DNA from: Sphingobacteriales bacterium
GTDB taxonomy: Bacteria; Bacteroidota; Bacteroidia; Chitinophagales; LD1
Assembly (NCBI GenBank): GCA_018262795.1
Contig: JADFDM010000007.1
Span: forward strand, 62,001 to 126,000
Length of the DNA stretch: 64,000 nt
Reading direction: 5' to 3'
Below the pieces are notes generated by a model, which saw nothing but the letters and a program-made list of their open reading frames with translations, had not been told where the DNA came from and ran no database searches. Both the position numbers and the translations under genes were made by a program. Below, piece after piece: positions 1 to 64,000 of the stretch. How positions within the stretch are numbered: the first letter of the stretch is position 1; the number at the start of each line of letters is the position of its first letter.

Positions 1-300
1 GTCGCTCACTACTTTCACCGGATGCTCTATATACTCAAGTTTGTTGTTGAAAATACTTTCATCCTCTTTTGTAAGCAGCGTTAGTGAAGGTGAGTTTTCT
101 AAATCCCGATTCAAAATCACATTGCCTTTCATCATTAGCGCATCTACGTTCTTCTTATCTTTTTTCAAGATAGAATCTAGGTAGTGATTGGCTTCTTCGT
201 ATTTCTTATCTACAATAAATTGAGTGGTCGCAGAAACAATTTGTTGCTGCGAAAACAGACGAGCGCTGATTAAAAGAAATGCCAGAGTATAAAGTCGCAT
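1..300 (-). CDS. Secreted TPR-like protein, N-terminal part
   Basis: The reverse strand reads open from an ATG at 298-300 to the window edge (100 codons), so the C-terminus is missing. It begins with a basic residue, a short hydrophobic stretch and an SQQQ cleavage-like site, which is a typical Sec signal peptide. After that comes a helical stretch (KKYEEANHYLDSILKKD, then NVDALMMKGNVILN) with the Ala/Tyr/Leu spacing of a tetratricopeptide repeat. It lies downstream of dnaN in the same direction but is separated from it by a good terminator, so it is probably transcribed on its own. Function is unknown; a periplasmic or lipoprotein-like TPR scaffold is an inference from the fold only. Confidence 0.7.
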   Translation of the reverse strand, partial: MRLYTLAFLLISARLFSQQQIVSATTQFIVDKKYEEANHYLDSILKKDKKNVDALMMKGNVILNRDLENSPSLTLLTKEDESIFNNKLEYIEHPVKVVSD

Positions 301-306
301 GTTGTA

Positions 307-337
307 AAAATAAAAACCGCTGCGGGAAGGCAGCGGT
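307..337 (-). terminator. Rho-independent terminator of dnaN
   Basis: ACCGCTGC (316-323) pairs with GCAGCGGT (330-337) around a six-base loop. On the minus strand the stem is followed by T5-A-T5, so it ends transcription coming from dnaN. On the plus strand no comparable T-run follows. Confidence 0.85.
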
Positions 338-363
338 CGGTTAAGTTTTATTGTGGAGGTAGC

Positions 364-1482
364 CTACGCATTAATCATCACCGGCATCACCAGCATCAGC
401 AAGTCTTCATTTTCTTCTTTCTCCACGGGGCGAAGAATTCCGGCACGGGTGGGAACTGAAAGTTCAATTTCAATGTCGTTAGAATCGAGCACTCCGAGCA
501 TTTCAATCAGAAAACGGGCGTTAAACGCAATCTCCATATCGCCACCTTCATAGCTACAGGTGAGTCTTTCATTGGCTTCATTGCTAAAGTCAATATCCTG
601 AGCCGATATTTTTAGTTCGCTTCCCGCAATGGTCAGTATAACCTGATAGGTAGTTTTGTTAGAGTAAATAGAAATTCTGCGCAGCGCATTCTGAAATTCT
701 AAGCGGCTGATAGAAAGTTTATTGGGGTTGTTTTGAGGAATCACCGCATTGTAGTCAGGGTAGTTGGCATCAATTAAACGGCAAATGAGTTTGGTGTTTT
801 CAAAAGTGAAAAAGGCATTCGATTTATTGTAAGAAACGTTTACTCCTGAACCATCGGAAAGTAAGGCGCTTTTGAGCAAGTTGAGTGCTTTTTTAGGAAC
901 AATAAACTGTGCTGCGTTTGCTGCTTTTACATCTGCACGGCTCATGCGAACTAACTTGTGCGCATCGGTAGAAACAAAGGTGATGCCCTCTGGCGCTACT
1001 TGAAAAAGCACCCCGGTCATAGCCGGACGCAAATCATCACTACTTACGGCAAATAAGGTTTTGGCGATAGCGTTGCTTAAAACCGAAGACGGAATATTGA
1101 TTTCGGTCACCGCTTCGGGTTGTGGTGTTTTGGGGAAATCATCCGGGTTTTCACCACTCAATTTATAGCGCCCTGTTTCGGAGGTAATCTCTACTCCAAA
1201 AGTTTTTTCATCCACTTTAAACGACAACGGCTGCTCGGGCAAAGTTTTCAATGTATCCAATAATATGCGTGCAGGAATAGCAATGCGGCCGTTATCTTTG
1301 GCTTCCACCTTCAGTTCGGTGCTCATGCTGGTTTCCAAATCGGTGGTGAGAATGCTCAATCTACCATCCTTTATTTCAAACAAAAAATCTTCGAGAATGG
1401 GTAATACCGGGTTGGAATTAATAACCCCGCTGATCATTTGCAAGCTCTTTAACAAGGAGGTGGTGGAAACTATGAATTTCAT
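364..1482 (-). CDS. dnaN: DNA polymerase III beta sliding clamp
   Basis: The 372-residue product has the length and three-fold repeated architecture of bacterial beta clamps. It starts MKFIVSTTSLLKSLQMISG and ends in a hydrophobic VMPVMINA tail that corresponds to the protein-binding pocket edge (family MPM/MPV-type ending). The clamp is a ring-shaped homodimer that tethers DNA polymerase III and binds clamp-interacting peptides of repair proteins. The start is the only ATG that gives the conserved N-terminus. It is not beside dnaA here, which is common outside Proteobacteria and Firmicutes. A TAnnTTTG promoter element and a small hairpin lie in its leader, and a strong terminator follows the stop. 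No defect is visible. Confidence 0.97.
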   Translation of the reverse strand: MKFIVSTTSLLKSLQMISGVINSNPVLPILEDFLFEIKDGRLSILTTDLETSMSTELKVEAKDNGRIAIPARILLDTLKTLPEQPLSFKVDEKTFGVEITSETGRYKLSGENPDDFPKTPQPEAVTEINIPSSVLSNAIAKTLFAVSSDDLRPAMTGVLFQVAPEGITFVSTDAHKLVRMSRADVKAANAAQFIVPKKALNLLKSALLSDGSGVNVSYNKSNAFFTFENTKLICRLIDANYPDYNAVIPQNNPNKLSISRLEFQNALRRISIYSNKTTYQVILTIAGSELKISAQDIDFSNEANERLTCSYEGGDMEIAFNARFLIEMLGVLDSNDIEIELSVPTRAGILRPVEKEENEDLLMLVMPVMINA

Positions 1483-1511
1483 GTGTCTGTGGTTTATTTT
1501 TTAGGTACTGC

Positions 1512-1549
1512 AAGGCATCTTGCCTTCCGCGTAATTTTGGACAAATATA
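1512..1549 (-). promoter_or_regulatory. dnaN promoter -7 element and leader hairpin
   Basis: On the minus strand TATATTTG (1542-1549) matches the Bacteroidota -7 consensus TAnnTTTG; I see no convincing -33 TTTG at the right distance. Between it and the dnaN start, AAGGCA (1512-1517) and TGCCTT (1521-1526) form a six-base-pair hairpin with a three-base loop in the predicted 5' leader. A regulatory role for the hairpin is speculative. Confidence 0.45.
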
Positions 1550-1722
1550 ATTATTGGTTGAAATTGCCTTTTTCTAACTGCTAACAATAGAATGGCTCCC
1601 GGTGTGGAAAAGGAATAGTGTCGAAGGGTACATTTTCTCGGAATTTGCGAGGGAGAAGCGGGCTTGTTTTCTACCCCTGTTTTTGAAACCCTTACTTTTA
1701 CCCTTTTTATTCAGCGAAATTT

Positions 1723-1728
1723 AGGAGG
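1723..1728 (+). promoter_or_regulatory. Shine-Dalgarno site fixing the MarC start
   Basis: AGGAGG lies four bases before the ATG at 1733. The reading frame is open further upstream to an ATG at 1664, but those 23 extra residues are not membrane-protein-like, so this site decides the start. Strong SD sites are uncommon in this phylum. Confidence 0.6.
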
Positions 1729-1732
1729 AGAA

Positions 1733-2371
1733 ATGATAGATATAAAGGATTATGCCCAGTACTTTTTTGTGAGCTTAACAGGGATCTTTGTGATTGTAAA
1801 CCCCATTACCACTGCCTTTGCCTTTATGGCTCTTACCGGTAATTTTACTAAGGCTGAGAAAAAGGATGCTGCCCGAAAGGGAAGTATTATGGCCACATTT
1901 ATTCTATTCTTATTTGCCTTGGCGGGCAGTATTATTTTTCAATTATTCGGAATCACGCTCTATTCATTTCGCATTGCGGGAGGAATTATCCTGTTTGGCA
2001 TAGCTATGGGCATGTTAGGCCGTAAAGATGAGCACCAGGGAATTGCAGAAACAGCCGACACAAAGCACGATATATCTCTGATCCCTATTGCGATACCATT
2101 TATCAGCGGTCCGGGGTCTATCGCTACCGTGATGATAACGGTGAGTGAAGCGCACTCCATTTATCATTCATTGCTTATTTACCTCGCGATAATTATCACT
2201 ACCGCCACCTGCTATTTTCTGATGATATATGCCCATCGAGTGACCAAATACATTGGTGATACCGGTCGTTTGTTAGTTATTCGTTTGTTCGGTCTTATCC
2301 TTTCGGTAGTGGCGGTGCAGTTTGTGATGGATGGAATTATTGAGCTGTATCAGGAGCAGTTTATGAAATAA
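1733..2371 (+). CDS. MarC family (UPF0056) integral membrane protein
   Basis: The 212-residue product has about six hydrophobic segments and the family signature around the first helix (FVSLTGIFVIVNPITTAFAF), the half-repeat near residues 120-140 with IPIAIPFISGPGSIATVM, and a small-residue-rich last helix. MarC proteins sit in the inner membrane; despite the name (multiple antibiotic resistance) a resistance role has not held up and the substrate is not known. The start at 1733 follows a strong SD site. The gene is divergent from dnaN and stands alone, with about 400 bases of gene-free sequence downstream. Confidence 0.88.
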   Translation: MIDIKDYAQYFFVSLTGIFVIVNPITTAFAFMALTGNFTKAEKKDAARKGSIMATFILFLFALAGSIIFQLFGITLYSFRIAGGIILFGIAMGMLGRKDEHQGIAETADTKHDISLIPIAIPFISGPGSIATVMITVSEAHSIYHSLLIYLAIIITTATCYFLMIYAHRVTKYIGDTGRLLVIRLFGLILSVVAVQFVMDGIIELYQEQFMK

Positions 2372-2769
2372 GCGATTTAGAATTACGCGCAACCCTCCTC
2401 GCATGTTACCATACACGCGATCCTGTGATTGACAGCGCAATGGCCATGAACACTTTGCATATCTGTATCGCACAAATGGTGTATCAATACCCAAAAAGCG
2501 CAGGTTGATCTGTCTCCGGTAGTTGAAAAGCCTGAATGCCCGAAACGGAAACACTAATAATCATTTGCTACTCACAAGAGCAAGGATGACATATAGCGTT
2601 TTGAGGTATGCTGCTTCTCGCTACTCAAAGAATGGTGCGTCTCCCTCATCTGAAATGGGGCCGACAGTCATAAAATAACGGAGAGATTATCCCTCCGTTT
2701 ACAAAAGAGAAGTCCTTCATTATTCCTAAAACCTTATTCATCCTTTCACATCCTTATATTCGCACTTTC
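2372..2769. other. Gene-free stretch before the lipid/polyene-type operon
   Basis: No open frame with coding character is seen. The one structure is an inverted repeat AACGGAG (2677-2683) / CTCCGTT (2693-2699) about 70 bases before the next start codon. It lacks a proper T-run in either direction, so it may be a weak terminator of the marC transcript or a leader hairpin of the operon. Confidence 0.4.
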
Positions 2770-5700
2770 ATGAAAAAATTCTTGCTCGGCACTTACGATT
2801 TCTTCCACCTCCGCAAGGGACTTTTCTATACAATCACTATTGGCATTACCTTGTTGCTGGCTGCATTGGCCTCGAGCGTCCATATCGAAGAGGATATTTC
2901 GCGGATGATGCCTAATGGCGAGCAGATGAAGCAGGTGAACAACATCTTCCGCCATTCTCATTTTTACGACCGTATTATTATTAAGATAAAAGGCAGCGAT
3001 ACCACGCAGCCCGAGCAGTTGATTGCACTGGCGGATACACTTGAAAGTCGTTTGCAAGGGAAATACAGCCACTACATCAGCGATTTTAAAGTGCGCGTGA
3101 GTGACGAAACTGCCTTCGATATTTACAACACGGTACACAATAATCTGCCGGTGTATCTCGATGCCGCAGACTATGCTCGTATTGATTCTCTCATTGCCCC
3201 CAAACAGGTGAGCGAAACCTTGCAGAGCGATTACAACACGCTCACCTCTGCCTCGGGCCTCATTCTGAAGCGAATCATTGCCGATGACCCTGTAGGCATT
3301 ACTACTCTGGCATTGCGCAAGTTGCAGTCGCTACAGGTGGACGACAAATTTGAACTGTATGATGGATATATCGTTTCGAAAGACCATCACGGGCTGTATA
3401 TGTTTATCACTCCTACACACAGTTCCGGAGAAACGAAAGAGAATGCCGCCCTGTTGGATGGGCTGGACGAAGTAATTGGCAGCTTGAAAGCACAGGAGAG
3501 CGGAGCTGAAGTACTCTATTACGGAGGCATACCCGTGGCGGTGGGCAATGCGCGGCAACTCAAAAAAGACACCATTCTCACGCTAAGCATTACGGTAGTG
3601 GCCATTGTGCTGTTTATCGGTTTCTTTTTCAGAAGAAAGAGAGTGCCCTTTATCATGCTGTTACCGGTGGTATTTGGCGGACTTTTTTCTATCGCTATAA
3701 TAGCCGTGACCAAGGGAAGCATCTCCAGTATAGCACTCGGTGCCGGCTCTATTGTGCTGGGGATTGCCATCAACTATTCGCTTCACTTTTTTAGTCATTA
3801 CAAGCACTGCGGCTCTATCAAAGAAACACTCTCTGACCTGCTGGCTCCCATGACCATCGGCAGTTTTACCACCGTGGGTTCCTTCTTTAGCCTTACACTG
3901 TTGCAATCGCAAATACTCAACGACTTTGGTTTGTTTGCCGGATGGAGTTTAGTGGGCGCTACCATTTTCACGCTTTTCTTTTTGCCACACTTTACCCCCT
4001 TGCAACAGGAACACAGTGCCGAGGTAGCTCACGAATCGTGGCTCGAAAAAATGCTCAGTTATAAACTGAAATATAAAGGCGCAGTGTTTGCACTTATCCT
4101 GGTGCTTACGGTGTTCTTTTATCATTATGCGCAGCGCGTTACCTTTCAAAGCGATATGAATCAGTTCAATTTTATGGATGCCAAAACGCAGAAGGCAGAA
4201 AAGGAAATTGACTGGATGCAGAACGATACTTCTAAAACGGTGTTCATCGCTTCTACCGGCAGCAATGCCGAGGATATGTTTCAGAACAATGAAGAGTTAC
4301 TGAAGCAGTTGGACGAAGCCGAACAGAAAGGTTGGGTGAAGAAATATTCTTCCATCAGCAAGTTTATGCCCAGCGGAAAACTGCAACGCGAAAAGTTAGA
4401 ACGATGGAATGCGTATTGGACAACCGACAAAAAGCAAAAGTTACTCGCACTATTGCAAACGGAAGGGAAAAAGGTGGGATTTTCAGCTACCGCTTTCAAC
4501 CGCTTTGAATCGCTGCTGAACAAAGATTACACCGTAGCCACCCAAGAAGATTTTGAAGCCATCCGCAGTTCCTTTGGCAGCGAATATTTGATTACCGGTG
4601 GTGGCATGAACACCGTTGTAAATGCCGTTACGGTGGATAAGGCCCATCGAAAAGCGCTCTACGCTATGTTAGGCACCAGTAAGACTACGGTTATATTGGA
4701 TAAGCAGGTAATCACTAACAGCCTGATTGATGTCATTTATCACGACTTTAATTCGGTGCTGCTTTACACTTCGCTGCTGGTGTTCTTTGCGCTACTGCTC
4801 AGCTACGGAAGATTAGAGCTGACCATCATCACCTTCCTGCCCATGCTCATTACCTGGATTTGGATACTGGGAATAATGGCTCTCTTAGGCTTGCAGTTCA
4901 ACATCATCAACATCATCATCTCCACTTTCATTTTTGGTCTCGGTGACGACTTCAGTATTTTTATCACTGATGGACTGATGCGCAAATTCCGCGATGGAAA
5001 AGAAGTACTGGCTTCGCATAAAGTTTCTATCCTGCTTTCGGCTATCACCATTACCATTGGTTTGGGCGCACTCATCTTTGCACAACATCCGGCACTTCGA
5101 TCTATTGCACTTATCTCTATTATCGGCATCTTCTGCGTCTTGTTTATCGGGCAAACGGTGCAGCCTTTCCTTTACAATTTTTTTATTCAAAGCCGGAAAG
5201 AAAAGGGCTTTGCGCCTTGGACCATTTCAACCCTTCTTCTGTTTTGGATTGCTTTCGGTTATTACGTCACCGTGTCGCTAACGGGAGCTGTGGTGGGCTA
5301 CATTTTGATTTATCTGGTGCCTTATCCGAATCTTAAAAAACGGAAGTTATTCTTCCATTACCTTGTTTGCTACGCGCTGCGAATTCTCACTTACATGATG
5401 GTGAATGTGCGCAAACGCCATGAGGGAAAAGAGAATGTTGACTTTTCGAAGCCGGCCGTCATTATTGCCAATCACGCTTCATTCCTTGATATTTTAGTCA
5501 CCGTGATGCAGCATCCCAAGTTGATTTTACTTACTAATAAGTGGGTCTATTACTCTCCGGTATTTGGCAAGGCGGTGCAGTTGGCCGATTATTATCCGGT
5601 GATGGAAGGGGTAGATCCGGGGATTCAAAAATTTGTGGACATTGTAAAAGACGGTTACTCGATTGTGGTTTTTCCCGAAGGCACGCGCTCGGCAGATGGC

Positions 5701-6513
5701 AAATTGAATCGCTTCCACAAAGGTGCTTTTTATCTGGCAGAGCAACTGAATATTGATATCATTCCTATGCTGCTGCACGGCACAGGCGATACCATTCGCA
5801 AAGGCGACTTTATGGTGATGAATTCTTTTATGACCATGAAGTTTTTACCGCGCATCCGACCGAACGATAAAACTTTTGGAGAAGGCTATGCTGAGCGCAC
5901 TAAACGCATATCGCGCTACTTCAAAATGGAGTTTGAAAAGTTGAGAGCGGAAAATGAAATACCTCGGTACTTTCGCCAACGCTTTATTTTGAACTACCTC
6001 TACAAAGGCCCCGAATTAGAATGGAAAGCAAAATGGATAGTGCGGAAGGAAGAATATTTTAGCGCGCTTCATGCGATGTTGCCCAAAACAGGAACAGTAA
6101 CAGAGTTGGGTTGCGGCTACGGTTTCACTACCTACATGATGCACTTTTTGGGCGATGAAAGGGCGATAACAGCCGTGGACATGAGTGAGGAAAAGATAGA
6201 GGTAGCTGAAAACTGTTACTCAAAAAATGATCGTCTCCGCTTTATCTGTGCCGATGTAACGCAGATGACATTCGAAACCCAAGATGCCTTTATCGTAAAC
6301 AAATTACTGAACAGTCTTTCTGAAAATCAACAGAAAGATTTGGTGCAGCAGTTACTGAACGCCCTACCTCCTTCGGGAGTATTGATGATAATTTCAGAAA
6401 AAAAGAAAATGCCTACTGTTTCAACCAATGAAATCAATAAACTTGTAGAGCAGGCCGGGAAACAACTTCAGGTATCAGAAACTCAGGGAATGATGATCTG
6501 GAATATTCAGTAA
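2770..6513 (+). CDS. MMPL/RND exporter fused to PlsC-type acyltransferase and SAM methyltransferase
   Basis: This 1247-residue protein joins three families. Residues ~1-830 are an MMPL/RND transporter with the usual pattern of one helix, a large periplasmic loop, five helices, and a repeat of the same. Residues ~860-1060 are a 1-acylglycerol-3-phosphate acyltransferase domain with the catalytic HX4D motif (His902...Asp907) and the FPEGTR phosphate-binding motif (968-973). Residues ~1105-1247 are a Rossmann methyltransferase with an ELGCGYG SAM loop (1112-1118). MMPL proteins move lipids or polyketides; the PlsC domain transfers acyl groups. Together this suggests making or finishing an acylated lipid and exporting it, which is inference. 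It is the first gene of a five-gene operon; the next gene begins 17 bases after its stop. MMPL with PlsC also occurs in Bacteroidota aryl-polyene/flexirubin clusters. Confidence 0.88.
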   Translation: MKKFLLGTYDFFHLRKGLFYTITIGITLLLAALASSVHIEEDISRMMPNGEQMKQVNNIFRHSHFYDRIIIKIKGSDTTQPEQLIALADTLESRLQGKYSHYISDFKVRVSDETAFDIYNTVHNNLPVYLDAADYARIDSLIAPKQVSETLQSDYNTLTSASGLILKRIIADDPVGITTLALRKLQSLQVDDKFELYDGYIVSKDHHGLYMFITPTHSSGETKENAALLDGLDEVIGSLKAQESGAEVLYYGGIPVAVGNARQLKKDTILTLSITVVAIVLFIGFFFRRKRVPFIMLLPVVFGGLFSIAIIAVTKGSISSIALGAGSIVLGIAINYSLHFFSHYKHCGSIKETLSDLLAPMTIGSFTTVGSFFSLTLLQSQILNDFGLFAGWSLVGATIFTLFFLPHFTPLQQEHSAEVAHESWLEKMLSYKLKYKGAVFALILVLTVFFYHYAQRVTFQSDMNQFNFMDAKTQKAEKEIDWMQNDTSKTVFIASTGSNAEDMFQNNEELLKQLDEAEQKGWVKKYSSISKFMPSGKLQREKLERWNAYWTTDKKQKLLALLQTEGKKVGFSATAFNRFESLLNKDYTVATQEDFEAIRSSFGSEYLITGGGMNTVVNAVTVDKAHRKALYAMLGTSKTTVILDKQVITNSLIDVIYHDFNSVLLYTSLLVFFALLLSYGRLELTIITFLPMLITWIWILGIMALLGLQFNIINIIISTFIFGLGDDFSIFITDGLMRKFRDGKEVLASHKVSILLSAITITIGLGALIFAQHPALRSIALISIIGIFCVLFIGQTVQPFLYNFFIQSRKEKGFAPWTISTLLLFWIAFGYYVTVSLTGAVVGYILIYLVPYPNLKKRKLFFHYLVCYALRILTYMMVNVRKRHEGKENVDFSKPAVIIANHASFLDILVTVMQHPKLILLTNKWVYYSPVFGKAVQLADYYPVMEGVDPGIQKFVDIVKDGYSIVVFPEGTRSADGKLNRFHKGAFYLAEQLNIDIIPMLLHGTGDTIRKGDFMVMNSFMTMKFLPRIRPNDKTFGEGYAERTKRISRYFKMEFEKLRAENEIPRYFRQRFILNYLYKGPELEWKAKWIVRKEEYFSALHAMLPKTGTVTELGCGYGFTTYMMHFLGDERAITAVDMSEEKIEVAENCYSKNDRLRFICADVTQMTFETQDAFIVNKLLNSLSENQQKDLVQQLLNALPPSGVLMIISEKKKMPTVSTNEINKLVEQAGKQLQVSETQGMMIWNIQ

Positions 6514-6530
6514 AAAATGAAAGCGAAAGC

Positions 6531-8057
6531 GTGGACAGGAATTATGATATCGTGATTATTGGGAGCGGATTGGGTGGCTTGGTATGTGGCGCCATACTGA
6601 GCAAAGAAGGGAAGAAGGTGTGTGTGGTCGAAAAGAACGATCAGATTGGCGGCAACCTGCAAACCTTCAGGCGCGAGGGTATCACCTTCGATACAGGAGT
6701 GCACTATGTAGGCGGCCTCGAAAAAGGAAGGAATCTATATCAGATATTCAATTACCTCGGTATTATGGATCGCTTGGAATTAGTGAAAATGGATGAGCAG
6801 GGGTTTGATGTAGTGCTGTTTAAAGACGATGAAACGGAATACCCATACGGCATGGGCTACGAAAACTTTAGCCGCATTATGTGTGAGAAATTCCCGAATG
6901 ATCGGGAAGCGATTCTCACTTACTGCCAAGAGCTGAAACGGATTTGTGATAACTTCCCGCTCTATAACCTCAAAGCCGGAGAACAGTATAATGATACCTC
7001 CGTATTTTCCACCAGCGCAAAGGAATTTATTGAGCAGCTTACCCCAAATAAAAAACTGCAAAACGTGTTGGCCGGCACTAATCTGCTATATGCAGGCATC
7101 GCCCACAAAACACCCTTGTATGTTCATGCGCTGATCATCAACAGCTACATTGAAAGTTCGCATAAGATAGCCAATGGAGGAGATCAAATTGCGAAGCTGA
7201 TAGCCAGAGTAATAAAAGAACATGGAGGCGATATTCTGCGCAAACAGGAAGCAACTAAAATACAGGTGGAAGAAGGGAAAGCTCGCTATGTGGAACTGAA
7301 AGACGGAGATAAAATTTATGCCGATACATTTATTTCTAACATCCCTCCCGCCCAAACCTTGAAACTGACTGACACGGCTATGATTCGCCCGGTCTATCGC
7401 AATAGAATCAAGGAATTAGAAAATTCCATTTCAGTATTTGCGATATACGCTGTGCTGAAACCCGGCACCTACCCATATCACAATCGCAACTATTATTATC
7501 ATAACAAGGAGGATGTGTGGAAGAATATGGACTACACGGATGAAACCTGGCCCCCTACCTATGCGATGTTTGAATGCGTGCCACATAAGCAAAAGCAGTT
7601 TGCCGAAGCGATCATTGTTATGAACTATATGCGATATAGTGAGGTAGAAATGTGGGCCGATACATTCAACACCACCCTGAACGAAAATAGCCGGGGAGAG
7701 AATTATGAGGCATTTAAGAAACGAAAAGCGGAAAAACTGCTAGATACGGTAGCCATCAAATTTCCAAACATCCGCGAGTGCATCCAATCCTATTATACTT
7801 CAACTCCGCTTTCGTACCGAGATTATATCGGCTCTGAAGACGGCAATATGTACGGAGTGATAAAAGACTTTAACGAGCCGCTCAAAAACAGGATCTCGCC
7901 TAGAACAAAAGTGCCGAACTTATTATTGACCGGACAGAATGTAAATTTACATGGAGTATTAGGCGTAACCGTAAGTGCGGTGATAACTTGTATGATGATG
8001 CTTGGCAAAGATTATCTAGTGAATAAAATTCTGAAGGCGAATGAAGAAACTATTTAA
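6531..8057 (+). CDS. NAD(P)/FAD-dependent oxidoreductase of the CrtI / retinol-reductase type
   Basis: The 508-residue product starts at GTG (no in-frame ATG lies between the preceding stop codon and this point) and immediately shows the dinucleotide-binding motif GSGLGG (residues 11-16) followed by the VVEKNDQIGG strand end that is typical of phytoene-desaturase-like flavoenzymes. The C-terminal LLLTGQNVNLHGVLGVT stretch is the second conserved family motif. Such enzymes desaturate or saturate conjugated polyene or isoprenoid chains. With an AcpS, an adenylate-forming enzyme and an MMPL-PlsC fusion in the same operon, a role in modifying an acyl/polyene chain is likelier than carotenoid synthesis, since no phytoene synthase is nearby. 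It overlaps the next gene by 17 bases. Confidence 0.85.
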   Translation: MDRNYDIVIIGSGLGGLVCGAILSKEGKKVCVVEKNDQIGGNLQTFRREGITFDTGVHYVGGLEKGRNLYQIFNYLGIMDRLELVKMDEQGFDVVLFKDDETEYPYGMGYENFSRIMCEKFPNDREAILTYCQELKRICDNFPLYNLKAGEQYNDTSVFSTSAKEFIEQLTPNKKLQNVLAGTNLLYAGIAHKTPLYVHALIINSYIESSHKIANGGDQIAKLIARVIKEHGGDILRKQEATKIQVEEGKARYVELKDGDKIYADTFISNIPPAQTLKLTDTAMIRPVYRNRIKELENSISVFAIYAVLKPGTYPYHNRNYYYHNKEDVWKNMDYTDETWPPTYAMFECVPHKQKQFAEAIIVMNYMRYSEVEMWADTFNTTLNENSRGENYEAFKKRKAEKLLDTVAIKFPNIRECIQSYYTSTPLSYRDYIGSEDGNMYGVIKDFNEPLKNRISPRTKVPNLLLTGQNVNLHGVLGVTVSAVITCMMMLGKDYLVNKILKANEETI

Positions 8058-9723
8058 AGGTTTCGGTTATTTTCTGCTGCTGCTCGCTCTGTTGTTGTTC
8101 GCATTATATGCTTGGATAAAATGGGGACTGGCTCCCGAAATTCCAAAACCCAAAGACCTGTCATCTCTTGAACTAAAAAGAGAAAAGGTGGGGGAAAATT
8201 TTTATCGTATCGGCAATAACTGGTTGCGTAAAAGTAGCAGTGGTATTTGGGAAGAATACGTGGAAGGCGAACCTTTTGAGCGCGGTGTGATTACCGGAAA
8301 ACTCGAAAAGGAATTACTCTACACACAAGAGGTTGCTTTTGTAGAGCAGATTCACCGCCTCGTTCCCAACAATACCTATCTGCATTTCTTAGCCATGTTT
8401 ACTCGCGTATTTAATCGCCACTTAGAGGCAAATGTGCCGGAAGAAAACAAGCTGGAGATTTATGGGGAATCCTTCTCGGCACCGCCTGAATTCGACTACA
8501 TTGCCCCACCCTTTGATCGCATGCTCAACTATCATGCGGCTCATGATATCGGCCATGCTTTACAAAGTTTGGCTTTAGTGGGTTGCTCGTCTTTTGCTGC
8601 TTGGGATTCACATACTTATGACTCCACTATGATCATCGGGCGCAATCTCGATTTCTACTTAGGCGATAAATTTGCGAAAGACAAGATTGTTTACTTCTGT
8701 AATCCTTCAGAAGGGCACAAGTTTGCCATGATTACTTGGGCCGGTTTTATGGGTTGCGTATCGGGGATGAATGAAAAGGGGCTTACTGTTACTATCAATG
8801 CAGCAAAAAGCGATGTGCCTACGGAAGCCAAAACTCCAATTTCTATTTTGGCAAGGGAAATTCTGCAATATGCCGGCAACATTCAAGAAGCTTATGCTAT
8901 TGCCAAGAAACGTAAAACTTTTGTTTGTGAAACGTTCATGATCGGATCTGCTGCTGACCACCAAACAGCGCTGATCGAAAAATCTATTACCAAAACAGCG
9001 CTGTTCCGCACCGATACCAATTTCATTCTTTGCACCAATCATTATCAAAGCGACACCTTTAAAACAGATAAGAACAATATAGAGAACATAAAGACCAGCG
9101 CTTCCATGTATCGCTTTCACCGACTTGAGGAACTGATGAACCGCCATCCGAAATTAGATGAAGCGCAAGCAGTTGCCATTCTTCGCGACCAAAGAGGGCT
9201 GCACGATAAAAACATTGGTATGGGAAATGAAAAGGCCATGAACCAACTGATCAGCCATCATGCTATTGTATTTGAGCCGGAGAAACTTCGATTCTGGCTA
9301 TCGGCCAACCCTTATCAATTAGGTGAGTTTGTGAGCTATGATCTGAAAAAGATTTTTGCAGAAGCTCCCGGCATGGAAGTGAATCTTGAGATTATTGATA
9401 CAGCACTCACTATACCAGCCGACTCCTTTTTATACTCTCAGGGCTGGAAAGATTTTCTCGAATTTCGCAACTTGAAACAGAAAATAAAAGATGCTGTTCA
9501 TCACCATCAAACGTTGGGAAATGAACAAGCTACGCTCCAACGCTTTAATCATTCCAATCCCCAATTCTGGGAAACGCCCTATTGGACGGGCGAGTACTAC
9601 TACAGCCAAAACAAATCGGATAGCGCGGTGTATTATTTCAACATCGCACTGACCAAAGAAATTAACGACACCCACGAAACAGACGGTATTAGAGAGAAAA
9701 TTCTTGAATTAACGAAGAAATGA
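8041..9723 (+). CDS. C45-family autoproteolytic acyltransferase/hydrolase, membrane-anchored
   Basis: The 560-residue product has an N-terminal hydrophobic anchor (FLLLLALLLFALYAWIKW, residues ~12-29), then a region leading to Gly181-Cys182 in LVGCSSFAAW. In the Ntn-hydrolase family C45 (acyl-CoA:6-aminopenicillanic acid acyltransferase type) the chain is cut before this Cys, which then becomes the N-terminal nucleophile. The downstream segments (RNLDFYLGD, MNEKGLTVTINAA) fit that fold. The family hydrolyses or forms amide bonds of N-acyl compounds. The location in an operon with AcpS and PlsC-type genes suggests acyl transfer onto an unknown acceptor outside or at the membrane. The start overlaps the end of the oxidoreductase gene and the stop overlaps acpS by four bases (ATGA). 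Confidence 0.8.
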   Translation: MKKLFKGFGYFLLLLALLLFALYAWIKWGLAPEIPKPKDLSSLELKREKVGENFYRIGNNWLRKSSSGIWEEYVEGEPFERGVITGKLEKELLYTQEVAFVEQIHRLVPNNTYLHFLAMFTRVFNRHLEANVPEENKLEIYGESFSAPPEFDYIAPPFDRMLNYHAAHDIGHALQSLALVGCSSFAAWDSHTYDSTMIIGRNLDFYLGDKFAKDKIVYFCNPSEGHKFAMITWAGFMGCVSGMNEKGLTVTINAAKSDVPTEAKTPISILAREILQYAGNIQEAYAIAKKRKTFVCETFMIGSAADHQTALIEKSITKTALFRTDTNFILCTNHYQSDTFKTDKNNIENIKTSASMYRFHRLEELMNRHPKLDEAQAVAILRDQRGLHDKNIGMGNEKAMNQLISHHAIVFEPEKLRFWLSANPYQLGEFVSYDLKKIFAEAPGMEVNLEIIDTALTIPADSFLYSQGWKDFLEFRNLKQKIKDAVHHHQTLGNEQATLQRFNHSNPQFWETPYWTGEYYYSQNKSDSAVYYFNIALTKEINDTHETDGIREKILELTKK

Positions 9724-10088
9724 TTTTCGGAATAGGAACAGATATTATTGAAGTAGCAAGGGTGAAGCAAGCACTTGCCAATGAAGCATTGAAAGAGAAA
9801 GTGTTTTCTAAGCGCGAAATTGAATACTGCTCAAAAGATAAATCTTGCCAAAGTTATGCCGCTCGCGGTGCAGCCAAGGAGGCTTTCTTCAAGGCAATGG
9901 GCACCGGCTGGAGAGATAAGATGCATATTAATGAAGTGGAGATTCTAAATGACGAACTCGGCAAACCTTATATAGAATTGAGTGGGGAAACGCTTCGTGT
10001 GTTTCAGAAAAAATGCAATGGGCAAATTCATGTAACGCTCACGCATATTAAGGAACATGCAGTGGCTTTTGTTATTATTGAGAAGTGA
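9720..10088 (+). CDS. acpS: Holo-[acyl-carrier-protein] synthase
   Basis: The 122-residue protein has the two AcpS hallmarks: GTDIIEV near the N-terminus (the Mg-binding Asp8) and AAKEAFFKAMGTG near residues 53-65. It transfers the 4'-phosphopantetheine arm from CoA to a serine of acyl carrier protein. It is translationally coupled at both ends: ATGA with the gene before and GTGA with the gene after. It may be the only AcpS of the cell, or a dedicated copy for the pathway encoded by this operon; the sequence cannot decide, and no ACP gene is present in the window. Confidence 0.94.
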   Translation: MIFGIGTDIIEVARVKQALANEALKEKVFSKREIEYCSKDKSCQSYAARGAAKEAFFKAMGTGWRDKMHINEVEILNDELGKPYIELSGETLRVFQKKCNGQIHVTLTHIKEHAVAFVIIEK

Positions 10089-11374
10089 AGCATTTGAACT
10101 CCAATATCGAATTTGAATCTCCTGCGGCTATTAAAAAATATCAGGAAGTGGCTTTGCAGGAGGCGCTCGTTTATCTACAAAATAACTCTCCGTACTACCG
10201 GCAATTTTTTAAGCAACATCACATCTCCATAGCGCGCATCTGCACTTTAGAAGATTTGGTACAGATACCCTGCACCACCAAGCACGATTTCAGCCGCTTC
10301 AACTTTGATTTTTTGTGTGTAGAAAAAAACCAAATTGCCGATTTCACTACCACCTCCGGCACTACCGGCTCACCGGTCACCGTGGCCTTAACGGAGAATG
10401 ATTTACAACGGTTAGCCTACAACGAAGCACAGTCTTTCCGTTGTGCACAAGGGAGTAGCAACGATATTTATATGCTGATGTTGACCTTAGACCGACAGTT
10501 TATGGCCGGCATGGCTTACTATCTCGGCATCCGCGAGTTAGGAGCCGGTGCTGTGCGTATGGGTCCTGTATCGCCACAAATGCAATGGGAAAACATAGAA
10601 CGTTTTAAGCCCACTGTTCTCGTCACGGTTCCCTCTTTTCTGCTGAAGTTGATAGAATATGCAGATGTACACGGAATTGATTATAACAGTAGTGGAATTG
10701 AAAAAGCAGTTTGTATAGGAGAGCCAATTCGACATGCCGACCTCACTGAGAACAAATTGGCTGAGCGCATTCGCGAAAAATGGAAGCTCTCTTTATTTTC
10801 TACTTATGCCTCTACCGAAATGCAAACAGCATTTACAGAATGTAAGCACCAATGCGGTGGCCACCATCGTCCCGAATTAATGTTGGTTGAAATTTTGGAT
10901 GAAGAAGGAAAGCAGTTACCGCCCGGTGAATTTGGCGAAGTTGCCATTACTTCTTTATTGGTGGAGGGAATGCCTCTGCTCCGTTATCGAACGGGCGACA
11001 TCTGCTGCTATTATGACAAGCCTTGCGCATGTGGGCGAAACACGATTCGTCTTTCACCCGTGGTGGGCCGCAAAAATCAGATGATTAAATACAAAGGCAC
11101 TACGCTGTTTCCTCCTGCCATTTATGAAGCACTCAGCCATGTGTCCGAAATAACTGATTACGTGATCGAGGTATCTAAAAATGAAGTGGGGAATGAAGAG
11201 GTAATTCTGAACCTGGCAGTGAATGGAAGCCCCGACTTAGCAGAGCCAAAAATTAAAACGGCTCTGCAAACCAAATTGCGGGTTATTCCCACCATCCATT
11301 TTGTAACCGTTACTCAACTTCGAGCACTGCGGCCCGCTGAAAGTCGCAAGCCGCTTACTATTATTTTCCGTTAA
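10085..11374 (+). CDS. PaaK-like adenylate-forming enzyme (acyl/aryl-CoA ligase family)
   Basis: The 429-residue product is a phenylacetate-CoA-ligase-type ANL enzyme. It shows the ATP-binding P-loop TTSGTTGS (residues ~89-96), the adenine-site motif STYASTEM, the conserved YRTGD segment and the GR(K)NQMIKYKGTTLFPPAI hinge that leads into the C-terminal subdomain. Such enzymes activate aromatic or other carboxylic acids as acyl-AMP and pass them to CoA or a carrier protein. It has a Cys/His-containing insertion (ECKHQCGGHH, and later CCYYDKPCACG) that could bind a metal. The GTG start overlaps acpS by four bases, so it is translationally coupled as last gene of the operon. In this setting it probably loads the starter or substrate acid; this is an inference. 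Confidence 0.82.
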   Translation: MKHLNSNIEFESPAAIKKYQEVALQEALVYLQNNSPYYRQFFKQHHISIARICTLEDLVQIPCTTKHDFSRFNFDFLCVEKNQIADFTTTSGTTGSPVTVALTENDLQRLAYNEAQSFRCAQGSSNDIYMLMLTLDRQFMAGMAYYLGIRELGAGAVRMGPVSPQMQWENIERFKPTVLVTVPSFLLKLIEYADVHGIDYNSSGIEKAVCIGEPIRHADLTENKLAERIREKWKLSLFSTYASTEMQTAFTECKHQCGGHHRPELMLVEILDEEGKQLPPGEFGEVAITSLLVEGMPLLRYRTGDICCYYDKPCACGRNTIRLSPVVGRKNQMIKYKGTTLFPPAIYEALSHVSEITDYVIEVSKNEVGNEEVILNLAVNGSPDLAEPKIKTALQTKLRVIPTIHFVTVTQLRALRPAESRKPLTIIFR

Positions 11375-11432
11375 AGAACGCTTGTGCTTATAGCATTTTT
11401 TTAATTTTAATGCACCTTCTTAAGCCTTACCG

Positions 11433-11876
11433 ATGAAAAAAATTATTCTGCTCTTTAGCTGCTTCACTGCGATCGCTTTTTCCAACGCTCAATCGGATAA
11501 CATTTTCCTCGACCTCATAGGCAAAGCCGATAACAGTGCAGAGGTCACTGATTTTGTAAAGACCTATCATCTGGAGATGGCGAACAACACCCATTTCATC
11601 TCTAACAGCGGAGTGGAGGTGATTTTTAAAGATGGCTTAGTGAACGAAATTAATCTGTATAGAGGCAGCAAGGTGTACGGAGATTTTGAAGGTAGCCTGC
11701 CTTCCGGACTAAAGTTTGGCATGTCTCCAGAAGCCGTTAAGAATTTGTTGGGGAAGCCATCTATCAGTTATAATTCCGGCTATTGTGAATTTACAAAAGA
11801 CAACCGCGTTATATCTTGTTGGTTTGAAGCAGGCTTGCTCAATCAAGTAGTGATTTCAGCTAAAGGCACACCTTAG
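11433..11876 (+). CDS. Small secreted protein of unknown function
   Basis: This 147-residue product has a clean Sec signal peptide (MKKIILLFSCFTAIAFSNAQ) and a mature part of about 127 residues rich in beta-strand-like alternation. The segment GLKFGMSPEAVKNLLGKPS has the pattern 'G-x-x-x-x-x-V-x-x-x-x-G-x-P' that recurs in BamE/SmpA-like modules, so the fold may be related, but I do not recognise the family. It starts 58 bases after the five-gene operon in the same direction, with only a very short hairpin between, so it could be co-transcribed. No catalytic residues stand out. Confidence 0.7.
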   Translation: MKKIILLFSCFTAIAFSNAQSDNIFLDLIGKADNSAEVTDFVKTYHLEMANNTHFISNSGVEVIFKDGLVNEINLYRGSKVYGDFEGSLPSGLKFGMSPEAVKNLLGKPSISYNSGYCEFTKDNRVISCWFEAGLLNQVVISAKGTP

Positions 11877-11997
11877 TTTTCGTTTCCTCAAAGATATTAC
11901 TTTTTATCTGAATAAAGCACCAAGAGAATGTACGCCCGAAGGCGGCTTGGGTGGAGAAGAGAGGTAGTAAACCAATCATCAGCAAATCATCGCCCGT

Positions 11998-12579
11998 TCA
12001 ACCTGCAGGTTCAATTTGAATATCGTATTTGTGCAATAGCCCAATTACTTCGGGCAGTGAAAAGCGTGCCTTCTTGATTTTATTTTTTTCTGCGTCAATA
12101 GAATAATTAAAAGCGGTACGGAAATCACATTTCTCCAAAATCGTGTGATCAAATACAGCCCTACCCAAGTCGCAGTGATCAAATATCGAAGCGCTTAGGT
12201 TGCATTCTGTAAAATCGGTTTCTTGCAAGTGAGAGTTTTTGAAAATCGTTCCTTTTATTTTGGTGCGGTAGAAAGAGGAATGGTTCAGTGTGCAGTTTTC
12301 AAAATTGAAACACAAGCCAAAATCATGGCAGTCGTCAAAGCGAAGCCCCAACATTTTACAATCTTTAAAAGCCACCTCTCGAAGGGCAGTGCCTACCAAC
12401 TTTACTAAACTCAAATTGCATTCAGCAAATCGGCAGTCAATAAATTTTATCTCCGAAAGAGTAGTATTTGAAAAGTCACAGTTATTGAAGTCGCAATTTT
12501 CATACTCTCCTTTTTCAAGCGGAGTTTCTTTAAAATCAATTCGTGCAAAAGTGCTATTCTCTTTACTAACCTCGCTCAT
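11998..12579 (-). CDS. Pentapeptide-repeat protein
   Basis: The 193-residue protein is built almost wholly from A(D/N)LXX-type pentapeptides, for example CDFNN CDFSN TTLSE IKFID CRFAE CNLSL, with Phe or Leu at every fifth position. This predicts a right-handed quadrilateral beta-helix of about seven coils. The length and continuous repeat resemble the Qnr/McbG subgroup, whose members mimic DNA and protect gyrase, but many such proteins have other roles, and no resistance claim can be made from sequence. It ends with a non-repeat helix (SLPEVIGLLHKYDIQIE). It stands 66 bases downstream of the P-type ATPase gene on the same strand, so the two may share a transcript. Confidence 0.88.
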   Translation of the reverse strand: MSEVSKENSTFARIDFKETPLEKGEYENCDFNNCDFSNTTLSEIKFIDCRFAECNLSLVKLVGTALREVAFKDCKMLGLRFDDCHDFGLCFNFENCTLNHSSFYRTKIKGTIFKNSHLQETDFTECNLSASIFDHCDLGRAVFDHTILEKCDFRTAFNYSIDAEKNKIKKARFSLPEVIGLLHKYDIQIEPAG

Positions 12580-12645
12580 ACATTGGTTTTTGAGATGATA
12601 GATTTAAGTGTTGAAGTGCTCATTTTCTTAGCTGCTTCTTGCACA

Positions 12646-15144
12646 TTATTTGCCAGCACGCTTTCCCCACTTCACCCCTTCGTACCAAATCACAGAAACA
12701 AAACCGATGAGGATGCTGACAAACAAAGCGGATAGGTTCGGGCGTTCAAATTCAAAGAAGTGTGCCAACGGTTTTACAAAAAGCAGCAAGCCTGTCAATG
12801 CCAGCGTGATACCTACGATGAGCAGCACCAGATTATTTTTATAGCGAAGCGTAGTGAGTAACGAATATTCGAAGGAACGATTGACTAAGGTGAGAAAGAT
12901 ATTGGCCGAAATGAGCACAACAAACACCATGGTGCGAGTCACTGCCTCATTGAATCCCTGCGCCACCGCATATTGATAAGCTACTAAAGCCCCCACCGTA
13001 ATCATCAAACCTTGCAGCACACTGGTGGCGAGTTCTTTCCCTTCAAAAAATGTAGTGGTAAAAGGACGCGGCTTTTGCTGCATCGTGTTTTTCTCCATCG
13101 GCTCGTTTTCGTAAATCAGCGAACAGGTAGGCCCCATAATCAACTCTAAAAAGATAATGTGTACGGGTGAAAAAATATTCGGATACTTCCAACTCAAAGC
13201 CAGCGGAACAAATACGGTGAGAATAATTGGGATGTGAATGGAGATAATATATTGAATAGCCTTTTTCAGGTTGGTGTAAATTTTTCGACCCATTGCCACC
13301 GCATCTACCATCTTCGACAAGTCATCTTCTATTAAAATAAGTGAGGCGGCCTGCTTGGCTATTTCTGTTCCTTTTCGTCCCATAGCTATCCCTATATGTG
13401 CGGCTTTTAAGGCCGGCCCGTCATTCACCCCATCACCGGTCATCGCCACTATTTCACGTTTCGCTTTCAGTGCATTTATCAGTTTCAGTTTAGCTTCGGG
13501 AAACATGCGGGTAAATAGTTGAGTATCTTCGATACGTTGTTCCAATTCGCTTTCGTTGAGCGCCATCAGGTCATCGCCCGATAAACTTTTATCCCCACCT
13601 CTAAAGCCTACTTGCCGGGCTATAGCCATAGTGGTAGCCGCATAATCGCCCGTCACAATTTTTACTTTGATTCCCGCTTCATAAAAGTGTTCAAATACTG
13701 CTTGTATCCCTTTTTTAGGCGGATCATAAAAAGCGACTAAACCTTTAAACCGAAAGCGGAATTGCTGTTGCGTGTCCGGAAAATCATCGCCTGTAAAATC
13801 GGCATCGCCTACTGCCAGCACTCGGTATCCGTCAGTTGCTAATTGGAGGATAGCAGCTTCAATGTTTTCCTTTTCCTTGTTTGATAGATCGCTTACTGCC
13901 ATGATGGCTTCGGGCGAACCTTTGGCAGCAATGATGCGCACGCCTGACTGGTTGCTGAACAGGTGCGTCATCATAGGAGGAATTCCCGATAGCGGATATT
14001 CGTGAAACATCCGATACTCTTTTCGTTCATCTACCACAGCGGTATCGGCATAAGCCTGATGAAGGGCAATTTCCATAGTGTCGAAAGCAATAGGCTCGCT
14101 GGCCCACATCGCCAGTCGTATCAATTCTTTTCCGGCATCGGTTATATTTTTTTCAAAGTCGCTGATGGTATTGTTAGAAAGTAGATAAAACTTAGCGAGG
14201 CTCATTCGATTCTCGGTAATGGTGCCTGTTTTATCGGTGCATATCACCGTTGCGCTTCCGAGTGTTTCTACTGTTTTCATTTGCTTCACTACAATTCCCA
14301 TTTTCATCAGCCGCCAAGCACCCATCGCCATGAAAGTGGTAAAGGCCACCGGAATTTCTTCGGGCAAAATACTCATCGCCAGCGTGAGAGCTTTCAGCAA
14401 ACTGTCTAATATGATTCCAGAGCGGAAGTAGTTAATGCCCCAAACGATAAAGAACACCACCGCTCCCAACAGCGCCATCTTCTTTACAAAATTGTTGATT
14501 TGCAATTCGAGCGGAGTGCTCTCCTCCTGAATACTTTCTAAACTGCTCCCTATTTTACCTAAGCGGGTGTCGCCACCAATGGCTGTTACCTTGGCAATAG
14601 CCAAACCGCTGGCTACCGTAGTGCCGCTGAAAATTTCATTATCAGCTTTTGAAGCGTCCTTATAAACGGCTAACGATTCTCCCGTCAGAATAGATTCATT
14701 CACCGAGAAATCATTGGAATGCAAGATGATACCGTCAGCAGCAATCGAAGTGCCTTCCTCCACCATCAGGTGGTCGCCTATTACAATCTCTTCTGTTTTG
14801 ATGTTTTCTTCCACTCCATTGCGAATGACCTTGCTGGTGGGGCGAGTAAATTCTTTTAGTTTTTCTAAAGCATTGCGACTACGGGTATCCTGATAAAGTG
14901 AAATAGCAGAAACCAACACAATGGCAGAAGCAAGAAAAATTCCATCACCGATATTGCCGGAGATAAAATAAATAATAGAAGCCGCCAGCAATAGCAGCAC
15001 CATCGGCTCTTTGGCCAAGCTTTTTACAATGTAGAACAAACGGTTTTCCTGCTTAAAGTGCAAGCGATTATCTCCGTACTTCGCTCTTGCCTTTAGCACT
15101 TCTTCACTGCTTAATCCGCGTATATTAAAGTTGTTTGTTGACAA
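12646..15144 (-). CDS. Cation-translocating P-type ATPase
   Basis: The 832-residue protein has all P-type ATPase landmarks in order: an N-terminal cation-ATPase domain, actuator motif TGES (154-157), the TM4 ion-site motif PEEIP (261-265), the phosphorylated Asp304 in DKTGTIT, and GDGVND hinge motif. Around ten membrane helices are predicted. The architecture is P2/P3-like (Ca2+ or H+ pump type); PEEIP differs from the PEGLP of classic Ca2+ pumps, so the ion is uncertain. No metal-binding N-terminal CXXC domain is present, which argues against a Cu/Zn/Cd pump. It is transcribed leftward with the pentapeptide gene downstream. Confidence 0.92.
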   Translation of the reverse strand: MSTNNFNIRGLSSEEVLKARAKYGDNRLHFKQENRLFYIVKSLAKEPMVLLLLAASIIYFISGNIGDGIFLASAIVLVSAISLYQDTRSRNALEKLKEFTRPTSKVIRNGVEENIKTEEIVIGDHLMVEEGTSIAADGIILHSNDFSVNESILTGESLAVYKDASKADNEIFSGTTVASGLAIAKVTAIGGDTRLGKIGSSLESIQEESTPLELQINNFVKKMALLGAVVFFIVWGINYFRSGIILDSLLKALTLAMSILPEEIPVAFTTFMAMGAWRLMKMGIVVKQMKTVETLGSATVICTDKTGTITENRMSLAKFYLLSNNTISDFEKNITDAGKELIRLAMWASEPIAFDTMEIALHQAYADTAVVDERKEYRMFHEYPLSGIPPMMTHLFSNQSGVRIIAAKGSPEAIMAVSDLSNKEKENIEAAILQLATDGYRVLAVGDADFTGDDFPDTQQQFRFRFKGLVAFYDPPKKGIQAVFEHFYEAGIKVKIVTGDYAATTMAIARQVGFRGGDKSLSGDDLMALNESELEQRIEDTQLFTRMFPEAKLKLINALKAKREIVAMTGDGVNDGPALKAAHIGIAMGRKGTEIAKQAASLILIEDDLSKMVDAVAMGRKIYTNLKKAIQYIISIHIPIILTVFVPLALSWKYPNIFSPVHIIFLELIMGPTCSLIYENEPMEKNTMQQKPRPFTTTFFEGKELATSVLQGLMITVGALVAYQYAVAQGFNEAVTRTMVFVVLISANIFLTLVNRSFEYSLLTTLRYKNNLVLLIVGITLALTGLLLFVKPLAHFFEFERPNLSALFVSILIGFVSVIWYEGVKWGKRAGK

Positions 15145-15315
15145 GGGAAATGGGGTTTCGGTGAATCAGATTCACCCGGCACGGTCAATGGTATCGGGTT
15201 TAATATTTCCGCAATGCGCCAATATACGCATTCCCCTAATTCTACTAAGCGGGAAAAAAATAACAGAGAGAATAAATAAATTTTCAGCGAAAGCAAGAGC
15301 AGTGGATGGAGCTAT

Positions 15316-15347
15316 AAAAAAAAGAGCGGAATGGTTTCCCATTCCGC
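15316..15347 (-). terminator. Intrinsic terminator facing minus strand
   Basis: GCGGAATGG (15326-15334) pairs with CCATTCCGC (15339-15347) around a four-base loop; on the minus strand eight T follow directly. On the plus strand no T-run follows, so it terminates a leftward transcript. No annotated protein gene ends here, which implies an RNA or very small gene to its right. Confidence 0.85.
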
Positions 15348-15480
15348 CTCGCCTGAAACACTGGAACTAATGCTCCAAGCTTATCGTTTGCGGACTTGTC
15401 ACCCCCGCGCCCCCGCTGGGTATACTATGAACGAAATCCATAGCCGACAAGTCGCGGAAAACGACCCATAAACTTAAAAA
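15316..15480 (-). ncRNA. Candidate structured small RNA
   Basis: Read on the minus strand, about 160 bases fold strongly and end in a proper intrinsic terminator. The closing helix pairs the stretch at 15446-15463 with 15385-15400 (ACTTGTC against GACAAGT, extended outward past two small bulges by GC and CGTTT/AAACG, 15 pairs). Inside it are a hairpin CTATG (15425-15429)/CATAG (15439-15443) and an ACCC/GGGT hairpin with a GC-rich loop, giving a three-way junction. A small stem TGGA/TCCA near 15362-15376 and the terminator follow. I do not recognise a known family: no tmRNA, RNase P, SRP or 6S core is visible. A 24-codon ATG frame lies inside but is broken up by the helices. Promoter not identified. 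Confidence 0.4.
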
Positions 15481-15722
15481 TTTATCGTATTGCCAAGTAT
15501 TTTCTGCTCATTTTTTTTATTTCTCCATTTTATAGCCCTTCCCAAAAGGTAAAATAATGGGAGACCGAGGGGTAAAATCAAAAAATGGACAGCCTGCACC
15601 ATTCTGTTAAATACTTTGCCCGGCAAAACCTCTTTTTCCTCTCAATCCGTATAATCTTTACACGACTGCCTGCAATGCAGGTGTAAGCATGTAATTTCGA
15701 GTAGTAAATCAGTTGTAAAAGA
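15481..15722. other. Gene-free leader region before the caspase-like pair
   Basis: No coding frame seen. It holds a short palindrome CCTGC/GCAGG at about 15666-15678 close to the start of the next gene, and A/T-rich sequence that should contain promoters for the plus-strand pair and for the minus-strand RNA. No element matches the full Bacteroidota consensus. Confidence 0.35.
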
Positions 15723-18700
15723 GTGAAGGAAGCGGTCAAAATTTGGATTTTTGTTTTTGCGTTAATGTGTTTCAACCACGTATGGGGGGCTACCCTTGAG
15801 CCTGACTCTATTTCAAGTAATATTTTTGAGATTGAGAAGAACTCGGCCTTACAGCGCATTTCCTTTGAAAAAGTAAGAATCGCCAACGACTATAAAAGTG
15901 CCGATGTGCGCTTGATGAACCTGGTGGACAGTGTTTCCTTATTCATTCTTGCTCTTGATGTTCCCAAAGAGCAACGAAATGTGTACCTCAATCGTTTGCA
16001 GACTTACCTTAAAAACATTAACCGCTATTATTCCGACAGCTATCTTCGAAATGGAACTTATCTGGCAGTGTTGAGCTATTACCCGGTGATGATTCAATGG
16101 GATCAACAGGGAACACTTTTAGAAAACCTGAAAAGATACGAAGCGTTTTCTATTAAGGCTACGCGGTTAATTGCCAGTGACGCTATTGCAGAAGACTTTT
16201 TGACGGACTATATGAAAGATAACGAGGACGACATTTTTCGTTATGCAGATGAATATGATGACAGAGGTTTCGCTCGAAAATTACTTGAAAAAGCATTGCG
16301 ACTGGCTCCTGAATCAGCTAAAAGATATTACTCTACCGACAACTCTGTTACATCTTTACTTCGCGGGAGTAATGATATCTATGTCAAGAAGAGTTTTGAA
16401 ATTTACAATCGCTACGGACTCAAATCTCGCGCTTACATTTTATTAGATGACATTATAAAGAATAATATTTCCGTATCGGGAGCTGACTCTTTAGGAAATG
16501 ATGCCGATGAAATGTTTTCTTACTTAGTGAAAAACGCTATAAAACTCAACGGAGCCGTTAACTATTCGGCCTACCGCTATATGCACAATACCGCCATTGA
16601 TTTAATGCGCAAGGCGAATCAGGATGCCCTGAACTCTGACTATGGTTTTAGCAATTTTAAGAATCGCACCCCCGAGGAAATGTTTGCACTACTCGCCTAT
16701 GGTTACAAAGAAACTACTCTTCGCACCTTTGAAATGTTAGTGCAAATTTTGAAGAAGCGAGCAGCAGGAACACCTATCAGCAGTTCATTGATTAACTCCT
16801 TAGATAAAGAAGCGCTAAAAGATTTGATTATACACTGCGATAAAAATCAAACACTGGATAATCTGTTATCGTTGGTAGATGATGAACGGAAAGACTATTT
16901 GCTGGCGCTCACCACAATGGATGAGCAGGAAGATGTAATGCCTCCGTTTAAACAATTTAGTGCCGTGGACGAAACGGGAATACATGAGCAAGGCTATCGA
17001 AGTATGAGTGAAATTACCAAAGCCCGTCCACCAAAACCCGTATCAGCAGATGTTTCAGCGGAAGCCATTCCGGTAGTAGAGAAGCCCTTGCCGCTCAGCG
17101 AAGTGAAAGAAGAACAGCCGGTAACCGGTTTGCCGGTATTGGAGAAAAAGGAGCTTGAAATTGAAAATCCGAATGCCGGCTCTGAGTTAACTACTTCCTC
17201 TATTAAAAAGGCTGACATTGCACCTATACCTCTCCCAGAAATAAAAGTTGAGCCTATTAAAATTGAATTGACGGAGGAAGTGAAAGCCAAATTGGGGCTG
17301 AAAAAAAATATTCTCAAGACATTGCAAAACATTCCTGATTTTATTGATAAACCTTATGGAGAAGAAATTCTCACCTATGCTGCACAACGCGAACCCGATG
17401 AACTATTTAAGCGGGTAGAGATGTTTAAGCAAAAACATTACTGCACAAAATTACTGGAAGAGTGTGCGGTCAATGCTCCTATTTCTGTAAAACGATATCT
17501 CTATAATCCATCGCATCCGGTCAACTATATTTTACAGCACAGCAACAATGCGACAGTGAAAAAAATTCTGGAAATAAATCAGAAGTTGGGCTATCAAAGC
17601 AAGCCACTGTTATTGCTCGATGATATAATGAATAACCGAATCACTCTGCAACAGGCCATCACTGTTTCGGCCAATCCAATTGAGTTGTTCAGCGCATTGG
17701 TAAAGATTATTTCGCGGCCTACCTACCTCGGCAAATACAGTATTGATCATGAAATGCGCGACTACAGTCTTCGCTTTGTGCGCGAGATCAATGATAAAAT
17801 TGCTTCGGGTGCCTCGCAACCTTTCTATTCAGTAGAGTCATTCAATTCCACAGAACTTTATTTTTTGATGTTGTATGGCCGTGATGAAGTGTTTGCTTCC
17901 ACTTTCAATGGTTTGTTCAACCGCTTTATGCTGAAACTCCCCAACGGAAGTGGAGAGTCTTTTATGAATTCAATCAATCACAATCAGTTTCGTGATTTCC
18001 TATCTCTGTGCTCTAACTATGATGTGTTAGAAGAGTTTCTCGCCAAATTCAACACTGCCGAAAGAAGTAAATTACTGTCGGCATATATTTCTAATTTAGA
18101 GAAGGAACAGGATAATCTTTCATCGGTAGTACTGGTAGCCGAAGCTATTTCTAACCTTACCGATAACCAAATTCTATCGGTGTTAGAAGAAGCCATTAAA
18201 AAAGAATATGAACGAGTAACTAAGGAAAAGGATCAGATAGGTATCTCCGTTTATGGAGTGTTATCCAGCATTATTTCCGGGAATGCAAAAACAGAAGCCG
18301 GGTGGTACCACCAGATTTCACAGCAATTCAGTATCGCTCCGGTGAGTACTCTTTCGCAGGAAGCGCTTTTTAATACAGAGGGAAAATGTATAGAGCAGAT
18401 GTATTTCTACAATGATGATGACGGGCGCAGCTCCTTCATCAACTTTATGAATACTTACAAAAATCAGAATGCGTGGAAGATTGAGGATAAGTACAATTAT
18501 GTCCGTATTTCATCTGAAGATGGTCGCAGAATTGAAATCTTTGCAAACAAACCCGAGTACGAAGAAAACGGAGTAAATGCGATTAATGCTTACTTGAAAG
18601 ATAAAGCATTAGTGCCTTCCGTGATTGTGCACCGAGGGCATAGTTTCCATACCGAGGCCACTCTCGAGAAAGTGCAAAGCAGCGCTAAGCTTATATTTGT

Positions 18701-18983
18701 CGGCTCCTGCGGAGGGTTCTATAAAATTTCTATCGCTCTGGAAAATGCGCCCGATGCACATATCATCTCCACCAAACAAGTGGGCACCAAAACCGTAAAC
18801 GATGCGATGCTCTTTGCCTTAAATGAAAATATCCGACAAGGCAAAGACATTGTATGGAATGAATTTTGGGATCGGATGAAAGAGAAGTTTGCCAACAACC
18901 AATACTTCAGCGATTATATTCCTCCACAAAAAAATTTAGAGTCCACATTTATCAGAGCGTATTATAAAATTCTAGGGGTTTAA
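15723..18983 (+). CDS. Large secreted protein with C-terminal caspase-like His/Cys domain (paralogue 1)
   Basis: This 1086-residue product has a signal peptide (ending VWGA near residue 23). Its mature part holds two copies of an alpha-helical module (around residues 179-265 and 569-655, sharing KLLE-A-AP-S-KRY...LLDDI). Between them is a Pro/Lys/Glu-rich linker (~405-525). A C-terminal domain follows (~890-1086). That domain carries VHRGHSF (His970, Gly972, His973) and, after predicted strands, VGSCGGF (Cys996). A His-Gly before a Cys at the end of a hydrophobic strand is the pattern of clan CD peptidases (caspase, gingipain, clostripain), though here the His-Cys distance of 23-26 residues is short. 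I do not recognise a named family. GTG start; the paralogue begins two bases after the stop, so they form an operon. Peptidase activity is inference. Confidence 0.8.
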   Translation: MKEAVKIWIFVFALMCFNHVWGATLEPDSISSNIFEIEKNSALQRISFEKVRIANDYKSADVRLMNLVDSVSLFILALDVPKEQRNVYLNRLQTYLKNINRYYSDSYLRNGTYLAVLSYYPVMIQWDQQGTLLENLKRYEAFSIKATRLIASDAIAEDFLTDYMKDNEDDIFRYADEYDDRGFARKLLEKALRLAPESAKRYYSTDNSVTSLLRGSNDIYVKKSFEIYNRYGLKSRAYILLDDIIKNNISVSGADSLGNDADEMFSYLVKNAIKLNGAVNYSAYRYMHNTAIDLMRKANQDALNSDYGFSNFKNRTPEEMFALLAYGYKETTLRTFEMLVQILKKRAAGTPISSSLINSLDKEALKDLIIHCDKNQTLDNLLSLVDDERKDYLLALTTMDEQEDVMPPFKQFSAVDETGIHEQGYRSMSEITKARPPKPVSADVSAEAIPVVEKPLPLSEVKEEQPVTGLPVLEKKELEIENPNAGSELTTSSIKKADIAPIPLPEIKVEPIKIELTEEVKAKLGLKKNILKTLQNIPDFIDKPYGEEILTYAAQREPDELFKRVEMFKQKHYCTKLLEECAVNAPISVKRYLYNPSHPVNYILQHSNNATVKKILEINQKLGYQSKPLLLLDDIMNNRITLQQAITVSANPIELFSALVKIISRPTYLGKYSIDHEMRDYSLRFVREINDKIASGASQPFYSVESFNSTELYFLMLYGRDEVFASTFNGLFNRFMLKLPNGSGESFMNSINHNQFRDFLSLCSNYDVLEEFLAKFNTAERSKLLSAYISNLEKEQDNLSSVVLVAEAISNLTDNQILSVLEEAIKKEYERVTKEKDQIGISVYGVLSSIISGNAKTEAGWYHQISQQFSIAPVSTLSQEALFNTEGKCIEQMYFYNDDDGRSSFINFMNTYKNQNAWKIEDKYNYVRISSEDGRRIEIFANKPEYEENGVNAINAYLKDKALVPSVIVHRGHSFHTEATLEKVQSSAKLIFVGSCGGFYKISIALENAPDAHIISTKQVGTKTVNDAMLFALNENIRQGKDIVWNEFWDRMKEKFANNQYFSDYIPPQKNLESTFIRAYYKILGV

Positions 18984-18985
18984 AG

Positions 18986-21127
18986 ATGTCCATTCGCATT
19001 CATAGCACACCAATCAAGCGCTGGCCCGGCAGAGGAATCTGTTTGGCAACTTTGCTGTTGCTATTGATAAGCGGCTCGGTGCAAGCGGCTCGCGACTCCA
19101 CCAACATCCGCAGAGCCGACTACTATATTGATGACGACCAAGAACGCATTGATATGTTAGATGGAGTGTTAGATCATCGGGTGGACGTAGGCGACCTAGC
19201 AGAAAGTGTGCATGCAAGTAAAATCTATTTTGACCTCATTGACTCTATACAACGCTTAATTGATAGACCTGTTTTTGATGAAGGCCGAAAAAAACTCTTT
19301 CGCGATCATGTGTATCTGCAAATGCGGAAAGTAACCTACCGCAGTTTCACCAACATCAAGCGTTTTGATAATCAGTTCCATTTTATTCTATCCGAAATCA
19401 ACGGTATTCAGCAGGGAAATCTTCTACAGCGATTGGTCGGGAATATTCCACAGGCCTTCAACACTTTCGGCATTTTTAAAAATGAAAGTTGTGCCGATTC
19501 ATTTTTAATAGAAGCCGCTGCCTACCGCCCCGATGTGGTATTTAAACTCTACGATAGCTATTATAAAAATAGTTATGCCGCTCATGTACTCGAAGAAACT
19601 GCAAAGACGGCCCCCGTTACCGCCAAACGATATTTCAACAAGGGCGATCCTATTTATGAAATATTGAAGAAGAGTAACGACACGGCTGTAAAAGTAATTG
19701 TGCAGATAATGACCCGATACACCCGCAGATCAAATGCCTTTACGCTGCTGGATGATATTGTTCATGGCTCGCTGACAATAGAAAAAGCCGATGCCATTGG
19801 CCGATCACCGCAAAAATATCTGAAGGCCATGTTGCAAATTCGCAGCCGCCCCAATCCGCTGGGAGTGCACTCCATCGAAAGCGAACTGGAAGTGTATTCT
19901 CTGAAATTTATAAGGGTGATTAACGACCTGCACAATGAAAAAGATGCGGTGCGGTTTGCTTCCATCGAGAATTTCTCTGCCGAAGAATTATACACGCTTA
20001 TGGTATATAGCGAAGAAGAAATTTTCACCTCTTCGTTCAACGGTCTTTTCGATCGGATGATGGTGAAGCTGGGGCCTGTTTCCGGCTTTGAGTTTTTGCA
20101 GAAGGTAGGGGATAATCGTTTTAGAACCTTCATTAAAATGAGTGCCGGCTTCGGAAAATTAAGACCTTTTCTACAAAGCATGACCCCACTGTATCAGCAG
20201 TTGCTAATGATAAAATTTGCCAGTGGCCTCAGCGATTACCGTGATCTTTCTCAAGCTGTAGAAGTAGCCGATGCCTTTGGCAGCATAACCGATACCTTAG
20301 TGCTGAAAATTCTGCGCAGCACCGTCAAAATTGAATACATCAAACGAATGACTCTACACGATGCCAGAGGAGTAGCTATTTACGGATTGCTTTCTAATCT
20401 ATTTGTGGACAGAAATATCGGCAGTTCAGATTGGTTTGCTTCGGTGGCTCAGCAATATTCGCTGCCCAGTTTTGATAAGGTAAGTAATGAACTGCTTTTC
20501 GATCGCGATAATATTGACCGTTGGCTGATTTATTTTTATGATGATGAAGATGGCGACATGTCCTTTACCTCCTTTATGAAATCATTTGTTGACTCTAACT
20601 GGCAGGTCATTGATTCCGGCATTTATGTGATTATTCAGTCCACACATGGTCGGGAGGTTCAGATATATGCCAACAAACCTAAGCATGAATATGACGGGCA
20701 GGAGAAACTGGAAAATATTTTTGCTGATAATGGATTTGAGCCAAACGTGATGGTGCATCGAGGGCACAGTTATTACGCTTTCAAAACCATTGAAAAATTA
20801 AAAGACAACACGCAGATATTTGTGCTGGGTTCCTGCGGAGGGTATCACAATATATCCGGCATTATTGAGCGTGCACCCGATGCCAGCATCATCTCTTCCA
20901 AACAAATTGGAACCATGTTCGTGAACAATCCGATGCTGAAAATTATGGCCGATAGAATCAGAGAGGGACAGGATGTGGATTGGCCCTCGATGTGGAGTGA
21001 GTTGGCGGTAGCATTAAAAGACAACCCCAAGGCTTACGAAAGGTTTCAAGATTACATCCCTCCACATAAAAACCTAGGGGCTATCTTCATCAAAACATAT
21101 AATCGCCTCATGCAGGAGGCCAACTAA
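18986..21127 (+). CDS. Secreted protein with C-terminal caspase-like His/Cys domain (paralogue 2)
   Basis: The 713-residue product is a shorter relative of the gene just before it: one helical module (from about residue 192, with VLEETAKTAP...AKRYF and LLDDIVHG) and the same C-terminal domain with MVHRGHSYY (His591, Gly593, His594) and LGSCGGY (Cys617). The His-to-Cys spacing is identical in both, as is the ending DYIPPHKNLGAIFIK (DYIPPQKNLESTFIR in paralogue 1). The N-terminus is a Sec signal (LLLLLISGSVQAA) after a basic stretch. No T9SS sorting domain is visible, so it should remain periplasmic or leave by another route. The gene is translated from an ATG two bases after its partner and ends ten bases from the convergent thx gene. 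Confidence 0.8.
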   Translation: MSIRIHSTPIKRWPGRGICLATLLLLLISGSVQAARDSTNIRRADYYIDDDQERIDMLDGVLDHRVDVGDLAESVHASKIYFDLIDSIQRLIDRPVFDEGRKKLFRDHVYLQMRKVTYRSFTNIKRFDNQFHFILSEINGIQQGNLLQRLVGNIPQAFNTFGIFKNESCADSFLIEAAAYRPDVVFKLYDSYYKNSYAAHVLEETAKTAPVTAKRYFNKGDPIYEILKKSNDTAVKVIVQIMTRYTRRSNAFTLLDDIVHGSLTIEKADAIGRSPQKYLKAMLQIRSRPNPLGVHSIESELEVYSLKFIRVINDLHNEKDAVRFASIENFSAEELYTLMVYSEEEIFTSSFNGLFDRMMVKLGPVSGFEFLQKVGDNRFRTFIKMSAGFGKLRPFLQSMTPLYQQLLMIKFASGLSDYRDLSQAVEVADAFGSITDTLVLKILRSTVKIEYIKRMTLHDARGVAIYGLLSNLFVDRNIGSSDWFASVAQQYSLPSFDKVSNELLFDRDNIDRWLIYFYDDEDGDMSFTSFMKSFVDSNWQVIDSGIYVIIQSTHGREVQIYANKPKHEYDGQEKLENIFADNGFEPNVMVHRGHSYYAFKTIEKLKDNTQIFVLGSCGGYHNISGIIERAPDASIISSKQIGTMFVNNPMLKIMADRIREGQDVDWPSMWSELAVALKDNPKAYERFQDYIPPHKNLGAIFIKTYNRLMQEAN

Positions 21128-21137
21128 AGTTTCCCGG

Positions 21138-21344
21138 TTATTCTTCTGTTTTCTTTTTGGCTACTTTTTTTGCAGCCGCTTTCTTTACAGGCTTTACCGC
21201 CTTTGTAGCTTTCGTAGCTTTTGCCTTTTTAGGGGCGGCTTCTTTTTTAGGTGCAGCGGCCTTTTTCACTTTGTGCGGACGTGAATTTCCGTATGACCCT
21301 TTAAACGTTTTCCCTTTGCGGGTTCTTTTGTCTCCTCTTCCCAT
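21138..21344 (-). CDS. thx: 30S ribosomal protein bTHX with Lys/Ala tail
   Basis: The first ~27 residues (MGRGDKRTRKGKTFKGSYG, then NSRPHK) match the THX family, a tiny basic protein sitting at the top of the 30S head that was first found in Thermus. The remaining ~40 residues are an AKKPA-type low-complexity tail (KKAAAPKKEAAPKKAKATKATK...), which resembles histone H1 or the C-terminal tails of some HU proteins. The tail is not part of the original short THX; extended forms are seen in Bacteroidota. The gene lies tail-to-tail with the caspase-like operon and about 140 bases from the end of the HU gene on the same strand, with a terminator between. Confidence 0.85.
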   Translation of the reverse strand: MGRGDKRTRKGKTFKGSYGNSRPHKVKKAAAPKKEAAPKKAKATKATKAVKPVKKAAAKKVAKKKTEE

Positions 21345-21428
21345 GGTTTAAAAATTTTTGATGTGCGAATAAAGCAAATCTTTTTGCATTGTTTTTAATC
21401 ACTACAAAAATGCGGCAACGGTGCGAAT

Positions 21429-21464
21429 AAAAAAAACCTGAAGTTTTGTCTTCAGGTTTTTTCC
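21429..21464 (-). terminator. Terminator of the HU gene
   Basis: CCTGAAG (21437-21443) pairs with CTTCAGG (21450-21456), flanked by an A-run on one side and a T-run on the other, so it can act in both directions. Orientation of the neighbours means it ends the HU transcript before thx. Confidence 0.85.
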
Positions 21465-21481
21465 ATAGCCGTCAAAAGGAT

Positions 21482-21757
21482 TTACTTATTCACCTTTTTA
21501 GAAAGCTCGGTACCGGCTTTGAATTTTGCAACCTTCTTCGCCTTAATTGTGATTTCTTTCCCCGTACGAGGGTTGCGACCTTTGCGGGCAGCGCGCTTTG
21601 AAACGGAAAATGTACCAAAACCTACCAGCGTAACTTTTCCACCTTTTGAAAGGGTAGAGGTAACTCCGGTAATGATTGAATCTAATGCATCAGCAGCTTG
21701 CCCTTTGGTCAGCTTCGCATCTTTGGCAATTTTGTCAACGAGTTCTCCTTTGTTCAT
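21482..21757 (-). CDS. HU family DNA-binding protein
   Basis: The 91-residue protein starts MNKGELVDKIAKDAKLTKGQ and includes the strong family signature VGFGTFSVSKRAARKGRNP with GRNPRTG and IKAKKVAKFKAG at the arm and C-terminal strand. HU dimers bend and package DNA. The frame is open for 36 further codons upstream, but the start at 21757 gives the standard HU length and lies just downstream of a near-perfect promoter, which places the upstream codons outside the transcript. It stands as a single-gene unit with its own promoter and terminator. Confidence 0.96.
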   Translation of the reverse strand: MNKGELVDKIAKDAKLTKGQAADALDSIITGVTSTLSKGGKVTLVGFGTFSVSKRAARKGRNPRTGKEITIKAKKVAKFKAGTELSKKVNK

Positions 21758-21795
21758 AACAAATTGTTTAGAGTTAAATAATGATTTTAGCCCGA

Positions 21796-21825
21796 CAAAT
21801 ATATGCCGGTTCGCTATCATGCAAA
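21796..21825 (-). promoter_or_regulatory. Promoter of the HU gene
   Basis: On the minus strand TTTG (21822-21825) is followed after 18 bases by TATATTTG (21796-21803), matching the Bacteroidota sigma-A consensus TTTG / TAnnTTTG. Transcription would start about 30-35 bases before the HU start codon, giving a short leader. Confidence 0.8.
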
Positions 21826-22057
21826 AACAATTACCGCTGAAAGTGTTGATAAGTCTGCGTTTCAAACAGTTTTACGAGGAGAATAAGGTTGCCGATTGTT
21901 GAAAATAGAGTGTTATCTTGTACTGATTAAAGTGATTTTTTATCGGGGTAGAATATTCTAAAATCACTGAAGAGTCTATTTTTCACTACTGCGTTATTCT
22001 TTACTTTGCTGTAAATTTAGCAAGCGCAAACGCAACCCAAAAGAAACAGAACAGCCT

Positions 22058-22549
22058 ATGCCCAGCTTTGATATAGTCAGTAAAGTAGACCCACAAAAAG
22101 TGGAGAACGCCATCAACGTGGCCCGGAAAGAAATTCTGAACCGATACGACTTTCACGGCTCTAAAACAGAGATTGATTTCAACAAAAAGGACTTGGTTTT
22201 ACAGATCACCACAGAGAACGATATGCGGATGAATGCTATTGTGGATATTATTATTACCCGAGGGGCAAAGCAGGGTATTGATCCACGAAGTTATGATGTA
22301 AGTCAAGAGCACTACGCATCGGGCGCAATGGTGAAGAAAGAAATCAAACTAAAAAATGGTTTGGATGCTGAAGCCATCAAGAAAGTGATGAAGGCAGTAA
22401 AAGATACAGGCGCAAAAGTGCAGTCTCAAAAAATGGAAGACATCGTGCGCGTAAACGGAAAGAAGATAGATGAACTACAGATGATTATGGCTACCTTGAG
22501 GAATGGAGACTTTGGTTATCCTTTACAGTTCGAAAACATGAAAAGCTAA
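22058..22549 (+). CDS. yajQ: YajQ family nucleotide-binding protein
   Basis: The 163-residue protein begins MPSFDIVSKVDPQKVENAIN and holds the family stretch NRYDFHGSKTEIDF, with two ferredoxin-like domains expected. YajQ homologues bind nucleotides (c-di-GMP in Xanthomonas) and tRNA; in most bacteria the role is unknown. The full length is standard (about 163). It is followed after 17 bases by the ybaB gene, so they are likely one transcript. Confidence 0.94.
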   Translation: MPSFDIVSKVDPQKVENAINVARKEILNRYDFHGSKTEIDFNKKDLVLQITTENDMRMNAIVDIIITRGAKQGIDPRSYDVSQEHYASGAMVKKEIKLKNGLDAEAIKKVMKAVKDTGAKVQSQKMEDIVRVNGKKIDELQMIMATLRNGDFGYPLQFENMKS

Positions 22550-22566
22550 AAACTAAAACAACGATT

Positions 22567-22866
22567 ATGGCATTCTTAGATCAGATGAAACAATTAATGG
22601 AACTGAAACAAAAGATGGAAGAGGCAAAAAAACGTCTCGAAGCTATCGAAGTAATTTCTGAAAATGAGTACGTAAGAGTTACGGCAAATGGTAACCGGAA
22701 AGTGAAAAACGTTGAGATATTGAAGCAGGATGACAAAGAAATATTGGAAGGGAAACTTCAGTCGGCCATTAATGAAGTGATAGAAAAGGCAGAAAATGTA
22801 CTTCAGAGCGAAATGATGGGAGCTACCAAAGGAATGATGCCCGACAGTTTGCCTGGAATGGGTTGA
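22567..22866 (+). CDS. YbaB/EbfC family nucleoid-associated protein
   Basis: The 99-residue protein is a short helix-strand-helix protein (LDQMKQLMELKQKMEEAKKRL, with the central VTANGNRKVKNVEI strands), as in YbaB/EbfC, a dimeric DNA-binding protein that coats the chromosome. It usually sits next to dnaX or recR; here it follows yajQ instead. The C-terminal Met/Gly-rich tail (GMMPDSLPGMG) is typical for the family. Confidence 0.9.
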   Translation: MAFLDQMKQLMELKQKMEEAKKRLEAIEVISENEYVRVTANGNRKVKNVEILKQDDKEILEGKLQSAINEVIEKAENVLQSEMMGATKGMMPDSLPGMG

Positions 22867-23199
22867 GGAGTTATGATTCTTTTAATGAAGTTCGATACAT
22901 TTTCTAATAGCTCTCCGGGTAGCTTTTGTCAATTACACAGTAGAAATAGCCCTTAAATTCAGTTAGATTAAAAAGGAGACTTAATTCTATCAAGAGTCAG
23001 CTCCCGGCAGGCTAGTCGTTTTATCTTACAAGAACATTTTAAACCATAAGAGGCTTCTGGTTTTTGCCCATTATGATTGATAGAACAGGAAGAATAGGTG
23101 GAGGGCTAACTAATCTGCTATCAAAATCACGAGGTAATATAAATCGTTGGGGAGATGGACACTTTCCGGCAATACCATCGGTGCAAAGGAAGAAGCAGA
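22867..23199. other. Gene-free stretch before the DUF6922/AbiEii remnant
   Basis: No convincing coding frame or structured element. The sequence just before the DUF6922 start is partly open in frame (ATG at 23155), but those residues look non-native, so the 5' end of the DUF6922 gene may itself be rearranged. Confidence 0.4.
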
Positions 23200-23529
23200 A
23201 TGGTTGTTCTGTATTATCTTTACCTCATAGCTGAAAAGCAAAAACCGGTATTTGAAAAGCGCATTTTCTGGGATGTGGATTTTGAAAAGTTGGATTATGA
23301 TGGCAAAGCCAACTTCATTATTGAGCGGGTGTTTGAGCGGGGCGATGTGCAAGACATCCGCAACTGCCGCAGATACTATGGCGATGAAAAGGTGGCCGAG
23401 GCATTGACGAAAGCAAAATGGCTTTCGCTTGATACGATCTCATTAGCCTGTGCAGTTTTAGGGAATAAATTAACTGATTACCGATGCTACATTACAGCAC
23501 AGTCGAACCCGCAACACTGGATATACTGA
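23200..23529 (+). CDS. DUF6922-type protein, partner of AbiEii-like toxin
   Basis: The core reads FWDVDFEKLDYDGKANFIIE and ERVFERGDVQDIRNCRRYYGDEKV, which I recognise as the DUF6922 family of small proteins found in front of AbiEii/AbiGii-type nucleotidyltransferase genes in Bacteroidota. By position it would be the antitoxin-like partner, but this is not proved for the family. I chose the ATG at 23200 (109 residues), which has AGGAAG eight bases upstream; an ATG at 23155 is possible. It overlaps the toxin frame by 46 bases. Since the toxin gene is broken, this gene may be an orphan in decay, and its N-terminus (MVVLYYLYLIAEKQKP) already looks altered. Confidence 0.65.
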   Translation: MVVLYYLYLIAEKQKPVFEKRIFWDVDFEKLDYDGKANFIIERVFERGDVQDIRNCRRYYGDEKVAEALTKAKWLSLDTISLACAVLGNKLTDYRCYITAQSNPQHWIY

Positions 23530-24053
23530 AAGGGCTTTGCGCTATTCCTGAACTCGAGAATTTTTTTCTGGTAGGAGGCACTTGCCTGTCACTTCGATAT
23601 GGTCATCGAACTTCTGAGGATTTAGATTTGTTTTCGACCGTAGATTTTAATAATGAAGAAATTATTGCGGCAGTAAAAAATTACTTCCCCCAGTTCAACT
23701 ATAAGAATACCAAAAATCCGGTAGGCATTTTCTGTTTCATTGAAAATGTGAAAGTGGATATTATGCAGTACTCATTTACCTGTTGCAACCATTCAAAATG
23801 AGGAGAGCATAAGGTTGTATAGCGATTGGGATATAGCCGCTATGAAGATTCAAGCCATCTTAGGAAAAAGAAAGAAAAATGATTGCCGGAGTTTACATGA
23901 GTTGCTAAAGCATTATTCTCTTCAGCAAATAATGGGTTGGCATTAATAGAAGTATCTGAATCAATTGTAAACATCGGCATTCCTTATGCCCTCACCTGCT
24001 TTACCGATGCTGATGAAAGTGAAGCCCCCATTAGTCTGAAAGCCCAAGCATGA
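23484..24053 (+). pseudogene. Broken AbiEii/AbiGii-type nucleotidyltransferase toxin
   Basis: The first 100 or so residues are intact: FFLVGGTCLSLRYGHRTSEDLDLFS is the nucleotidyltransferase GG...SxDLD motif, with the third acidic residue in VKVDIMQY. The frame then stops at 23799-23801. The matching continuation (NEESIRLYSDWDIAAMKIQA, then KKNDCRSLHELLKHYSLQQ) is in the next frame and stops at about 23944-23946; a third frame carries IPYALTCFTDADESE, the usual C-terminal signature, to a stop at 24051-24053. So at least two frameshifts (near 23780 and near 23940) break one ancestral gene of ~185 codons. Type IV TA toxins of this family transfer nucleotides to tRNA acceptor stems; this copy cannot be made whole. 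Confidence 0.8.
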
Positions 24054-24071
24054 GAAAAGGTGAGCGACTAT

Positions 24072-25061
24072 TTAAAGTAGTCCCTTCTCCAATAAATACT
24101 CCGCTATTTGCACGGCATTGGTAGCTGCCCCTTTGCGCAGGTTGTCAGAAACAATCCAGCAGTTGAGGGTGTTGGCTTGGGTTTCATCTCTGCGAAGGCG
24201 GCCCACAAAAGTTTCGTCTCTATCATGTGCATCAATGGGCATGGGGTATTTTAAGTTCTTCACATCGTCCACCACCACAACCCCCGGTGAATGAGAAAGC
24301 AGATGGCGCAGTTCTTCTATATCAAAGTCATTTTCAAATTCAATATTCACACTTTCGCTGTGTCCGCCAATAGTGGGAATACGCACCGTAGTAGCAGTCA
24401 CTCGGATGGATTCATCACCCATTATCTTTTGAGTTTCCTTCACCATCTTCATTTCCTCTTTGGTGTAGCCGTTCTCTAAAAACACATCAATGTGAGGCAG
24501 AGCATTTAGGTCAATTTGATAAGGGTAAGCCATTTCGCCTTTGATTCCTGCGCGTTCATTCATCATTTGATCCACTGCTTTTTTGCCCGTTCCGGTAACA
24601 CTTTGGTAGGTAGAAACCACTACGCGCTTTATTTTGTATTTGTCGTGCAGCGGCTTCAGCACCACTACCATTTGAATGGTGGAGCAGTTGGGATTGGCAA
24701 TTATCCTATTGGAGGATGTGAGTACATCGGCATTCACTTCGGGCACCACTAAAGGAATATTCGGCTCCATGCGCCAAGCCGAAGAATTGTCAATAACGGT
24801 GCAGCCGATTTCGGCAAACTTTGGGGCGATTTCTTTGGAGGTGGCACCCCCTGCACTAAAAATAGCCACTTGTGGTTTTCTTTCGATGGCGGTTTGCCAA
24901 CTCACCACCTCATAGTCGCTGCCTTTAAACGAAACTTTTTTGCCCACACTTTTTTCAGAAGCCACGGGAATTAATTCCGTTACAGGGAAATTCCGCTCGG
25001 CCAACACTTGCAACATTTTAGAGCCGACTAAGCCGGTGGCTCCTACCACAGCTACTTTCAT
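24072..25061 (-). CDS. asd: Aspartate-semialdehyde dehydrogenase
   Basis: The 329-residue enzyme begins with the NADP-binding strand-loop MKVAVVGATGLVGSKML and has the catalytic Cys126 in NPNCSTIQ. Later motifs (SVTGTGKKAVDQM, and RIPTIGGHSESVNIEFE containing the catalytic His) are in place. It reduces aspartyl phosphate to the semialdehyde that leads to lysine/diaminopimelate, threonine and methionine. Length is standard. It is a single gene facing the broken toxin gene and transcribed in the same direction as, and 45 bases after, the esterase gene. Confidence 0.97.
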   Translation of the reverse strand: MKVAVVGATGLVGSKMLQVLAERNFPVTELIPVASEKSVGKKVSFKGSDYEVVSWQTAIERKPQVAIFSAGGATSKEIAPKFAEIGCTVIDNSSAWRMEPNIPLVVPEVNADVLTSSNRIIANPNCSTIQMVVVLKPLHDKYKIKRVVVSTYQSVTGTGKKAVDQMMNERAGIKGEMAYPYQIDLNALPHIDVFLENGYTKEEMKMVKETQKIMGDESIRVTATTVRIPTIGGHSESVNIEFENDFDIEELRHLLSHSPGVVVVDDVKNLKYPMPIDAHDRDETFVGRLRRDETQANTLNCWIVSDNLRKGAATNAVQIAEYLLEKGLL

Positions 25062-25106
25062 TGTTTATAAGATTTCTTTTGAGGCTGCAATTATCGGAAA
25101 GATGCT

Positions 25107-26576
25107 TCAGTTCTTTACAACTTTCCGGGTAGTGTTTTTCACTTTCAGCAAATAAATGCCGGCCGGTAAAGCAGCGACCGATAGTTGTTGTTCCTTGGCG
25201 GTGATAGGAACCCGCGCTAAAATTCTCCCGGTGATATCTAAGAGTAAAATATTCTCCCCGCTAAGATTTTCGTTCAACTGCACCTGCAACACATTCGCTG
25301 TAGGGTTAGGATATACGCTGAAATCGGCAGTGGATTCATTTATCTCGCGCACATCATTGGGCAGCCAAGAGGTATCGCAGGGAGCATCAAAAAAATGCAA
25401 CGTTCTTTTGTTGTAATCGCTGAAAAACTGATGGGCGGCATACATAGCATCTACCTGCGTACTCATAAATATTTTTTCGGCTGCCGGTAGAGAAATAAAA
25501 TAAGGGTAAGAAAATGGAGTTGCCAGAATGCGGGCAAAGACCGTATCGGAGGCATAAAGCATGTAATAGTCACTATCCATCAGATGGTTGTTCTGCAATT
25601 CGGTGAACAGGTGGCCGGCCAATGTGCTGTTGATGTTTCCATCGCGCATAAAGCGTTCGGGATAGACCGGGGAGTGATCTTGCAAAAAGTAATTGGTGCA
25701 GATGCTGCGACTGGCGAGCGTGTTGTGATCGGCCAGTGCATCAGCATTTCCTTGAGGCCCTACGTTCGGATGATTGTCATATTTTGCCATACACCATTGA
25801 ATGGGAACTTGGGTCATATTCATGAGTAATTGAGAAGACTGCGCGCAGTACGACACAGCCGCGCTCCACCCAAAAAGCGTGGCCACCTCAGGTGAAAAAT
25901 TACCTCCGTTGCTCATCCCGACTGCATAATATTTGGTAGCACCATTCGTAATGCCGCGCAGCCGAAAGGTATCCATCAGTATTTTGATATTGGCAAGATC
26001 CACATTCGTTGCCGAGTCATAAGGTAGGGTTGCCCAGCGCAGTTTGCCATCGCTGTCAAAGTCGGTCTGCTTGGTGATCTCCTCCGCTTCGGTAATGATG
26101 AAAGCAAAAGTATCGGCCACGGCATCGTGCAAAAATTGCCGATAGTCTAACAAAGTAATCCAGTTAGCAGCCGCGCCACCGCTTCCGTGGAAACAAAAAA
26201 TTACACCTTTGAAATGGGGAGGGAAGTAAGAATAAACTTCCTTCAAGGTGTCGCGACCCATGATTGATTCATGTTGAATATTGATAGTGCCGATAGTGCG
26301 AAAGTTGGCGGAGACTGAAATATTCTGTGCCGGCATTAGAAGTTTGGTGTGCCATTCATCTTGGCTTTCGAGAGAAGAAACATCGCCCGCCCAATGATCG
26401 AAAACCTGAGCAGAAGGAATAGCGTTGCACCAAATATCTACCGTGTCACCTGCACTATAATTTCCACTGCCATAACCATTATTCACCGTAAGGGAATAGG
26501 TTTGCGCCACTGAAATCATGCAGAAACCGACTATCAGTAAGTTTAGGAAGGCGAGTTGTAATAAATATCTTTTCAT
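25107..26576 (-). CDS. Secreted alpha/beta-hydrolase (esterase-like) with T9SS type A sorting domain
   Basis: The 489-residue protein has a signal peptide (ISVAQ end), an InlB-B-repeat-like domain (~30-92, with SAGDTVDIWCNAIPS and FDHWAGD), an alpha/beta-hydrolase domain with oxyanion stretch FCFHGSGG and nucleophile elbow GMSNGG (Ser222), and a C-terminal type A sorting domain (~417-489; VYPNPTANVLQV, LPAGIYLLKV). It should be exported across the outer membrane by the T9SS and be anchored or released. The hydrolase part resembles PHB-depolymerase/feruloyl-esterase-like proteins; the substrate is unknown. Its first codons lie inside the left copy of the 101-bp direct repeat, and a second, useless copy of its start region is present 1.6 kb away. 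Confidence 0.85.
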   Translation of the reverse strand: MKRYLLQLAFLNLLIVGFCMISVAQTYSLTVNNGYGSGNYSAGDTVDIWCNAIPSAQVFDHWAGDVSSLESQDEWHTKLLMPAQNISVSANFRTIGTINIQHESIMGRDTLKEVYSYFPPHFKGVIFCFHGSGGAAANWITLLDYRQFLHDAVADTFAFIITEAEEITKQTDFDSDGKLRWATLPYDSATNVDLANIKILMDTFRLRGITNGATKYYAVGMSNGGNFSPEVATLFGWSAAVSYCAQSSQLLMNMTQVPIQWCMAKYDNHPNVGPQGNADALADHNTLASRSICTNYFLQDHSPVYPERFMRDGNINSTLAGHLFTELQNNHLMDSDYYMLYASDTVFARILATPFSYPYFISLPAAEKIFMSTQVDAMYAAHQFFSDYNKRTLHFFDAPCDTSWLPNDVREINESTADFSVYPNPTANVLQVQLNENLSGENILLLDITGRILARVPITAKEQQLSVAALPAGIYLLKVKNTTRKVVKN

Positions 26577-26663
26577 TTGGAAAGTTTTTGGTTGAATAGC
26601 GCGAACTCAACAAAGTTCGATATACTATCTGAAACTATTACATTTAACCACATGAAGTATTTT
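26563..26663. repeat. 101-bp direct repeat, left copy
   Basis: Perfectly identical to 28209-28309 by base-by-base reading. It contains the start of the esterase gene (minus strand) on its left edge and, on its right edge, an ATGAAGTATTTT that is the beginning of the lamin-tail gene, here a dead copy. It therefore represents the original divergent intergenic region. Confidence 0.97.
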
Positions 26664-26665
26664 TG
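26658..26665 (+). promoter_or_regulatory. Possible -7 element created at the insertion junction
   Basis: TATTTTTG matches TAnnTTTG. The first six bases belong to the 101-bp repeat and the last two to the inserted DNA, so the match exists only because of the insertion. It lies 28 bases before the SGNH start codon. No good -33 TTTG is present, so confidence is low. Confidence 0.3.
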
Positions 26666-26692
26666 TGTGTTTATAAAATAAGGTAATTAGGA

Positions 26693-28141
26693 ATGAAACT
26701 CTTCAAACAAACGTTAATACAGATAGGTATTTTTCTTCTTTTTTTCGTGACTCTTGAATTGTGTTCTTACATAGTATTACGGAACATGGGAGTAAATCCA
26801 TTGGATACCGTACAGAAATATCCCTATGGCCGTAGGATAAGCGGGTATTATGCTACAGAAAATTTACCCAATCATACCTATAATGCTTTTGATGGGTTGG
26901 ATCATTTTAAACCAGATAAAATGGTAAGTGACAGCTTCTCATTTTTCTCTGATAAACCATTACATGTAGATAGAACAACCGATGAAATACGAATTTTTTT
27001 AACAGGTGGATCCGCTGCATTTGGCAGTATTGAATCTCAGGAGATAACACATGATAAATCCTATCCTTCGGGTTGCTATACCTATAATTCAAGTATTGCG
27101 GGGATTATGAAAGCAGAGTTAAATAAGAAGTTTCCAGATAAACATTTTGAGGTGATAAACGCGGCAGTGGTAGCGCACAGATTTAATCAGAATTATCTAA
27201 TGTATTATGCTGCCATACACCAGTTCCATCCTGATATTATTATCAATATGGATGGCTATAATGAAGGATATACTTTGCGTTCGGGTATGCCGTTTAGCGA
27301 TCCCACAATAAAGGATGAAATGGAAGGCTTAATAGATTTAGAGGCACGTTCGAGGTATGCGACATTTCCATTTACAGTTTTCCTAATAAACTATACATTA
27401 AATAGAAATACCCGAAGGCTATTATCTAAACAGACTAAACAGACTAAACAGAAACAACAATCAGAAATATTAGATGAATATTTCAAAATTATAGTAGAAG
27501 TAGCAAAAGTGCCCCCAGCTAAATGGGATACCGTGCATCATATCCTCTACAAATATATGGTAGAGGTTGGAGGCATGAAAAAAAATAAAAAAGAAGATTC
27601 TCGAAACGTGAAGGAAGCGGGTCTGCAATTATTAACGACTCTAGGGACAGTATTAGATAGTGCTCAAATTGATGTATTCAAATCCACTATTAACCAAACG
27701 AGTTACAGCACCTATAAAATTTTCGAGCCCTTATTAATTGAAAAATCTCAGACCCTATTCTGGTTGATTAATTCCTATGAGGCTCAGTTAAAAGGAGATA
27801 ACATTTATTCGATTTTTTGTCTTCAGCCAATGTTGAATAGAAGGTTATATCAGAAAACACTTAGTCCACTTGAATTACAATTGCGAACAAATATCGAAGG
27901 CAACTCTTCTGTCTCGAATGTATATAGATATTTTTTTGATGACTATTTTACATCTCATGCCGATTCAATAGTGAAGCATTATGGGGGAGCATATATAGAC
28001 ATGAATAAGGAAATAACCGGATTAAAATCTACCGATGAATTTTATGTTGATTATTGCCATTTAACACCATTCGGGACAAAATTTGTAGCTGAAAAATTTG
28101 CAAAGTTGGTTGAAACTCATTTACAACAAGCCAACAATTAA
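26693..28141 (+). CDS. Membrane-anchored SGNH/GDSL hydrolase-like protein
   Basis: The 482-residue product has one N-terminal membrane anchor (IGIFLLFFVTLELCSYIVL) and SGNH motifs: block I LTGGSAAFGS (Ser107), an INMDGYNEGY segment containing the block III Asn, and the C-terminal D-x-x-H (Asp453, His456 in YVDYCHLTPFG). SGNH enzymes are esterases or acetyl-transfer partners acting on polysaccharides or lipids; no specific substrate can be read. It is placed between two perfect 101-bp direct repeats, and its base use differs from its neighbours: 60-base lines sampled by hand at 27301, 27421 and 27661 have 25, 15 and 19 G+C, against 34 in the line at 28381. A small repeat (AAACAGACT) encodes KQTKQTKQKQQ near residues 243-253. 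Signs point to acquisition. Confidence 0.8.
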   Translation: MKLFKQTLIQIGIFLLFFVTLELCSYIVLRNMGVNPLDTVQKYPYGRRISGYYATENLPNHTYNAFDGLDHFKPDKMVSDSFSFFSDKPLHVDRTTDEIRIFLTGGSAAFGSIESQEITHDKSYPSGCYTYNSSIAGIMKAELNKKFPDKHFEVINAAVVAHRFNQNYLMYYAAIHQFHPDIIINMDGYNEGYTLRSGMPFSDPTIKDEMEGLIDLEARSRYATFPFTVFLINYTLNRNTRRLLSKQTKQTKQKQQSEILDEYFKIIVEVAKVPPAKWDTVHHILYKYMVEVGGMKKNKKEDSRNVKEAGLQLLTTLGTVLDSAQIDVFKSTINQTSYSTYKIFEPLLIEKSQTLFWLINSYEAQLKGDNIYSIFCLQPMLNRRLYQKTLSPLELQLRTNIEGNSSVSNVYRYFFDDYFTSHADSIVKHYGGAYIDMNKEITGLKSTDEFYVDYCHLTPFGTKFVAEKFAKLVETHLQQANN

Positions 28142-28208
28142 AGAGGACTTTGGTGTATTACATATTCGAGTATGGATATTCTGTCGAAATTTGCATTTGT
28201 AAGAACGC

Positions 28209-28309
28209 AAATATCTTTTCATTTGGAAAGTTTTTGGTTGAATAGCGCGAACTCAACAAAGTTCGATATACTATCTGAAACTATTACATTTAACCACATG
28301 AAGTATTTT
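28209..28309. repeat. 101-bp direct repeat, right copy
   Basis: Identical to 26563-26663. It contains a dead copy of the start of the esterase gene at its left edge and the working start of the lamin-tail gene at its right edge (ATG at 28298). Confidence 0.97.
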
Positions 28310-31300
28310 CCTTTAGCACTTCTTTTGTTCATCACGTTGAGCATTTCTGCTCAGTTGACCGATGATTTTTCGGATGGCGACTTTACCAATAACCCGGTGT
28401 GGAGCGGCAACACCTCCGGCTTCGACATCAACTCCGGCATGTTGCACAGTAACGGGCCGCAGGCGAGTTCCACTATTTATCTTTCTACTCCAAATGCGCT
28501 GATAGATTCAACGGAATGGAATTTTTTGCTTCGGCTCGATTTCAATCCAAGTTCTTCTAATCAAGTGCGCGTATTTTTAGTGAGCGACCAAAGTGATTTA
28601 ACCGGAAGCCTAAATGGTTATTTTATTCAGTTTGGCGAAACCGGCTCTGCCCCCGATTCCTTAGATATTTTTAAACAGAGCGGGGCTTCGGCTATCAAAG
28701 TTTTTACGGGAGTCAGTGGCATTATGACGAGTTCTACCTCTAACCAAGTGCGTATCAAAGTAATTCGCTACACCGGTGGCAGTTGGGAAGTATATGCCGA
28801 TAAAACCGGGGGAACAAACTATACGGCTGAAGGGAATTTTACAGACACCACTTTTACTTCTACCGCTTATTTCGGAGTCGTGTGCGACTATGCCACTGCT
28901 TCGCGCTATAACTTGTACTACTTCGATGATTTCAATATTTTGGTGATAAACCCCGACCTCATAAAACCAACTGTTGTTTCTGTAAATGTGCTTTCCGCTA
29001 CTGCGTTAGATGTAAAGTTTTCAGAGCCGGTAGAGGGGAGTTCGGCACAAAGCACCGCCAACTATTCCGTCAACAATGGTATGGGCAACCCTACCTCTGC
29101 CACTCTTGATGGCACTGACCCCACCTTGGTTCATCTCACATTTACAAACCCGCTGCAGAATGCGGTCAACTATCTACTCAACATTTCGGGAGTACAGGAT
29201 TTGTCGGGCAACACCATGCTGCCATATTCCTATCCATTTTCATTTTATACAGCCGGTGCGTATGATATTCTTATCAATGAAATCTTTGCTGACCCCGATC
29301 CACAGGTGGGCTTGCCTTTAGTGGAGTTTGTAGAATTGTATAACCACACAGCATTTCCGATTTCACTCAACGGATGGGCATTTTCAGATGCTTCTACCAC
29401 CGTTACGCTTCCGAATGTGACCATCCTTCCCGATAGTTTTATGTTGCTATGCGCGGCCGCAAACACCGATTCCTTTTCTTCTTTTATTGCCAAAGCGGCA
29501 TTGTCATCGCTCCCCTCACTGAACAATACCGGGGACCACTTAACGCTGAAAGATAATTTGGGAACTGTGATTCACTCCGTCAACTATTCCGATAGTTGGT
29601 ATAACAACAGCACCAAGAAAAATGGCGGTTGGTCGCTCGAATTAATCAATCCGAATAATCCCTGCAAAAGCAGCGGGAACTGGACTGCTTCTAACGATTC
29701 AAGTGGCGGCACACCGGGGCGCAGAAACTCGGTGTACGATACCACACAAACTCTCGCACTGTCATTAGTTAACGTGACGGTACTGAGCGCTTCGCAAATC
29801 GAAGTAGTATTTTCAGAAAATGTAGATCAGGCTTCTGCACAAACGCTCGCTAATTATTCGGTGAATAATGGTGTGGGTCTGCCTGCCAATGCGCAACAAG
29901 ATTCGGTAGATTTTACAAAAGTGAAACTCACCTTTTCTCCTCCGCTTGATAGCAATGCTGTGTATGTGATTACCGCTCATGTGCAGAGTTGCGCAGGAGC
30001 GAATATTTCCGCCAACAACTCAAAACAATTTGCCTTGCCGAAAGCGGCTGAGCGCTACGATGTACTCATCAATGAATTTATGGCAGATCCCGACCCGGCA
30101 GTCGGCCTTCCCAATGCCGAGTTTGTAGAACTGTATAACCGCAGCAACAAAACCATTAACCTCAAAAACTGGACGCTCACAAAACCTACACAAAGCGGGG
30201 CCGTGCTGCCGGAGTATCTGCTTTTGCCCGATTCATTTCTCCTTATCACCGGCACGGCATCAGGAGCTGCCTTTGCGGTGTATGGAAACACGCTGGGTCT
30301 TGCTTCCTTCCCCACTTTTACCAACACATCCGATCAGATTTTATTGAAAGATCAAAACAACAATCTGATTCACTCCGTGAGTTATGACGACTCGTGGTAT
30401 CAGGATGATGCTAAGAAAAGCGGAGGATGGAGCCTCGAAATGATGGATACTCAAAACCCCTGCAACGGCAAAAATAACTGGCACGCCAGCGCAGATGCCA
30501 GTGGCGGCACTCCGGGCCGAGAGAACTCCATTGCACAGAGCAACCCCGACACTATTTTACCTCGATTAGTTCGCGCAGCACTGGAGGATAGCAACACGCT
30601 GATACTTTATTTCTCCGAGTCGGTAGATAATAACATCGCCTCTATCGCGACCAATTATGTGGTGAGTAACGGAGTGGGGGCTCCGGCTTCGGCCTTGGCT
30701 ATTCCTTTCGACTATCAAACGGTGCGTTTGTCGTTTCTTCAAAATTTTCAAGCGGGTATTCTATATTCTGTTCGGGTGTTGCATGCGAGCGATTGTAGCG
30801 GCAACCCTATCGGAATGAGCGACACGGCTCGCTTTGCCATTGCCGACACAGCCGCAGTGGGGGATGTGTTGATCAACGAAATTCTTTTTAATCCCAAAAC
30901 TGCGGGCTACGATTTTGTGGAGTTGTATAACAATTCTACCAAGGTGATTGACCTAAAGCAGTTAGACCTTCTTGAAAAAGATATTTCGGACCCTTCAGTT
31001 GTATTAGAGCAATCAGCTGCATCTGCCGAAAGTTATTTATTACTTCCGGGGGAGTTTGCCGTACTCACTGCTAATCCCGAAAATATCCGGTTGAGCTACT
31101 ACGTAGAAAACCCTTCGGCACTGGTGCAGTCTTCCATACCCAACTACCCTGATGGTGCGGGAATCTGTGTGCTCAAGATTCATAACGGCAGTACTATTGA
31201 CAGCCTTTCGTATAGCCATACTTGGCACTTTGGTCTGTTAGATTCAGAAGACGGAGTTTCGCTCGAGCGCATTGACTACAATAAGCCCACACAAGATCAA

Positions 31301-31702
31301 AGCAACTGGCATTCGGCTGCCTCTACGGTTGGGTTTGCCACGCCTACCTATCGCAATTCGCAGTTCAGCGAAACGGGAATTACCGAGGATAACATCACTA
31401 TTGACCCCGAAGTGTTTTCGCCCGACAACGATGGCGATAAAGATTTTACATGGATTAAATATCGCTTTGCTGAACCGGGCTATACTATCAACATTCGGCT
31501 TTACGATGCAGTCGGTCGTCCCATACGCAATCTGGTTCACAACGAACTGTTGGGCAGCGAAGGGCAGTTTCAGTGGGATGGCACCGATGATGACAACCAC
31601 AAGGCGCGGGTAGGCATCTACATAGCCTATATCGAAGTGTTTAACTTAAACGGCAAAGTGAAGCGCTTCAAAAAGCAGTTGGTGCTAAGTGGTAAATTTT
31701 AA
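28298..31702 (+). CDS. Secreted multi-domain protein with three lamin-tail domains
   Basis: I place the start at 28298 (MKYFPLALLLFITLSISAQ, a proper signal peptide), not at an upstream in-frame ATG at 28172 that lies across the insertion scar; this gives 1134 residues. After a lectin/concanavalin-like N-terminal domain come three repeats of an SbsA/Ig-like domain (AxxIxVxFSExVD...ATNYxVNNGxG) followed by a lamin-tail domain, the latter starting near residues 322, 587 and 855 (DILINEIFADPDP, DVLINEFMADPDP, DVLINEILFNPK). The C-terminal ~90 residues (VFSPDNDGDKDF...YDAVGRPIRNL...FQWDGTDDDN) are a FlgD-like Ig domain used as an export/anchor tail in Bacteroidota. A cell-surface role is likely; no catalytic site seen. 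Confidence 0.85.
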   Translation: MKYFPLALLLFITLSISAQLTDDFSDGDFTNNPVWSGNTSGFDINSGMLHSNGPQASSTIYLSTPNALIDSTEWNFLLRLDFNPSSSNQVRVFLVSDQSDLTGSLNGYFIQFGETGSAPDSLDIFKQSGASAIKVFTGVSGIMTSSTSNQVRIKVIRYTGGSWEVYADKTGGTNYTAEGNFTDTTFTSTAYFGVVCDYATASRYNLYYFDDFNILVINPDLIKPTVVSVNVLSATALDVKFSEPVEGSSAQSTANYSVNNGMGNPTSATLDGTDPTLVHLTFTNPLQNAVNYLLNISGVQDLSGNTMLPYSYPFSFYTAGAYDILINEIFADPDPQVGLPLVEFVELYNHTAFPISLNGWAFSDASTTVTLPNVTILPDSFMLLCAAANTDSFSSFIAKAALSSLPSLNNTGDHLTLKDNLGTVIHSVNYSDSWYNNSTKKNGGWSLELINPNNPCKSSGNWTASNDSSGGTPGRRNSVYDTTQTLALSLVNVTVLSASQIEVVFSENVDQASAQTLANYSVNNGVGLPANAQQDSVDFTKVKLTFSPPLDSNAVYVITAHVQSCAGANISANNSKQFALPKAAERYDVLINEFMADPDPAVGLPNAEFVELYNRSNKTINLKNWTLTKPTQSGAVLPEYLLLPDSFLLITGTASGAAFAVYGNTLGLASFPTFTNTSDQILLKDQNNNLIHSVSYDDSWYQDDAKKSGGWSLEMMDTQNPCNGKNNWHASADASGGTPGRENSIAQSNPDTILPRLVRAALEDSNTLILYFSESVDNNIASIATNYVVSNGVGAPASALAIPFDYQTVRLSFLQNFQAGILYSVRVLHASDCSGNPIGMSDTARFAIADTAAVGDVLINEILFNPKTAGYDFVELYNNSTKVIDLKQLDLLEKDISDPSVVLEQSAASAESYLLLPGEFAVLTANPENIRLSYYVENPSALVQSSIPNYPDGAGICVLKIHNGSTIDSLSYSHTWHFGLLDSEDGVSLERIDYNKPTQDQSNWHSAASTVGFATPTYRNSQFSETGITEDNITIDPEVFSPDNDGDKDFTWIKYRFAEPGYTINIRLYDAVGRPIRNLVHNELLGSEGQFQWDGTDDDNHKARVGIYIAYIEVFNLNGKVKRFKKQLVLSGKF

Positions 31703-31708
31703 CGAAAT

Positions 31709-31739
31709 GTTGTTATCGGATTTCAACAGATTATTTTAG
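31709..31739 (+). promoter_or_regulatory. Possible promoter of the T9SS type B protein gene
   Basis: GTTG (31709-31712) and, 19 bases later, TATTTTAG (31732-31739) approximate the TTTG / TAnnTTTG promoter, 35 bases before the start codon at 31775. Confidence 0.4.
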
Positions 31740-31774
31740 CTTTCTTTTTAAAGTAGCACAGTAACCGCTCATTC

Positions 31775-33268
31775 ATGAAACGAATTCTTTCTTTCATCCT
31801 TCTTTTATCGCTTATTGCAGCACTTCCTGCACAAACAGCACTGTTCAACAATAACGGAGCAGATATTTATGTAAAGGACGGTGCTTTTATGATTGTAAAA
31901 ACCAACTCGCTTTACAACAACACCAGCGGTGGCTCCGGAGTGTTTGACAATGCGGGCACTGTAGTGGTAGAAGGTGATGTGAAGAATGACGGAGTAATCA
32001 ATGCCGCAGGCGATACCATCCGCTTGAGTGGCGATTGGGTAAATAATAACAGCTACACCGGAACTGCCAGTTGGGTCGAAATGAACGGAGGCGCACAGCA
32101 AATTTCCGGCACAGCCGTCACTACTTTCAACCATTTGAATTTGTTGGGAGGAAACACCGTTAAGCGCCAGACTATTGATGCCGTCACTTCCGGCTCGTTA
32201 GTATTGAACGATGCAGAATTAGCCACCGATGTAAACGAAATGTTGGTGACCAACACCGCCCCTACTGCCATCACTCGCAATAGCGGATTTGTGAGTTCCA
32301 TAGCAACCGGCAAACTGTTGCGCGCTACGCTGACCTCGAGCGCTTATCTATTCCCCGTAGGTTCTCCTTCATACAACAATCCACCCAGTATTTTCCGCCC
32401 CATCGAAATTACTCCCGTTACCGCTGCCGCTAACACCTTTGGAGCAATGGTAGTAAAAGGCAATGCCACCAATGACGGCTACGACATAAGCACACTCGAT
32501 GATGTATTGTGTTTGGTGAACCCTAATTTTTACCATCGCCTCTACCAAACCAATGGAAGCGATGTGGCTTCGCTCAACATATTTTTTGACCCCACTGCCG
32601 ATGGCGACTGGACAGACCAAGGGCATTGGGACGCTCCCAACCGCTGGAACTACATAGGCACTCCCACCGCTAACAATGGCTACGGACTTTCAGCCGTGCA
32701 AGTGGCCGGTGTCAGCGACTTTCAACCGGAGCCTTTTGCTCTCGCCAGAAAGAAATTTACGGTAGATGCCGGGCCGGATGTAAGCATTACTCAGGGAGAG
32801 TCCACCACTTTTAACCCCGGCATCACAGCCGGCATCATTTCTTTAATCGCTTGGACTCCCGACCTTTCTCTTAGCTGCAACGACTGCACGGGGCCGGTAG
32901 CTTCGCCCACCGCCACCACTCGCTATAGCATCGAGGTCACCGATAATGCCGGATGCGTGGTCTCCGATTCGCTGTTGGTCATCGTTACTTCTCCGCAGTT
33001 GCTCATCCCCACAGCTTTTTCACCCAATGGTGATGGAGTGAATGACCGATTTCGCATTCTAAATAAAGACCTTGTAAAATTTACCTTGCAAGTGTATAAC
33101 CGCTGGGGCGAAAAAGTGTATGAAACCAGCGACCCCACCGAAGGCTGGGACGGCATTTACAAAGGCATTCCGCAGGGCATGGGAGCTTACGTGTGGACCT
33201 GCTCTTACCAACTCTCCGGGCAAATCAAATCTTCTCTTGCCAAAGGCAACGTAACGCTGATGCGATAG
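31775..33268 (+). CDS. Secreted protein with T9SS type B (gliding-motility-associated) C-terminal domain
   Basis: The 497-residue protein has a signal peptide (ending LPAQ), a glycine/asparagine-rich beta-helix-like N-terminal region (NNTSGGSGVFDNAGTVVVE, SGDWVNNNSY), a PKD/CHU-like Ig domain (~335-405, DAGPDVSITQGEST, with Cys pair SCNDC), and a C-terminal type B sorting domain from about residue 411 (PTAFSPNGDGVNDRF, YNRWGEKVYET, WDGIYKG). Type B domains direct T9SS export and depend on a PorP/SprF-like partner, one of which is encoded at 57966. Substrate or adhesive role not known. It follows the lamin-tail gene after 72 bases. Confidence 0.85.
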   Translation: MKRILSFILLLSLIAALPAQTALFNNNGADIYVKDGAFMIVKTNSLYNNTSGGSGVFDNAGTVVVEGDVKNDGVINAAGDTIRLSGDWVNNNSYTGTASWVEMNGGAQQISGTAVTTFNHLNLLGGNTVKRQTIDAVTSGSLVLNDAELATDVNEMLVTNTAPTAITRNSGFVSSIATGKLLRATLTSSAYLFPVGSPSYNNPPSIFRPIEITPVTAAANTFGAMVVKGNATNDGYDISTLDDVLCLVNPNFYHRLYQTNGSDVASLNIFFDPTADGDWTDQGHWDAPNRWNYIGTPTANNGYGLSAVQVAGVSDFQPEPFALARKKFTVDAGPDVSITQGESTTFNPGITAGIISLIAWTPDLSLSCNDCTGPVASPTATTRYSIEVTDNAGCVVSDSLLVIVTSPQLLIPTAFSPNGDGVNDRFRILNKDLVKFTLQVYNRWGEKVYETSDPTEGWDGIYKGIPQGMGAYVWTCSYQLSGQIKSSLAKGNVTLMR

Positions 33269-33685
33269 AGACAAAGCCAATAATTAAAGAGATATGAGCT
33301 ACGAAATTAGAATCAAAGATTCGGACGTATCTAAAATTCGGAATGCCCAGCGGGGCATCTCGAACAGCGGAATAGTTATTAGTTAATCGTGTAATGGTTA
33401 TTCGGTGGTTCGTTGCCCGTATTTTGTTTCTTGACTCTCGGCTCTTTCTTCTTCCGGTTTAAACTCTACTTCGCCAACTACTCAATTTAGGAGTTAGCCT
33501 TTTACAAGTTTTGAAAATTTTGGACGGGATAGCTTTGAAATGATTTGAGAAAAGAGCATTATGTTTAGCACCAAAGAAAGAGATTTGTGATGTCACTCAA
33601 ATCATGTTTGAGGGGGGGGAGATTCTTTCTCCTAGTTTTTTTATCCGCTTAGGGGGTTATTTATTTTGTGCCAATAAATTTTAAG
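33269..33685. other. Gene-free stretch rich in small repeats
   Basis: Contains a palindrome ATGCCC/GGGCAT around 33343-33357, the left copy of a 38-bp inverted repeat (listed separately), a hairpin CTCAAA/TTTGAG (33596-33612), and a weak terminator-like GGAGA/TCTCC stem followed by T7 near 33617-33642. A 34-codon frame at 33294 is not gene-like. The accumulation of small repeats suggests a region that tolerates insertions. Confidence 0.5.
33386..33424 (+). repeat. Inverted repeat flanking the alpha-galactosidase gene, left copy
   Basis: Reads as the reverse complement of 35285-35322 with one substitution and one single-base insertion; the shared core is ATGGTTATTCGGTGGTTCGT. A shorter related piece (GAATAACCATTC) also recurs at about 35337-35347. 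Confidence 0.85.
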
Positions 33686-35173
33686 ATGAATCGAAGCCTA
33701 TTTTTATTCCCAATACTGTGGTTGGCAGTTCTTTTTTCTACGGCACAAAGCAATGCGCTATTGTACGAAGGACTTCCGGTATTTCATGGCGCTACCATCA
33801 TCGGTAATTACCCCGGCACCGATTTTCTGTTCACGGTTCCCGCTACGGGAGAGAGGCCCATCACTTTCTTCTCGAAGGATTTACCAAAAGGACTGAATCT
33901 GGAAGCTACTACAGGAATCATTAAAGGAAAGGTGAGCGAACCGGGCGAATATCATGTAAAGATAATAGCCGCCAATGCTAAGGGGCGAGCAGAAGAAGAC
34001 CTGAAAATTGTTATTGGCGATGCATTGTGCCTGACCCCTCCGATGGGCTGGAACAGTTGGAATGTTTTCACCAACACCTTAGATGAAAAATTAGTGATGG
34101 AGATTGCCGATGCGATGGTAAGTAGCGGTATGCGCGACTTGGGCTATCAGTATATAAACATGGACGACTACTGGCATGCGCCCGCTCGCGATGCAAATGG
34201 AAAGCCACTGCCCGACCCCAAAAAATTTCCTCATGGTATTCGATGGCTGTCCGACTATGTGCATTCTCGTGGCTTAAAACTCGGCATCTATTCCGATGCG
34301 GGAAATAAAACCTGCGGTAAATGTTTTGGAGGATTTCAGCATGAGGAAATAGATGCTAAAACGTATGCCGAGTGGGGAATTGATCTGCTCAAATACGATT
34401 TCTGCTTTGTGCCTTTGAAGAAGAAGGAAGCCTTGGCTCGGTATCAAAAAATGGGCAATGCCTTGAAAGGTTCTGGTAGAAGTATCGTTTATAGCATTTG
34501 CAATTGGGGCTTATTTAAACCCTGGAACTGGGCCGAAAATGTAGGCGGGAATTACTGGCGCACCACTCCTGATATTCGCGACAAATGGAAAATCACTCCT
34601 TTTTGGTATGGTAGTTTTATGAGTATTCTGAAAAGGCAAACGAAGCTCTATAAATATGCCGGCCCCGGCCACTGGAACGACCCTGATATGATGATCGTGG
34701 GAAACTACGGATTGGGAAAAGCAACCGGTGGCGGAGGCGCTGACAAAGGGCTTACTGATACGGAATACCAAACACACATGAGCCTGTGGTGCATGTTGGC
34801 GGCTCCCTTGCTGACGAGCAATGATTTGCGAAGCATGAATGATGCCACCAAAAATATTTTGCTGAATCCTGAAATTATAGCGATCAGTCAAGACGAGTTG
34901 GGGGAACAAGCAAAGCGAGTGGTTAAGGCGGGAAGTATATGGGTGTACCGAAAAAATCTGAAAGATGGTTCGGTGGCTATTGCAGTATTCAACAAAAGCA
35001 AAAAGGAAAAAAAGTTTGACTTGAAAGAAGCGCAGCTTAACCTAACCGGAACCTACACCGCTCGAGATGTATGGCAACACTCCGAAATGGGAACGTTAAA
35101 GAATAAACTGAATTTAAGTCTAAATCCACACGAAACGATTGTGCTGCTACTTACTTCAACACAATCGAAGTGA
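33686..35173 (+). CDS. Alpha-galactosidase, glycoside hydrolase family 27
   Basis: The 495-residue enzyme has a signal peptide, a ~90-residue Ig-like putative domain (LPKGLNLEATTGIIKGKVSE is the He_PIG-type signature), then a GH27 barrel starting PPMGWNSWN. The nucleophile is Asp238 in LLKYDFC, and the acid/base is Asp296 in WRTTPDIRD; DDYWH and WNDPDMM substrate-loop motifs are present. The C-terminal part is the beta-sandwich. It removes terminal alpha-galactosyl residues from oligosaccharides. The frame is open to a GTG at 33668, but the ATG at 33686 starts the signal peptide. There is no T9SS tail, so it should be periplasmic. It lies alone between inverted copies of a 38-bp repeat and has no SusC/D or other PUL genes nearby. 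Confidence 0.93.
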   Translation: MNRSLFLFPILWLAVLFSTAQSNALLYEGLPVFHGATIIGNYPGTDFLFTVPATGERPITFFSKDLPKGLNLEATTGIIKGKVSEPGEYHVKIIAANAKGRAEEDLKIVIGDALCLTPPMGWNSWNVFTNTLDEKLVMEIADAMVSSGMRDLGYQYINMDDYWHAPARDANGKPLPDPKKFPHGIRWLSDYVHSRGLKLGIYSDAGNKTCGKCFGGFQHEEIDAKTYAEWGIDLLKYDFCFVPLKKKEALARYQKMGNALKGSGRSIVYSICNWGLFKPWNWAENVGGNYWRTTPDIRDKWKITPFWYGSFMSILKRQTKLYKYAGPGHWNDPDMMIVGNYGLGKATGGGGADKGLTDTEYQTHMSLWCMLAAPLLTSNDLRSMNDATKNILLNPEIIAISQDELGEQAKRVVKAGSIWVYRKNLKDGSVAIAVFNKSKKEKKFDLKEAQLNLTGTYTARDVWQHSEMGTLKNKLNLSLNPHETIVLLLTSTQSK

Positions 35174-35284
35174 TAACTGTATGGTTTTCCTCGGCTGGCA
35201 TCTCGCTGCGCAAGAGAACTAACTCACACGTGCTGTTAAGCATTTCCCTTAGAGCCAAGAGTTAAGAGTCGAGAACCGAGAGAT

Positions 35285-35322
35285 AAATACGGGTAACGAA
35301 CCACCGAATAACCATTCACGAT
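35285..35322 (-). repeat. Inverted repeat flanking the alpha-galactosidase gene, right copy
   Basis: Partner of 33386-33424. On its gene-proximal side is a run of short, degenerate GAG(T/C)CGAGA-like units (35252-35282) that are also seen, in opposite orientation, beside the left copy (GACTCTCGGCTC near 33433). Confidence 0.85.
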
Positions 35323-35364
35323 GACGCGAATACACGAATAACCATTCTTCAACGCAACACCACC

Positions 35365-37059
35365 TTATAGCGCTTTATCGTCTATGCTGTTCAGGTGATC
35401 TTCCACCTCCTTAAAAAGCGGTTCCAATACAGTATCATCGAAAGGAGAGCGAAGCCCGGCAATTTGTACTAAGTTGAGGAAGGACTTACTGCCGCCTGCT
35501 TTGCATAAAGTGAGATAATCCTGCCAGGCGGCTTTAAAATTCTTTTGCGATTTGCTCCAAAACTGAAAAGCACAAACCTGCGCCAAGCAATAATCAATGT
35601 AGTAAAACGGACTGCGGTAGATATGCCCCTGCCGTTGCCAAAAACCACCGCGCTCCAAATAATCTATTCCACCATAATCCACCCACGGGCGATACTTTTT
35701 CTCCATCCGCAGCCAAGCCTGTTTGCGCTCGGTCGGGGTCATGTCAGGGTTTTCGTACACTAAGTGCTGAAATTCATCCACCGCTACTCCATAAGGTAAA
35801 AACAATACATTGGAACTCATGTGCACAAACTTGTATTTCTTGGTATCCTTACCAAAGAATAAATCCATCCACGGATAAGTGAGCTGCTCCATGCTCATGC
35901 TGTGAATTTCACAAGCTTCCATCGTGGGGAAGTAGTACTCTTCCACTTCAAAATTGCGACTTTGAAAACATTGAAACGCATGACCGGCTTCGTGAGTCAA
36001 CACATCCACATCGCCAATAGTTCCGTTGAAGTTGGCGAAAATAAAAGGGGCTTTATAGCTGTTGAACATAGTGCAATAGCCCCCCGCAGCCTTCCCTTTT
36101 TTAGTGACCAAATCCATCAACTCATTGCTCACCATAAAGTTGAAAAACTCTTTGGTTTCGGGCGATAGCTCGGCATACATAGTTCTACCATTGACTATTA
36201 TTTCCTCTGGTGATCCTTGCGGGGTGGGGTTGCCCGAATTGAAATTATGTCCCCAATCGTACATCTTCAATTCATCTACTCCTATGCGCTCCTTCTGTTT
36301 CTGACGCAACTTGGCAGCCAGTGGCACCACGTGTTTTAGTACCTGCTCGCGAAATACCGCTACTTTAGCGGCATCGTAATCGGTGCGCGCCATGCGGTAA
36401 TAAGCTAACTCTACAAAATTCTTATATCCCAACTTTTGAGCAATACAAGTTCTCAGCTTTACCAACTTATCATAGATCTCATCAAACTTCGCTTCGTACT
36501 GCGCAAAAAATTTCCACTTGGTTTCATAGGCTCGCTTGCGCACTTCGCGGTCGGTAGATTCTAAAAAGGCATCTAACTGCGACAAGTTCATTTTCTCCCC
36601 GTTAAACTCCACCTCGGCACCGGCTACCAACTTGGTATATTCGGTACCCAATTTGTTTTCCTCTTTCAGGTCTTCGATAATAGACGGGTCGAAAGTTTTG
36701 AGACTCACATCGGCCAAATTGAATAGCTGATTCCCGAATTTCTTCTCTAACTCACCTTTAAATCGGCTATTGCCCAACGCCTTGTAAAACTTTACGTTCA
36801 AGTTCTTAATAATCGGTTCATTATTATCAAAAAACTCCTGCTCCTTTTCGTAGAACTGGTCGGTCGTGTTGATGGAGTTTCGTACAGAAGCGATGGAGGC
36901 GTATGTTTGAAAATCATTGCGGAGCGTATTGATTTCCTCTACTGCTTTTTTTTGCGCATCTACCGTTTCGGCATGGTTAAAACTATCGAGCAAGGTGTTG
37001 AATTTTTTCTCCATCAGCTCCATGTCAGGCCGGTGGTAAGGCATCTCTGAAAATTTCAT
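35365..37059 (-). CDS. M3 family oligoendopeptidase (PepF type)
   Basis: The 564-residue enzyme has the zinc motif HEAGH (residues 356-360) with the third ligand Glu expected in the following MEACEIHS stretch. Long helical N-terminal regions (EKKFNTLLDSFNHAET...) are typical of M3 peptidases that close around short peptides. It is a cytoplasmic enzyme that cleaves oligopeptides. I take the ATG at 37059 (MKFSEMPYHRP) as start; a GTG three codons earlier is also in frame. It lies between the alpha-galactosidase and the kup pair, in the opposite direction. Confidence 0.93.
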   Translation of the reverse strand: MKFSEMPYHRPDMELMEKKFNTLLDSFNHAETVDAQKKAVEEINTLRNDFQTYASIASVRNSINTTDQFYEKEQEFFDNNEPIIKNLNVKFYKALGNSRFKGELEKKFGNQLFNLADVSLKTFDPSIIEDLKEENKLGTEYTKLVAGAEVEFNGEKMNLSQLDAFLESTDREVRKRAYETKWKFFAQYEAKFDEIYDKLVKLRTCIAQKLGYKNFVELAYYRMARTDYDAAKVAVFREQVLKHVVPLAAKLRQKQKERIGVDELKMYDWGHNFNSGNPTPQGSPEEIIVNGRTMYAELSPETKEFFNFMVSNELMDLVTKKGKAAGGYCTMFNSYKAPFIFANFNGTIGDVDVLTHEAGHAFQCFQSRNFEVEEYYFPTMEACEIHSMSMEQLTYPWMDLFFGKDTKKYKFVHMSSNVLFLPYGVAVDEFQHLVYENPDMTPTERKQAWLRMEKKYRPWVDYGGIDYLERGGFWQRQGHIYRSPFYYIDYCLAQVCAFQFWSKSQKNFKAAWQDYLTLCKAGGSKSFLNLVQIAGLRSPFDDTVLEPLFKEVEDHLNSIDDKAL

Positions 37060-37326
37060 GTGAATCACTTTTTAGGAAGGCAAACCTAAAAATATTTGAA
37101 GGAACGGAACTGAAAACCTAAGCCCCATATAGTCGCATTGATAAGGCAGAATTATTTATGTGAGGAATGGGGAAAAATAGTGGACACTTAGTAGCCTTAT
37201 TTAAGGATATTGGCTTTTATTTGCCTGTTCTAAAAAACATGAATCTGTCATCAGAAGGAAGTTGTCACCGGTTTAGATTTGCTCCCCACCCGGTATTGTT
37301 TACACGCGCATTAACCCTTTATATGA

Positions 37327-39279
37327 ATGGCCAATAATCCGCGCGAGCACGGTCTTCCGCTAACAGCAGGAGGGGTACTCGTTACTTTAGGAATTATTTT
37401 TGGGGATATAGGTACCTCCCCGATCTATGTAATGAATGCGATTTGTAGCGGCCATGTCATTTCACCCGAGTTGGTGTTGGGGGGGCTTAGTTGTGTTATA
37501 TGGACGCTCTTCACCATCACAACTGTTAAGTATGTGTATTTAGCCCTTAATAATGACAACAAGGGAGAAGGAGGAATATTTGCGCTGTATGCGTTGGTTC
37601 GGAGATATAAAGTGAAATGGACCATCATTCCGGCTATCATTGGATGTTCGATGCTAATTGCAGACGGTTTTATCACCCCTCCCATTTCTATATCTTCTGC
37701 TATAGAAGGGTTGCGAATTCTTGATCCTGAAATCCCTACGGTTCCTATTGTCATTATCATTCTTTTACTGCTATTTGGATTTCAGCAATTCGGCACTAAA
37801 GTAGTGGGAGCCATTTTCGGGCCGGTGATGTTCATCTGGTTTTCAATGATTGGAATTTTAGGCGCTCGCGAAATTTTTCAAAACCCTATGGTGCTGAAAG
37901 CACTGAACCCTTACTATGCGGTCAATCTGCTGCTCCATTATCCAAATGGTTTTTGGTTGTTAGGCGCGGTGTTCCTTTGCACTACCGGAGCGGAGGCGCT
38001 TTATTCTGATCTGGGACATTGTGGTAAAAATAATATTCGCTTAAGTTGGACTTTTGTGCTTTGTATGTTATTGCTGAGTTACTTTGGTCAGAGTGCCTTT
38101 CTACTTTCCGACTATAACGGGGTGCATTGGATGAAAGGGCAGTCCATCTTCTACTTATTAATGCCGGAGTGGTTTCTCCCCATAGGTATTACGGTGGCTA
38201 CCTTAGCTACTATTATCGCTTCGCAGGCTTTAATTACAGGTTGCTTTACCTTGGTGAATGAAGCGATGAAGTTGAAGCTATGGCCCAACATGAAAGTTCA
38301 TTACCCGACCGCTCATCAGGGGCAGATTTATATTCCTGACATCAACTGGTTTATATTTTTCGGATGCGTGGCAGTGGTCTTAATCTTCCGCGAATCCAGC
38401 AACATGGAAGCGGCTTATGGTTTGGCCATCACAATTGATATGCTGATGACAACTATGCTGCTGACTTATCTAATGCATGTGCGCAAAATGCCTGCCTTGT
38501 TCGTATGGGGCATCCCGGCTATTTTCCTCTCCATTGAAGGAGCTTTCTTTATTTCCAATATGCTGAAATTTGCTCATGGCGGTTGGTTCACTACGCTTAT
38601 TGCCTGTTTTCTGTTTTTGGGGATGTGGATATTCTCACAAGCCCGCAAACTGCGCAAAAAACATATTGAGTTTGTAGAAATTAAAGATTACTTGGAGCCG
38701 CTCAAGGATTTGATGCACGATGAAACCATTCCAAAAGAAACCAACAACTTGGTTTTTATGAGTATGGCCAACGATAAAAGTCATATTGACTCCAATATTA
38801 TCTACTCCATATTTCGAAAGCGACCTAAGCGAGCAGACATCTATTGGTTTGTTCACGTGGACATCACCAACGAGCCGTATGGCGCTACCTATGCAGTGGA
38901 TACGGTGATACCCAAGCGCTGCTTTTTTATAAAACTATCGTTCGGTTTTAAAGTAGAGCATAAGGTGAATCTGATGTTTAATAAAATTGTAGAAGAGATG
39001 GTGAAAAATGGAGAGGTGGATGAACTATCTCATTATCCCTCCCTGCGCAAACACTCTATGCCGGCCGATTTTAAATTTATTCTGTTGAACTCCAGAGTAG
39101 CTATTGATGACGCACTTTCTCCCTATGAGCAATTTTTGGTGAAGGGCTACCGCTTTGTGAAAAGTATTTCGCTTTCTACTGCCGAAGATTTTGGATTGGA
39201 GTTGACGAACGTAGAAGAGGAAACAGTGCCTATTCGGATAGCGCCATCTTCCCATATCATTCTGGAAAGGTTGAATTAA
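37327..39279 (+). CDS. kup: Kup family potassium uptake protein (first of two)
   Basis: The 650-residue protein is a KUP/HAK/KT transporter. It starts with LVTLGIIFGDIGTSPIYV (family signature in TM1) and has GEGGIFALYALVRR, GFITPPISISSAIEGL and the 12 expected membrane helices up to about residue 440, followed by a ~200-residue cytoplasmic tail. Kup systems take up K+ with H+. The tail ends MFNKIVEEM...LTNVEEETVPIRI. A second, closely related copy starts 20 bases after its stop. A stand-alone TAGATTTG (37274-37281) could serve as -7 element of the pair's promoter. Confidence 0.92.
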   Translation: MANNPREHGLPLTAGGVLVTLGIIFGDIGTSPIYVMNAICSGHVISPELVLGGLSCVIWTLFTITTVKYVYLALNNDNKGEGGIFALYALVRRYKVKWTIIPAIIGCSMLIADGFITPPISISSAIEGLRILDPEIPTVPIVIIILLLLFGFQQFGTKVVGAIFGPVMFIWFSMIGILGAREIFQNPMVLKALNPYYAVNLLLHYPNGFWLLGAVFLCTTGAEALYSDLGHCGKNNIRLSWTFVLCMLLLSYFGQSAFLLSDYNGVHWMKGQSIFYLLMPEWFLPIGITVATLATIIASQALITGCFTLVNEAMKLKLWPNMKVHYPTAHQGQIYIPDINWFIFFGCVAVVLIFRESSNMEAAYGLAITIDMLMTTMLLTYLMHVRKMPALFVWGIPAIFLSIEGAFFISNMLKFAHGGWFTTLIACFLFLGMWIFSQARKLRKKHIEFVEIKDYLEPLKDLMHDETIPKETNNLVFMSMANDKSHIDSNIIYSIFRKRPKRADIYWFVHVDITNEPYGATYAVDTVIPKRCFFIKLSFGFKVEHKVNLMFNKIVEEMVKNGEVDELSHYPSLRKHSMPADFKFILLNSRVAIDDALSPYEQFLVKGYRFVKSISLSTAEDFGLELTNVEEETVPIRIAPSSHIILERLN

Positions 39280-39299
39280 ACATAAACTTTCATTCACTC

Positions 39300-41249
39300 A
39301 TGCCATCTCCACATTCAGGTATTCACAAACTTTCCGCTGCGGGGGCTTTGGTTACGTTGGGAATTATATTCGGAGATATTGGAACCTCTCCAATTTATGT
39401 GCTCAATGCAATTTTAAGCGGTAATGTGATTAGCGCACCCTTAGTAATTGGAGGGCTGTCTTGTGTTTTTTGGACGCTGCTCATTGTCACCTCCTTTAAA
39501 TATGTGTATCTGGCTTTGAATGCCGATAACAATGGAGAAGGAGGAATTTTTGCACTCTATGCCTTAGTGCGCAGGTATAAGGTTTCCTGGATTATTTACC
39601 CCGCCTTAGTAGGCTGTGCCTCACTGATTGCCGATGGATTTATTACTCCGCCAATTTCTATTTCTTCAGCCGTGGAAGGTTTGCACATCATTAATCCGGA
39701 TATCCCCACTGTGCCCATCGTCATCATTATCCTGACATTCCTTTTTGTATTTCAACAATTCGGCACTAAAATAATTGGTAGAATTTTTGGTCCGGTGATG
39801 TTCATCTGGTTTTTGATGATTGGTATTTTGGGGGGAAAGGAAATTATACACAACCCGGAAGTGCTGAGAGCTATAAATCCTTATTATGCCTATGTTCTTT
39901 TAGTTAAATATCCCGGAGGTTTTTGGCTTTTGGGAGCGGTATTCTTGTGCACCACCGGAGGAGAGGCTTTGTATTCTGACTTAGGTCACTGCGGAAAGCA
40001 GAATATTAGAGCCAGTTGGACTTTCGTTCTATTCATGCTGCTGTTGAATTATTTCGGACAGGCCGCTCATATCTTAGGCAGCCACGATACTCTGGTGTGG
40101 GCAGAGAGGAAAAGTACTTTCTACGCTATTATGCCCGGATGGTTTTTGCCCATTGGAATTACCATTGCCACACTGGCTACAGTTATTGCGTCACAAGCCT
40201 TGATCACCGGGAGTTTTACGTTGGTAAATGAAGCAATGAAACTGCGCTTATGGCCCAACATGAAGGTGGTTTACCCCACCACTACCCAAGGGCAGATATA
40301 CTTGCCCGCTATTAATTGGATTTTATTTTTTGGTTGCGTGGCGGTGATTCTGCTTTTCCGCCACTCCAGCGAAATGGAGGCCGCTTACGGCTTGGCCATC
40401 ACCATTAATATGCTCATGACAACTGCCCTCTTGGCCTACCTGCTACATGTGCGAAGAAAGCCCGCAATTGTTATATGGGGATTAGCAACCGCCTTTGTGG
40501 TGATTGAGGGCGCTTTTTTTACCTCTAACCTCCTGAAGTTTCAAAACGGAGGATGGTTCACGATTATGATTGCCATCTTTCTATTTATGGCTATGTGGGT
40601 TTTTTACAAGGCAAAGCAGTTGCGAAAAAAACACATTGAATTTGTGGAGATTCAAGATTATTTGGAACCCATTCAGGAACTCATGCACGATGAAACAATT
40701 CCTAAAGAAGCCTGTAATTTGGTTTACATGAGTATGGCTAGTGACAAAAGCCGAATTGACTCTAATATCATCTATTCTATTTTTAGGAAAAGGCCTAAGC
40801 GAGCAGATATTTATTGGTTTGTACATATAGACATTACCAACGAGCCTTATGGCGCTTCGTATGTAGTAGATACTGTAATACCTAAACGATGTTTTTTTGT
40901 AAAACTTTCATTCGGATTTAAAGTAGAGCACAAGGTAAATCTGATGTTCAATAAAATTGTAGAGGAGATGGTGAAAGGAGGTGAAGTGGATGAAATTTCT
41001 CACTACCCTTCTCTTCGCAAGTTTAATATGCCGGCCGATTTTAAATTTATTTTGCTCAAATCGAGAGTAGCGATTGATGATGCCTTGAAACCGCACGAAC
41101 AGTTTATCATTAAAGGGTATCGCTTAATTAAAAGTATTTCGCTATCCACTGCTGCAGATTTTGGACTGGAACTAACGAACGTTGAAGAGGAGTCGGTGCC
41201 CATCAGAATTGCTCCTTCTTCAAAAATAGAATTGACCCGGATGAACTGA
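39300..41249 (+). CDS. kup: Kup family potassium uptake protein (second of two)
   Basis: The 649-residue product is alignable end to end with the gene before it, with perhaps three-quarters of residues the same by eye; the pore helices and C-terminal tail are the most alike (IVEEMVKGGEVDE versus IVEEMVKNGEVDE). It has the same signature LVTLGIIFGDIGTSPIYV. Differences are spread over the length and the DNA is well diverged, so this is an old tandem duplication rather than an assembly duplicate. The two genes are probably co-transcribed. The copies may differ in affinity or regulation, or form a mixed dimer; that is inference. Confidence 0.92.
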   Translation: MPSPHSGIHKLSAAGALVTLGIIFGDIGTSPIYVLNAILSGNVISAPLVIGGLSCVFWTLLIVTSFKYVYLALNADNNGEGGIFALYALVRRYKVSWIIYPALVGCASLIADGFITPPISISSAVEGLHIINPDIPTVPIVIIILTFLFVFQQFGTKIIGRIFGPVMFIWFLMIGILGGKEIIHNPEVLRAINPYYAYVLLVKYPGGFWLLGAVFLCTTGGEALYSDLGHCGKQNIRASWTFVLFMLLLNYFGQAAHILGSHDTLVWAERKSTFYAIMPGWFLPIGITIATLATVIASQALITGSFTLVNEAMKLRLWPNMKVVYPTTTQGQIYLPAINWILFFGCVAVILLFRHSSEMEAAYGLAITINMLMTTALLAYLLHVRRKPAIVIWGLATAFVVIEGAFFTSNLLKFQNGGWFTIMIAIFLFMAMWVFYKAKQLRKKHIEFVEIQDYLEPIQELMHDETIPKEACNLVYMSMASDKSRIDSNIIYSIFRKRPKRADIYWFVHIDITNEPYGASYVVDTVIPKRCFFVKLSFGFKVEHKVNLMFNKIVEEMVKGGEVDEISHYPSLRKFNMPADFKFILLKSRVAIDDALKPHEQFIIKGYRLIKSISLSTAADFGLELTNVEEESVPIRIAPSSKIELTRMN

Positions 41250-41251
41250 GG

Positions 41252-42298
41252 TTAGCAGAAATGCCGGAGTAATCGAACCTCGTCTTCTTTCAAAAACCGC
41301 CATCGGCCTCTGGGTACATCTTTCTTGGTAATGCCGGCAAAGTACACCCGGTCTAATCTTTCAATGTCATAACCCAGCGATTCAAATAGCCTGCGCACAA
41401 AACGATTTTTTCCGGTGTGAATTTCTACTCCCACTTCCGCTCGGTTGTTCGGATTCGGAAATGCTATTTCATCCACTTCGGCAATGCCGTCTTCCAGTAC
41501 CACACCGCCTTCGGCAATTTTATCAAAATCTTCTTTGCGAAGTTTTTTACCCAACACTACATGATACACTTTGCGTACTTCGGTACTCGGATGCGTGAGT
41601 TTTTGAGCTAACTCTCCATCATTGGTTATCAATAATACTCCGGTTGTATTTCTATCTAAGCGCCCTACCGGGTACAACCGAGGTTTTACAGGGCCTTTCA
41701 TTTGCACATAAGCCCCGCGAATCAAATCCATCACCGTCTTTCGGTCGCGTTCATCGCGCACGGTGGTGATAAAATCTTTCGGTTTATTCAGTAGCAAGTA
41801 ATATTTCTTTTCAAGGTTCAGTGACTTGCCCTCAAATTCTACCCGGTCTTTAATCTTCACTTTGTAACCCATTTCGGTGACCACCGTTCCGTTCACTTTC
41901 ACTTTGCCTTCTTTAATCAACTCATCGGCTTTTCTTCTGGAGGCAACCCCGGCATGTGATAAATATTTGTTTAATCTGATTTCATCCGGGAAACTTTCTT
42001 CTTCCGTATAAATTTCGATTTCAGATTTGATAGGCTGCTGTTTGGGAGCCTTCATTTTCTTGTGGAGGAGTTTCTGAGCAGCCCCTACTAAGGCCGCATT
42101 TGCCTTTTTCTTTCCTTTAGGTTTAAAGGGAATCCCGGATGCTTTCTTTACTTTTTTTATTTCAGGAGCGGCACTGTCGGTTTTGACTTTTGCACTCTTT
42201 TTGGCAATAAATTTTTTTTTGATTTTCTTCTTTAGGAAAGTAGGCGGCACTTTCTTTTCAGGCCGTTTGGAAGAGGAGTCGTTGTTTTCTTTCTGCAC
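41252..42298 (-). CDS. RsuA/RluB family pseudouridine synthase with basic N-terminal extension
   Basis: Residues ~105-165 are an S4 RNA-binding domain (IRLNKYLSHAGVASRRKADELI) and ~170-348 the catalytic domain, with GRLDRNTTGVLL holding the catalytic Asp. This is the RluB/RsuA group that makes pseudouridine in 23S or 16S rRNA; RluB-like (U2605) is the best guess. The first ~100 residues are a disordered Lys/Pro/Ala-rich arm (KKVPPTFLKKKIKKKF, KVKKASGIPFKPKGKKKAN), not found in E. coli homologues but common in this phylum, likely RNA-binding. It converges on the kup pair with two bases between the stops. Confidence 0.9.
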   Translation of the reverse strand: MQKENNDSSSKRPEKKVPPTFLKKKIKKKFIAKKSAKVKTDSAAPEIKKVKKASGIPFKPKGKKKANAALVGAAQKLLHKKMKAPKQQPIKSEIEIYTEEESFPDEIRLNKYLSHAGVASRRKADELIKEGKVKVNGTVVTEMGYKVKIKDRVEFEGKSLNLEKKYYLLLNKPKDFITTVRDERDRKTVMDLIRGAYVQMKGPVKPRLYPVGRLDRNTTGVLLITNDGELAQKLTHPSTEVRKVYHVVLGKKLRKEDFDKIAEGGVVLEDGIAEVDEIAFPNPNNRAEVGVEIHTGKNRFVRRLFESLGYDIERLDRVYFAGITKKDVPRGRWRFLKEDEVRLLRHFC

Positions 42299-42412
42299 GC
42301 GCCAAAGATAAACTTTACCACCTGATTACATACAAGCGAGCTTTGGTCACCTAACTAAAACGATACGTTTTTTCAGCGAAAGCATTTGCGCATAATTTCT
42401 ACACTACCTGCA

Positions 42413-43903
42413 CTATAACTTTATCCCGCGCATAAAATCTACGGTCACCTGTATGTCATTATAGATGATCCGATCTTTCTCATAAGTTGGAACTATTTTT
42501 CGGTAGTCACTTTTTATCCTTTCAATTAAAGGAGAGCTTTTCAGCGGGGTGCGAAATTCAAGTGCTTGCATGGCCGTCATAAATTCGATGGCCAATACCT
42601 TTTCGATATTGTAAACTATTTTATAAGCCTTAACGGCTGCGTTGGCTCCCATACTTACGTGATCTTCCTGCCCGTCACTGGAGGTAATGGTATCCACACT
42701 GGCAGGTGTTGCTAATTGCTTATTGGCAGAAACAATGGCCGCAGCAGTATATTGGGGAATCATTAAGCCGGAATTCAGCCCTGAATCTTTTACCAAAAAT
42801 TTAGGTAAGTTTCTTTTGCCCGAAATCAATTGGAAAGTTCTGCGTTCGCTGATGCTGGCGAGTTCGCTCATGGCTATACCGAGATAATCCAATGCAATCG
42901 CTAAAGGTTCTCCGTGAAAATTACCACCACTGAGTATTAAGTCTTCTTCTTCAAAAATGAGCGGATTATCCGTCACTGCATTTATCTCCCGCTCGAAAAC
43001 GTCATGCACTTGCGCAATGGCCAACTTAACAGCCCCATGCACTTGTGGCACACAGCGGAAGGAATAGGGATCTTGCACATTATTTTTATGCTGTGCAGCG
43101 ATTTCGCTTCCCTCCAAAAATTTCAAAACATTTTCAGCACTTTCTATTTGCCCGTTGTGATTTCGCACTCTTTGAATAGCGGGATGAAAGGGAGAAACCT
43201 GACAGTTGAATGCATCTACTGAAATGGCAGCCATCAAATCTGCCAGCTTTGAAACTCTCTCGGCCTCCAAAATGCTGTAACAACCCCAAGCGCTCATAAA
43301 TTGTGTGCCATTAAGCAGTGCTAAACCTTCCTTTGCTTGCAACTTCACCGGTACTATATTCAATTCCCGAAACACGTAGTCTGTATTTCGTCTTTCGCCT
43401 TTGTAACGCACCCATCCTTTGCCGATGAGTGGAAGGGTGAGATGGGCAAGAGGAGCCAAATCACCCGAAGCTCCCAGCGACCCCACTTCCCATATCACCG
43501 GGTATATTTCGCGGTTGTAAAGTTCAATGAGTTTTGCAAGCGTTTGATTCGAAATGCCTGAGTAGCCTTTTGAAAGTCCCTTCATCTTTAGCAGCATCAT
43601 CAACTTTACCACTTCCGGCTTTACTTCATCTCCCATGCCGCAGGCATGGCTCATCACCAAGTTTTCTTGAAGCTGCTTCAACTGGTCTGCCGGTATTTCT
43701 ACATCGCACAGTGCACCAAAGCCGGTATTGATGCCGTAATATCTGGCTCCCGGCTCAGCCATTTTCTTTTCTAGAAAAGTTCGATTCCGCTCCACTTTTT
43801 CTTTTGCCTCAAGAGCCAGTTCAATTTTGTGCTCCTCGTTCAGAAAATTTTTAAGGTCTTCTAACCTTATATCCTTGTTGGTGATGGTAAATACAGCAGC
43901 CAT
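42413..43903 (-). CDS. hutH: Histidine ammonia-lyase (histidase)
   Basis: The 496-residue enzyme has the MIO-forming Ala145-Ser146-Gly147 in GSLGASGDLAPLAH, the N-terminal YGINTGFG motif and QEDHVSMG near residue 415. The pair Ser85-His86 in LVMSHACG and Glu in QEDH match histidases; tyrosine ammonia-lyases of flexirubin clusters that I know have NNQDIVSMG instead. It deaminates histidine to urocanate. Other hut genes (hutU, hutI, hutG) are not next to it, so it is an orphan here. An aromatic ammonia-lyase that feeds an aryl-polyene starter unit would be of interest because of the 2770-11374 operon, but the residues favour histidine. Confidence 0.88.
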   Translation of the reverse strand: MAAVFTITNKDIRLEDLKNFLNEEHKIELALEAKEKVERNRTFLEKKMAEPGARYYGINTGFGALCDVEIPADQLKQLQENLVMSHACGMGDEVKPEVVKLMMLLKMKGLSKGYSGISNQTLAKLIELYNREIYPVIWEVGSLGASGDLAPLAHLTLPLIGKGWVRYKGERRNTDYVFRELNIVPVKLQAKEGLALLNGTQFMSAWGCYSILEAERVSKLADLMAAISVDAFNCQVSPFHPAIQRVRNHNGQIESAENVLKFLEGSEIAAQHKNNVQDPYSFRCVPQVHGAVKLAIAQVHDVFEREINAVTDNPLIFEEEDLILSGGNFHGEPLAIALDYLGIAMSELASISERRTFQLISGKRNLPKFLVKDSGLNSGLMIPQYTAAAIVSANKQLATPASVDTITSSDGQEDHVSMGANAAVKAYKIVYNIEKVLAIEFMTAMQALEFRTPLKSSPLIERIKSDYRKIVPTYEKDRIIYNDIQVTVDFMRGIKL

Positions 43904-43994
43904 TTCGCGGTTATTATTATTTCAGCACTTGCCTAATAGCGCCAAATCTACCAACGTTTACATAATATTTAATCGAAGGGGAGGAGAGAGGGGA

Positions 43995-45227
43995 TCAATC
44001 GTTCAGGAATAGCTTTTTGCTGAAACGATAATTTTTGTTGCGCAGGGTAAGAATATAAATACCATCCGGTTGATCGGACAATGAAATCCTTTGTGAACTT
44101 CCTTCTGCTTTTCCGGTGGTAACAGTTGCTCCCAAAATATTGTTGACTGAATAGATGTAGCCGCTCCAAGAAGTAGGAGATTGAATAAAAATATCCTTCC
44201 GAATATTATACACCTGTGGATTTATTTTTGAAGGGTCGTCTATTCCTACAGCATCGGTAATCGTGATGGTAAGGGTATCGGAAGAAAAGCAACCATAACT
44301 GTTAGAGCAACGGAGCACTACCTGATATACGCCAATTTGACTGTAAAAAATCTCAGGATTCGATATTCCGGTAATAATCGTATTGTCTCCAAAATTCCAG
44401 TCGTAATAAGCAGTATTGGTAGTCGTGGAATAAAAGTGTATAACCTGCCCAATGGTAGAGGTATAAGTAGAAGCAGAGATAGAAACGGAAACCATATTGC
44501 CGGCTACATACACATACTTTGTGGTGGAATAATCATTATAAGTAAACACAATCCTATAGTTCCCTTCCGGCAGGGAATTAAATGAAAAATTACCGTTGAT
44601 GTTATTGTAGCTGCCCATAGGAAAGCCGACTGAATCGAACGCGGCACAAGTATTCCACACAATGCTCGTGTCTTGATCAATGCTGATGCTGCCACCTAAG
44701 TTATTGCAGTTTGCATCGGTCTTATTGATAATAGCCGGGTAAGAAATGTGGAGCACAAAACGATCGGGATTTAACTGTGCCGATAAAAGAAAGAAATGGT
44801 AATACCCATTCCGCAAGTTATGAATCACTCCGGTTTGTTTATCTTCTAAAAGAATAAGAGAAGTAGCATCAAAATTGTCGAGCAGGTTGAGATAAATACC
44901 ATACTCTCCGGCTGTGTCCACCTTTAGCCCTAAGCGAATAGTGGCGGGGCCGGAAAAATCTCCATAACTGTTCAGCATACATGGAATACTATCGCTGCTG
45001 AGAGAATAGAGTTGCGGTACTAAAGGGGTGGGGTTAAATACTTTTTTGGCATCTTCCGAAAAAATATATTGCGGGGAAGTGCCATTGTCGAAATAAATCG
45101 TTGCCTCATCAGATAGCCCCGATGAGTTATTGCGAATTATCAACTTGACCTGCTTTTTATTATTGGCCGCCTGTGATAATACCGGAAGTGATAAGAAGAT
45201 GAAAAGTATCCAAACTAACATTCGCAT
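43995..45227 (-). CDS. Secreted PKD-domain protein with T9SS type A sorting domain
   Basis: The 410-residue protein has a signal peptide (LPVLSQAA), an N-terminal region in which LIIRNNSSGLSDEATIYFDNG resembles jelly-roll/adhesin surface domains, a carboxypeptidase-regulatory-like piece (~215-250, PEGNYRIVFTYNDY), a PKD domain (YYDWNFGDNTIITG...PEIFYSQIGVYQV, ~270-325), and a type A sorting tail (~330-410, with PDGIYILTLRNKNYRFSKKL). It should be exported by the T9SS. No enzymatic signature is present. It is transcribed on its own, downstream of hisS. Confidence 0.82.
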   Translation of the reverse strand: MRMLVWILFIFLSLPVLSQAANNKKQVKLIIRNNSSGLSDEATIYFDNGTSPQYIFSEDAKKVFNPTPLVPQLYSLSSDSIPCMLNSYGDFSGPATIRLGLKVDTAGEYGIYLNLLDNFDATSLILLEDKQTGVIHNLRNGYYHFFLLSAQLNPDRFVLHISYPAIINKTDANCNNLGGSISIDQDTSIVWNTCAAFDSVGFPMGSYNNINGNFSFNSLPEGNYRIVFTYNDYSTTKYVYVAGNMVSVSISASTYTSTIGQVIHFYSTTTNTAYYDWNFGDNTIITGISNPEIFYSQIGVYQVVLRCSNSYGCFSSDTLTITITDAVGIDDPSKINPQVYNIRKDIFIQSPTSWSGYIYSVNNILGATVTTGKAEGSSQRISLSDQPDGIYILTLRNKNYRFSKKLFLND

Positions 45228-45328
45228 AAATCTACGAAACCTTATTTAAGTAAAAGATTTAAAAAGTCGCTAAACCGTTGTTTTGACATAATATATATCT
45301 ACCGCAAAGATTTGTCAACCTTTAGCTC

Positions 45329-46711
45329 CTAACTGAGTTTTTGAAGGAGTTCTGAAAGAGTAAAACCGCTCCCCACTTCCTGGCGCTCTTTTACATGGCG
45401 TAGGCGGAAATTGCCCGATTCCATTTCGTTGGCACCTATTTCAACGATATAGGAAATTCCTTTTTGCTCGGCATAGGCAAATTGCTTTTGCTTTTTAACA
45501 TTGCCAAGAAAAATTTCGGCTGGTATTCCGGCATCTCTCAAAGTTTGCACTTGTCGGAAAGTATATTCCTCCGTTTGACTGTCGCGCGGTACCAACAATA
45601 CTTTTACGCCCTCGGCAATGTGTTCGGGAAACAGATTCAACTCCTCCATCATATCGTAAATACGTTCGATCCCGAAACTAATGCCCACGCCACTCATGTT
45701 TTGCCCGCCAAATATCTCAGTGAGGTTATCGTAACGCCCACCGCCACCGAGAGAGCCAATGGCAAAGCCATTTATTTTTACTTCTACAATTAGTCCGGTG
45801 TAATAGTTAAGTCCTCTCGCGAGCGTATAATCTTTTGTAATTTTTACTTGCCCGGAATAATTTTTTATAAAAGACTCGTACACAAAATTCAACTCTTTGG
45901 CTCCTACCTGACCGATGGTTGTTTTCTTTTTGCCATCCAAAATGTCAGTAAGAACAAGGTCGCTTTTAAGGGTAATGTCTTCTATTAAATTTTTCAAAGA
46001 GTCTATACTGTTTGAAGGCATTCCGAGTTTAACATAGCTTTCCAGAAGTTGCTCTTTAGTAATCTTATCTAACTTATCAATGCCGGTAATTACCGATTCA
46101 AAATGGTCCTTCAACCCATGATATTCAGCCAAGCCTTCTAATAACTTGCGATTATTAATCCGCAATTCACAATTCGCAATTCGCAATTTCTCAAATACCT
46201 CGGCATATATTTTCAGCAACTCCACTTCATTTAACAACGAACTGCTTCCAATCACATCGGCATCGCACTGATAAAACTCCTGATAGCGCCCTTTCTGAGG
46301 TCGGTCGGCCCGCCAAACCGGCCCGATGTGAAAGCGCTTAAATGGGAAAGCTAATTGATCTTGGTGTTGCACTACATAGCGCGCCAAAGGAACCGTGAGG
46401 TCGTACCGCAATCCTTTTTCGGCAATGAGCGGAGTTATCTCTTGCGGCTCTAATTCACTAATCGCTGATTTCTGATTTCTCACCTCTGCCAAATAGTCTC
46501 CGCTATTCAAAATCTTAAACAGCAGTTTATCGCCTTCCTCCCCGTACTTGCCCGTCAGTGTTTCCAATTTTTCAATAGCCGGAGTCTCAATTTGCTCAAA
46601 GCCGTATTTGCGAAACACACTTTTAATAGTATCGAAAATATAGTTGCGCTTGGCCACCTCTGATGGCAAAAAATCTCGTGTTCCTTTTGATAAACTCGGC
46701 TTGATCTTCAT
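45329..46711 (-). CDS. hisS: Histidyl-tRNA synthetase with repeat-derived insert
   Basis: The 460-residue class II synthetase shows motif 1 (GTRDFLP and FEQIETPAIE), motif 2 (GPVWRADRPQKGRYQEFYQCD), the histidine-specific LARGLNYYTGLIVE and motif 3 (GVGISFGIERI), and a C-terminal anticodon-binding domain (KVLLVPRDSQTEEY). It charges tRNA-His. The protein is odd in two places: AEVRNQKSAISELEPQE and EKLRIANCELRINN are encoded by short tandem heptanucleotides (listed separately) of a kind common between genes in this phylum. The first adds ~15-20 residues ahead of LRYDLTVPLARYV; the second falls in the variable stretch before INNRK. Both keep the frame and avoid the active site, so the enzyme should work. 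Confidence 0.95.
   Translation of the reverse strand: MKIKPSLSKGTRDFLPSEVAKRNYIFDTIKSVFRKYGFEQIETPAIEKLETLTGKYGEEGDKLLFKILNSGDYLAEVRNQKSAISELEPQEITPLIAEKGLRYDLTVPLARYVVQHQDQLAFPFKRFHIGPVWRADRPQKGRYQEFYQCDADVIGSSSLLNEVELLKIYAEVFEKLRIANCELRINNRKLLEGLAEYHGLKDHFESVITGIDKLDKITKEQLLESYVKLGMPSNSIDSLKNLIEDITLKSDLVLTDILDGKKKTTIGQVGAKELNFVYESFIKNYSGQVKITKDYTLARGLNYYTGLIVEVKINGFAIGSLGGGGRYDNLTEIFGGQNMSGVGISFGIERIYDMMEELNLFPEHIAEGVKVLLVPRDSQTEEYTFRQVQTLRDAGIPAEIFLGNVKKQKQFAYAEQKGISYIVEIGANEMESGNFRLRHVKERQEVGSGFTLSELLQKLS
46159..46186 (-). repeat. In-frame heptanucleotide repeat (TTGCGAA, four units) in hisS
   Basis: On the minus strand four successive seven-base units read TTGCGAA, TTGCGAA, TTGTGAA, TTGCGGA, translated as LRIANCELRI. 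Seven is not a multiple of three, so 28 bases plus flanks must have been trimmed to keep frame. Confidence 0.85.
46460..46480 (-). repeat. In-frame heptanucleotide repeat (AGAAATC) in hisS
   Basis: On the minus strand AGAAATC, AGAAATC and AGCGATT follow one another, giving RNQKSAI in the protein. A second, different seven-base unit in the same gene. Confidence 0.75.
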
Positions 46712-46740
46712 GAATTTTTTTAAGTCTTGAGGGATTTGTT

Positions 46741-46929
46741 TTAAGCGATCCTTTTTGGTCTAAATCTTTGTGCTAAAATGATTCCCCATCTAATTTCTTC
46801 GATGGCATCCAAAAACTGCGCAATATTACTCCTTAATACGCTAAGTTCTTTCTGAATAATTAGGAGCGTATTGAACTCGCAGTATGAATCCAATTCTATT
46901 CCCAAAATTTCGGAAAAGTTTATTTTGCT
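46741..46929 (-). pseudogene. C-terminal fragment of a four-helix-bundle (23S rRNA intervening-sequence type) protein
   Basis: The minus-strand frame reads SEILGIELDSYCEFNTLLII, then QKELSVL, then LDAIEEIRWGIILAQRF. This follows the pattern of the second half of TIGR02436-type four-helix-bundle proteins (A-GSAYELETQLLIAKELGYL ... LEEIEEIRKMLIGLIK). The first two helices with the conserved SIPSNIAEG motif are absent and no start codon fits, so I take it for a truncated remnant. It overlaps, in another frame, the 3' end of the phosphatase gene. These small genes are often carried in insertion-prone spots or in rRNA intervening sequences. Confidence 0.45.
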
Positions 46930-47416
46930 CGTGCCACTCACTACTCGCCACTTCTCCCTCCTTCCCAAGCCTTTCTATAATCTTATCGGTCGCTTCATCT
47001 AAGAGGGTATATACTTGCTGGTATTGCTCCTCGCTTTGACCATACGGATCGGGCACAAGGCGGTTCATGCCGGGGCTTACTTCGTTCAATATCAATTTCA
47101 CCTTGGCCAGTTCTTCTTCGCTAGTGGCCATGGCACTTACCTCCTGGTAGTTATTGCTGTCCATCACATACAGTAGGTCGTAGTGTTCCAAATCTTTTCT
47201 TGTAACCGGACGGCTGTGCTGATAGGTGATGTCAATTCCGTTTCTACGCATCACCGCAATTGATTTTGGGTTGGGCAGTTCCCCTTCGTGAAAATTAGAG
47301 GTGCCGGCTGAATCTATCTCCCAGTGCAGCCCCCTTTGTTCGCTTTTGTGTTGCAATAAACCATGTGCTATAGGCGAGCGGCAAATATTACCTAAGCATA
47401 CCATAAGTATTTTCAT
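46841..47416 (-). CDS. Low-molecular-weight protein-tyrosine phosphatase with aberrant C-terminal tail
   Basis: The N-terminus MKILMVCLGNICRSP holds the C(X)5R catalytic loop (Cys7...Arg13) and the C-terminal half holds the general-acid PDPYGQ motif. LMW phosphatases are about 150-160 residues and end near DKIIERL; here the frame continues ~40 more residues (GKEGEVASSEWHEQNKLFRN...) through a GAGTGGCGAGTAGTGAGTGG-type repeat and into the DNA of the four-helix-bundle remnant. The tail is thus not native; the original stop was lost through an insertion or rearrangement. The catalytic core is complete and probably functional. Substrates could be tyrosine kinases of polysaccharide export or arginine phosphates; not determinable. 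Confidence 0.88.
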   Translation of the reverse strand: MKILMVCLGNICRSPIAHGLLQHKSEQRGLHWEIDSAGTSNFHEGELPNPKSIAVMRRNGIDITYQHSRPVTRKDLEHYDLLYVMDSNNYQEVSAMATSEEELAKVKLILNEVSPGMNRLVPDPYGQSEEQYQQVYTLLDEATDKIIERLGKEGEVASSEWHEQNKLFRNFGNRIGFILRVQYAPNYSERT

Positions 47417-47446
47417 GTTGTCATTTTATTTTGAACATCGAAGCTA

Positions 47447-49198
47447 TCATCGCACCACTAATCTTCTTGTGTATTGGCGTTCTTCAATGGAGTAGCGAAT
47501 GAAATAAACTCCGGCAGCAAAAGTAGAAGTGTTGAGGAAGAATTTGTTTTCTCCCGGCAAAGTGGTGCCTTTAAAAATCTGCTGAACAGTTTTGCCCAAC
47601 ACATTGATGCAGGTAATAGCGATGGCGGAAGCCCTTTCCGTTTTCACCGGCAGGCAAGTCATTCCCTTCGATGGGTTCGGGAAAATAACTTCTATCTGTT
47701 CATTCTCTGCTACCTCCGAAATTCCGGTAGTGCCCAGCACTTTAAAATGAAAGAAGCCGAGCGGTGCTACAATGGGGCGCACCTGTTGTTTCCCCGAATG
47801 AGCCTGCGCTTGTATATAGTAGAACACTTCGGTGCCCACCATCTGTGCAGGAATTTCTCCTTGCCATCTGTCGTTGCCGATGGCTGTCATCGGGATGCTG
47901 TGATAAGCCTGCGTGGTATCGGTAGTATAATAAAGAGTAGCGCTTTGAATACCCGAACGATGTTCAATTTTAGCTTTCACCGCATAAGGGGTAGCCGTGT
48001 TGTAAGTATCGCTCAACTGCTGATGAATAATTAAAAGCGGATCGCTCACCCCAATTTCTTTGGTAATGCAATGCAGCGCTCCGAGAGAGGGAATGCTGCT
48101 GCTGGAGTTAATGCCCACTACTTTGTAACCGGGACACGCTTCTCTCCAAATGCGAAGTGCCGTACTGTCTTCAGGAATACCGTATGTAGGAACAATGATG
48201 GTTTTATTAATGAAGGAGGCATTAGTGTAAGTGTAGTAATTGGCAAAGTTAGAAGGAGGGTACTGCCCGTTGTCGGGTGGCATGGGAATGCGCACCACTT
48301 TGTAAGGCGTGCCAAACACCGAATGATAATGGCTGAGCACATATTGCAAGTTGGCCTCAATCTGCGGGCCATCGGCTGTGCCTGGGGGATATTGCCCCAC
48401 CATCAGCGTTTCCTCATTCAATAATTTCAGGTGCATATCAATGTGGTGAATATCGTCATAAGGCAGCGTTTCCATCTTGATGTAGCGATCAATACCCATA
48501 AAGTTTTTCATGATGGTATCAATCTCCGCTTCAGTATGGTTTACCCCGAAACCTGCGGAGGTCAAGTTATCGGTCAAAATAAGTTTAGAAGCAAAGCCGG
48601 TGCCCTGGCCATCGCACATAAAATTTCCTCCGGTGTTCACTAATTTATTGTTGCCCTGTGTGGTGTGATACACCGGCACGTTTAGGTAATTTGCCAGTCC
48701 CACCGGCACGGTGTCATCCTTGGGGCGGTTGCGATTATATATCCAATCAATAAACAGCAGCGAATCCACCTCATTGGTATAAACGCACCACTGCCCATAG
48801 TCGCGGCTCCACACCGAATTAAACGGCAGATTCAAAAAACTCACCTGCGCAGTATCTATTCCGTTGCTCTGCAAATCGCTGATCACGCTCGCTGCATTAT
48901 TGGTGAGCACATACATGCGACATTCCTGCTTGCCATAGCGCACAATTTCGCGCAACATAGCGGGGTAACTCGTCCACGCAATCAGGTAGCCTTGCGACTC
49001 CTCCCACTCTGCCATGGTGCGTACCGGAGTAGTAGGGGGATTGAAAAATTCAGCCGAAGTACGGTCGCTTTCCATACTCAAAGGCACCACATAATCGGGC
49101 ATTTGCGACCGCTCCACAGCGGTGGCATAATGGGGTAAAATCTGTGAGAAAATAGGCAGCGCCACGAATACGGCCACTGCGAGAAAAAAATTCTTCAT
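47447..49198 (-). CDS. Secreted peptidylarginine-deiminase-like enzyme with T9SS type A sorting domain
   Basis: The 583-residue protein has a signal peptide (VFVALPIFSQ), a PAD_porph/agmatine-deiminase-type catalytic domain, an Ig-like domain (~395-490), and a T9SS type A tail (~500-583; VIFPNPSKGMTCLPV, FAAGVYFIRYS). Guanidine-group modifying residues are in place: Asp133 in WSRDYG, His252 and Asp254 in HHIDMH, and the nucleophile Cys377 in GALHC. The architecture equals that of Porphyromonas gingivalis peptidylarginine deiminase (PPAD), which citrullinates C-terminal arginines of proteins. Two arginines (156, 158 in YNRNRP) lie about where PPAD has those binding the substrate carboxylate (from memory). 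Agmatine deiminase is the alternative, but those are cytoplasmic. The start at 49198 begins the signal peptide. Confidence 0.85.
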   Translation of the reverse strand: MKNFFLAVAVFVALPIFSQILPHYATAVERSQMPDYVVPLSMESDRTSAEFFNPPTTPVRTMAEWEESQGYLIAWTSYPAMLREIVRYGKQECRMYVLTNNAASVISDLQSNGIDTAQVSFLNLPFNSVWSRDYGQWCVYTNEVDSLLFIDWIYNRNRPKDDTVPVGLANYLNVPVYHTTQGNNKLVNTGGNFMCDGQGTGFASKLILTDNLTSAGFGVNHTEAEIDTIMKNFMGIDRYIKMETLPYDDIHHIDMHLKLLNEETLMVGQYPPGTADGPQIEANLQYVLSHYHSVFGTPYKVVRIPMPPDNGQYPPSNFANYYTYTNASFINKTIIVPTYGIPEDSTALRIWREACPGYKVVGINSSSSIPSLGALHCITKEIGVSDPLLIIHQQLSDTYNTATPYAVKAKIEHRSGIQSATLYYTTDTTQAYHSIPMTAIGNDRWQGEIPAQMVGTEVFYYIQAQAHSGKQQVRPIVAPLGFFHFKVLGTTGISEVAENEQIEVIFPNPSKGMTCLPVKTERASAIAITCINVLGKTVQQIFKGTTLPGENKFFLNTSTFAAGVYFIRYSIEERQYTRRLVVR

Positions 49199-49291
49199 AA
49201 AATAAAGACAGCTTTTGGAATGCGTACGAAAGTAGAATGTTTTGAAGGAACGAAACATTCTTCGTTTCTTAGCTTCCCTTAAAACTTATCT

Positions 49292-49627
49292 ATGGCTCGT
49301 TTTATATTTCTCATCCGCGAAGACCTGTCCAAATACCCACGCCCTGCCGAAGAAATAAAAGCTATTGTAGAGGCCCATGAAGCCTGGGGCCGAGAGTTGA
49401 GCCGTAGAGGTATTTTTATAGGCGGACATGGATTTTCGGCCGAGGGCCGCCTCATTGAAATGATCAATGGCGATATGATTGTGCAGCCCCTCCGCGATGT
49501 GCGCGAAGGCATAGGCGGCTACTATATTATTGAAGCACAAGATCTGGCGGCTGCCGTGGAAATTGCCAAAGAATGCCCCACCTATAAAGAGGGTGATTTA
49601 GTAGAAGTAAGACCGCTCGGCACGTGA
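49292..49627 (+). CDS. YciI-like (YCII-related) protein
   Basis: The 111-residue protein matches the YCII/DGPF family: a ferredoxin-like fold with LSRRGIFIGGHGFSAEGRLI and the C-terminal GGYYIIEAQDLAAAVEIAKECP, where the end of the protein carries VEVRPLG as usual. YciI family members have a conserved His/Asp pair and include dehalogenase-like enzymes and sigma-factor-linked proteins; the function here is unknown. Its stop codon overlaps the start of mnmE by one base (TGATG), so the two are co-translated. Confidence 0.85.
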   Translation: MARFIFLIREDLSKYPRPAEEIKAIVEAHEAWGRELSRRGIFIGGHGFSAEGRLIEMINGDMIVQPLRDVREGIGGYYIIEAQDLAAAVEIAKECPTYKEGDLVEVRPLGT

Positions 49628-51027
49628 TGCACAGCGATACCATTATTGCGCTGGCTACTCCACAGGGCTTGGGAGCCATTGGCGTAATTCGTCTTTCGGG
49701 GCCGCAGGCCATCTCCCTTACTAACCGAGTGTTTAAAGGAAAGGATTTAACGCAACAAGCGTCACACACCATTCACTACGGCCACATTGTGGAAGGGGAT
49801 TTGATATTGGATGAAGTGATGGTGGCCATCTTTCGTGCCCCTAAAAGTTTTACTACCGAAGATGTAGTTGAAATTTCTTGCCACGGTTCGCCCTTTATTG
49901 CCGAGCAAATCATTCGCTTGCTGCTGAAACAAGGAGCGCGCTCGGCCAAAGCCGGAGAGTTTACCCTTCGCGCTTTTATGAATGGCCGCATTGATTTAAC
50001 GCAAGCCGAAGCTGTGGCCGATCTCATCGCTTCCGATTCTTCTTCCTCCCACCTCATTGCCATGAAACAAATGCGCGGAGGTTTTTCTACTCAAATTCAA
50101 CACCTGCGCCAGCGGCTGCTCGATTTTACTTCGCTGATTGAATTGGAACTCGACTTTGCCGAAGAGGATGTAGAGTTTGCCGATCGCTCGCAATTAATAA
50201 AATTGGTGGATGAAATACACCGGCACTTGCAACCACTCATCGCTTCGTTTCAGTTGGGCAATGTGATTAAGAACGGGGTGAACACCGTGATTATCGGTCG
50301 CCCCAATGCGGGCAAAAGTACTTTGCTCAATCGCTTGCTAAACGAGGAGCGAGCCATTGTTTCTGAAATTCCCGGCACTACTCGCGATACCATTGAGGAA
50401 GTGCTGAACATTCACGGTATTCAGTTTCGCTTTATTGATACAGCCGGTATTCGCAGCACCACCGATGCCATTGAAGAAGCGGGCGTAAAGCGCGCTCTCG
50501 AAAAACTCAAGCAATCCTCCGTATTCATTTATCTGTTTGATGTAAACAACACCACGCCCGAAGAACTGATAGCTGATATGCAGCAACTAAAGCTCACCGA
50601 GTTTGATGGGCTAATCGTGGGCAATAAAATTGACACCGCCCGCTGGTGGCATACGGCTCGTTTTTATTGGTCGCTCAAAAACCACCCGGCCACTGCCCAC
50701 GTTAATTTACAAGATCATTTAGTTTTTATTTCGGCTGCTGCGGGTAGCAAAACCGATCTGCTGCAACAAAAACTTTACCGGATGGTGGTGAAAGACGAGG
50801 GTATAAAGGCCGAAACCATTGTGGCCAATGTGCGCCACTACGAAGCCCTGCTAAAGGCCGATGTAGCGCTGCACCAAGTGCGAAATGCAGTACAAGACCA
50901 GCGCACCGGTGAATTAATCTCCGCAGATTTAAAACAAGCCCTCCATCATTTAGGCGAAATATCAGGCGAGGTGACCAACGAAGAAATTCTTGGCAATATA
51001 TTCTCAAAATTTTGTATCGGAAAATAG
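49627..51027 (+). CDS. mnmE: tRNA modification GTPase MnmE (TrmE)
   Basis: The 466-residue protein has the N-terminal formyl-THF-binding domain (IIALATPQGLGAIGVIRLSG), a helical domain, the inserted G domain with P-loop GRPNAGKS (from residue 224), DTAGIRST switch region and NKID specificity motif, and the catalytic C-terminal motif CIGK. With MnmG it makes 5-carboxymethylaminomethyluridine at the tRNA wobble position. An in-frame GTG one codon upstream is possible, but the ATG fits the TGATG overlap with the YciI gene. Confidence 0.96.
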   Translation: MHSDTIIALATPQGLGAIGVIRLSGPQAISLTNRVFKGKDLTQQASHTIHYGHIVEGDLILDEVMVAIFRAPKSFTTEDVVEISCHGSPFIAEQIIRLLLKQGARSAKAGEFTLRAFMNGRIDLTQAEAVADLIASDSSSSHLIAMKQMRGGFSTQIQHLRQRLLDFTSLIELELDFAEEDVEFADRSQLIKLVDEIHRHLQPLIASFQLGNVIKNGVNTVIIGRPNAGKSTLLNRLLNEERAIVSEIPGTTRDTIEEVLNIHGIQFRFIDTAGIRSTTDAIEEAGVKRALEKLKQSSVFIYLFDVNNTTPEELIADMQQLKLTEFDGLIVGNKIDTARWWHTARFYWSLKNHPATAHVNLQDHLVFISAAAGSKTDLLQQKLYRMVVKDEGIKAETIVANVRHYEALLKADVALHQVRNAVQDQRTGELISADLKQALHHLGEISGEVTNEEILGNIFSKFCIGK

Positions 51028-51076
51028 TGATAAACATGTACTGCCCTGAAATAGATGGATCGTTTTGGAGGTAAGC

Positions 51077-51107
51077 AACTGAAAACAGAAAACGGAAACT
51101 GAAAACC
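51077..51107 (+). repeat. Short intergenic AACTGAAAAC-type repeat
   Basis: AACTGAAAAC, AGAAAACGGA and AACTGAAAACC follow one another 50 bases after mnmE. Such degenerate A-rich units are scattered between genes in Bacteroidota genomes. No function inferred. Confidence 0.4.
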
Positions 51108-51252
51108 AATTTAACACCCTTGCACGACAAGCCGATGCAAAAATTGGTGAGGAGCATTACATTTGCTCCGCTTTAAAGAGAATAAATAAGCGACCATAGC
51201 CGGGGGAAACAAAAATGAAGCAGCTATATATAGACACACAAAACAAGCACTC

Positions 51253-51753
51253 ATGGAAATACTAAACCGAGAAAATGCTTTTCATGCTTTAAAAGAAATG
51301 CTGTGGCTATCACTCACTGCTGTGGCCACCTTTTTAGTCTTATACCCCATCACTCAAAAAATAGACTACACCTATTACGTGAGCAATGCGATTTTCATCT
51401 TTGTAGCTCTTACATATTTCCGTTGGTCTATTACGCTCAGCAGCCTACCTTTCTTCAAACCTAAATGGACGCGATTTCTCATCTTTGCCATTAACACCAG
51501 CTTGTTTTTCTTCCTCATGGCGCAAGAGCAGCGATTCGTGATGTATATAGACAATTTTTACACCGAAGACTTCGGCTTTCCACGAGTATTTATGTTTGAC
51601 GATGTGAAGCAGAATCTCTACCGCTACCTCTATACAGAAATCATTCTATTTGGCACTGCCAGCTTGGTCATGATTACCGCCTTTAATATGCGCTTACTCA
51701 TTTCTTGGTGGCAGTTTTATAAGTACCGCGCCAGTTCCTTGCTCGAGGATTAA
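51253..51753 (+). CDS. Small multi-spanning membrane protein of unknown function
   Basis: The 166-residue protein has four hydrophobic segments (LWLSLTAVATFLVLYPI; SNAIFIFVALTYFRWSITL; FLIFAINTSLFFFLM; IILFGTASLVMITAFNMRLL) and a soluble loop of about 45 residues before the last (FYTEDFGFPRVFMFDDVKQN). I do not recognise the family. A start at 51253 is the first ATG of the frame. It is between mnmE and the adhesin gene with spacing of more than 200 bases on both sides, so it has no clear operon partner. Confidence 0.75.
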   Translation: MEILNRENAFHALKEMLWLSLTAVATFLVLYPITQKIDYTYYVSNAIFIFVALTYFRWSITLSSLPFFKPKWTRFLIFAINTSLFFFLMAQEQRFVMYIDNFYTEDFGFPRVFMFDDVKQNLYRYLYTEIILFGTASLVMITAFNMRLLISWWQFYKYRASSLLED

Positions 51754-51878
51754 ACGAAACCACTTTCAAAACCTGTCTGTTCGCCCAAGACCACCCAACA
51801 GATACTTCTCAAATCATACGTATAGCCTCTACTTTTAGAGTCCTAACTCATTAACTGATGCTCTCTTACCACACTTGC

Positions 51879-51998
51879 TCAGTCATAACCTTCGCCTCTA
51901 AAACCATAACTTCCACTATTCAAATCATAATTTATTCTGAAACGGTCATATTTTCCTCTAGATTTCTCATATCCTCCTATTGAAGTGCCATATTTCAT
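51879..51998 (-). CDS. Possible small Tyr-heptad protein
   Basis: On the minus strand an ATG at 51998 opens a 39-codon frame through the 21-nt repeat to a TGA at 51879. The product consists of heptads: YGTSIGG, YEKSRGK, YDRFRIN, YDLNSGS, YGFRGEG, YD, rich in Gly, Tyr, Arg and Ser. Related residues (KSRGYTYDLRS) continue out of frame after the stop, so it may be the end of a formerly longer repeat protein. No good ribosome-binding site or promoter is seen. It could equally be a DNA-level repeat that happens to be open. Confidence 0.2.
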   Translation of the reverse strand: MKYGTSIGGYEKSRGKYDRFRINYDLNSGSYGFRGEGYD

Positions 51999-52008
51999 TA
52001 TAGAACTG
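51883..52008. repeat. Degenerate 21-nt tandem repeat, six units
   Basis: Six consecutive units each exactly 21 bases long and starting (T/C)CATA: they begin at 51883, 51904, 51925, 51946, 51967 and 51988. The shared pattern is about YCATAWYTTCCTCTWRAAANN. Traces of the unit continue to the left (TCATACGTATAG near 51818). The tract is 170 bases before the SprB-like adhesin gene. Read on the minus strand it encodes heptapeptides with Tyr at every seventh position. It is not a CRISPR: there are no spacers. The rest of the 51754-52176 intergenic stretch shows no gene; it contains the promoter listed below. Confidence 0.75.
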
Positions 52009-52110
52009 ACTTTTGTGAGTCTGTTCTATAGCGTCAAAAACTTGCAAGCGCTTGTTTTCTTTCTTTTCCTGAACATCTAAAACGGTCAACATATTTCAGG
52101 GTCGCACACG

Positions 52111-52138
52111 TTTATTTACAACTGATTGAGTAATTTTG
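52111..52138 (+). promoter_or_regulatory. Probable promoter of the SprB-like adhesin gene
   Basis: TAATTTTG (52131-52138) matches TAnnTTTG exactly; a GTTTA sequence sits at the proper -33 distance (52110-52114) but is one base off TTTG. It is 38 bases before the start codon. Confidence 0.55.
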
Positions 52139-52176
52139 CGGTCTTATTGTCGTCATTATCTATTTAACAAGGCTCA

Positions 52177-55100
52177 ATGATTTTTAGGAATTATTCTTTT
52201 GCATTCTCTTTCGCTTTTTTGTTCTTGATATTTGGTAGTAATCGGGCTCAGGCTTCACACGCGATGGGCTCCGATTTGTCATATCAGTGTCTTGGTAATA
52301 ATCAATATAAAATCATTCTTCGTTTTTATCGCGATTGCACAGGAATACCTGCTCCCACTTCTCCCACCGTTCAGATAATTGGCCCCGGATGTACCGGTGC
52401 TACCTCTCAAAACCTTACGCTGAACCTTAATCCTCAGGTAAATGGAATTGAAGTATCTCAGCTTTGCCCCTCTCAGATTAGCCAGAGTGGATGCAACTAC
52501 ACCGGAGGGGGAAACCCGCCTTATCCCGGAGTAAAGGTGTATGAATATACCGGCACGGCTACGCTTCCGATAGCTTGTAGCAACTGGAAGGTGCGGTTTA
52601 CGGAAAGTGCCAGAAATTTTTCGAACAACTTAGTAAACCCTACCGGCAATAATCTTTCGATCGAGGCTACTATTAATAATACCATTAACCCGCTAACCAA
52701 CCAAAGCTACTGCAACAACTCTGTTAGCTTTCAATCTCTTCCGGTTCCGTTTTTCTGTGCCAATAATTTTGTAACGTATAATCACGGAGCCGTTGATCCA
52801 GATGGAGACTCTTTGGTCTATACACTTATAAATCCATTGGGAACCGGCTTTACTCCTATGACATTCAGTGCCAGCTATTCAGTAAATCAACCCGTCACCA
52901 CCAATCCTCCCGGTAGTTTTCAGTTTAATACCAATACCGGTCAAATGAACTTTAACCCGGCACAACAAGAAATAGATGTGTTAGCGATCCGGGTAGATGA
53001 ATACCGGAATGGAGTGTTGGTAGGTTCTACTATCAGAGATATTCAGGTTTCTATCATCAACTGTGCAATAGCTACTCCTTCGCAGGATCCGATTACGAAT
53101 GTGCAGAACGGAAATCAAGTGGATTCGCTGAAAGTGCAAGCCTGCCCCAACACTCCGCTGACTTTTGAAATTTTATGTACAGACCCTGCAAATCACAACA
53201 TCACCCTACAAAGCAATATTACTACGACTCCATCGGCCATACCCGGAGCGACATTAACTCAGATTGGAACCGGAGATTCAGTGATTGCACGCATTGCATG
53301 GACTCCACAGCCCAGCGATACCGGTTGCCACGATTTTATTTTGATTTCAAAAAATGATGACTGCCCGATTAATGGAAGTTACATCCGGGTATATACCGTT
53401 TGTGTATTCAACAAAGTGCAGTTGCTATCTGCCAGCCCTACTTTTTGTGGCACTCCGGTTCAACTGACTGCTACCGGAGGAACCAACTATTCGTGGTTGC
53501 CTTCTACCGGGCCGAATGCAGTTTCAAACCCCAACGTGCTGAACCCGGTGGTTACTCCCACTTCGCCCACTATGTATTACTTTACTTCTGACTGTGGTAC
53601 CGACTCTGTGTTTGTGGGTTCCGACCCTCCGTTTGTGTACGATGCCGGACCGGGAGGCAGTATTTGTCAGAACGGACAATTACCCTTAAACGCTACGACC
53701 GATAATTTATATGCTCCCTACAAATTTCAATGGGTGCCTCCGAATGGTTTGTATGACCCCATCACCGGATTGCCCAGCGATTCGGTACCTAACCCCGTGG
53801 CCAGCCCTTTGTACAACACCAACTATAAACTTTACATAACGGGTAATAACGGCTGCACAAATATGGACTCGCTTTTAGTAAACGTAGCGGGAACAGGGCC
53901 GGTGATTGTAGCAAAGGCTACCCCAACAAATATATGTCCGAATGATCCGGTGCAGTTGAATATTTTCACAAATCCTCAGTCGTGTGGCATTAGCCAAACC
54001 CCTTGCGGAGGAACCAATCTGAATGCACAAATTGGAACAGGAACAGGAGTAACCCCTACCGGTTCGCCCACGCAATACCCGACCATCTTTGGACATTACA
54101 GCAACAGTGCCCGCCATCAGTTCTTATATCTTTCCAGCGAATTGTTGGGTCAATTTCCTTCGGGAGGAGAAATTCGAACTATCTCTTTTTATCTCGCGCA
54201 GATAAATACGGCTAATGATACCATGAAGAATTTTGAAATAAAGATGGGATGCTCACAGGTTACTTCACTGACTACCTGGCAACCGAATCTGGTCACGGTA
54301 TTTAGCTCTAAAAGTGTACCTGTAGGCACCACGCTGGGATGGAAAACCCTGACACTCGACTTCCCTTATAATTGGGATGGCACTTCTAATCTGGTCATAG
54401 ACATTTGCTTTAATAACCCTAATGGAAGCTCTTTGAATAATAAAATGCAGATGACCCCCACCACTTTCAATTCTGTTTATTATTCGAAAGGAAGCAGTAG
54501 CCAGTGTGGAAATACCGGAACTCCCTCGGCCAGTATGAATCGGCCGAATACAAAGTTTGATATGTGCGTAGAAGATGTGTCGAATTTGCCGATTGCATGG
54601 ACTCCATCTTCCGGACCGAATGCCCCTAATCCTACGAATATCACTAACCCAATTGCGCATCCGGTGTCCCCTATTATTTACCATGTGGATGTGACCGCTC
54701 TGAACGGCTGTGTAAGCAAGGATTATGTGTTTGTAAACGTTGATACCTCTTTGCGCTTTTATGCTTTCCCGAACGATACTTTTTTCTGTTCGCCCACCAG
54801 TGTTAAGCTGACCACTACCACAGTGGGGAATCCACTGCCCGGAAATACTTTTAATTATCAGTGGACAAATTTGAACACCAATACCTCTGCCGGAACCGGA
54901 GCTACTCTGACCGTGAGTCCTTCTGTTTCTACCGATTACTTGGTAACGCTTACCGGAGGAGCCTGCACTTTACATGATACGGTGCATGTGTTGATTGGAA
55001 GTAATATTCCGGTGAACTTGATTGTTACGCCTATTACTTGCAATGGAGCTGCAAATGGTAAAATTAAAGCGGTTCCTGTGGGAGGAAATCCGCCATTGAG

Positions 55101-57825
55101 TTTTTCTTGGAGCAATAGTGTAACCGGAGTGGATTCTATTGTGAACCTTGCGCCTAATACTTATTCGGTTACGATCTCTGATTCTCAGGGATGCAGTGGT
55201 TCTGATACCATTACCCTGACCCAACCGGCTTTACTTACTGCGAGCGCGTCTCCTCAGAACGTGACTTGTTTCGGGCAGAACAATGGAACTGTTTCGGTAA
55301 ATGTAGCCGGAGGCACTACTCCTTATTCTTATCAGTGGAATCCGACACAGACCAACTCCGGGAATCTCAGCAATCTCTCAGCAGGCACGTACAGTGTGAC
55401 GGTAAGTGATTCAAGTGGATGCTCTGTTACTGCTTCGGCCACTCTTACACAACCGACTGTATTAACGGTAAGCACTCTTTCCTATAATGCAACTTCTAAT
55501 GGAGGAAGTGACGGATGGTGTTATGCTATTGCCGGTGGGGCCACGCCTCCTTACACTTATTCGTGGAGTAATGGTGTTAGCAATGATACTATACAAAATC
55601 TTGTAGCAGGAACTTACTATGTTACTGTTTGCGATGCCAATGCTTGTTGCCATCCGGACAGTGCGGTGGTCATGGATCCGCCACCTATTATTCTAAGCTT
55701 CAACACCAGTAATAATCTTTGTAAAGGAGATTGTAATGGAACGGCTCATGTGAGTGCGGTGGGAGGAATTGATCCTTATTCATTTACCTGGAGCAATGGA
55801 ATAACTGCTGACTCTATATTCAGTTTATGTGCGGGAGTTTACACCGTAACCGCCACCGATAGTGCCGGCATTACAGTTTCAGGCAATGTAAGTATTACCG
55901 AACCTACCCAAATCACCATTGTGTTGGATACTACAGATATTACCTGCTTTGGGGCAAACAACGGTGCGGTACAAGCCACTGCGAGTGGAGGCACTCCCGG
56001 TTATTCTTATAACTGGACTCCGGGAGGAGCTAATAACCCCATCACGGCTTTGGCTCCGGGAACTTATGATTTGTTGGTCACGGATGCGAATAATTGTACC
56101 GCCCAATCCTCCTGGACTGCTGTAGAGCCTTCGGCATTAGATATTAGTATTTCTAACAGCACAAATATTTCATGCTTTGGCGGAAATGATGGATCGGCTG
56201 TTGCAATAGCCAGTGGAGGAACTCCTTCTTATATCTACTCGTGGAGTGCCGGCACAGGAAATGGCAGTTCCGTTTCGGGACTGACAGCAGGAAATTTCCA
56301 GACTACTGTAACCGATTCTCATGGCTGTACAGATACGGTTTCTTTCACTCTCACAGAGCCAACCGTTATTACCGCTTCGGTTGTAACTACTGATGCCACT
56401 TGCAATGGATTAAGTGATGGCACGGTAGATCTCACAGTTGGCGGAGGTACGCCTTCTTATACTTATGTGTGGTCTAATGCCGCTACTTCTGAAGACCTTG
56501 CTTCTGTATCGGCCAATACATATAAAGTAACAGTGACGGATGCTAAACTATGCACCGCCACTGCGACAGGAAATGTAGGGGAACCAACGGCTATTACTTT
56601 GGCATTTAATCATACCGATCCACTTTGCACCGGTAACACTAACGGCAGTGTTGAAGTAACGGCCAATGGTGGGACCCCGGGCTATGTGTATGATTGGGCT
56701 TATACCGTTTCAGGAAATGATAATAGTCAGTTAGGAAGTCTTCCGGCAGGAGTTTATGAGGTAACAGTTGCCGATGCCACTAATTGTTCTGTTCAGGGAA
56801 GTGTAACGCTAACGGATCCTCCTTCGCTGAATGCTGTATTAATTAATAAAGAAGAAATCAGTTGTGCTAATGCCGCAGATGGTTCTGTAGAAGTTTCTGT
56901 TTCGGGAGGCACGCCCCCAATTCAATATAATTGGAGCAATGGGATTACGGTGGCTTCGGTGAATAACTTGGCCCCCGGCAACTATACGGTTACCGTAGGC
57001 GATGTGAATGGCTGTGATACTACTCTGCAAATCACTTTTATTGCACCACTGCCTATCAGCATTTTATTTTTAACGGCCGATTCGGTTTCGTGTCCCGAAT
57101 ACACCGATGGCGCTATCCATGTTTCGGCTGTCGGAGGTACACCGGGAGTTGCGGTTCCCTACGAATACTCTTTAGATGGAACTCAATTTCAACCGGCTGA
57201 ATTTTTCACAGAACTTCCTGCGGGTATTTATCATTTGTATATACGCGATGGGGAGGGATGTACAAAAGACACTTCCGTGATTGTTGGAGAACCGGCAAAG
57301 TTGGATTTGAGTGTACTGCCAACAGATTCTACTATCAGTTTGGGAAATTCTGTGGCATTGATTTCTAACATCAGCAACTACAGTGGAGGTGCTATTAATT
57401 TCTACTCATGGTCGCCAGTTACAGGTCTTAACTGCCCTAACTGCCCCTTGGTAAACGCGACTCCGTATGTGCACACAGACTACACTTTAACTGTAAATTA
57501 TTTGAACAATTGCAGCGTTTCAGAAACTGTTCGCGTCTATGTTGGGAATGGAGATGAGTTCTTTGTACCAAATGCTTTTACCCCAAATGGAGATGGCAAT
57601 AACGATGTGTTACAAGTATATGGGCAGGGTTTAGCTATGGCAAAACTGAAAATATTTAACCGTTGGGGAGAGAAAGTTTTTGATTCCGGCAACCAATGGA
57701 TAGGATGGGACGGAACTTACAAAGGAGCCTTGTTAAGTCCCGGAGTATATACTTACGATGCCGAAGGAGTTTATCTGAACGGGAAAGTAAGAGAGAAAAA
57801 AGGAACAATTACCCTTATCCGGTAA
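52177..57825 (+). CDS. Giant SprB-like repeat adhesin with T9SS type B sorting domain
   Basis: The 1882-residue surface protein starts with a signal peptide (FLFLIFGSNRAQA) and an N-terminal conserved region (HAMGSDLSYQCLGNNQYKI) common to large gliding-type adhesins. Residues ~20-945 hold several Ig/PKD-like and Cys-rich domains. Residues 946-1708 are ten SprB repeats of ~75 residues (ITCFG-xNNG-x-GGTPxYxYxW ... LxAGTYxVTVTDxxGC). Residues 1795-1882 are a type B sorting domain (PNAFTPNGDGNNDV, FNRWGEKVFDSG). SprB of Flavobacterium johnsoniae is moved along the cell surface by the gliding motor; the relation suggests gliding or adhesion here. The PorP/SprF-like gene follows after 140 bases, as sprF follows sprB. 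The third repeat lacks the first Cys (YNATSNGG). Confidence 0.92.
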   Translation: MIFRNYSFAFSFAFLFLIFGSNRAQASHAMGSDLSYQCLGNNQYKIILRFYRDCTGIPAPTSPTVQIIGPGCTGATSQNLTLNLNPQVNGIEVSQLCPSQISQSGCNYTGGGNPPYPGVKVYEYTGTATLPIACSNWKVRFTESARNFSNNLVNPTGNNLSIEATINNTINPLTNQSYCNNSVSFQSLPVPFFCANNFVTYNHGAVDPDGDSLVYTLINPLGTGFTPMTFSASYSVNQPVTTNPPGSFQFNTNTGQMNFNPAQQEIDVLAIRVDEYRNGVLVGSTIRDIQVSIINCAIATPSQDPITNVQNGNQVDSLKVQACPNTPLTFEILCTDPANHNITLQSNITTTPSAIPGATLTQIGTGDSVIARIAWTPQPSDTGCHDFILISKNDDCPINGSYIRVYTVCVFNKVQLLSASPTFCGTPVQLTATGGTNYSWLPSTGPNAVSNPNVLNPVVTPTSPTMYYFTSDCGTDSVFVGSDPPFVYDAGPGGSICQNGQLPLNATTDNLYAPYKFQWVPPNGLYDPITGLPSDSVPNPVASPLYNTNYKLYITGNNGCTNMDSLLVNVAGTGPVIVAKATPTNICPNDPVQLNIFTNPQSCGISQTPCGGTNLNAQIGTGTGVTPTGSPTQYPTIFGHYSNSARHQFLYLSSELLGQFPSGGEIRTISFYLAQINTANDTMKNFEIKMGCSQVTSLTTWQPNLVTVFSSKSVPVGTTLGWKTLTLDFPYNWDGTSNLVIDICFNNPNGSSLNNKMQMTPTTFNSVYYSKGSSSQCGNTGTPSASMNRPNTKFDMCVEDVSNLPIAWTPSSGPNAPNPTNITNPIAHPVSPIIYHVDVTALNGCVSKDYVFVNVDTSLRFYAFPNDTFFCSPTSVKLTTTTVGNPLPGNTFNYQWTNLNTNTSAGTGATLTVSPSVSTDYLVTLTGGACTLHDTVHVLIGSNIPVNLIVTPITCNGAANGKIKAVPVGGNPPLSFSWSNSVTGVDSIVNLAPNTYSVTISDSQGCSGSDTITLTQPALLTASASPQNVTCFGQNNGTVSVNVAGGTTPYSYQWNPTQTNSGNLSNLSAGTYSVTVSDSSGCSVTASATLTQPTVLTVSTLSYNATSNGGSDGWCYAIAGGATPPYTYSWSNGVSNDTIQNLVAGTYYVTVCDANACCHPDSAVVMDPPPIILSFNTSNNLCKGDCNGTAHVSAVGGIDPYSFTWSNGITADSIFSLCAGVYTVTATDSAGITVSGNVSITEPTQITIVLDTTDITCFGANNGAVQATASGGTPGYSYNWTPGGANNPITALAPGTYDLLVTDANNCTAQSSWTAVEPSALDISISNSTNISCFGGNDGSAVAIASGGTPSYIYSWSAGTGNGSSVSGLTAGNFQTTVTDSHGCTDTVSFTLTEPTVITASVVTTDATCNGLSDGTVDLTVGGGTPSYTYVWSNAATSEDLASVSANTYKVTVTDAKLCTATATGNVGEPTAITLAFNHTDPLCTGNTNGSVEVTANGGTPGYVYDWAYTVSGNDNSQLGSLPAGVYEVTVADATNCSVQGSVTLTDPPSLNAVLINKEEISCANAADGSVEVSVSGGTPPIQYNWSNGITVASVNNLAPGNYTVTVGDVNGCDTTLQITFIAPLPISILFLTADSVSCPEYTDGAIHVSAVGGTPGVAVPYEYSLDGTQFQPAEFFTELPAGIYHLYIRDGEGCTKDTSVIVGEPAKLDLSVLPTDSTISLGNSVALISNISNYSGGAINFYSWSPVTGLNCPNCPLVNATPYVHTDYTLTVNYLNNCSVSETVRVYVGNGDEFFVPNAFTPNGDGNNDVLQVYGQGLAMAKLKIFNRWGEKVFDSGNQWIGWDGTYKGALLSPGVYTYDAEGVYLNGKVREKKGTITLIR
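55012..57300 (+). repeat. Ten tandem SprB repeats inside the adhesin gene
   Basis: The repeats begin at the motifs ITCNGAANG, VTCFGQNNG, ATSNGGSDG, NLCKGDCNG, ITCFGANNG, ISCFGGNDG, ATCNGLSDG, PLCTGNTNG, ISCANAADG and VSCPEYTDG. They are diverged at DNA level, so they are unlikely to slip during replication. The last repeat has an extra loop. Confidence 0.9.
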
Positions 57826-57911
57826 GAGTTTTCAATAGGTATTTTGAAACCTTTATCCCGATTAATCGGTAAAAGAAATGGAAGGATACCAAAAAATACG
57901 CGCAATAAAAT

Positions 57912-57940
57912 TTTGTAGAGTCGAAATTTTCATATTTTAG
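57912..57940 (+). promoter_or_regulatory. Possible promoter of porP/sprF-like gene
   Basis: TTTG (57912-57915), 17 bases, then TATTTTAG (57933-57940); one mismatch to TAnnTTTG. It lies 25 bases before the start codon and would let the gene be expressed separately from the adhesin. Confidence 0.45.
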
Positions 57941-57965
57941 ACAACCTTTTTCAAAACCGAGATAA

Positions 57966-59051
57966 ATGAAGAAAATTTTACCAATCATCCTCTTAGCAGC
58001 GTTTGTGCTGAGAGCGGGAGCGCAAGACCCCCACTTTTCACAGTTTTATATGACTCCGTTTTATCTGAATCCTGCATTGACGGGAGCGTTCAACGGCAAC
58101 TATAGAGTCACCGCTTTATTCAGAGGGCAATGGGGCGAAGTTCTTAGGAATGAGTCTGTGCCGATGTACCGCACTTATACCGCTTCTGCTGATTTCAGAA
58201 CCAATAAAGGATTTATGAAAGGCGATGCTTTTGGAATAGGCGCTGCCTTTATGGGCGACCAAGCCGGGGAATCAAAATACGGATTTAATAGCGGTGGATT
58301 GTCTATTGCTTATCACAAATCTTTAAATCAGCGCAACACCAATTATTTGGTAGCGGCTTTTTCGTCCAGCATTTATCAGCAAACGATAGACTACTCTCGT
58401 TTGCAATTTGGAAGCCAGTGGGACGGGCAGGGATATAATGCCCTTTTACCTACCAATGAATTTCTAGTAGATAATAAATTCCTCTATTGGGATATTAATG
58501 CAGGATTGTTGTGGTACACAAAATTTGATTCCCGAAAATACAGAGACAGAACGAGCCTCTATTTGGGGTTCTCAGCTTACCACTTGAACCGTCCGGCTAT
58601 TTCGTTTTTGGGAGACAAACAGGTTAAGCTGAACATGAAATTTGTAGGTCATGGAGGCGTTAGCTTTCCGATTGCCAGAAGATTTGATATGCAGCCTAAA
58701 TTTATTGTGATGAGTCAGGGTAAGAGCATTGAAACTATCTTTGCTACTGACTTTCGCATTTTGTTTGAAGAAAGATATCCTGAAGGAAATCACATGCGCT
58801 TTGGTGCTATGTTTCGCATGGTGGGCGGAGATGCCAATGCACCGTGGAGAGATAAGCGCTTAAATCCGGAATCTGTCATTGTAGATGCAGGGGTAGTGTG
58901 GAATGGTATCGAACTTGGAGTAGCTTATGATGTTAACGTGTCTCAATTGATGAGTGGATCGCGTTCACGCGGTGGTTTTGAAGTAGGTTTAGCTTATGTT
59001 GGTTCATGGAAAAAGAGAGGGCCATCTACAATTTACTGTCCAAGATTTTAA
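57966..59051 (+). CDS. PorP/SprF family type IX secretion system outer-membrane protein
   Basis: The 361-residue protein begins with a signal peptide (LLAAFVLRAGA) followed by QDPHFSQFYMTPFYLNPALTGAF, the strongest mark of the PorP/SprF family. The rest alternates beta strands as expected of a barrel. SprF is needed for export of SprB; PorP-like proteins pair with the type B sorting domain of the neighbour. The position right behind a type B adhesin makes it the likely partner of that protein, and perhaps of the one at 31775. A good bidirectional terminator follows the stop. Confidence 0.93.
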   Translation: MKKILPIILLAAFVLRAGAQDPHFSQFYMTPFYLNPALTGAFNGNYRVTALFRGQWGEVLRNESVPMYRTYTASADFRTNKGFMKGDAFGIGAAFMGDQAGESKYGFNSGGLSIAYHKSLNQRNTNYLVAAFSSSIYQQTIDYSRLQFGSQWDGQGYNALLPTNEFLVDNKFLYWDINAGLLWYTKFDSRKYRDRTSLYLGFSAYHLNRPAISFLGDKQVKLNMKFVGHGGVSFPIARRFDMQPKFIVMSQGKSIETIFATDFRILFEERYPEGNHMRFGAMFRMVGGDANAPWRDKRLNPESVIVDAGVVWNGIELGVAYDVNVSQLMSGSRSRGGFEVGLAYVGSWKKRGPSTIYCPRF

Positions 59052-59066
59052 TCTGAAAGCACCGCA

Positions 59067-59103
59067 TAAAAAAAAGGCTGAACATGACGTTCGGCCTTTT
59101 TTT
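59067..59103. terminator. Bidirectional terminator between porP/sprF-like gene and rodA
   Basis: AGGCTGAAC (59075-59083) pairs with GTTCGGCCT (59089-59097) with one T-G pair; an A-run precedes and a T7 run follows. It can stop transcription of both convergent units. Confidence 0.88.
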
Positions 59104-59122
59104 ATTTCAGCTTCAATTAACG

Positions 59123-60382
59123 CTATCTCATGGTTTCATATCGCTGAGTATCTAAGCGAATAAAAATAAAGAGAAGCACAGTAAAGGAGAGTAAACTGGA
59201 CCCCCCATAACTGATAAACGGCAACGGAATTCCAATTACCGGTGCTATCCCAATGGCCATTCCAACATTCACTAGAAAGTGAAAAAATAAAATAGACGTA
59301 ACGCAATAGCCATACATTCGACTGAATTTTGAACGTTGGCGCTCCGAGAGATAAAGCAAACGAAAAAACAGCGATACAAATAATCCGATAATGACCAAGC
59401 TGCCTATAAATCCAAATTCTTCTCCAATGGAACTGAAAATAAAATCGGTGCTTTGCTCAGGTACAAATTTTAATTTGGTCTGTGTTCCCTGCAAGTAGCC
59501 TTTCCCTGTTACTCCCCCCGAACCAATAGCGATGATAGATTGGCGGATATTCCAGTCTTTACCGCGTTCCACCTCTTTTCCCAGCAATACATTAATTCGG
59601 TCGCGCTGATGCGATTTCAAGATTTTATTGAAGGCGAAATCCACAGAAAAAACATATAGAGAAGCCACTATCCAAATTCCGGCAATGGCTAAAGAAATTT
59701 TTCGATTTCTTCTAGAAAAATAAATAACCACGGCAGCTACGCCAAACAGCAATGCCACTAAGGTTAATTTGGGAATAATTAGACTCAGTACCGACAAGGC
59801 AATAACAGAAGAGCCTACAATGAGAAAGTAAGGCTCTAAGCCATCGCGGAAAAGCACTAATGAAAATGCGAGAAACATAACGGCTGAACCGGCATCGCCC
59901 TGCACCGTCACTATAATCATGGGAATGCCAATAATGGCAAATGCTTTCCACTTATCGCGCCACTTTCGGATATCTACATTCAGCCCCGACAGATATTTTG
60001 AAATGGCGAGTGCCACTGCAAATTTTGCTAACTCAGAAGGCTGCATAGAAAAGCTGCCCAAGCGAATCCAATTTTGTTGCCCTTTTACCTCTGTGCCAAT
60101 AAACATGACAGAAAGTACAAAGAGTAATAGCAGGGCATAAATCGGGTACGAGAAAGTAATGTAGAAGCGGGAATCAATAATCAAAATAACAAAGGCGATA
60201 ATCGCAGACGCAATCATCCACTGAAATTGTTTTCCGCTGTTGAGTGAGGTGTTGAAAAGGCTCGGTTGCTCATCGGTATAAACAGCCGAATAAATGGCCA
60301 TCCATCCAATACTTACGAGTAAGGCATACAGCAAAACGGTAAACCAATCAATTTTACCTGTTATGGATTCGTGTTTGGCCAT
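59123..60382 (-). CDS. rodA: Rod-shape SEDS peptidoglycan polymerase RodA
   Basis: The 419-residue protein has about ten membrane helices and the SEDS hallmarks KGQQNWIRLGSFSMQPSEL and PFISYGGSSLLS near the C-terminus. RodA polymerises glycan strands for cylindrical wall growth in partnership with PBP2. The gene is the last of the operon mreB-mreC-mreD-mrdA-rodA; its start is six bases after the mrdA stop. RodA rather than FtsW is chosen from the neighbour genes. Confidence 0.95.
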   Translation of the reverse strand: MAKHESITGKIDWFTVLLYALLVSIGWMAIYSAVYTDEQPSLFNTSLNSGKQFQWMIASAIIAFVILIIDSRFYITFSYPIYALLLLFVLSVMFIGTEVKGQQNWIRLGSFSMQPSELAKFAVALAISKYLSGLNVDIRKWRDKWKAFAIIGIPMIIVTVQGDAGSAVMFLAFSLVLFRDGLEPYFLIVGSSVIALSVLSLIIPKLTLVALLFGVAAVVIYFSRRNRKISLAIAGIWIVASLYVFSVDFAFNKILKSHQRDRINVLLGKEVERGKDWNIRQSIIAIGSGGVTGKGYLQGTQTKLKFVPEQSTDFIFSSIGEEFGFIGSLVIIGLFVSLFFRLLYLSERQRSKFSRMYGYCVTSILFFHFLVNVGMAIGIAPVIGIPLPFISYGGSSLLSFTVLLFIFIRLDTQRYETMR

Positions 60383-60388
60383 ACTTAT

Positions 60389-62287
60389 TTATTCGTCAAC
60401 GTCCGCGTTTAAGTCCACTGTTTTATTTATTGATACTCCGTATTTGCTGAGTAGATTTCCTTCCATCATGCGCTTTTCTAAAGGTAACCTCTTTTGTTGG
60501 ATGGTATCGTTGAGATATTTTTCTACCATTAAGCTGGCAATGGGAGCGGCATAGGCGGCCCCATATCCTCCGTTCTCTACAATCACTGCCACCGCAATTT
60601 TGGGGTTTTCCATAGGGGCAAAACCGGCAAACATGGAGTGGTTATCTCCGTGGGGGTTCTGAGCGGTACCCGTCTTGCCGCACAACGAAATTCCATCCAC
60701 TTTAGCTGAACGAGCTGTTCCTTCTTCTACCACCATGTGAAGACCCTCAATAACCGGTGCAAAAAATTGAGTGTCCATTAAGGAAACATGCTTATCGTGA
60801 GAAGGAGTTACATCTTGTTCTGTTACCGGATCGGTGATTCGCTTCACCACATGCGGAGTAATCCAGTATCCTTTATTGGCAATGCAGGCAAAAATATTAG
60901 CCATTTGAAGTGGGGTCACTAATATTTCTCCCTGACCGATACCAAGAGAAATAATGGTAGAAGAATGCCAGCCTGTTTTTCCGTACAGGCGATCAAAATA
61001 TTTGGAGGAAGGAATGTTTCCGGTGGACTCACTCGGCAGATCAATCCCTGTTTTTACTCCTAAGCCGAAGGAGTTGCAATAGCGCGACCATTTATCGTAG
61101 ACATCGTGTATATCGCTGTAGTTTTTGTTCTCGATAATGTTTCTGAAAGTTTGCCAGAAATAGGAGTTACAGGATTGCTCAAGGGCGTATTGAATATTTG
61201 GCGGTGAAGGATGGCGGTGAGAGCAATGGAGCGTTAAGCCTGCGAACAGATAGACCCCGGTGCAGGTAACAAAATAATCTACCGGCTGCACCCTTTCTGT
61301 TAAAGCAATTAGCCCTACTACCGGCTTAAAAGCAGAACCGGGAGGGTAGGTCGCCAACGTGGGTCGGGAGTATAAAGGCAGCAGCGTATCCTTCAGTAAT
61401 TTCATGAAGTTCTCGCCTCGCGAAGCTCCGCACAAAAGATTGGGATCGTAACCGGGGCTACTAACCATCGCCAGAATTTCTCCGGTGTTAGGTTCAATGG
61501 CCACAATACTTCCTTTTTTATTCTGCATCAATTTTTCACCGTATTCCTGTAGCTTGATGTCGAGCGTGGTGATAACATTATCTCCCGCTTTGGCGAGGGT
61601 ATCAAATTCCCCATTCCCAAAACTTCCCATTTCGCGGTTGTGCACATCCACATACACATACTTTTTCCCTCGCGTTCCGCCCAACTGTTTTTCATACACT
61701 TTTTCAATTCCGCTTTTCCCTATATAATCACCGGGTTTGTAGTAGCCATCTGATTTATCAATGGCTTTATCATCCACTTCTCCGATGTCGCCTAAAATAG
61801 TAGCGGCTACTCTATGCGGATATTTTCGGATCGTTCTCACCTGTCCGTAAAATCCGGGAAAGAGATATAGATATTCCTGCAACCGAGAGTAGTCTTTCAA
61901 GGATAATTGCTTCGCAAAAGCGTTGGGCTTGTAAGAGGAGTACCCCCGCTGCTGTTTCATTTCTTCAAAGCGGTTTAGAAAATCCTCCTTAGTCATTCCG
62001 AGCAATTCGCACAAGCGAAGTGTATCTACATTTTTCGCCTGCCTGGGTATCACCATCAAATCATAAATAGGTTCATTGTACACAATCAGTTCCCCTTTTC
62101 GATCGTACACTAATCCGCGGGTGGGATATACGTCCAATTCCTTGATAGCATTGTTTTTTGCCAGGGTATCGTATTTCTGATCAATGACCTGTAAGTAGAA
62201 GAGCCGCACTAGAAAAAGGGAGGCAAATGCAACAATGATAATTTGCATAATGCGATAACGGTTCTTAAATAAATCTTTACTACTCAC
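60389..62287 (-). CDS. mrdA: Penicillin-binding protein 2
   Basis: The 632-residue class B PBP has an N-terminal anchor (IIIVAFASLFLVRLFYLQV), a PBP dimerisation/pedestal domain (~50-230, with PTRGLVYDRKGELIVYN), and a transpeptidase domain with SxxK (Ser318-Lys321 in PPGSAFK), SxN (Ser372-Cys-Asn374) and KTG (538-540). It crosslinks the glycan made by RodA for elongation. It begins 21 bases after mreD and is followed by rodA. Confidence 0.96.
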   Translation of the reverse strand: MSSKDLFKNRYRIMQIIIVAFASLFLVRLFYLQVIDQKYDTLAKNNAIKELDVYPTRGLVYDRKGELIVYNEPIYDLMVIPRQAKNVDTLRLCELLGMTKEDFLNRFEEMKQQRGYSSYKPNAFAKQLSLKDYSRLQEYLYLFPGFYGQVRTIRKYPHRVAATILGDIGEVDDKAIDKSDGYYKPGDYIGKSGIEKVYEKQLGGTRGKKYVYVDVHNREMGSFGNGEFDTLAKAGDNVITTLDIKLQEYGEKLMQNKKGSIVAIEPNTGEILAMVSSPGYDPNLLCGASRGENFMKLLKDTLLPLYSRPTLATYPPGSAFKPVVGLIALTERVQPVDYFVTCTGVYLFAGLTLHCSHRHPSPPNIQYALEQSCNSYFWQTFRNIIENKNYSDIHDVYDKWSRYCNSFGLGVKTGIDLPSESTGNIPSSKYFDRLYGKTGWHSSTIISLGIGQGEILVTPLQMANIFACIANKGYWITPHVVKRITDPVTEQDVTPSHDKHVSLMDTQFFAPVIEGLHMVVEEGTARSAKVDGISLCGKTGTAQNPHGDNHSMFAGFAPMENPKIAVAVIVENGGYGAAYAAPIASLMVEKYLNDTIQQKRLPLEKRMMEGNLLSKYGVSINKTVDLNADVDE

Positions 62288-62308
62288 GATGAAACAGAAT
62301 TGAAGCGG

Positions 62309-62830
62309 CTATACAAATCTGCGCTTCTTACGGGCAGAAAACAAGAAAAGAAAAATAAGCATAAAGGCGACAGACATTAAGGTGCTGAATACAATCTTCA
62401 CCAGCAACAAAAAGAAGTTAAAAAAAGTAGCGGCCTCCAGCAGAAAATAGAAGGTAAGGTAAAATAGCATCGTGATTCCGGTGTAAAAAACAAACCAAGC
62501 AACCCCTTGCGAATGGATGTTAGGGCTGATTTCAAATTCTGTTCCTTTTGGGGTGATAACGGAGATTAGAAAAGGACGCAGATAGCCTACTGCCAAGCAA
62601 GCAGCCGCATGCATACCCGTAGAACCTAAAAAAATATCTAAGGTAAGTCCGGCAAACAGGCCAATGATCATCAATAGCCAACGAGGAGTTTCAAAAGGTA
62701 AGAGCAGAATGAACAGTGGAAATACATAGGGGTTCACAAACGAACTGAAGTTCATATTGCTAAGTACCAGCACTTGAGCCAGCAACAGCAAAATAAAGCG
62801 AAGAAGATTAACAGGTATCTGGTTAATCAT
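62309..62830 (-). CDS. mreD: Rod-shape-determining membrane protein MreD
   Basis: The 173-residue protein has five or six hydrophobic helices, with PVNLLRFILLLLAQVLVLSN at its start and FGLTLDIF-type central motif (GLFAGLTLDIFLGSTG). It links MreB/MreC to the PBP2-RodA synthase. The start overlaps the end of mreC by eight bases. Sequence similarity in MreD is low in general; the assignment leans on the operon and helix pattern. Confidence 0.88.
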   Translation of the reverse strand: MINQIPVNLLRFILLLLAQVLVLSNMNFSSFVNPYVFPLFILLLPFETPRWLLMIIGLFAGLTLDIFLGSTGMHAAACLAVGYLRPFLISVITPKGTEFEISPNIHSQGVAWFVFYTGITMLFYLTFYFLLEAATFFNFFLLLVKIVFSTLMSVAFMLIFLFLFSARKKRRFV

Positions 62831-63668
62831 TGTTAGTAGTTTTAGTCAAACTATCTAATTGCTGAAGTTCCTGCTTTCTCAGGTTCTTTGCTACATACAC
62901 ATAACTGATATTCCCGAAATCGGTGGAAAGTGCCACCGTCACATCTAAGAATGTTTTGTCAGGGTGCGATTTTATTTTTTTCACTACACCTATCATTATA
63001 TTTCGAGGAAACATTTGTGAATAGCCCGAGGTAACTACCGTATCACCTTCTTTCACCGGTACGTGCTTGGGAATCTCTTCCAAAATAGCCGTAGTGGAAC
63101 TCAAGCCGTTCCAATGCAGGTTGCCAAAGTATTCGTTCTTTTTAAAGCGGGCACTCACCTTAAAATCTTTGCTCAGAACGCTCATCACTGCTGCGTAATC
63201 ATCGGTGGCATCTATTACCTGGCCCACGATGCCGTTGGGAGCAATCACTCCCATTTGCGGAGTAATTCCATGCCGTCTTCCTTTGTCTAAGTAAATCAGA
63301 TTAGTAGATCTGTTCACCGAATTTCGAATAACCCGCGCGGTGATGTAAGTGTATGTTTGCACAAATCTTTTAGAAGTGTCACTGACCATCCCCGAATCTA
63401 CCCGATTGTCAAATTTTGATTCAAGTAATTGAGAGCGGAGATAAGCATTCTCCTCTACCAAGCTATCGCTGTATCGTCTCAAGTAAAAATAGTCGGCTCC
63501 TCCTTTATATACATCGTACACTTTTCCACTAATTCCATTTGCCACGCTGATGTATGCCGCTTTCTGATATTTCCCATTGCGGTAAATAAGAAAAAAGCAA
63601 AAAGCCTCTAACGCGACAAACAGAATAAAAAGATGATAGCGTATGAAAAAACGAAGGAGGTTATACAC
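62823..63668 (-). CDS. mreC: Rod-shape-determining protein MreC
   Basis: The 281-residue protein has one N-terminal helix (LFILFVALEAFCFFLIY), a coiled-coil-like stretch (~70-95) and a two-domain beta-barrel part with the family motif GIVGQVIDATDDYAAVM. It sits in the periplasm and activates PBP2. It is the second gene of the operon, about 100 bases downstream of mreB, and overlaps mreD. Confidence 0.93.
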   Translation of the reverse strand: MYNLLRFFIRYHLFILFVALEAFCFFLIYRNGKYQKAAYISVANGISGKVYDVYKGGADYFYLRRYSDSLVEENAYLRSQLLESKFDNRVDSGMVSDTSKRFVQTYTYITARVIRNSVNRSTNLIYLDKGRRHGITPQMGVIAPNGIVGQVIDATDDYAAVMSVLSKDFKVSARFKKNEYFGNLHWNGLSSTTAILEEIPKHVPVKEGDTVVTSGYSQMFPRNIMIGVVKKIKSHPDKTFLDVTVALSTDFGNISYVYVAKNLRKQELQQLDSLTKTTNND

Positions 63669-63771
63669 TTTTTGCAGTTAATGGTGAACCGTTGCCAATT
63701 ACAAAAAAATTTTAGCTCTGATAACGGGCAGCAAAGGCGATGAGGGCATGACCTTTCACCGCGGCTTTTAT

Positions 63772-64000
<229 letters not shown>

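Follow-up and report, generated by a model that had tools for sequence, protein, structure and literature searches.

A tandem gene pair in a Sphingobacteriales genome encodes a probably exported protein family with a predicted clan CD-like domain

Could two adjacent genes in the genome of a Sphingobacteriales bacterium, whose products match no named family, encode exported cysteine peptidases of clan CD? An earlier note on the window (here, the whole 64,000-nucleotide stretch of DNA analysed) had described the pair as tandem secreted paralogues with a shared caspase-like His and Cys domain; our analysis confirmed this observation overall, and partly supported the clan CD-like interpretation placed on it. 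The two open reading frames are indeed adjacent on the plus strand (as are all features given below), with 2 nt separating the stop of the long paralogue, P1 (15723..18983; 1086 aa, GTG start assigned mechanically), from the start of the short paralogue, P2 (18986..21127; 713 aa). P1 comprises a hydrophobic N-terminus, a first helical module, a linker rich in Pro, Lys and Glu, a second helical module and a C-terminal clan CD-like domain, and P2 a hydrophobic N-terminus, a single helical region and the same kind of C-terminal domain.

P1 and P2 are 36% identical across 563 residues, so their common region includes the second helical module along with the C-terminal domain. The ~190-residue C-terminal domain described as shared is thus held in common, but the sharing is wider than had been proposed. 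Helical module 1 of P1 (residues 156-404; 16188..16934) was delimited by blastp against module 2, with a second match to P2; it repeats at residues ~546-797 with 27% identity (E 4e-24), and the module is present twice in P1 and once in P2, as claimed. Module 2 (residues ~521-877; 17283..18353) is placed by homology to the helical part of P2, a sequence comparison only, and the helical region of P2 (residues 46-490; 19121..20455) by DSSP on an AlphaFold2 model of the full-length protein (pLDDT 90.9, pTM 0.84). The linker (residues ~405-520; 16935..17282) also bears out its description, with P+K+E making up 37% of the 130 residues preceding module 2 versus 14% of the whole of P2.

Sec export of both proteins is likely, judging from their N-termini. 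The putative signal peptide of P1 (residues 1-22; 15723..15788) reaches a 12-mer hydropathy of 2.35 within the first 60 residues and that of P2 (residues 1-34; 18986..19087) a value of 2.9, with a helix at residues 14-29 of the model; both cleavage sites were placed by eye. By a crude measure (12-mer hydropathy of at least 1.9), an N-terminal hydrophobic stretch occurs in 117 of 130 relatives and is absent in 13, and 52 of the 130 have such a stretch elsewhere as well.

The C-terminal domain occupies residues 500-713 of P2 (20483..21124), as defined by an AlphaFold2 model of residues 486-713 and its structural matches, and residues ~878-1086 of P1 (18354..18980) by homology to the modelled domain. 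Codons were read for the motifs HRGHS (His970 and His973 in P1, 18630..18644; His591 and His594 in P2, 20756..20770) and GSCGG (Cys996 in P1, 18702..18716; Cys617 in P2, 20828..20842), and the numbering His973/Cys996 given earlier for P1 is correct. The identical spacing reported for the two proteins also holds, at 23 residues from the second His to the Cys in both, and the same spacing was found in 130/130 relatives. Counts cover the window and loci L049-L163 only: 151 family ORFs less 21 copies with identical last 150 residues gave 130, and 115 loci less 12 copies by the same rule gave 103.

All of these 130 distinct relatives have HRG.S and GSCG, and 126 have the second His. The expectation that His973 and Cys996 would prove invariant was therefore borne out for the Cys and failed for the His, all four exceptions being long copies (4/30, versus 0/100 short copies). 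These four retain the Cys, and three of them also lack Gln640. The first His of the motif (His591) never varies, Gly593 next to His594 is conserved throughout, Cys617 is the sole fully conserved Cys within the last 600 residues, and a DEDG motif after the first core strand of P2 (residues 520-523; 20543..20554) has D520, D522 and G523 invariant, each in 130/130. Because HRGHS was among the three patterns used for searching, the conservation figure is partly circular; in the 54 proteins retrieved via whole-protein similarity, not motif patterns, HRG.S and GSCG occur in 54 each and the second His in 52. The combined HRGHS...GSCGG motif was found in none of 1292 other ORFs of the same loci, with a looser form in two, and is not a chance event.

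Sequence searches agreed with the earlier statement that no named family could be recognised. P1 and P2 fall below the cut-off of every Pfam and NCBIfam family, PADLOC returned no match, and neither protein has a Pfam peptidase match at E up to 1 (CHAT, C11, C14, C25, separase). We set aside a few weak matches of the two proteins to NCBIfam (E 0.008-0.035, all far under the cut-offs) and one to Pfam (E 0.2). A PDB sequence search with P2 gave no match at E up to 1, and the domain profile gave two matches at chance level (E 0.23 and 0.55), which were rejected. In viral contigs, four stretches fit a peptide pattern and none encodes a relative. A search of 60 genomes for CHAT (PF12770) had no match in the window's genome, nor was CHAT among the families listed for the relatives (two lists, showing 25 out of 29 and 25 out of 34). 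The same genome contains no C11 (PF03415) match and one C14 (PF00656) match, which lies elsewhere (G000:C14) and is neither P1 nor P2. We recognised no paper describing this family in a search of the open-access literature.

Profile-profile comparison (hhalign, with 18/20 loci used for CHAT, 30/30 for C14, 6/8 for C11, 15/25 for FeoB_N and 18/25 for GATase_3) scored weakly for CHAT, C14 and C11, whose scores were reached by 1, 4 and 3, respectively, out of 100 shuffles; these counts retain at least one shuffle for each family that scored 134-141, probably through the alignment of gappy columns. The C11 profile barely exceeded its own reversed profile (20.9 vs 19.2). In two weak alignments with CHAT the Cys of the P1/P2 family coincides with the CHAT Cys; in those with C14 and C11 it does not fall on the catalytic Cys. 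Global-mode comparisons matched ends only and were set aside (top score FeoB, 10.8, from 37 end columns).

The model of P2 residues 486-713 is confident (pLDDT 93.2, pTM 0.91) and has the His after one strand and the Cys after the next; in the full-length model, strand 588-592 stands ahead of Gly593 and His594, followed by strand 611-614 and Gly-Ser-Cys617. In the description of clan CD given in PMC4357240, the catalytic His sits at the C-terminal end of core strand beta3 and the Cys at that of the next strand, beta4, a glycine adjoins the His, and the six-stranded sheet has the order 2-1-3-4 with one antiparallel strand; as far as the succession of strands and helices goes, the P2 models fit clan CD. 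By order alone, His precedes Cys across the family (His591 and Cys617 in 130/130, His594 in 126/130), and in the predicted P2 model the two candidate dyad residues close successive core strands. The adjoining glycine is provided by Gly593 if His594 is catalytic, and is missing if His591 is. In caspases the Gly follows the His (His-Gly), whereas Gly593 precedes His594.

Structural alignment with VIA-align pointed in the same direction at modest scores. When 999 PDB chains were aligned to the isolated P2 domain, two reached Z 8. One is separase 5mz6 (Z 9.0 over 158 residues at 3.8 A and 11% identity), a score that VIA-align itself counts as borderline, and the other is iotapain 6nag, a C11 peptidase (Z 8.4, 183 residues, 4.8 A). 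The full-length P2 model matched DdvA (8rw5 and 8rot, Z 9.4 and 9.2, aligned at 9 A rmsd), a CHAT protein by sequence; iotapain 6nag (Z 8.8); Csx29/TPR-CHAT (8eex, 7y85 and 8d9f, Z 7.9, 7.8 and 7.6); and caspase-6 (2wdp, Z 7.7). VIA-align gives Z 7-8 as the normal range when a model has no clear match; the clan CD values of 8-9 are slightly higher, and they are likewise little above the best GTPase rows (up to 7.8). The Foldseek list, in turn, is headed by small GTPases (Rab3B, E 3.6e-4), with TM-scores all <0.5 among the matches listed. Gingipain and amidotransferases were not among the structural matches listed, nor were CHAT chains among those listed for the isolated domain, and neither absence excludes anything. 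The clan CD fold suggested earlier is supported by a confident model whose best VIA matches are clan CD chains, but the resemblance is to separase, CHAT and C11 rather than to gingipain, the Z-scores are modest, and Foldseek favours GTPases. Since Foldseek puts GTPases first and the profile links to CHAT are weak, we assign the family to no named family.

Our data suggest that P1 and P2 probably belong to an unnamed, exported family in which a helical scaffold carries a C-terminal cysteine-peptidase domain of clan CD (the caspase-haemoglobinase fold), akin to those of separase and CHAT. As the likely dyad we propose His594 of P2 (His973 of P1), the later of the two His in HRGHS, and the Cys of GSCG (Cys617, Cys996). 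The Cys would attack the peptide bond after activation by the His, and the invariant D520/D522 together with R592 may help to form the pocket for the substrate. Holding or selecting the substrate would fall to the helical part, which would also leave the domain inactive pending a signal, a behaviour reported for TPR-CHAT. His591 may instead be the catalytic His: four long copies lack His594, His591 is invariant, and the dyad of human separase (H2003-C2029) is 26 residues apart (PMC9729208), the spacing of His591 and Cys617. With catalysis, export, substrate and pairing all inferred, the most plausible reading is a new family of exported clan CD peptidases whose long and short copies cooperate in some lineages.

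A long and a short copy stand in tandem at 27 of 103 loci, invariably with the long copy first and both on one strand (27/27), and a short copy occurs alone at 73/103; conservation of the tandem extends to its order and not to its presence. All 30 long copies fall on one side of a single tree branch (SH-aLRT 99). Our phylum scan found relatives in 13 genomes that belong to a single family, f20, placed beside named Chitinophaga by the tree, and no f20 genome without the protein family appeared among the genomes listed, 360 non-matching genomes lying outside that listing. Genes for PhoB-like regulators flank 21/103 loci and kinase genes 18/103. Two-component neighbours were downgraded as fixed partners because none turned up near P1 and P2 and the window's genome offers at best a 38% identical match to the PhoB-like regulator. 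Separately, a gene for an LIC11966-like lipoprotein adjoins family genes at 17 of 115 loci (duplicates included), and none was found in the window's genome in a search run without a positive control.

These patterns bear on the alternative that the proteins are pseudo-proteases, which retain the clan CD fold without cleaving peptides, bind a ligand or peptide where the active site used to be and relay a signal by way of the helical scaffold. The long copies that keep the Cys and have lost His594 (three of the four also Gln640), the regulator and kinase genes in the flanks, and the title of anti-sigma factor that DdvA, the top full-length match, bears in its PDB entry are all consistent with such a role. 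We nevertheless regard it as unlikely for the family, given that HRG.S and GSCG are present throughout and that the second His is kept in 100/100 short copies, which in our judgement exceeds what binding alone usually needs.

Some legumain-type enzymes join peptides, and a clan CD transpeptidase or ligase, for example one tailoring envelope proteins, would draw on the same fold and dyad evidence as the peptidase reading; nothing in the data points to ligation over hydrolysis, and we consider this very improbable. Comparably remote is a class I glutamine amidotransferase (GATase_3/CobQ-like) or related hydrolase with GSCGGY as its nucleophile motif. Pfam GATase_3 was matched weakly by 10 of 88 domain members (best E 8e-4) and CbiG_mid by three (best E 5e-4), but the GATase_3 profile comparison was at shuffle level (19/100 as high). 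In class I amidotransferases the catalytic His lies after the Cys, and no His beyond Cys617 is conserved in at least 95% of 99 rows. A Ras-like GTPase fold is scarcely credible: GTPases lead the Foldseek list and fill most of the listed VIA rows (Z 6.4-7.8), and FeoB topped the global-mode scores, but the Foldseek TM-scores are low, VIA puts clan CD chains higher, 1/130 proteins has a P-loop (GxxxxGK[ST]) within its final 260 residues, and the FeoB_N profile comparison was at shuffle level (39/100).

Returning to the probable exported peptidase family, the long and short copies in the window's lineage would form one operon and probably act together; the short copy would supply the conserved enzyme, and the long copy would serve either as an enzyme too or as a regulator. 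A more specific scheme is possible, and we offer it tentatively: an exported two-chain protease of the separase/TPR-CHAT type, in which one ancient duplication gave rise to a coupled pair, the short chain remaining the conserved enzyme and the long chain becoming a regulator that holds its second scaffold module on a flexible arm and has lost the catalytic His in two lineages. Under this scheme one would expect the short form to be a core gene in Chitinophagaceae-like genomes, perhaps serving envelope signalling with a neighbouring PhoB/PhoR-like system.

If the prediction is correct, an unrecognised family would be added to clan CD, and a new branch in environmental bacteria if protein cutting holds. 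The design of helical scaffold plus caspase fold known from separase and TPR-CHAT would now extend to probably exported Bacteroidota proteins. Given the presence of the family in the 13 f20 genomes and in every f20 genome listed, a conserved envelope protease may, therefore, be unannotated in a common environmental group. A long member sometimes without the His beside an intact short member would also provide a way to study the origin of pseudo-enzyme partners.

Known clan CD systems resemble P1 and P2 to differing degrees. Gingipain (C25) is a secreted Bacteroidota protein of clan CD (PMC4357240), as P1 and P2 probably are. P1 and P2 differ in lacking a Pfam C25 match and, as had been noted before, a T9SS tail (no T9SS C-terminal domain match in Pfam at E up to 1). 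C11 peptidases (iotapain, clostripain) are also secreted Bacteroidota peptidases of clan CD and align over 181-183 residues (Z 8.4-8.8), but have no Pfam match in P1, P2 or the window's genome and a weak profile score; to our knowledge their chain of ~350 residues has no comparable helical scaffold ahead of the domain. Separase (C50) does have a helical scaffold, like the P1/P2 family, and is eukaryotic and intracellular, unlike the bacterial, probably exported P1 and P2. Its clan CD protease domain gave the top Z for the isolated P2 domain, but at 11% identity in the structural alignment and with no Pfam separase match in P1 or P2; its dyad spacing equals that of His591-Cys617 and is near the 23 of His594-Cys617 (PMC9729208). 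CHAT and TPR-CHAT proteins (Csx29, the Craspase protease; DdvA) differ in having an HxxxH motif where the P1/P2 family has HxxH; P1 and P2 are, in addition, probably exported and without a Pfam CHAT match. Residue 585 of TPR-CHAT, which aligns with the second His of HxxxH, is catalytic and lies 42 residues from its Cys (H585-C627; PMC9729208), versus 23 in the P1/P2 family. What they probably have in common is architecture: structural matches of Z 7.6-9.4 to the full-length P2 model (DdvA at 9 A rmsd), helices ahead of a domain that in P1 and P2 is predicted to be clan CD-like, and within that domain a strand ending in His and then a strand ending in GxC, LGACET in TPR-CHAT and LGSCGG in the P1/P2 family.

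In the window, the gene for the long paralogue P1 (1086 aa; 15723-18983, + strand) is adjacent to that for the short paralogue P2 (713 aa; 18986-21127, + strand), with a gap of 2 nt, and genome-wide searches with P2 matched these two genes only. The proteins are paralogues (36% identity over 563 residues), and a second match joins the first module of P1 to P2 (26% over 217). As the earlier note had claimed, the helical module is doubled in P1 (repeat E 4e-24), its copies flanking a Pro/Lys/Glu-rich linker, and the claimed absence of a T9SS tail was borne out in both proteins. Each has a hydrophobic N-terminus, and we infer from sequence that both are exported. A divergent P-type ATPase gene lies upstream of the pair, and genes for HU and a DUF520 protein lie downstream. 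Further along the window, a DUF6922 gene is followed by a 105-aa AbiEii-like ORF covering the first part of the profile only (23155-23801), which together may be a toxin-antitoxin remnant. A protein with an InlB B-repeat-like domain (25107-26576) does carry a T9SS sorting tail, so this genome probably uses the type IX pathway.

Conservation was tabulated at 24 columns across 100 short and 30 long copies, 130 distinct proteins in all (P2 numbering throughout). F517, D520, D522, G523, H591, R592, G593, S595, G615, S616, C617 and G618, together with W666, W670, Y690, P693 and N696, were invariant (130/130), a figure that is partly circular because HRGHS was one of three scan patterns. Among 54 distinct proteins from whole-protein similarity, HRG.S...GSCG occurred in 54/54 and the second His in 52/54. 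Within the last 600 residues C617 is the sole fully conserved Cys, one other column holding Cys in 100/130. Of the two residues whose invariance across homologues the earlier note wanted checked, the Cys is invariant, but the second His, H594, is kept in 126/130 proteins, including 100/100 short copies. Its losses are of two kinds, both among long copies: three related proteins (G059, L103 and L106) have Leu there and also carry Asn in place of Q640, while a fourth (G037) has Tyr. The His-Cys spacing reported as identical in the two paralogues extends to their relatives, at 23 residues from second His to Cys in 130/130.

P2 as query matched 37 of 60 genomes, namely all 30 sampled from the window's family, f1 (its own genome included), and 7 others; a class-level search matched 15 of 295. 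Phylum-wide, the domain profile matched 15 of 395: the window's genome, 13 from f20, which groups with named Chitinophaga, and one 46-residue frame containing a stop, taken as spurious. The order's non-matching genomes were f17 throughout among those listed, beyond which the non-matching genomes number 360. When one genome per species was scanned with sequence patterns, at least 580 of at least 591 stretches were confirmed; the 79 loci kept include numerous MAG loci as well as loci of the Chitinophaga isolates C. costaii and C. filiformis. By length, the 151 family ORFs of the studied loci divide without exception into two classes, short (672-813 aa) and long (840-1196 aa); other domains in N-terminal parts were sought by a Pfam scan of 67 members. 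Members also occur on contigs labelled Sphingomonadales (L118), delta proteobacterium (L128) and Moraniibacteriota (L134). L128 and L134 form a separate branch, while L118 is likely mislabelled because it clusters closely with Bacteroidota copies.

In a quick, unrooted tree of the 130 proteins, which drew a long-branch warning (L056, L058 and L061 among long copies), all 30 long copies lie beyond one branch (SH-aLRT 99), consistent with a single duplication having given rise to them. Long copies occur in f1, f4, f9, f18 and f19. The tandem arrangement is conserved in order but not in adjacency: the genes adjoin in only 27 of 103 distinct loci, yet run long-then-short on one strand in 27/27. 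With mechanical starts, the two genes overlap in 15 of these pairs, by 1-23 nt save for one overlap of 185 nt, and lie 0-8 nt apart in the other 12. The short copy stands alone in 73/103 loci and the long in 3/103, some at contig ends; in f4 the copies are on separate contigs in 2/2 sampled genomes. Two f20 genomes, G580 (contig C1) and G611 (C7), each hold two widely separated copies on one contig, possibly a separate duplication.

PhoB-like regulator genes flank 21/103 loci and PhoR/PnpS-like kinase genes 18/103. In several of the order's families the regulator and a short histidine kinase are neighbours of the family gene (L062:10878-12693, L061:3929-5655, L051:6640-7677 and others). Their orientation varies: it is co-directional in f9 and part of f1, and divergent in every fetched f20 locus but L063. 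In many f74/f81 loci the neighbouring genes resemble TrmH and MutS, both identified by eye. Neither arrangement surrounds P1/P2 in the window, whose genome's best match to the PhoB-like regulator is 38% identical. A divergent small lipoprotein-like gene adjoins the pair in 17/115 loci, duplicates included (e.g., L069:12152-12643, L054:6281-6790); the L069 copy matches the NCBIfam LIC11966 family surface protein above cut-off.

The C-terminal domain is predicted to have a clan CD-like fold. Models of the domain (P2 486-713, 88 sequences; pLDDT 93.2, pTM 0.91) and of full P2 (pLDDT 90.9, pTM 0.84) place His591-Arg592 at the end of strand 588-592, followed by Gly593, His594 and a helix, and Gly-Ser-Cys617 after strand 611-614, before another helix. 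The P2 model thus fits two features described for clan CD in PMC4357240: the dyad residues lie where beta3 and beta4 end, and a Gly adjoins the His. The earlier note's proposed fold found support from VIA-align but not from the Foldseek ranking. Foldseek placed small GTPases first for the domain model (best E 3.6e-4, TM <0.5 among rows listed) and gave no match under E 0.001 for full P2. Re-examination of these matches with VIA-align gave separase at Z 9.0 and iotapain at Z 8.4 as the top matches for the domain, the sole chains with Z >=8 among 999; with the full model, the places at or near the top went to DdvA, iotapain, TPR-CHAT/Csx29 and caspase-6, GTPases interspersed up to 7.7. Since Z values of this size count as modest by the standard of the tool itself, the clan CD argument rests on concordant fold, dyad order and conservation.

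Profile-profile comparison scored the family highest against CHAT (25.0; 1/100 shuffles as high), then C11 (20.9; 3/100), C14 (19.6; 4/100), GATase_3 (17.4; 19/100) and FeoB_N (14.2; 39/100), with reversed-profile controls at 10.9-19.2. Only in the CHAT alignment does the family Cys coincide with the catalytic Cys, the C11 and C14 alignments being off register; a second CHAT alignment kept the register at a lower score (18.5, P 0.099). The CHAT profile built here detects the DdvA and TPR-CHAT chains. Because profile scores do not prove membership, in CHAT or elsewhere, we assign the proteins to no named family of clan CD. Away from P1/P2, the window's genome has a single ordinary Peptidase_C14 match (L220; G000:C14:94742-95563).

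Alongside the sequence, order and conservation demonstrated for the family, we propose that the C-terminal domain would act by Cys-His catalysis, with a pocket formed with D520/D522/R592, that the helical scaffold may control activation, and that the two chains, P1 and P2, may cooperate. Against His594 as the catalytic His, His591 is without variation in the 130 proteins, and the dyad spacing of human separase (26) equals that of His591-Cys617. In its favour, 3 of 4 H594 losses coincide with a Q640 change. By analogy, His594, the second of HxxH, may be the better candidate, because TPR-CHAT residue 585, described as catalytic in the account given in PMC9729208, falls in the alignment on the later of the two His in the CHAT HxxxH motif.
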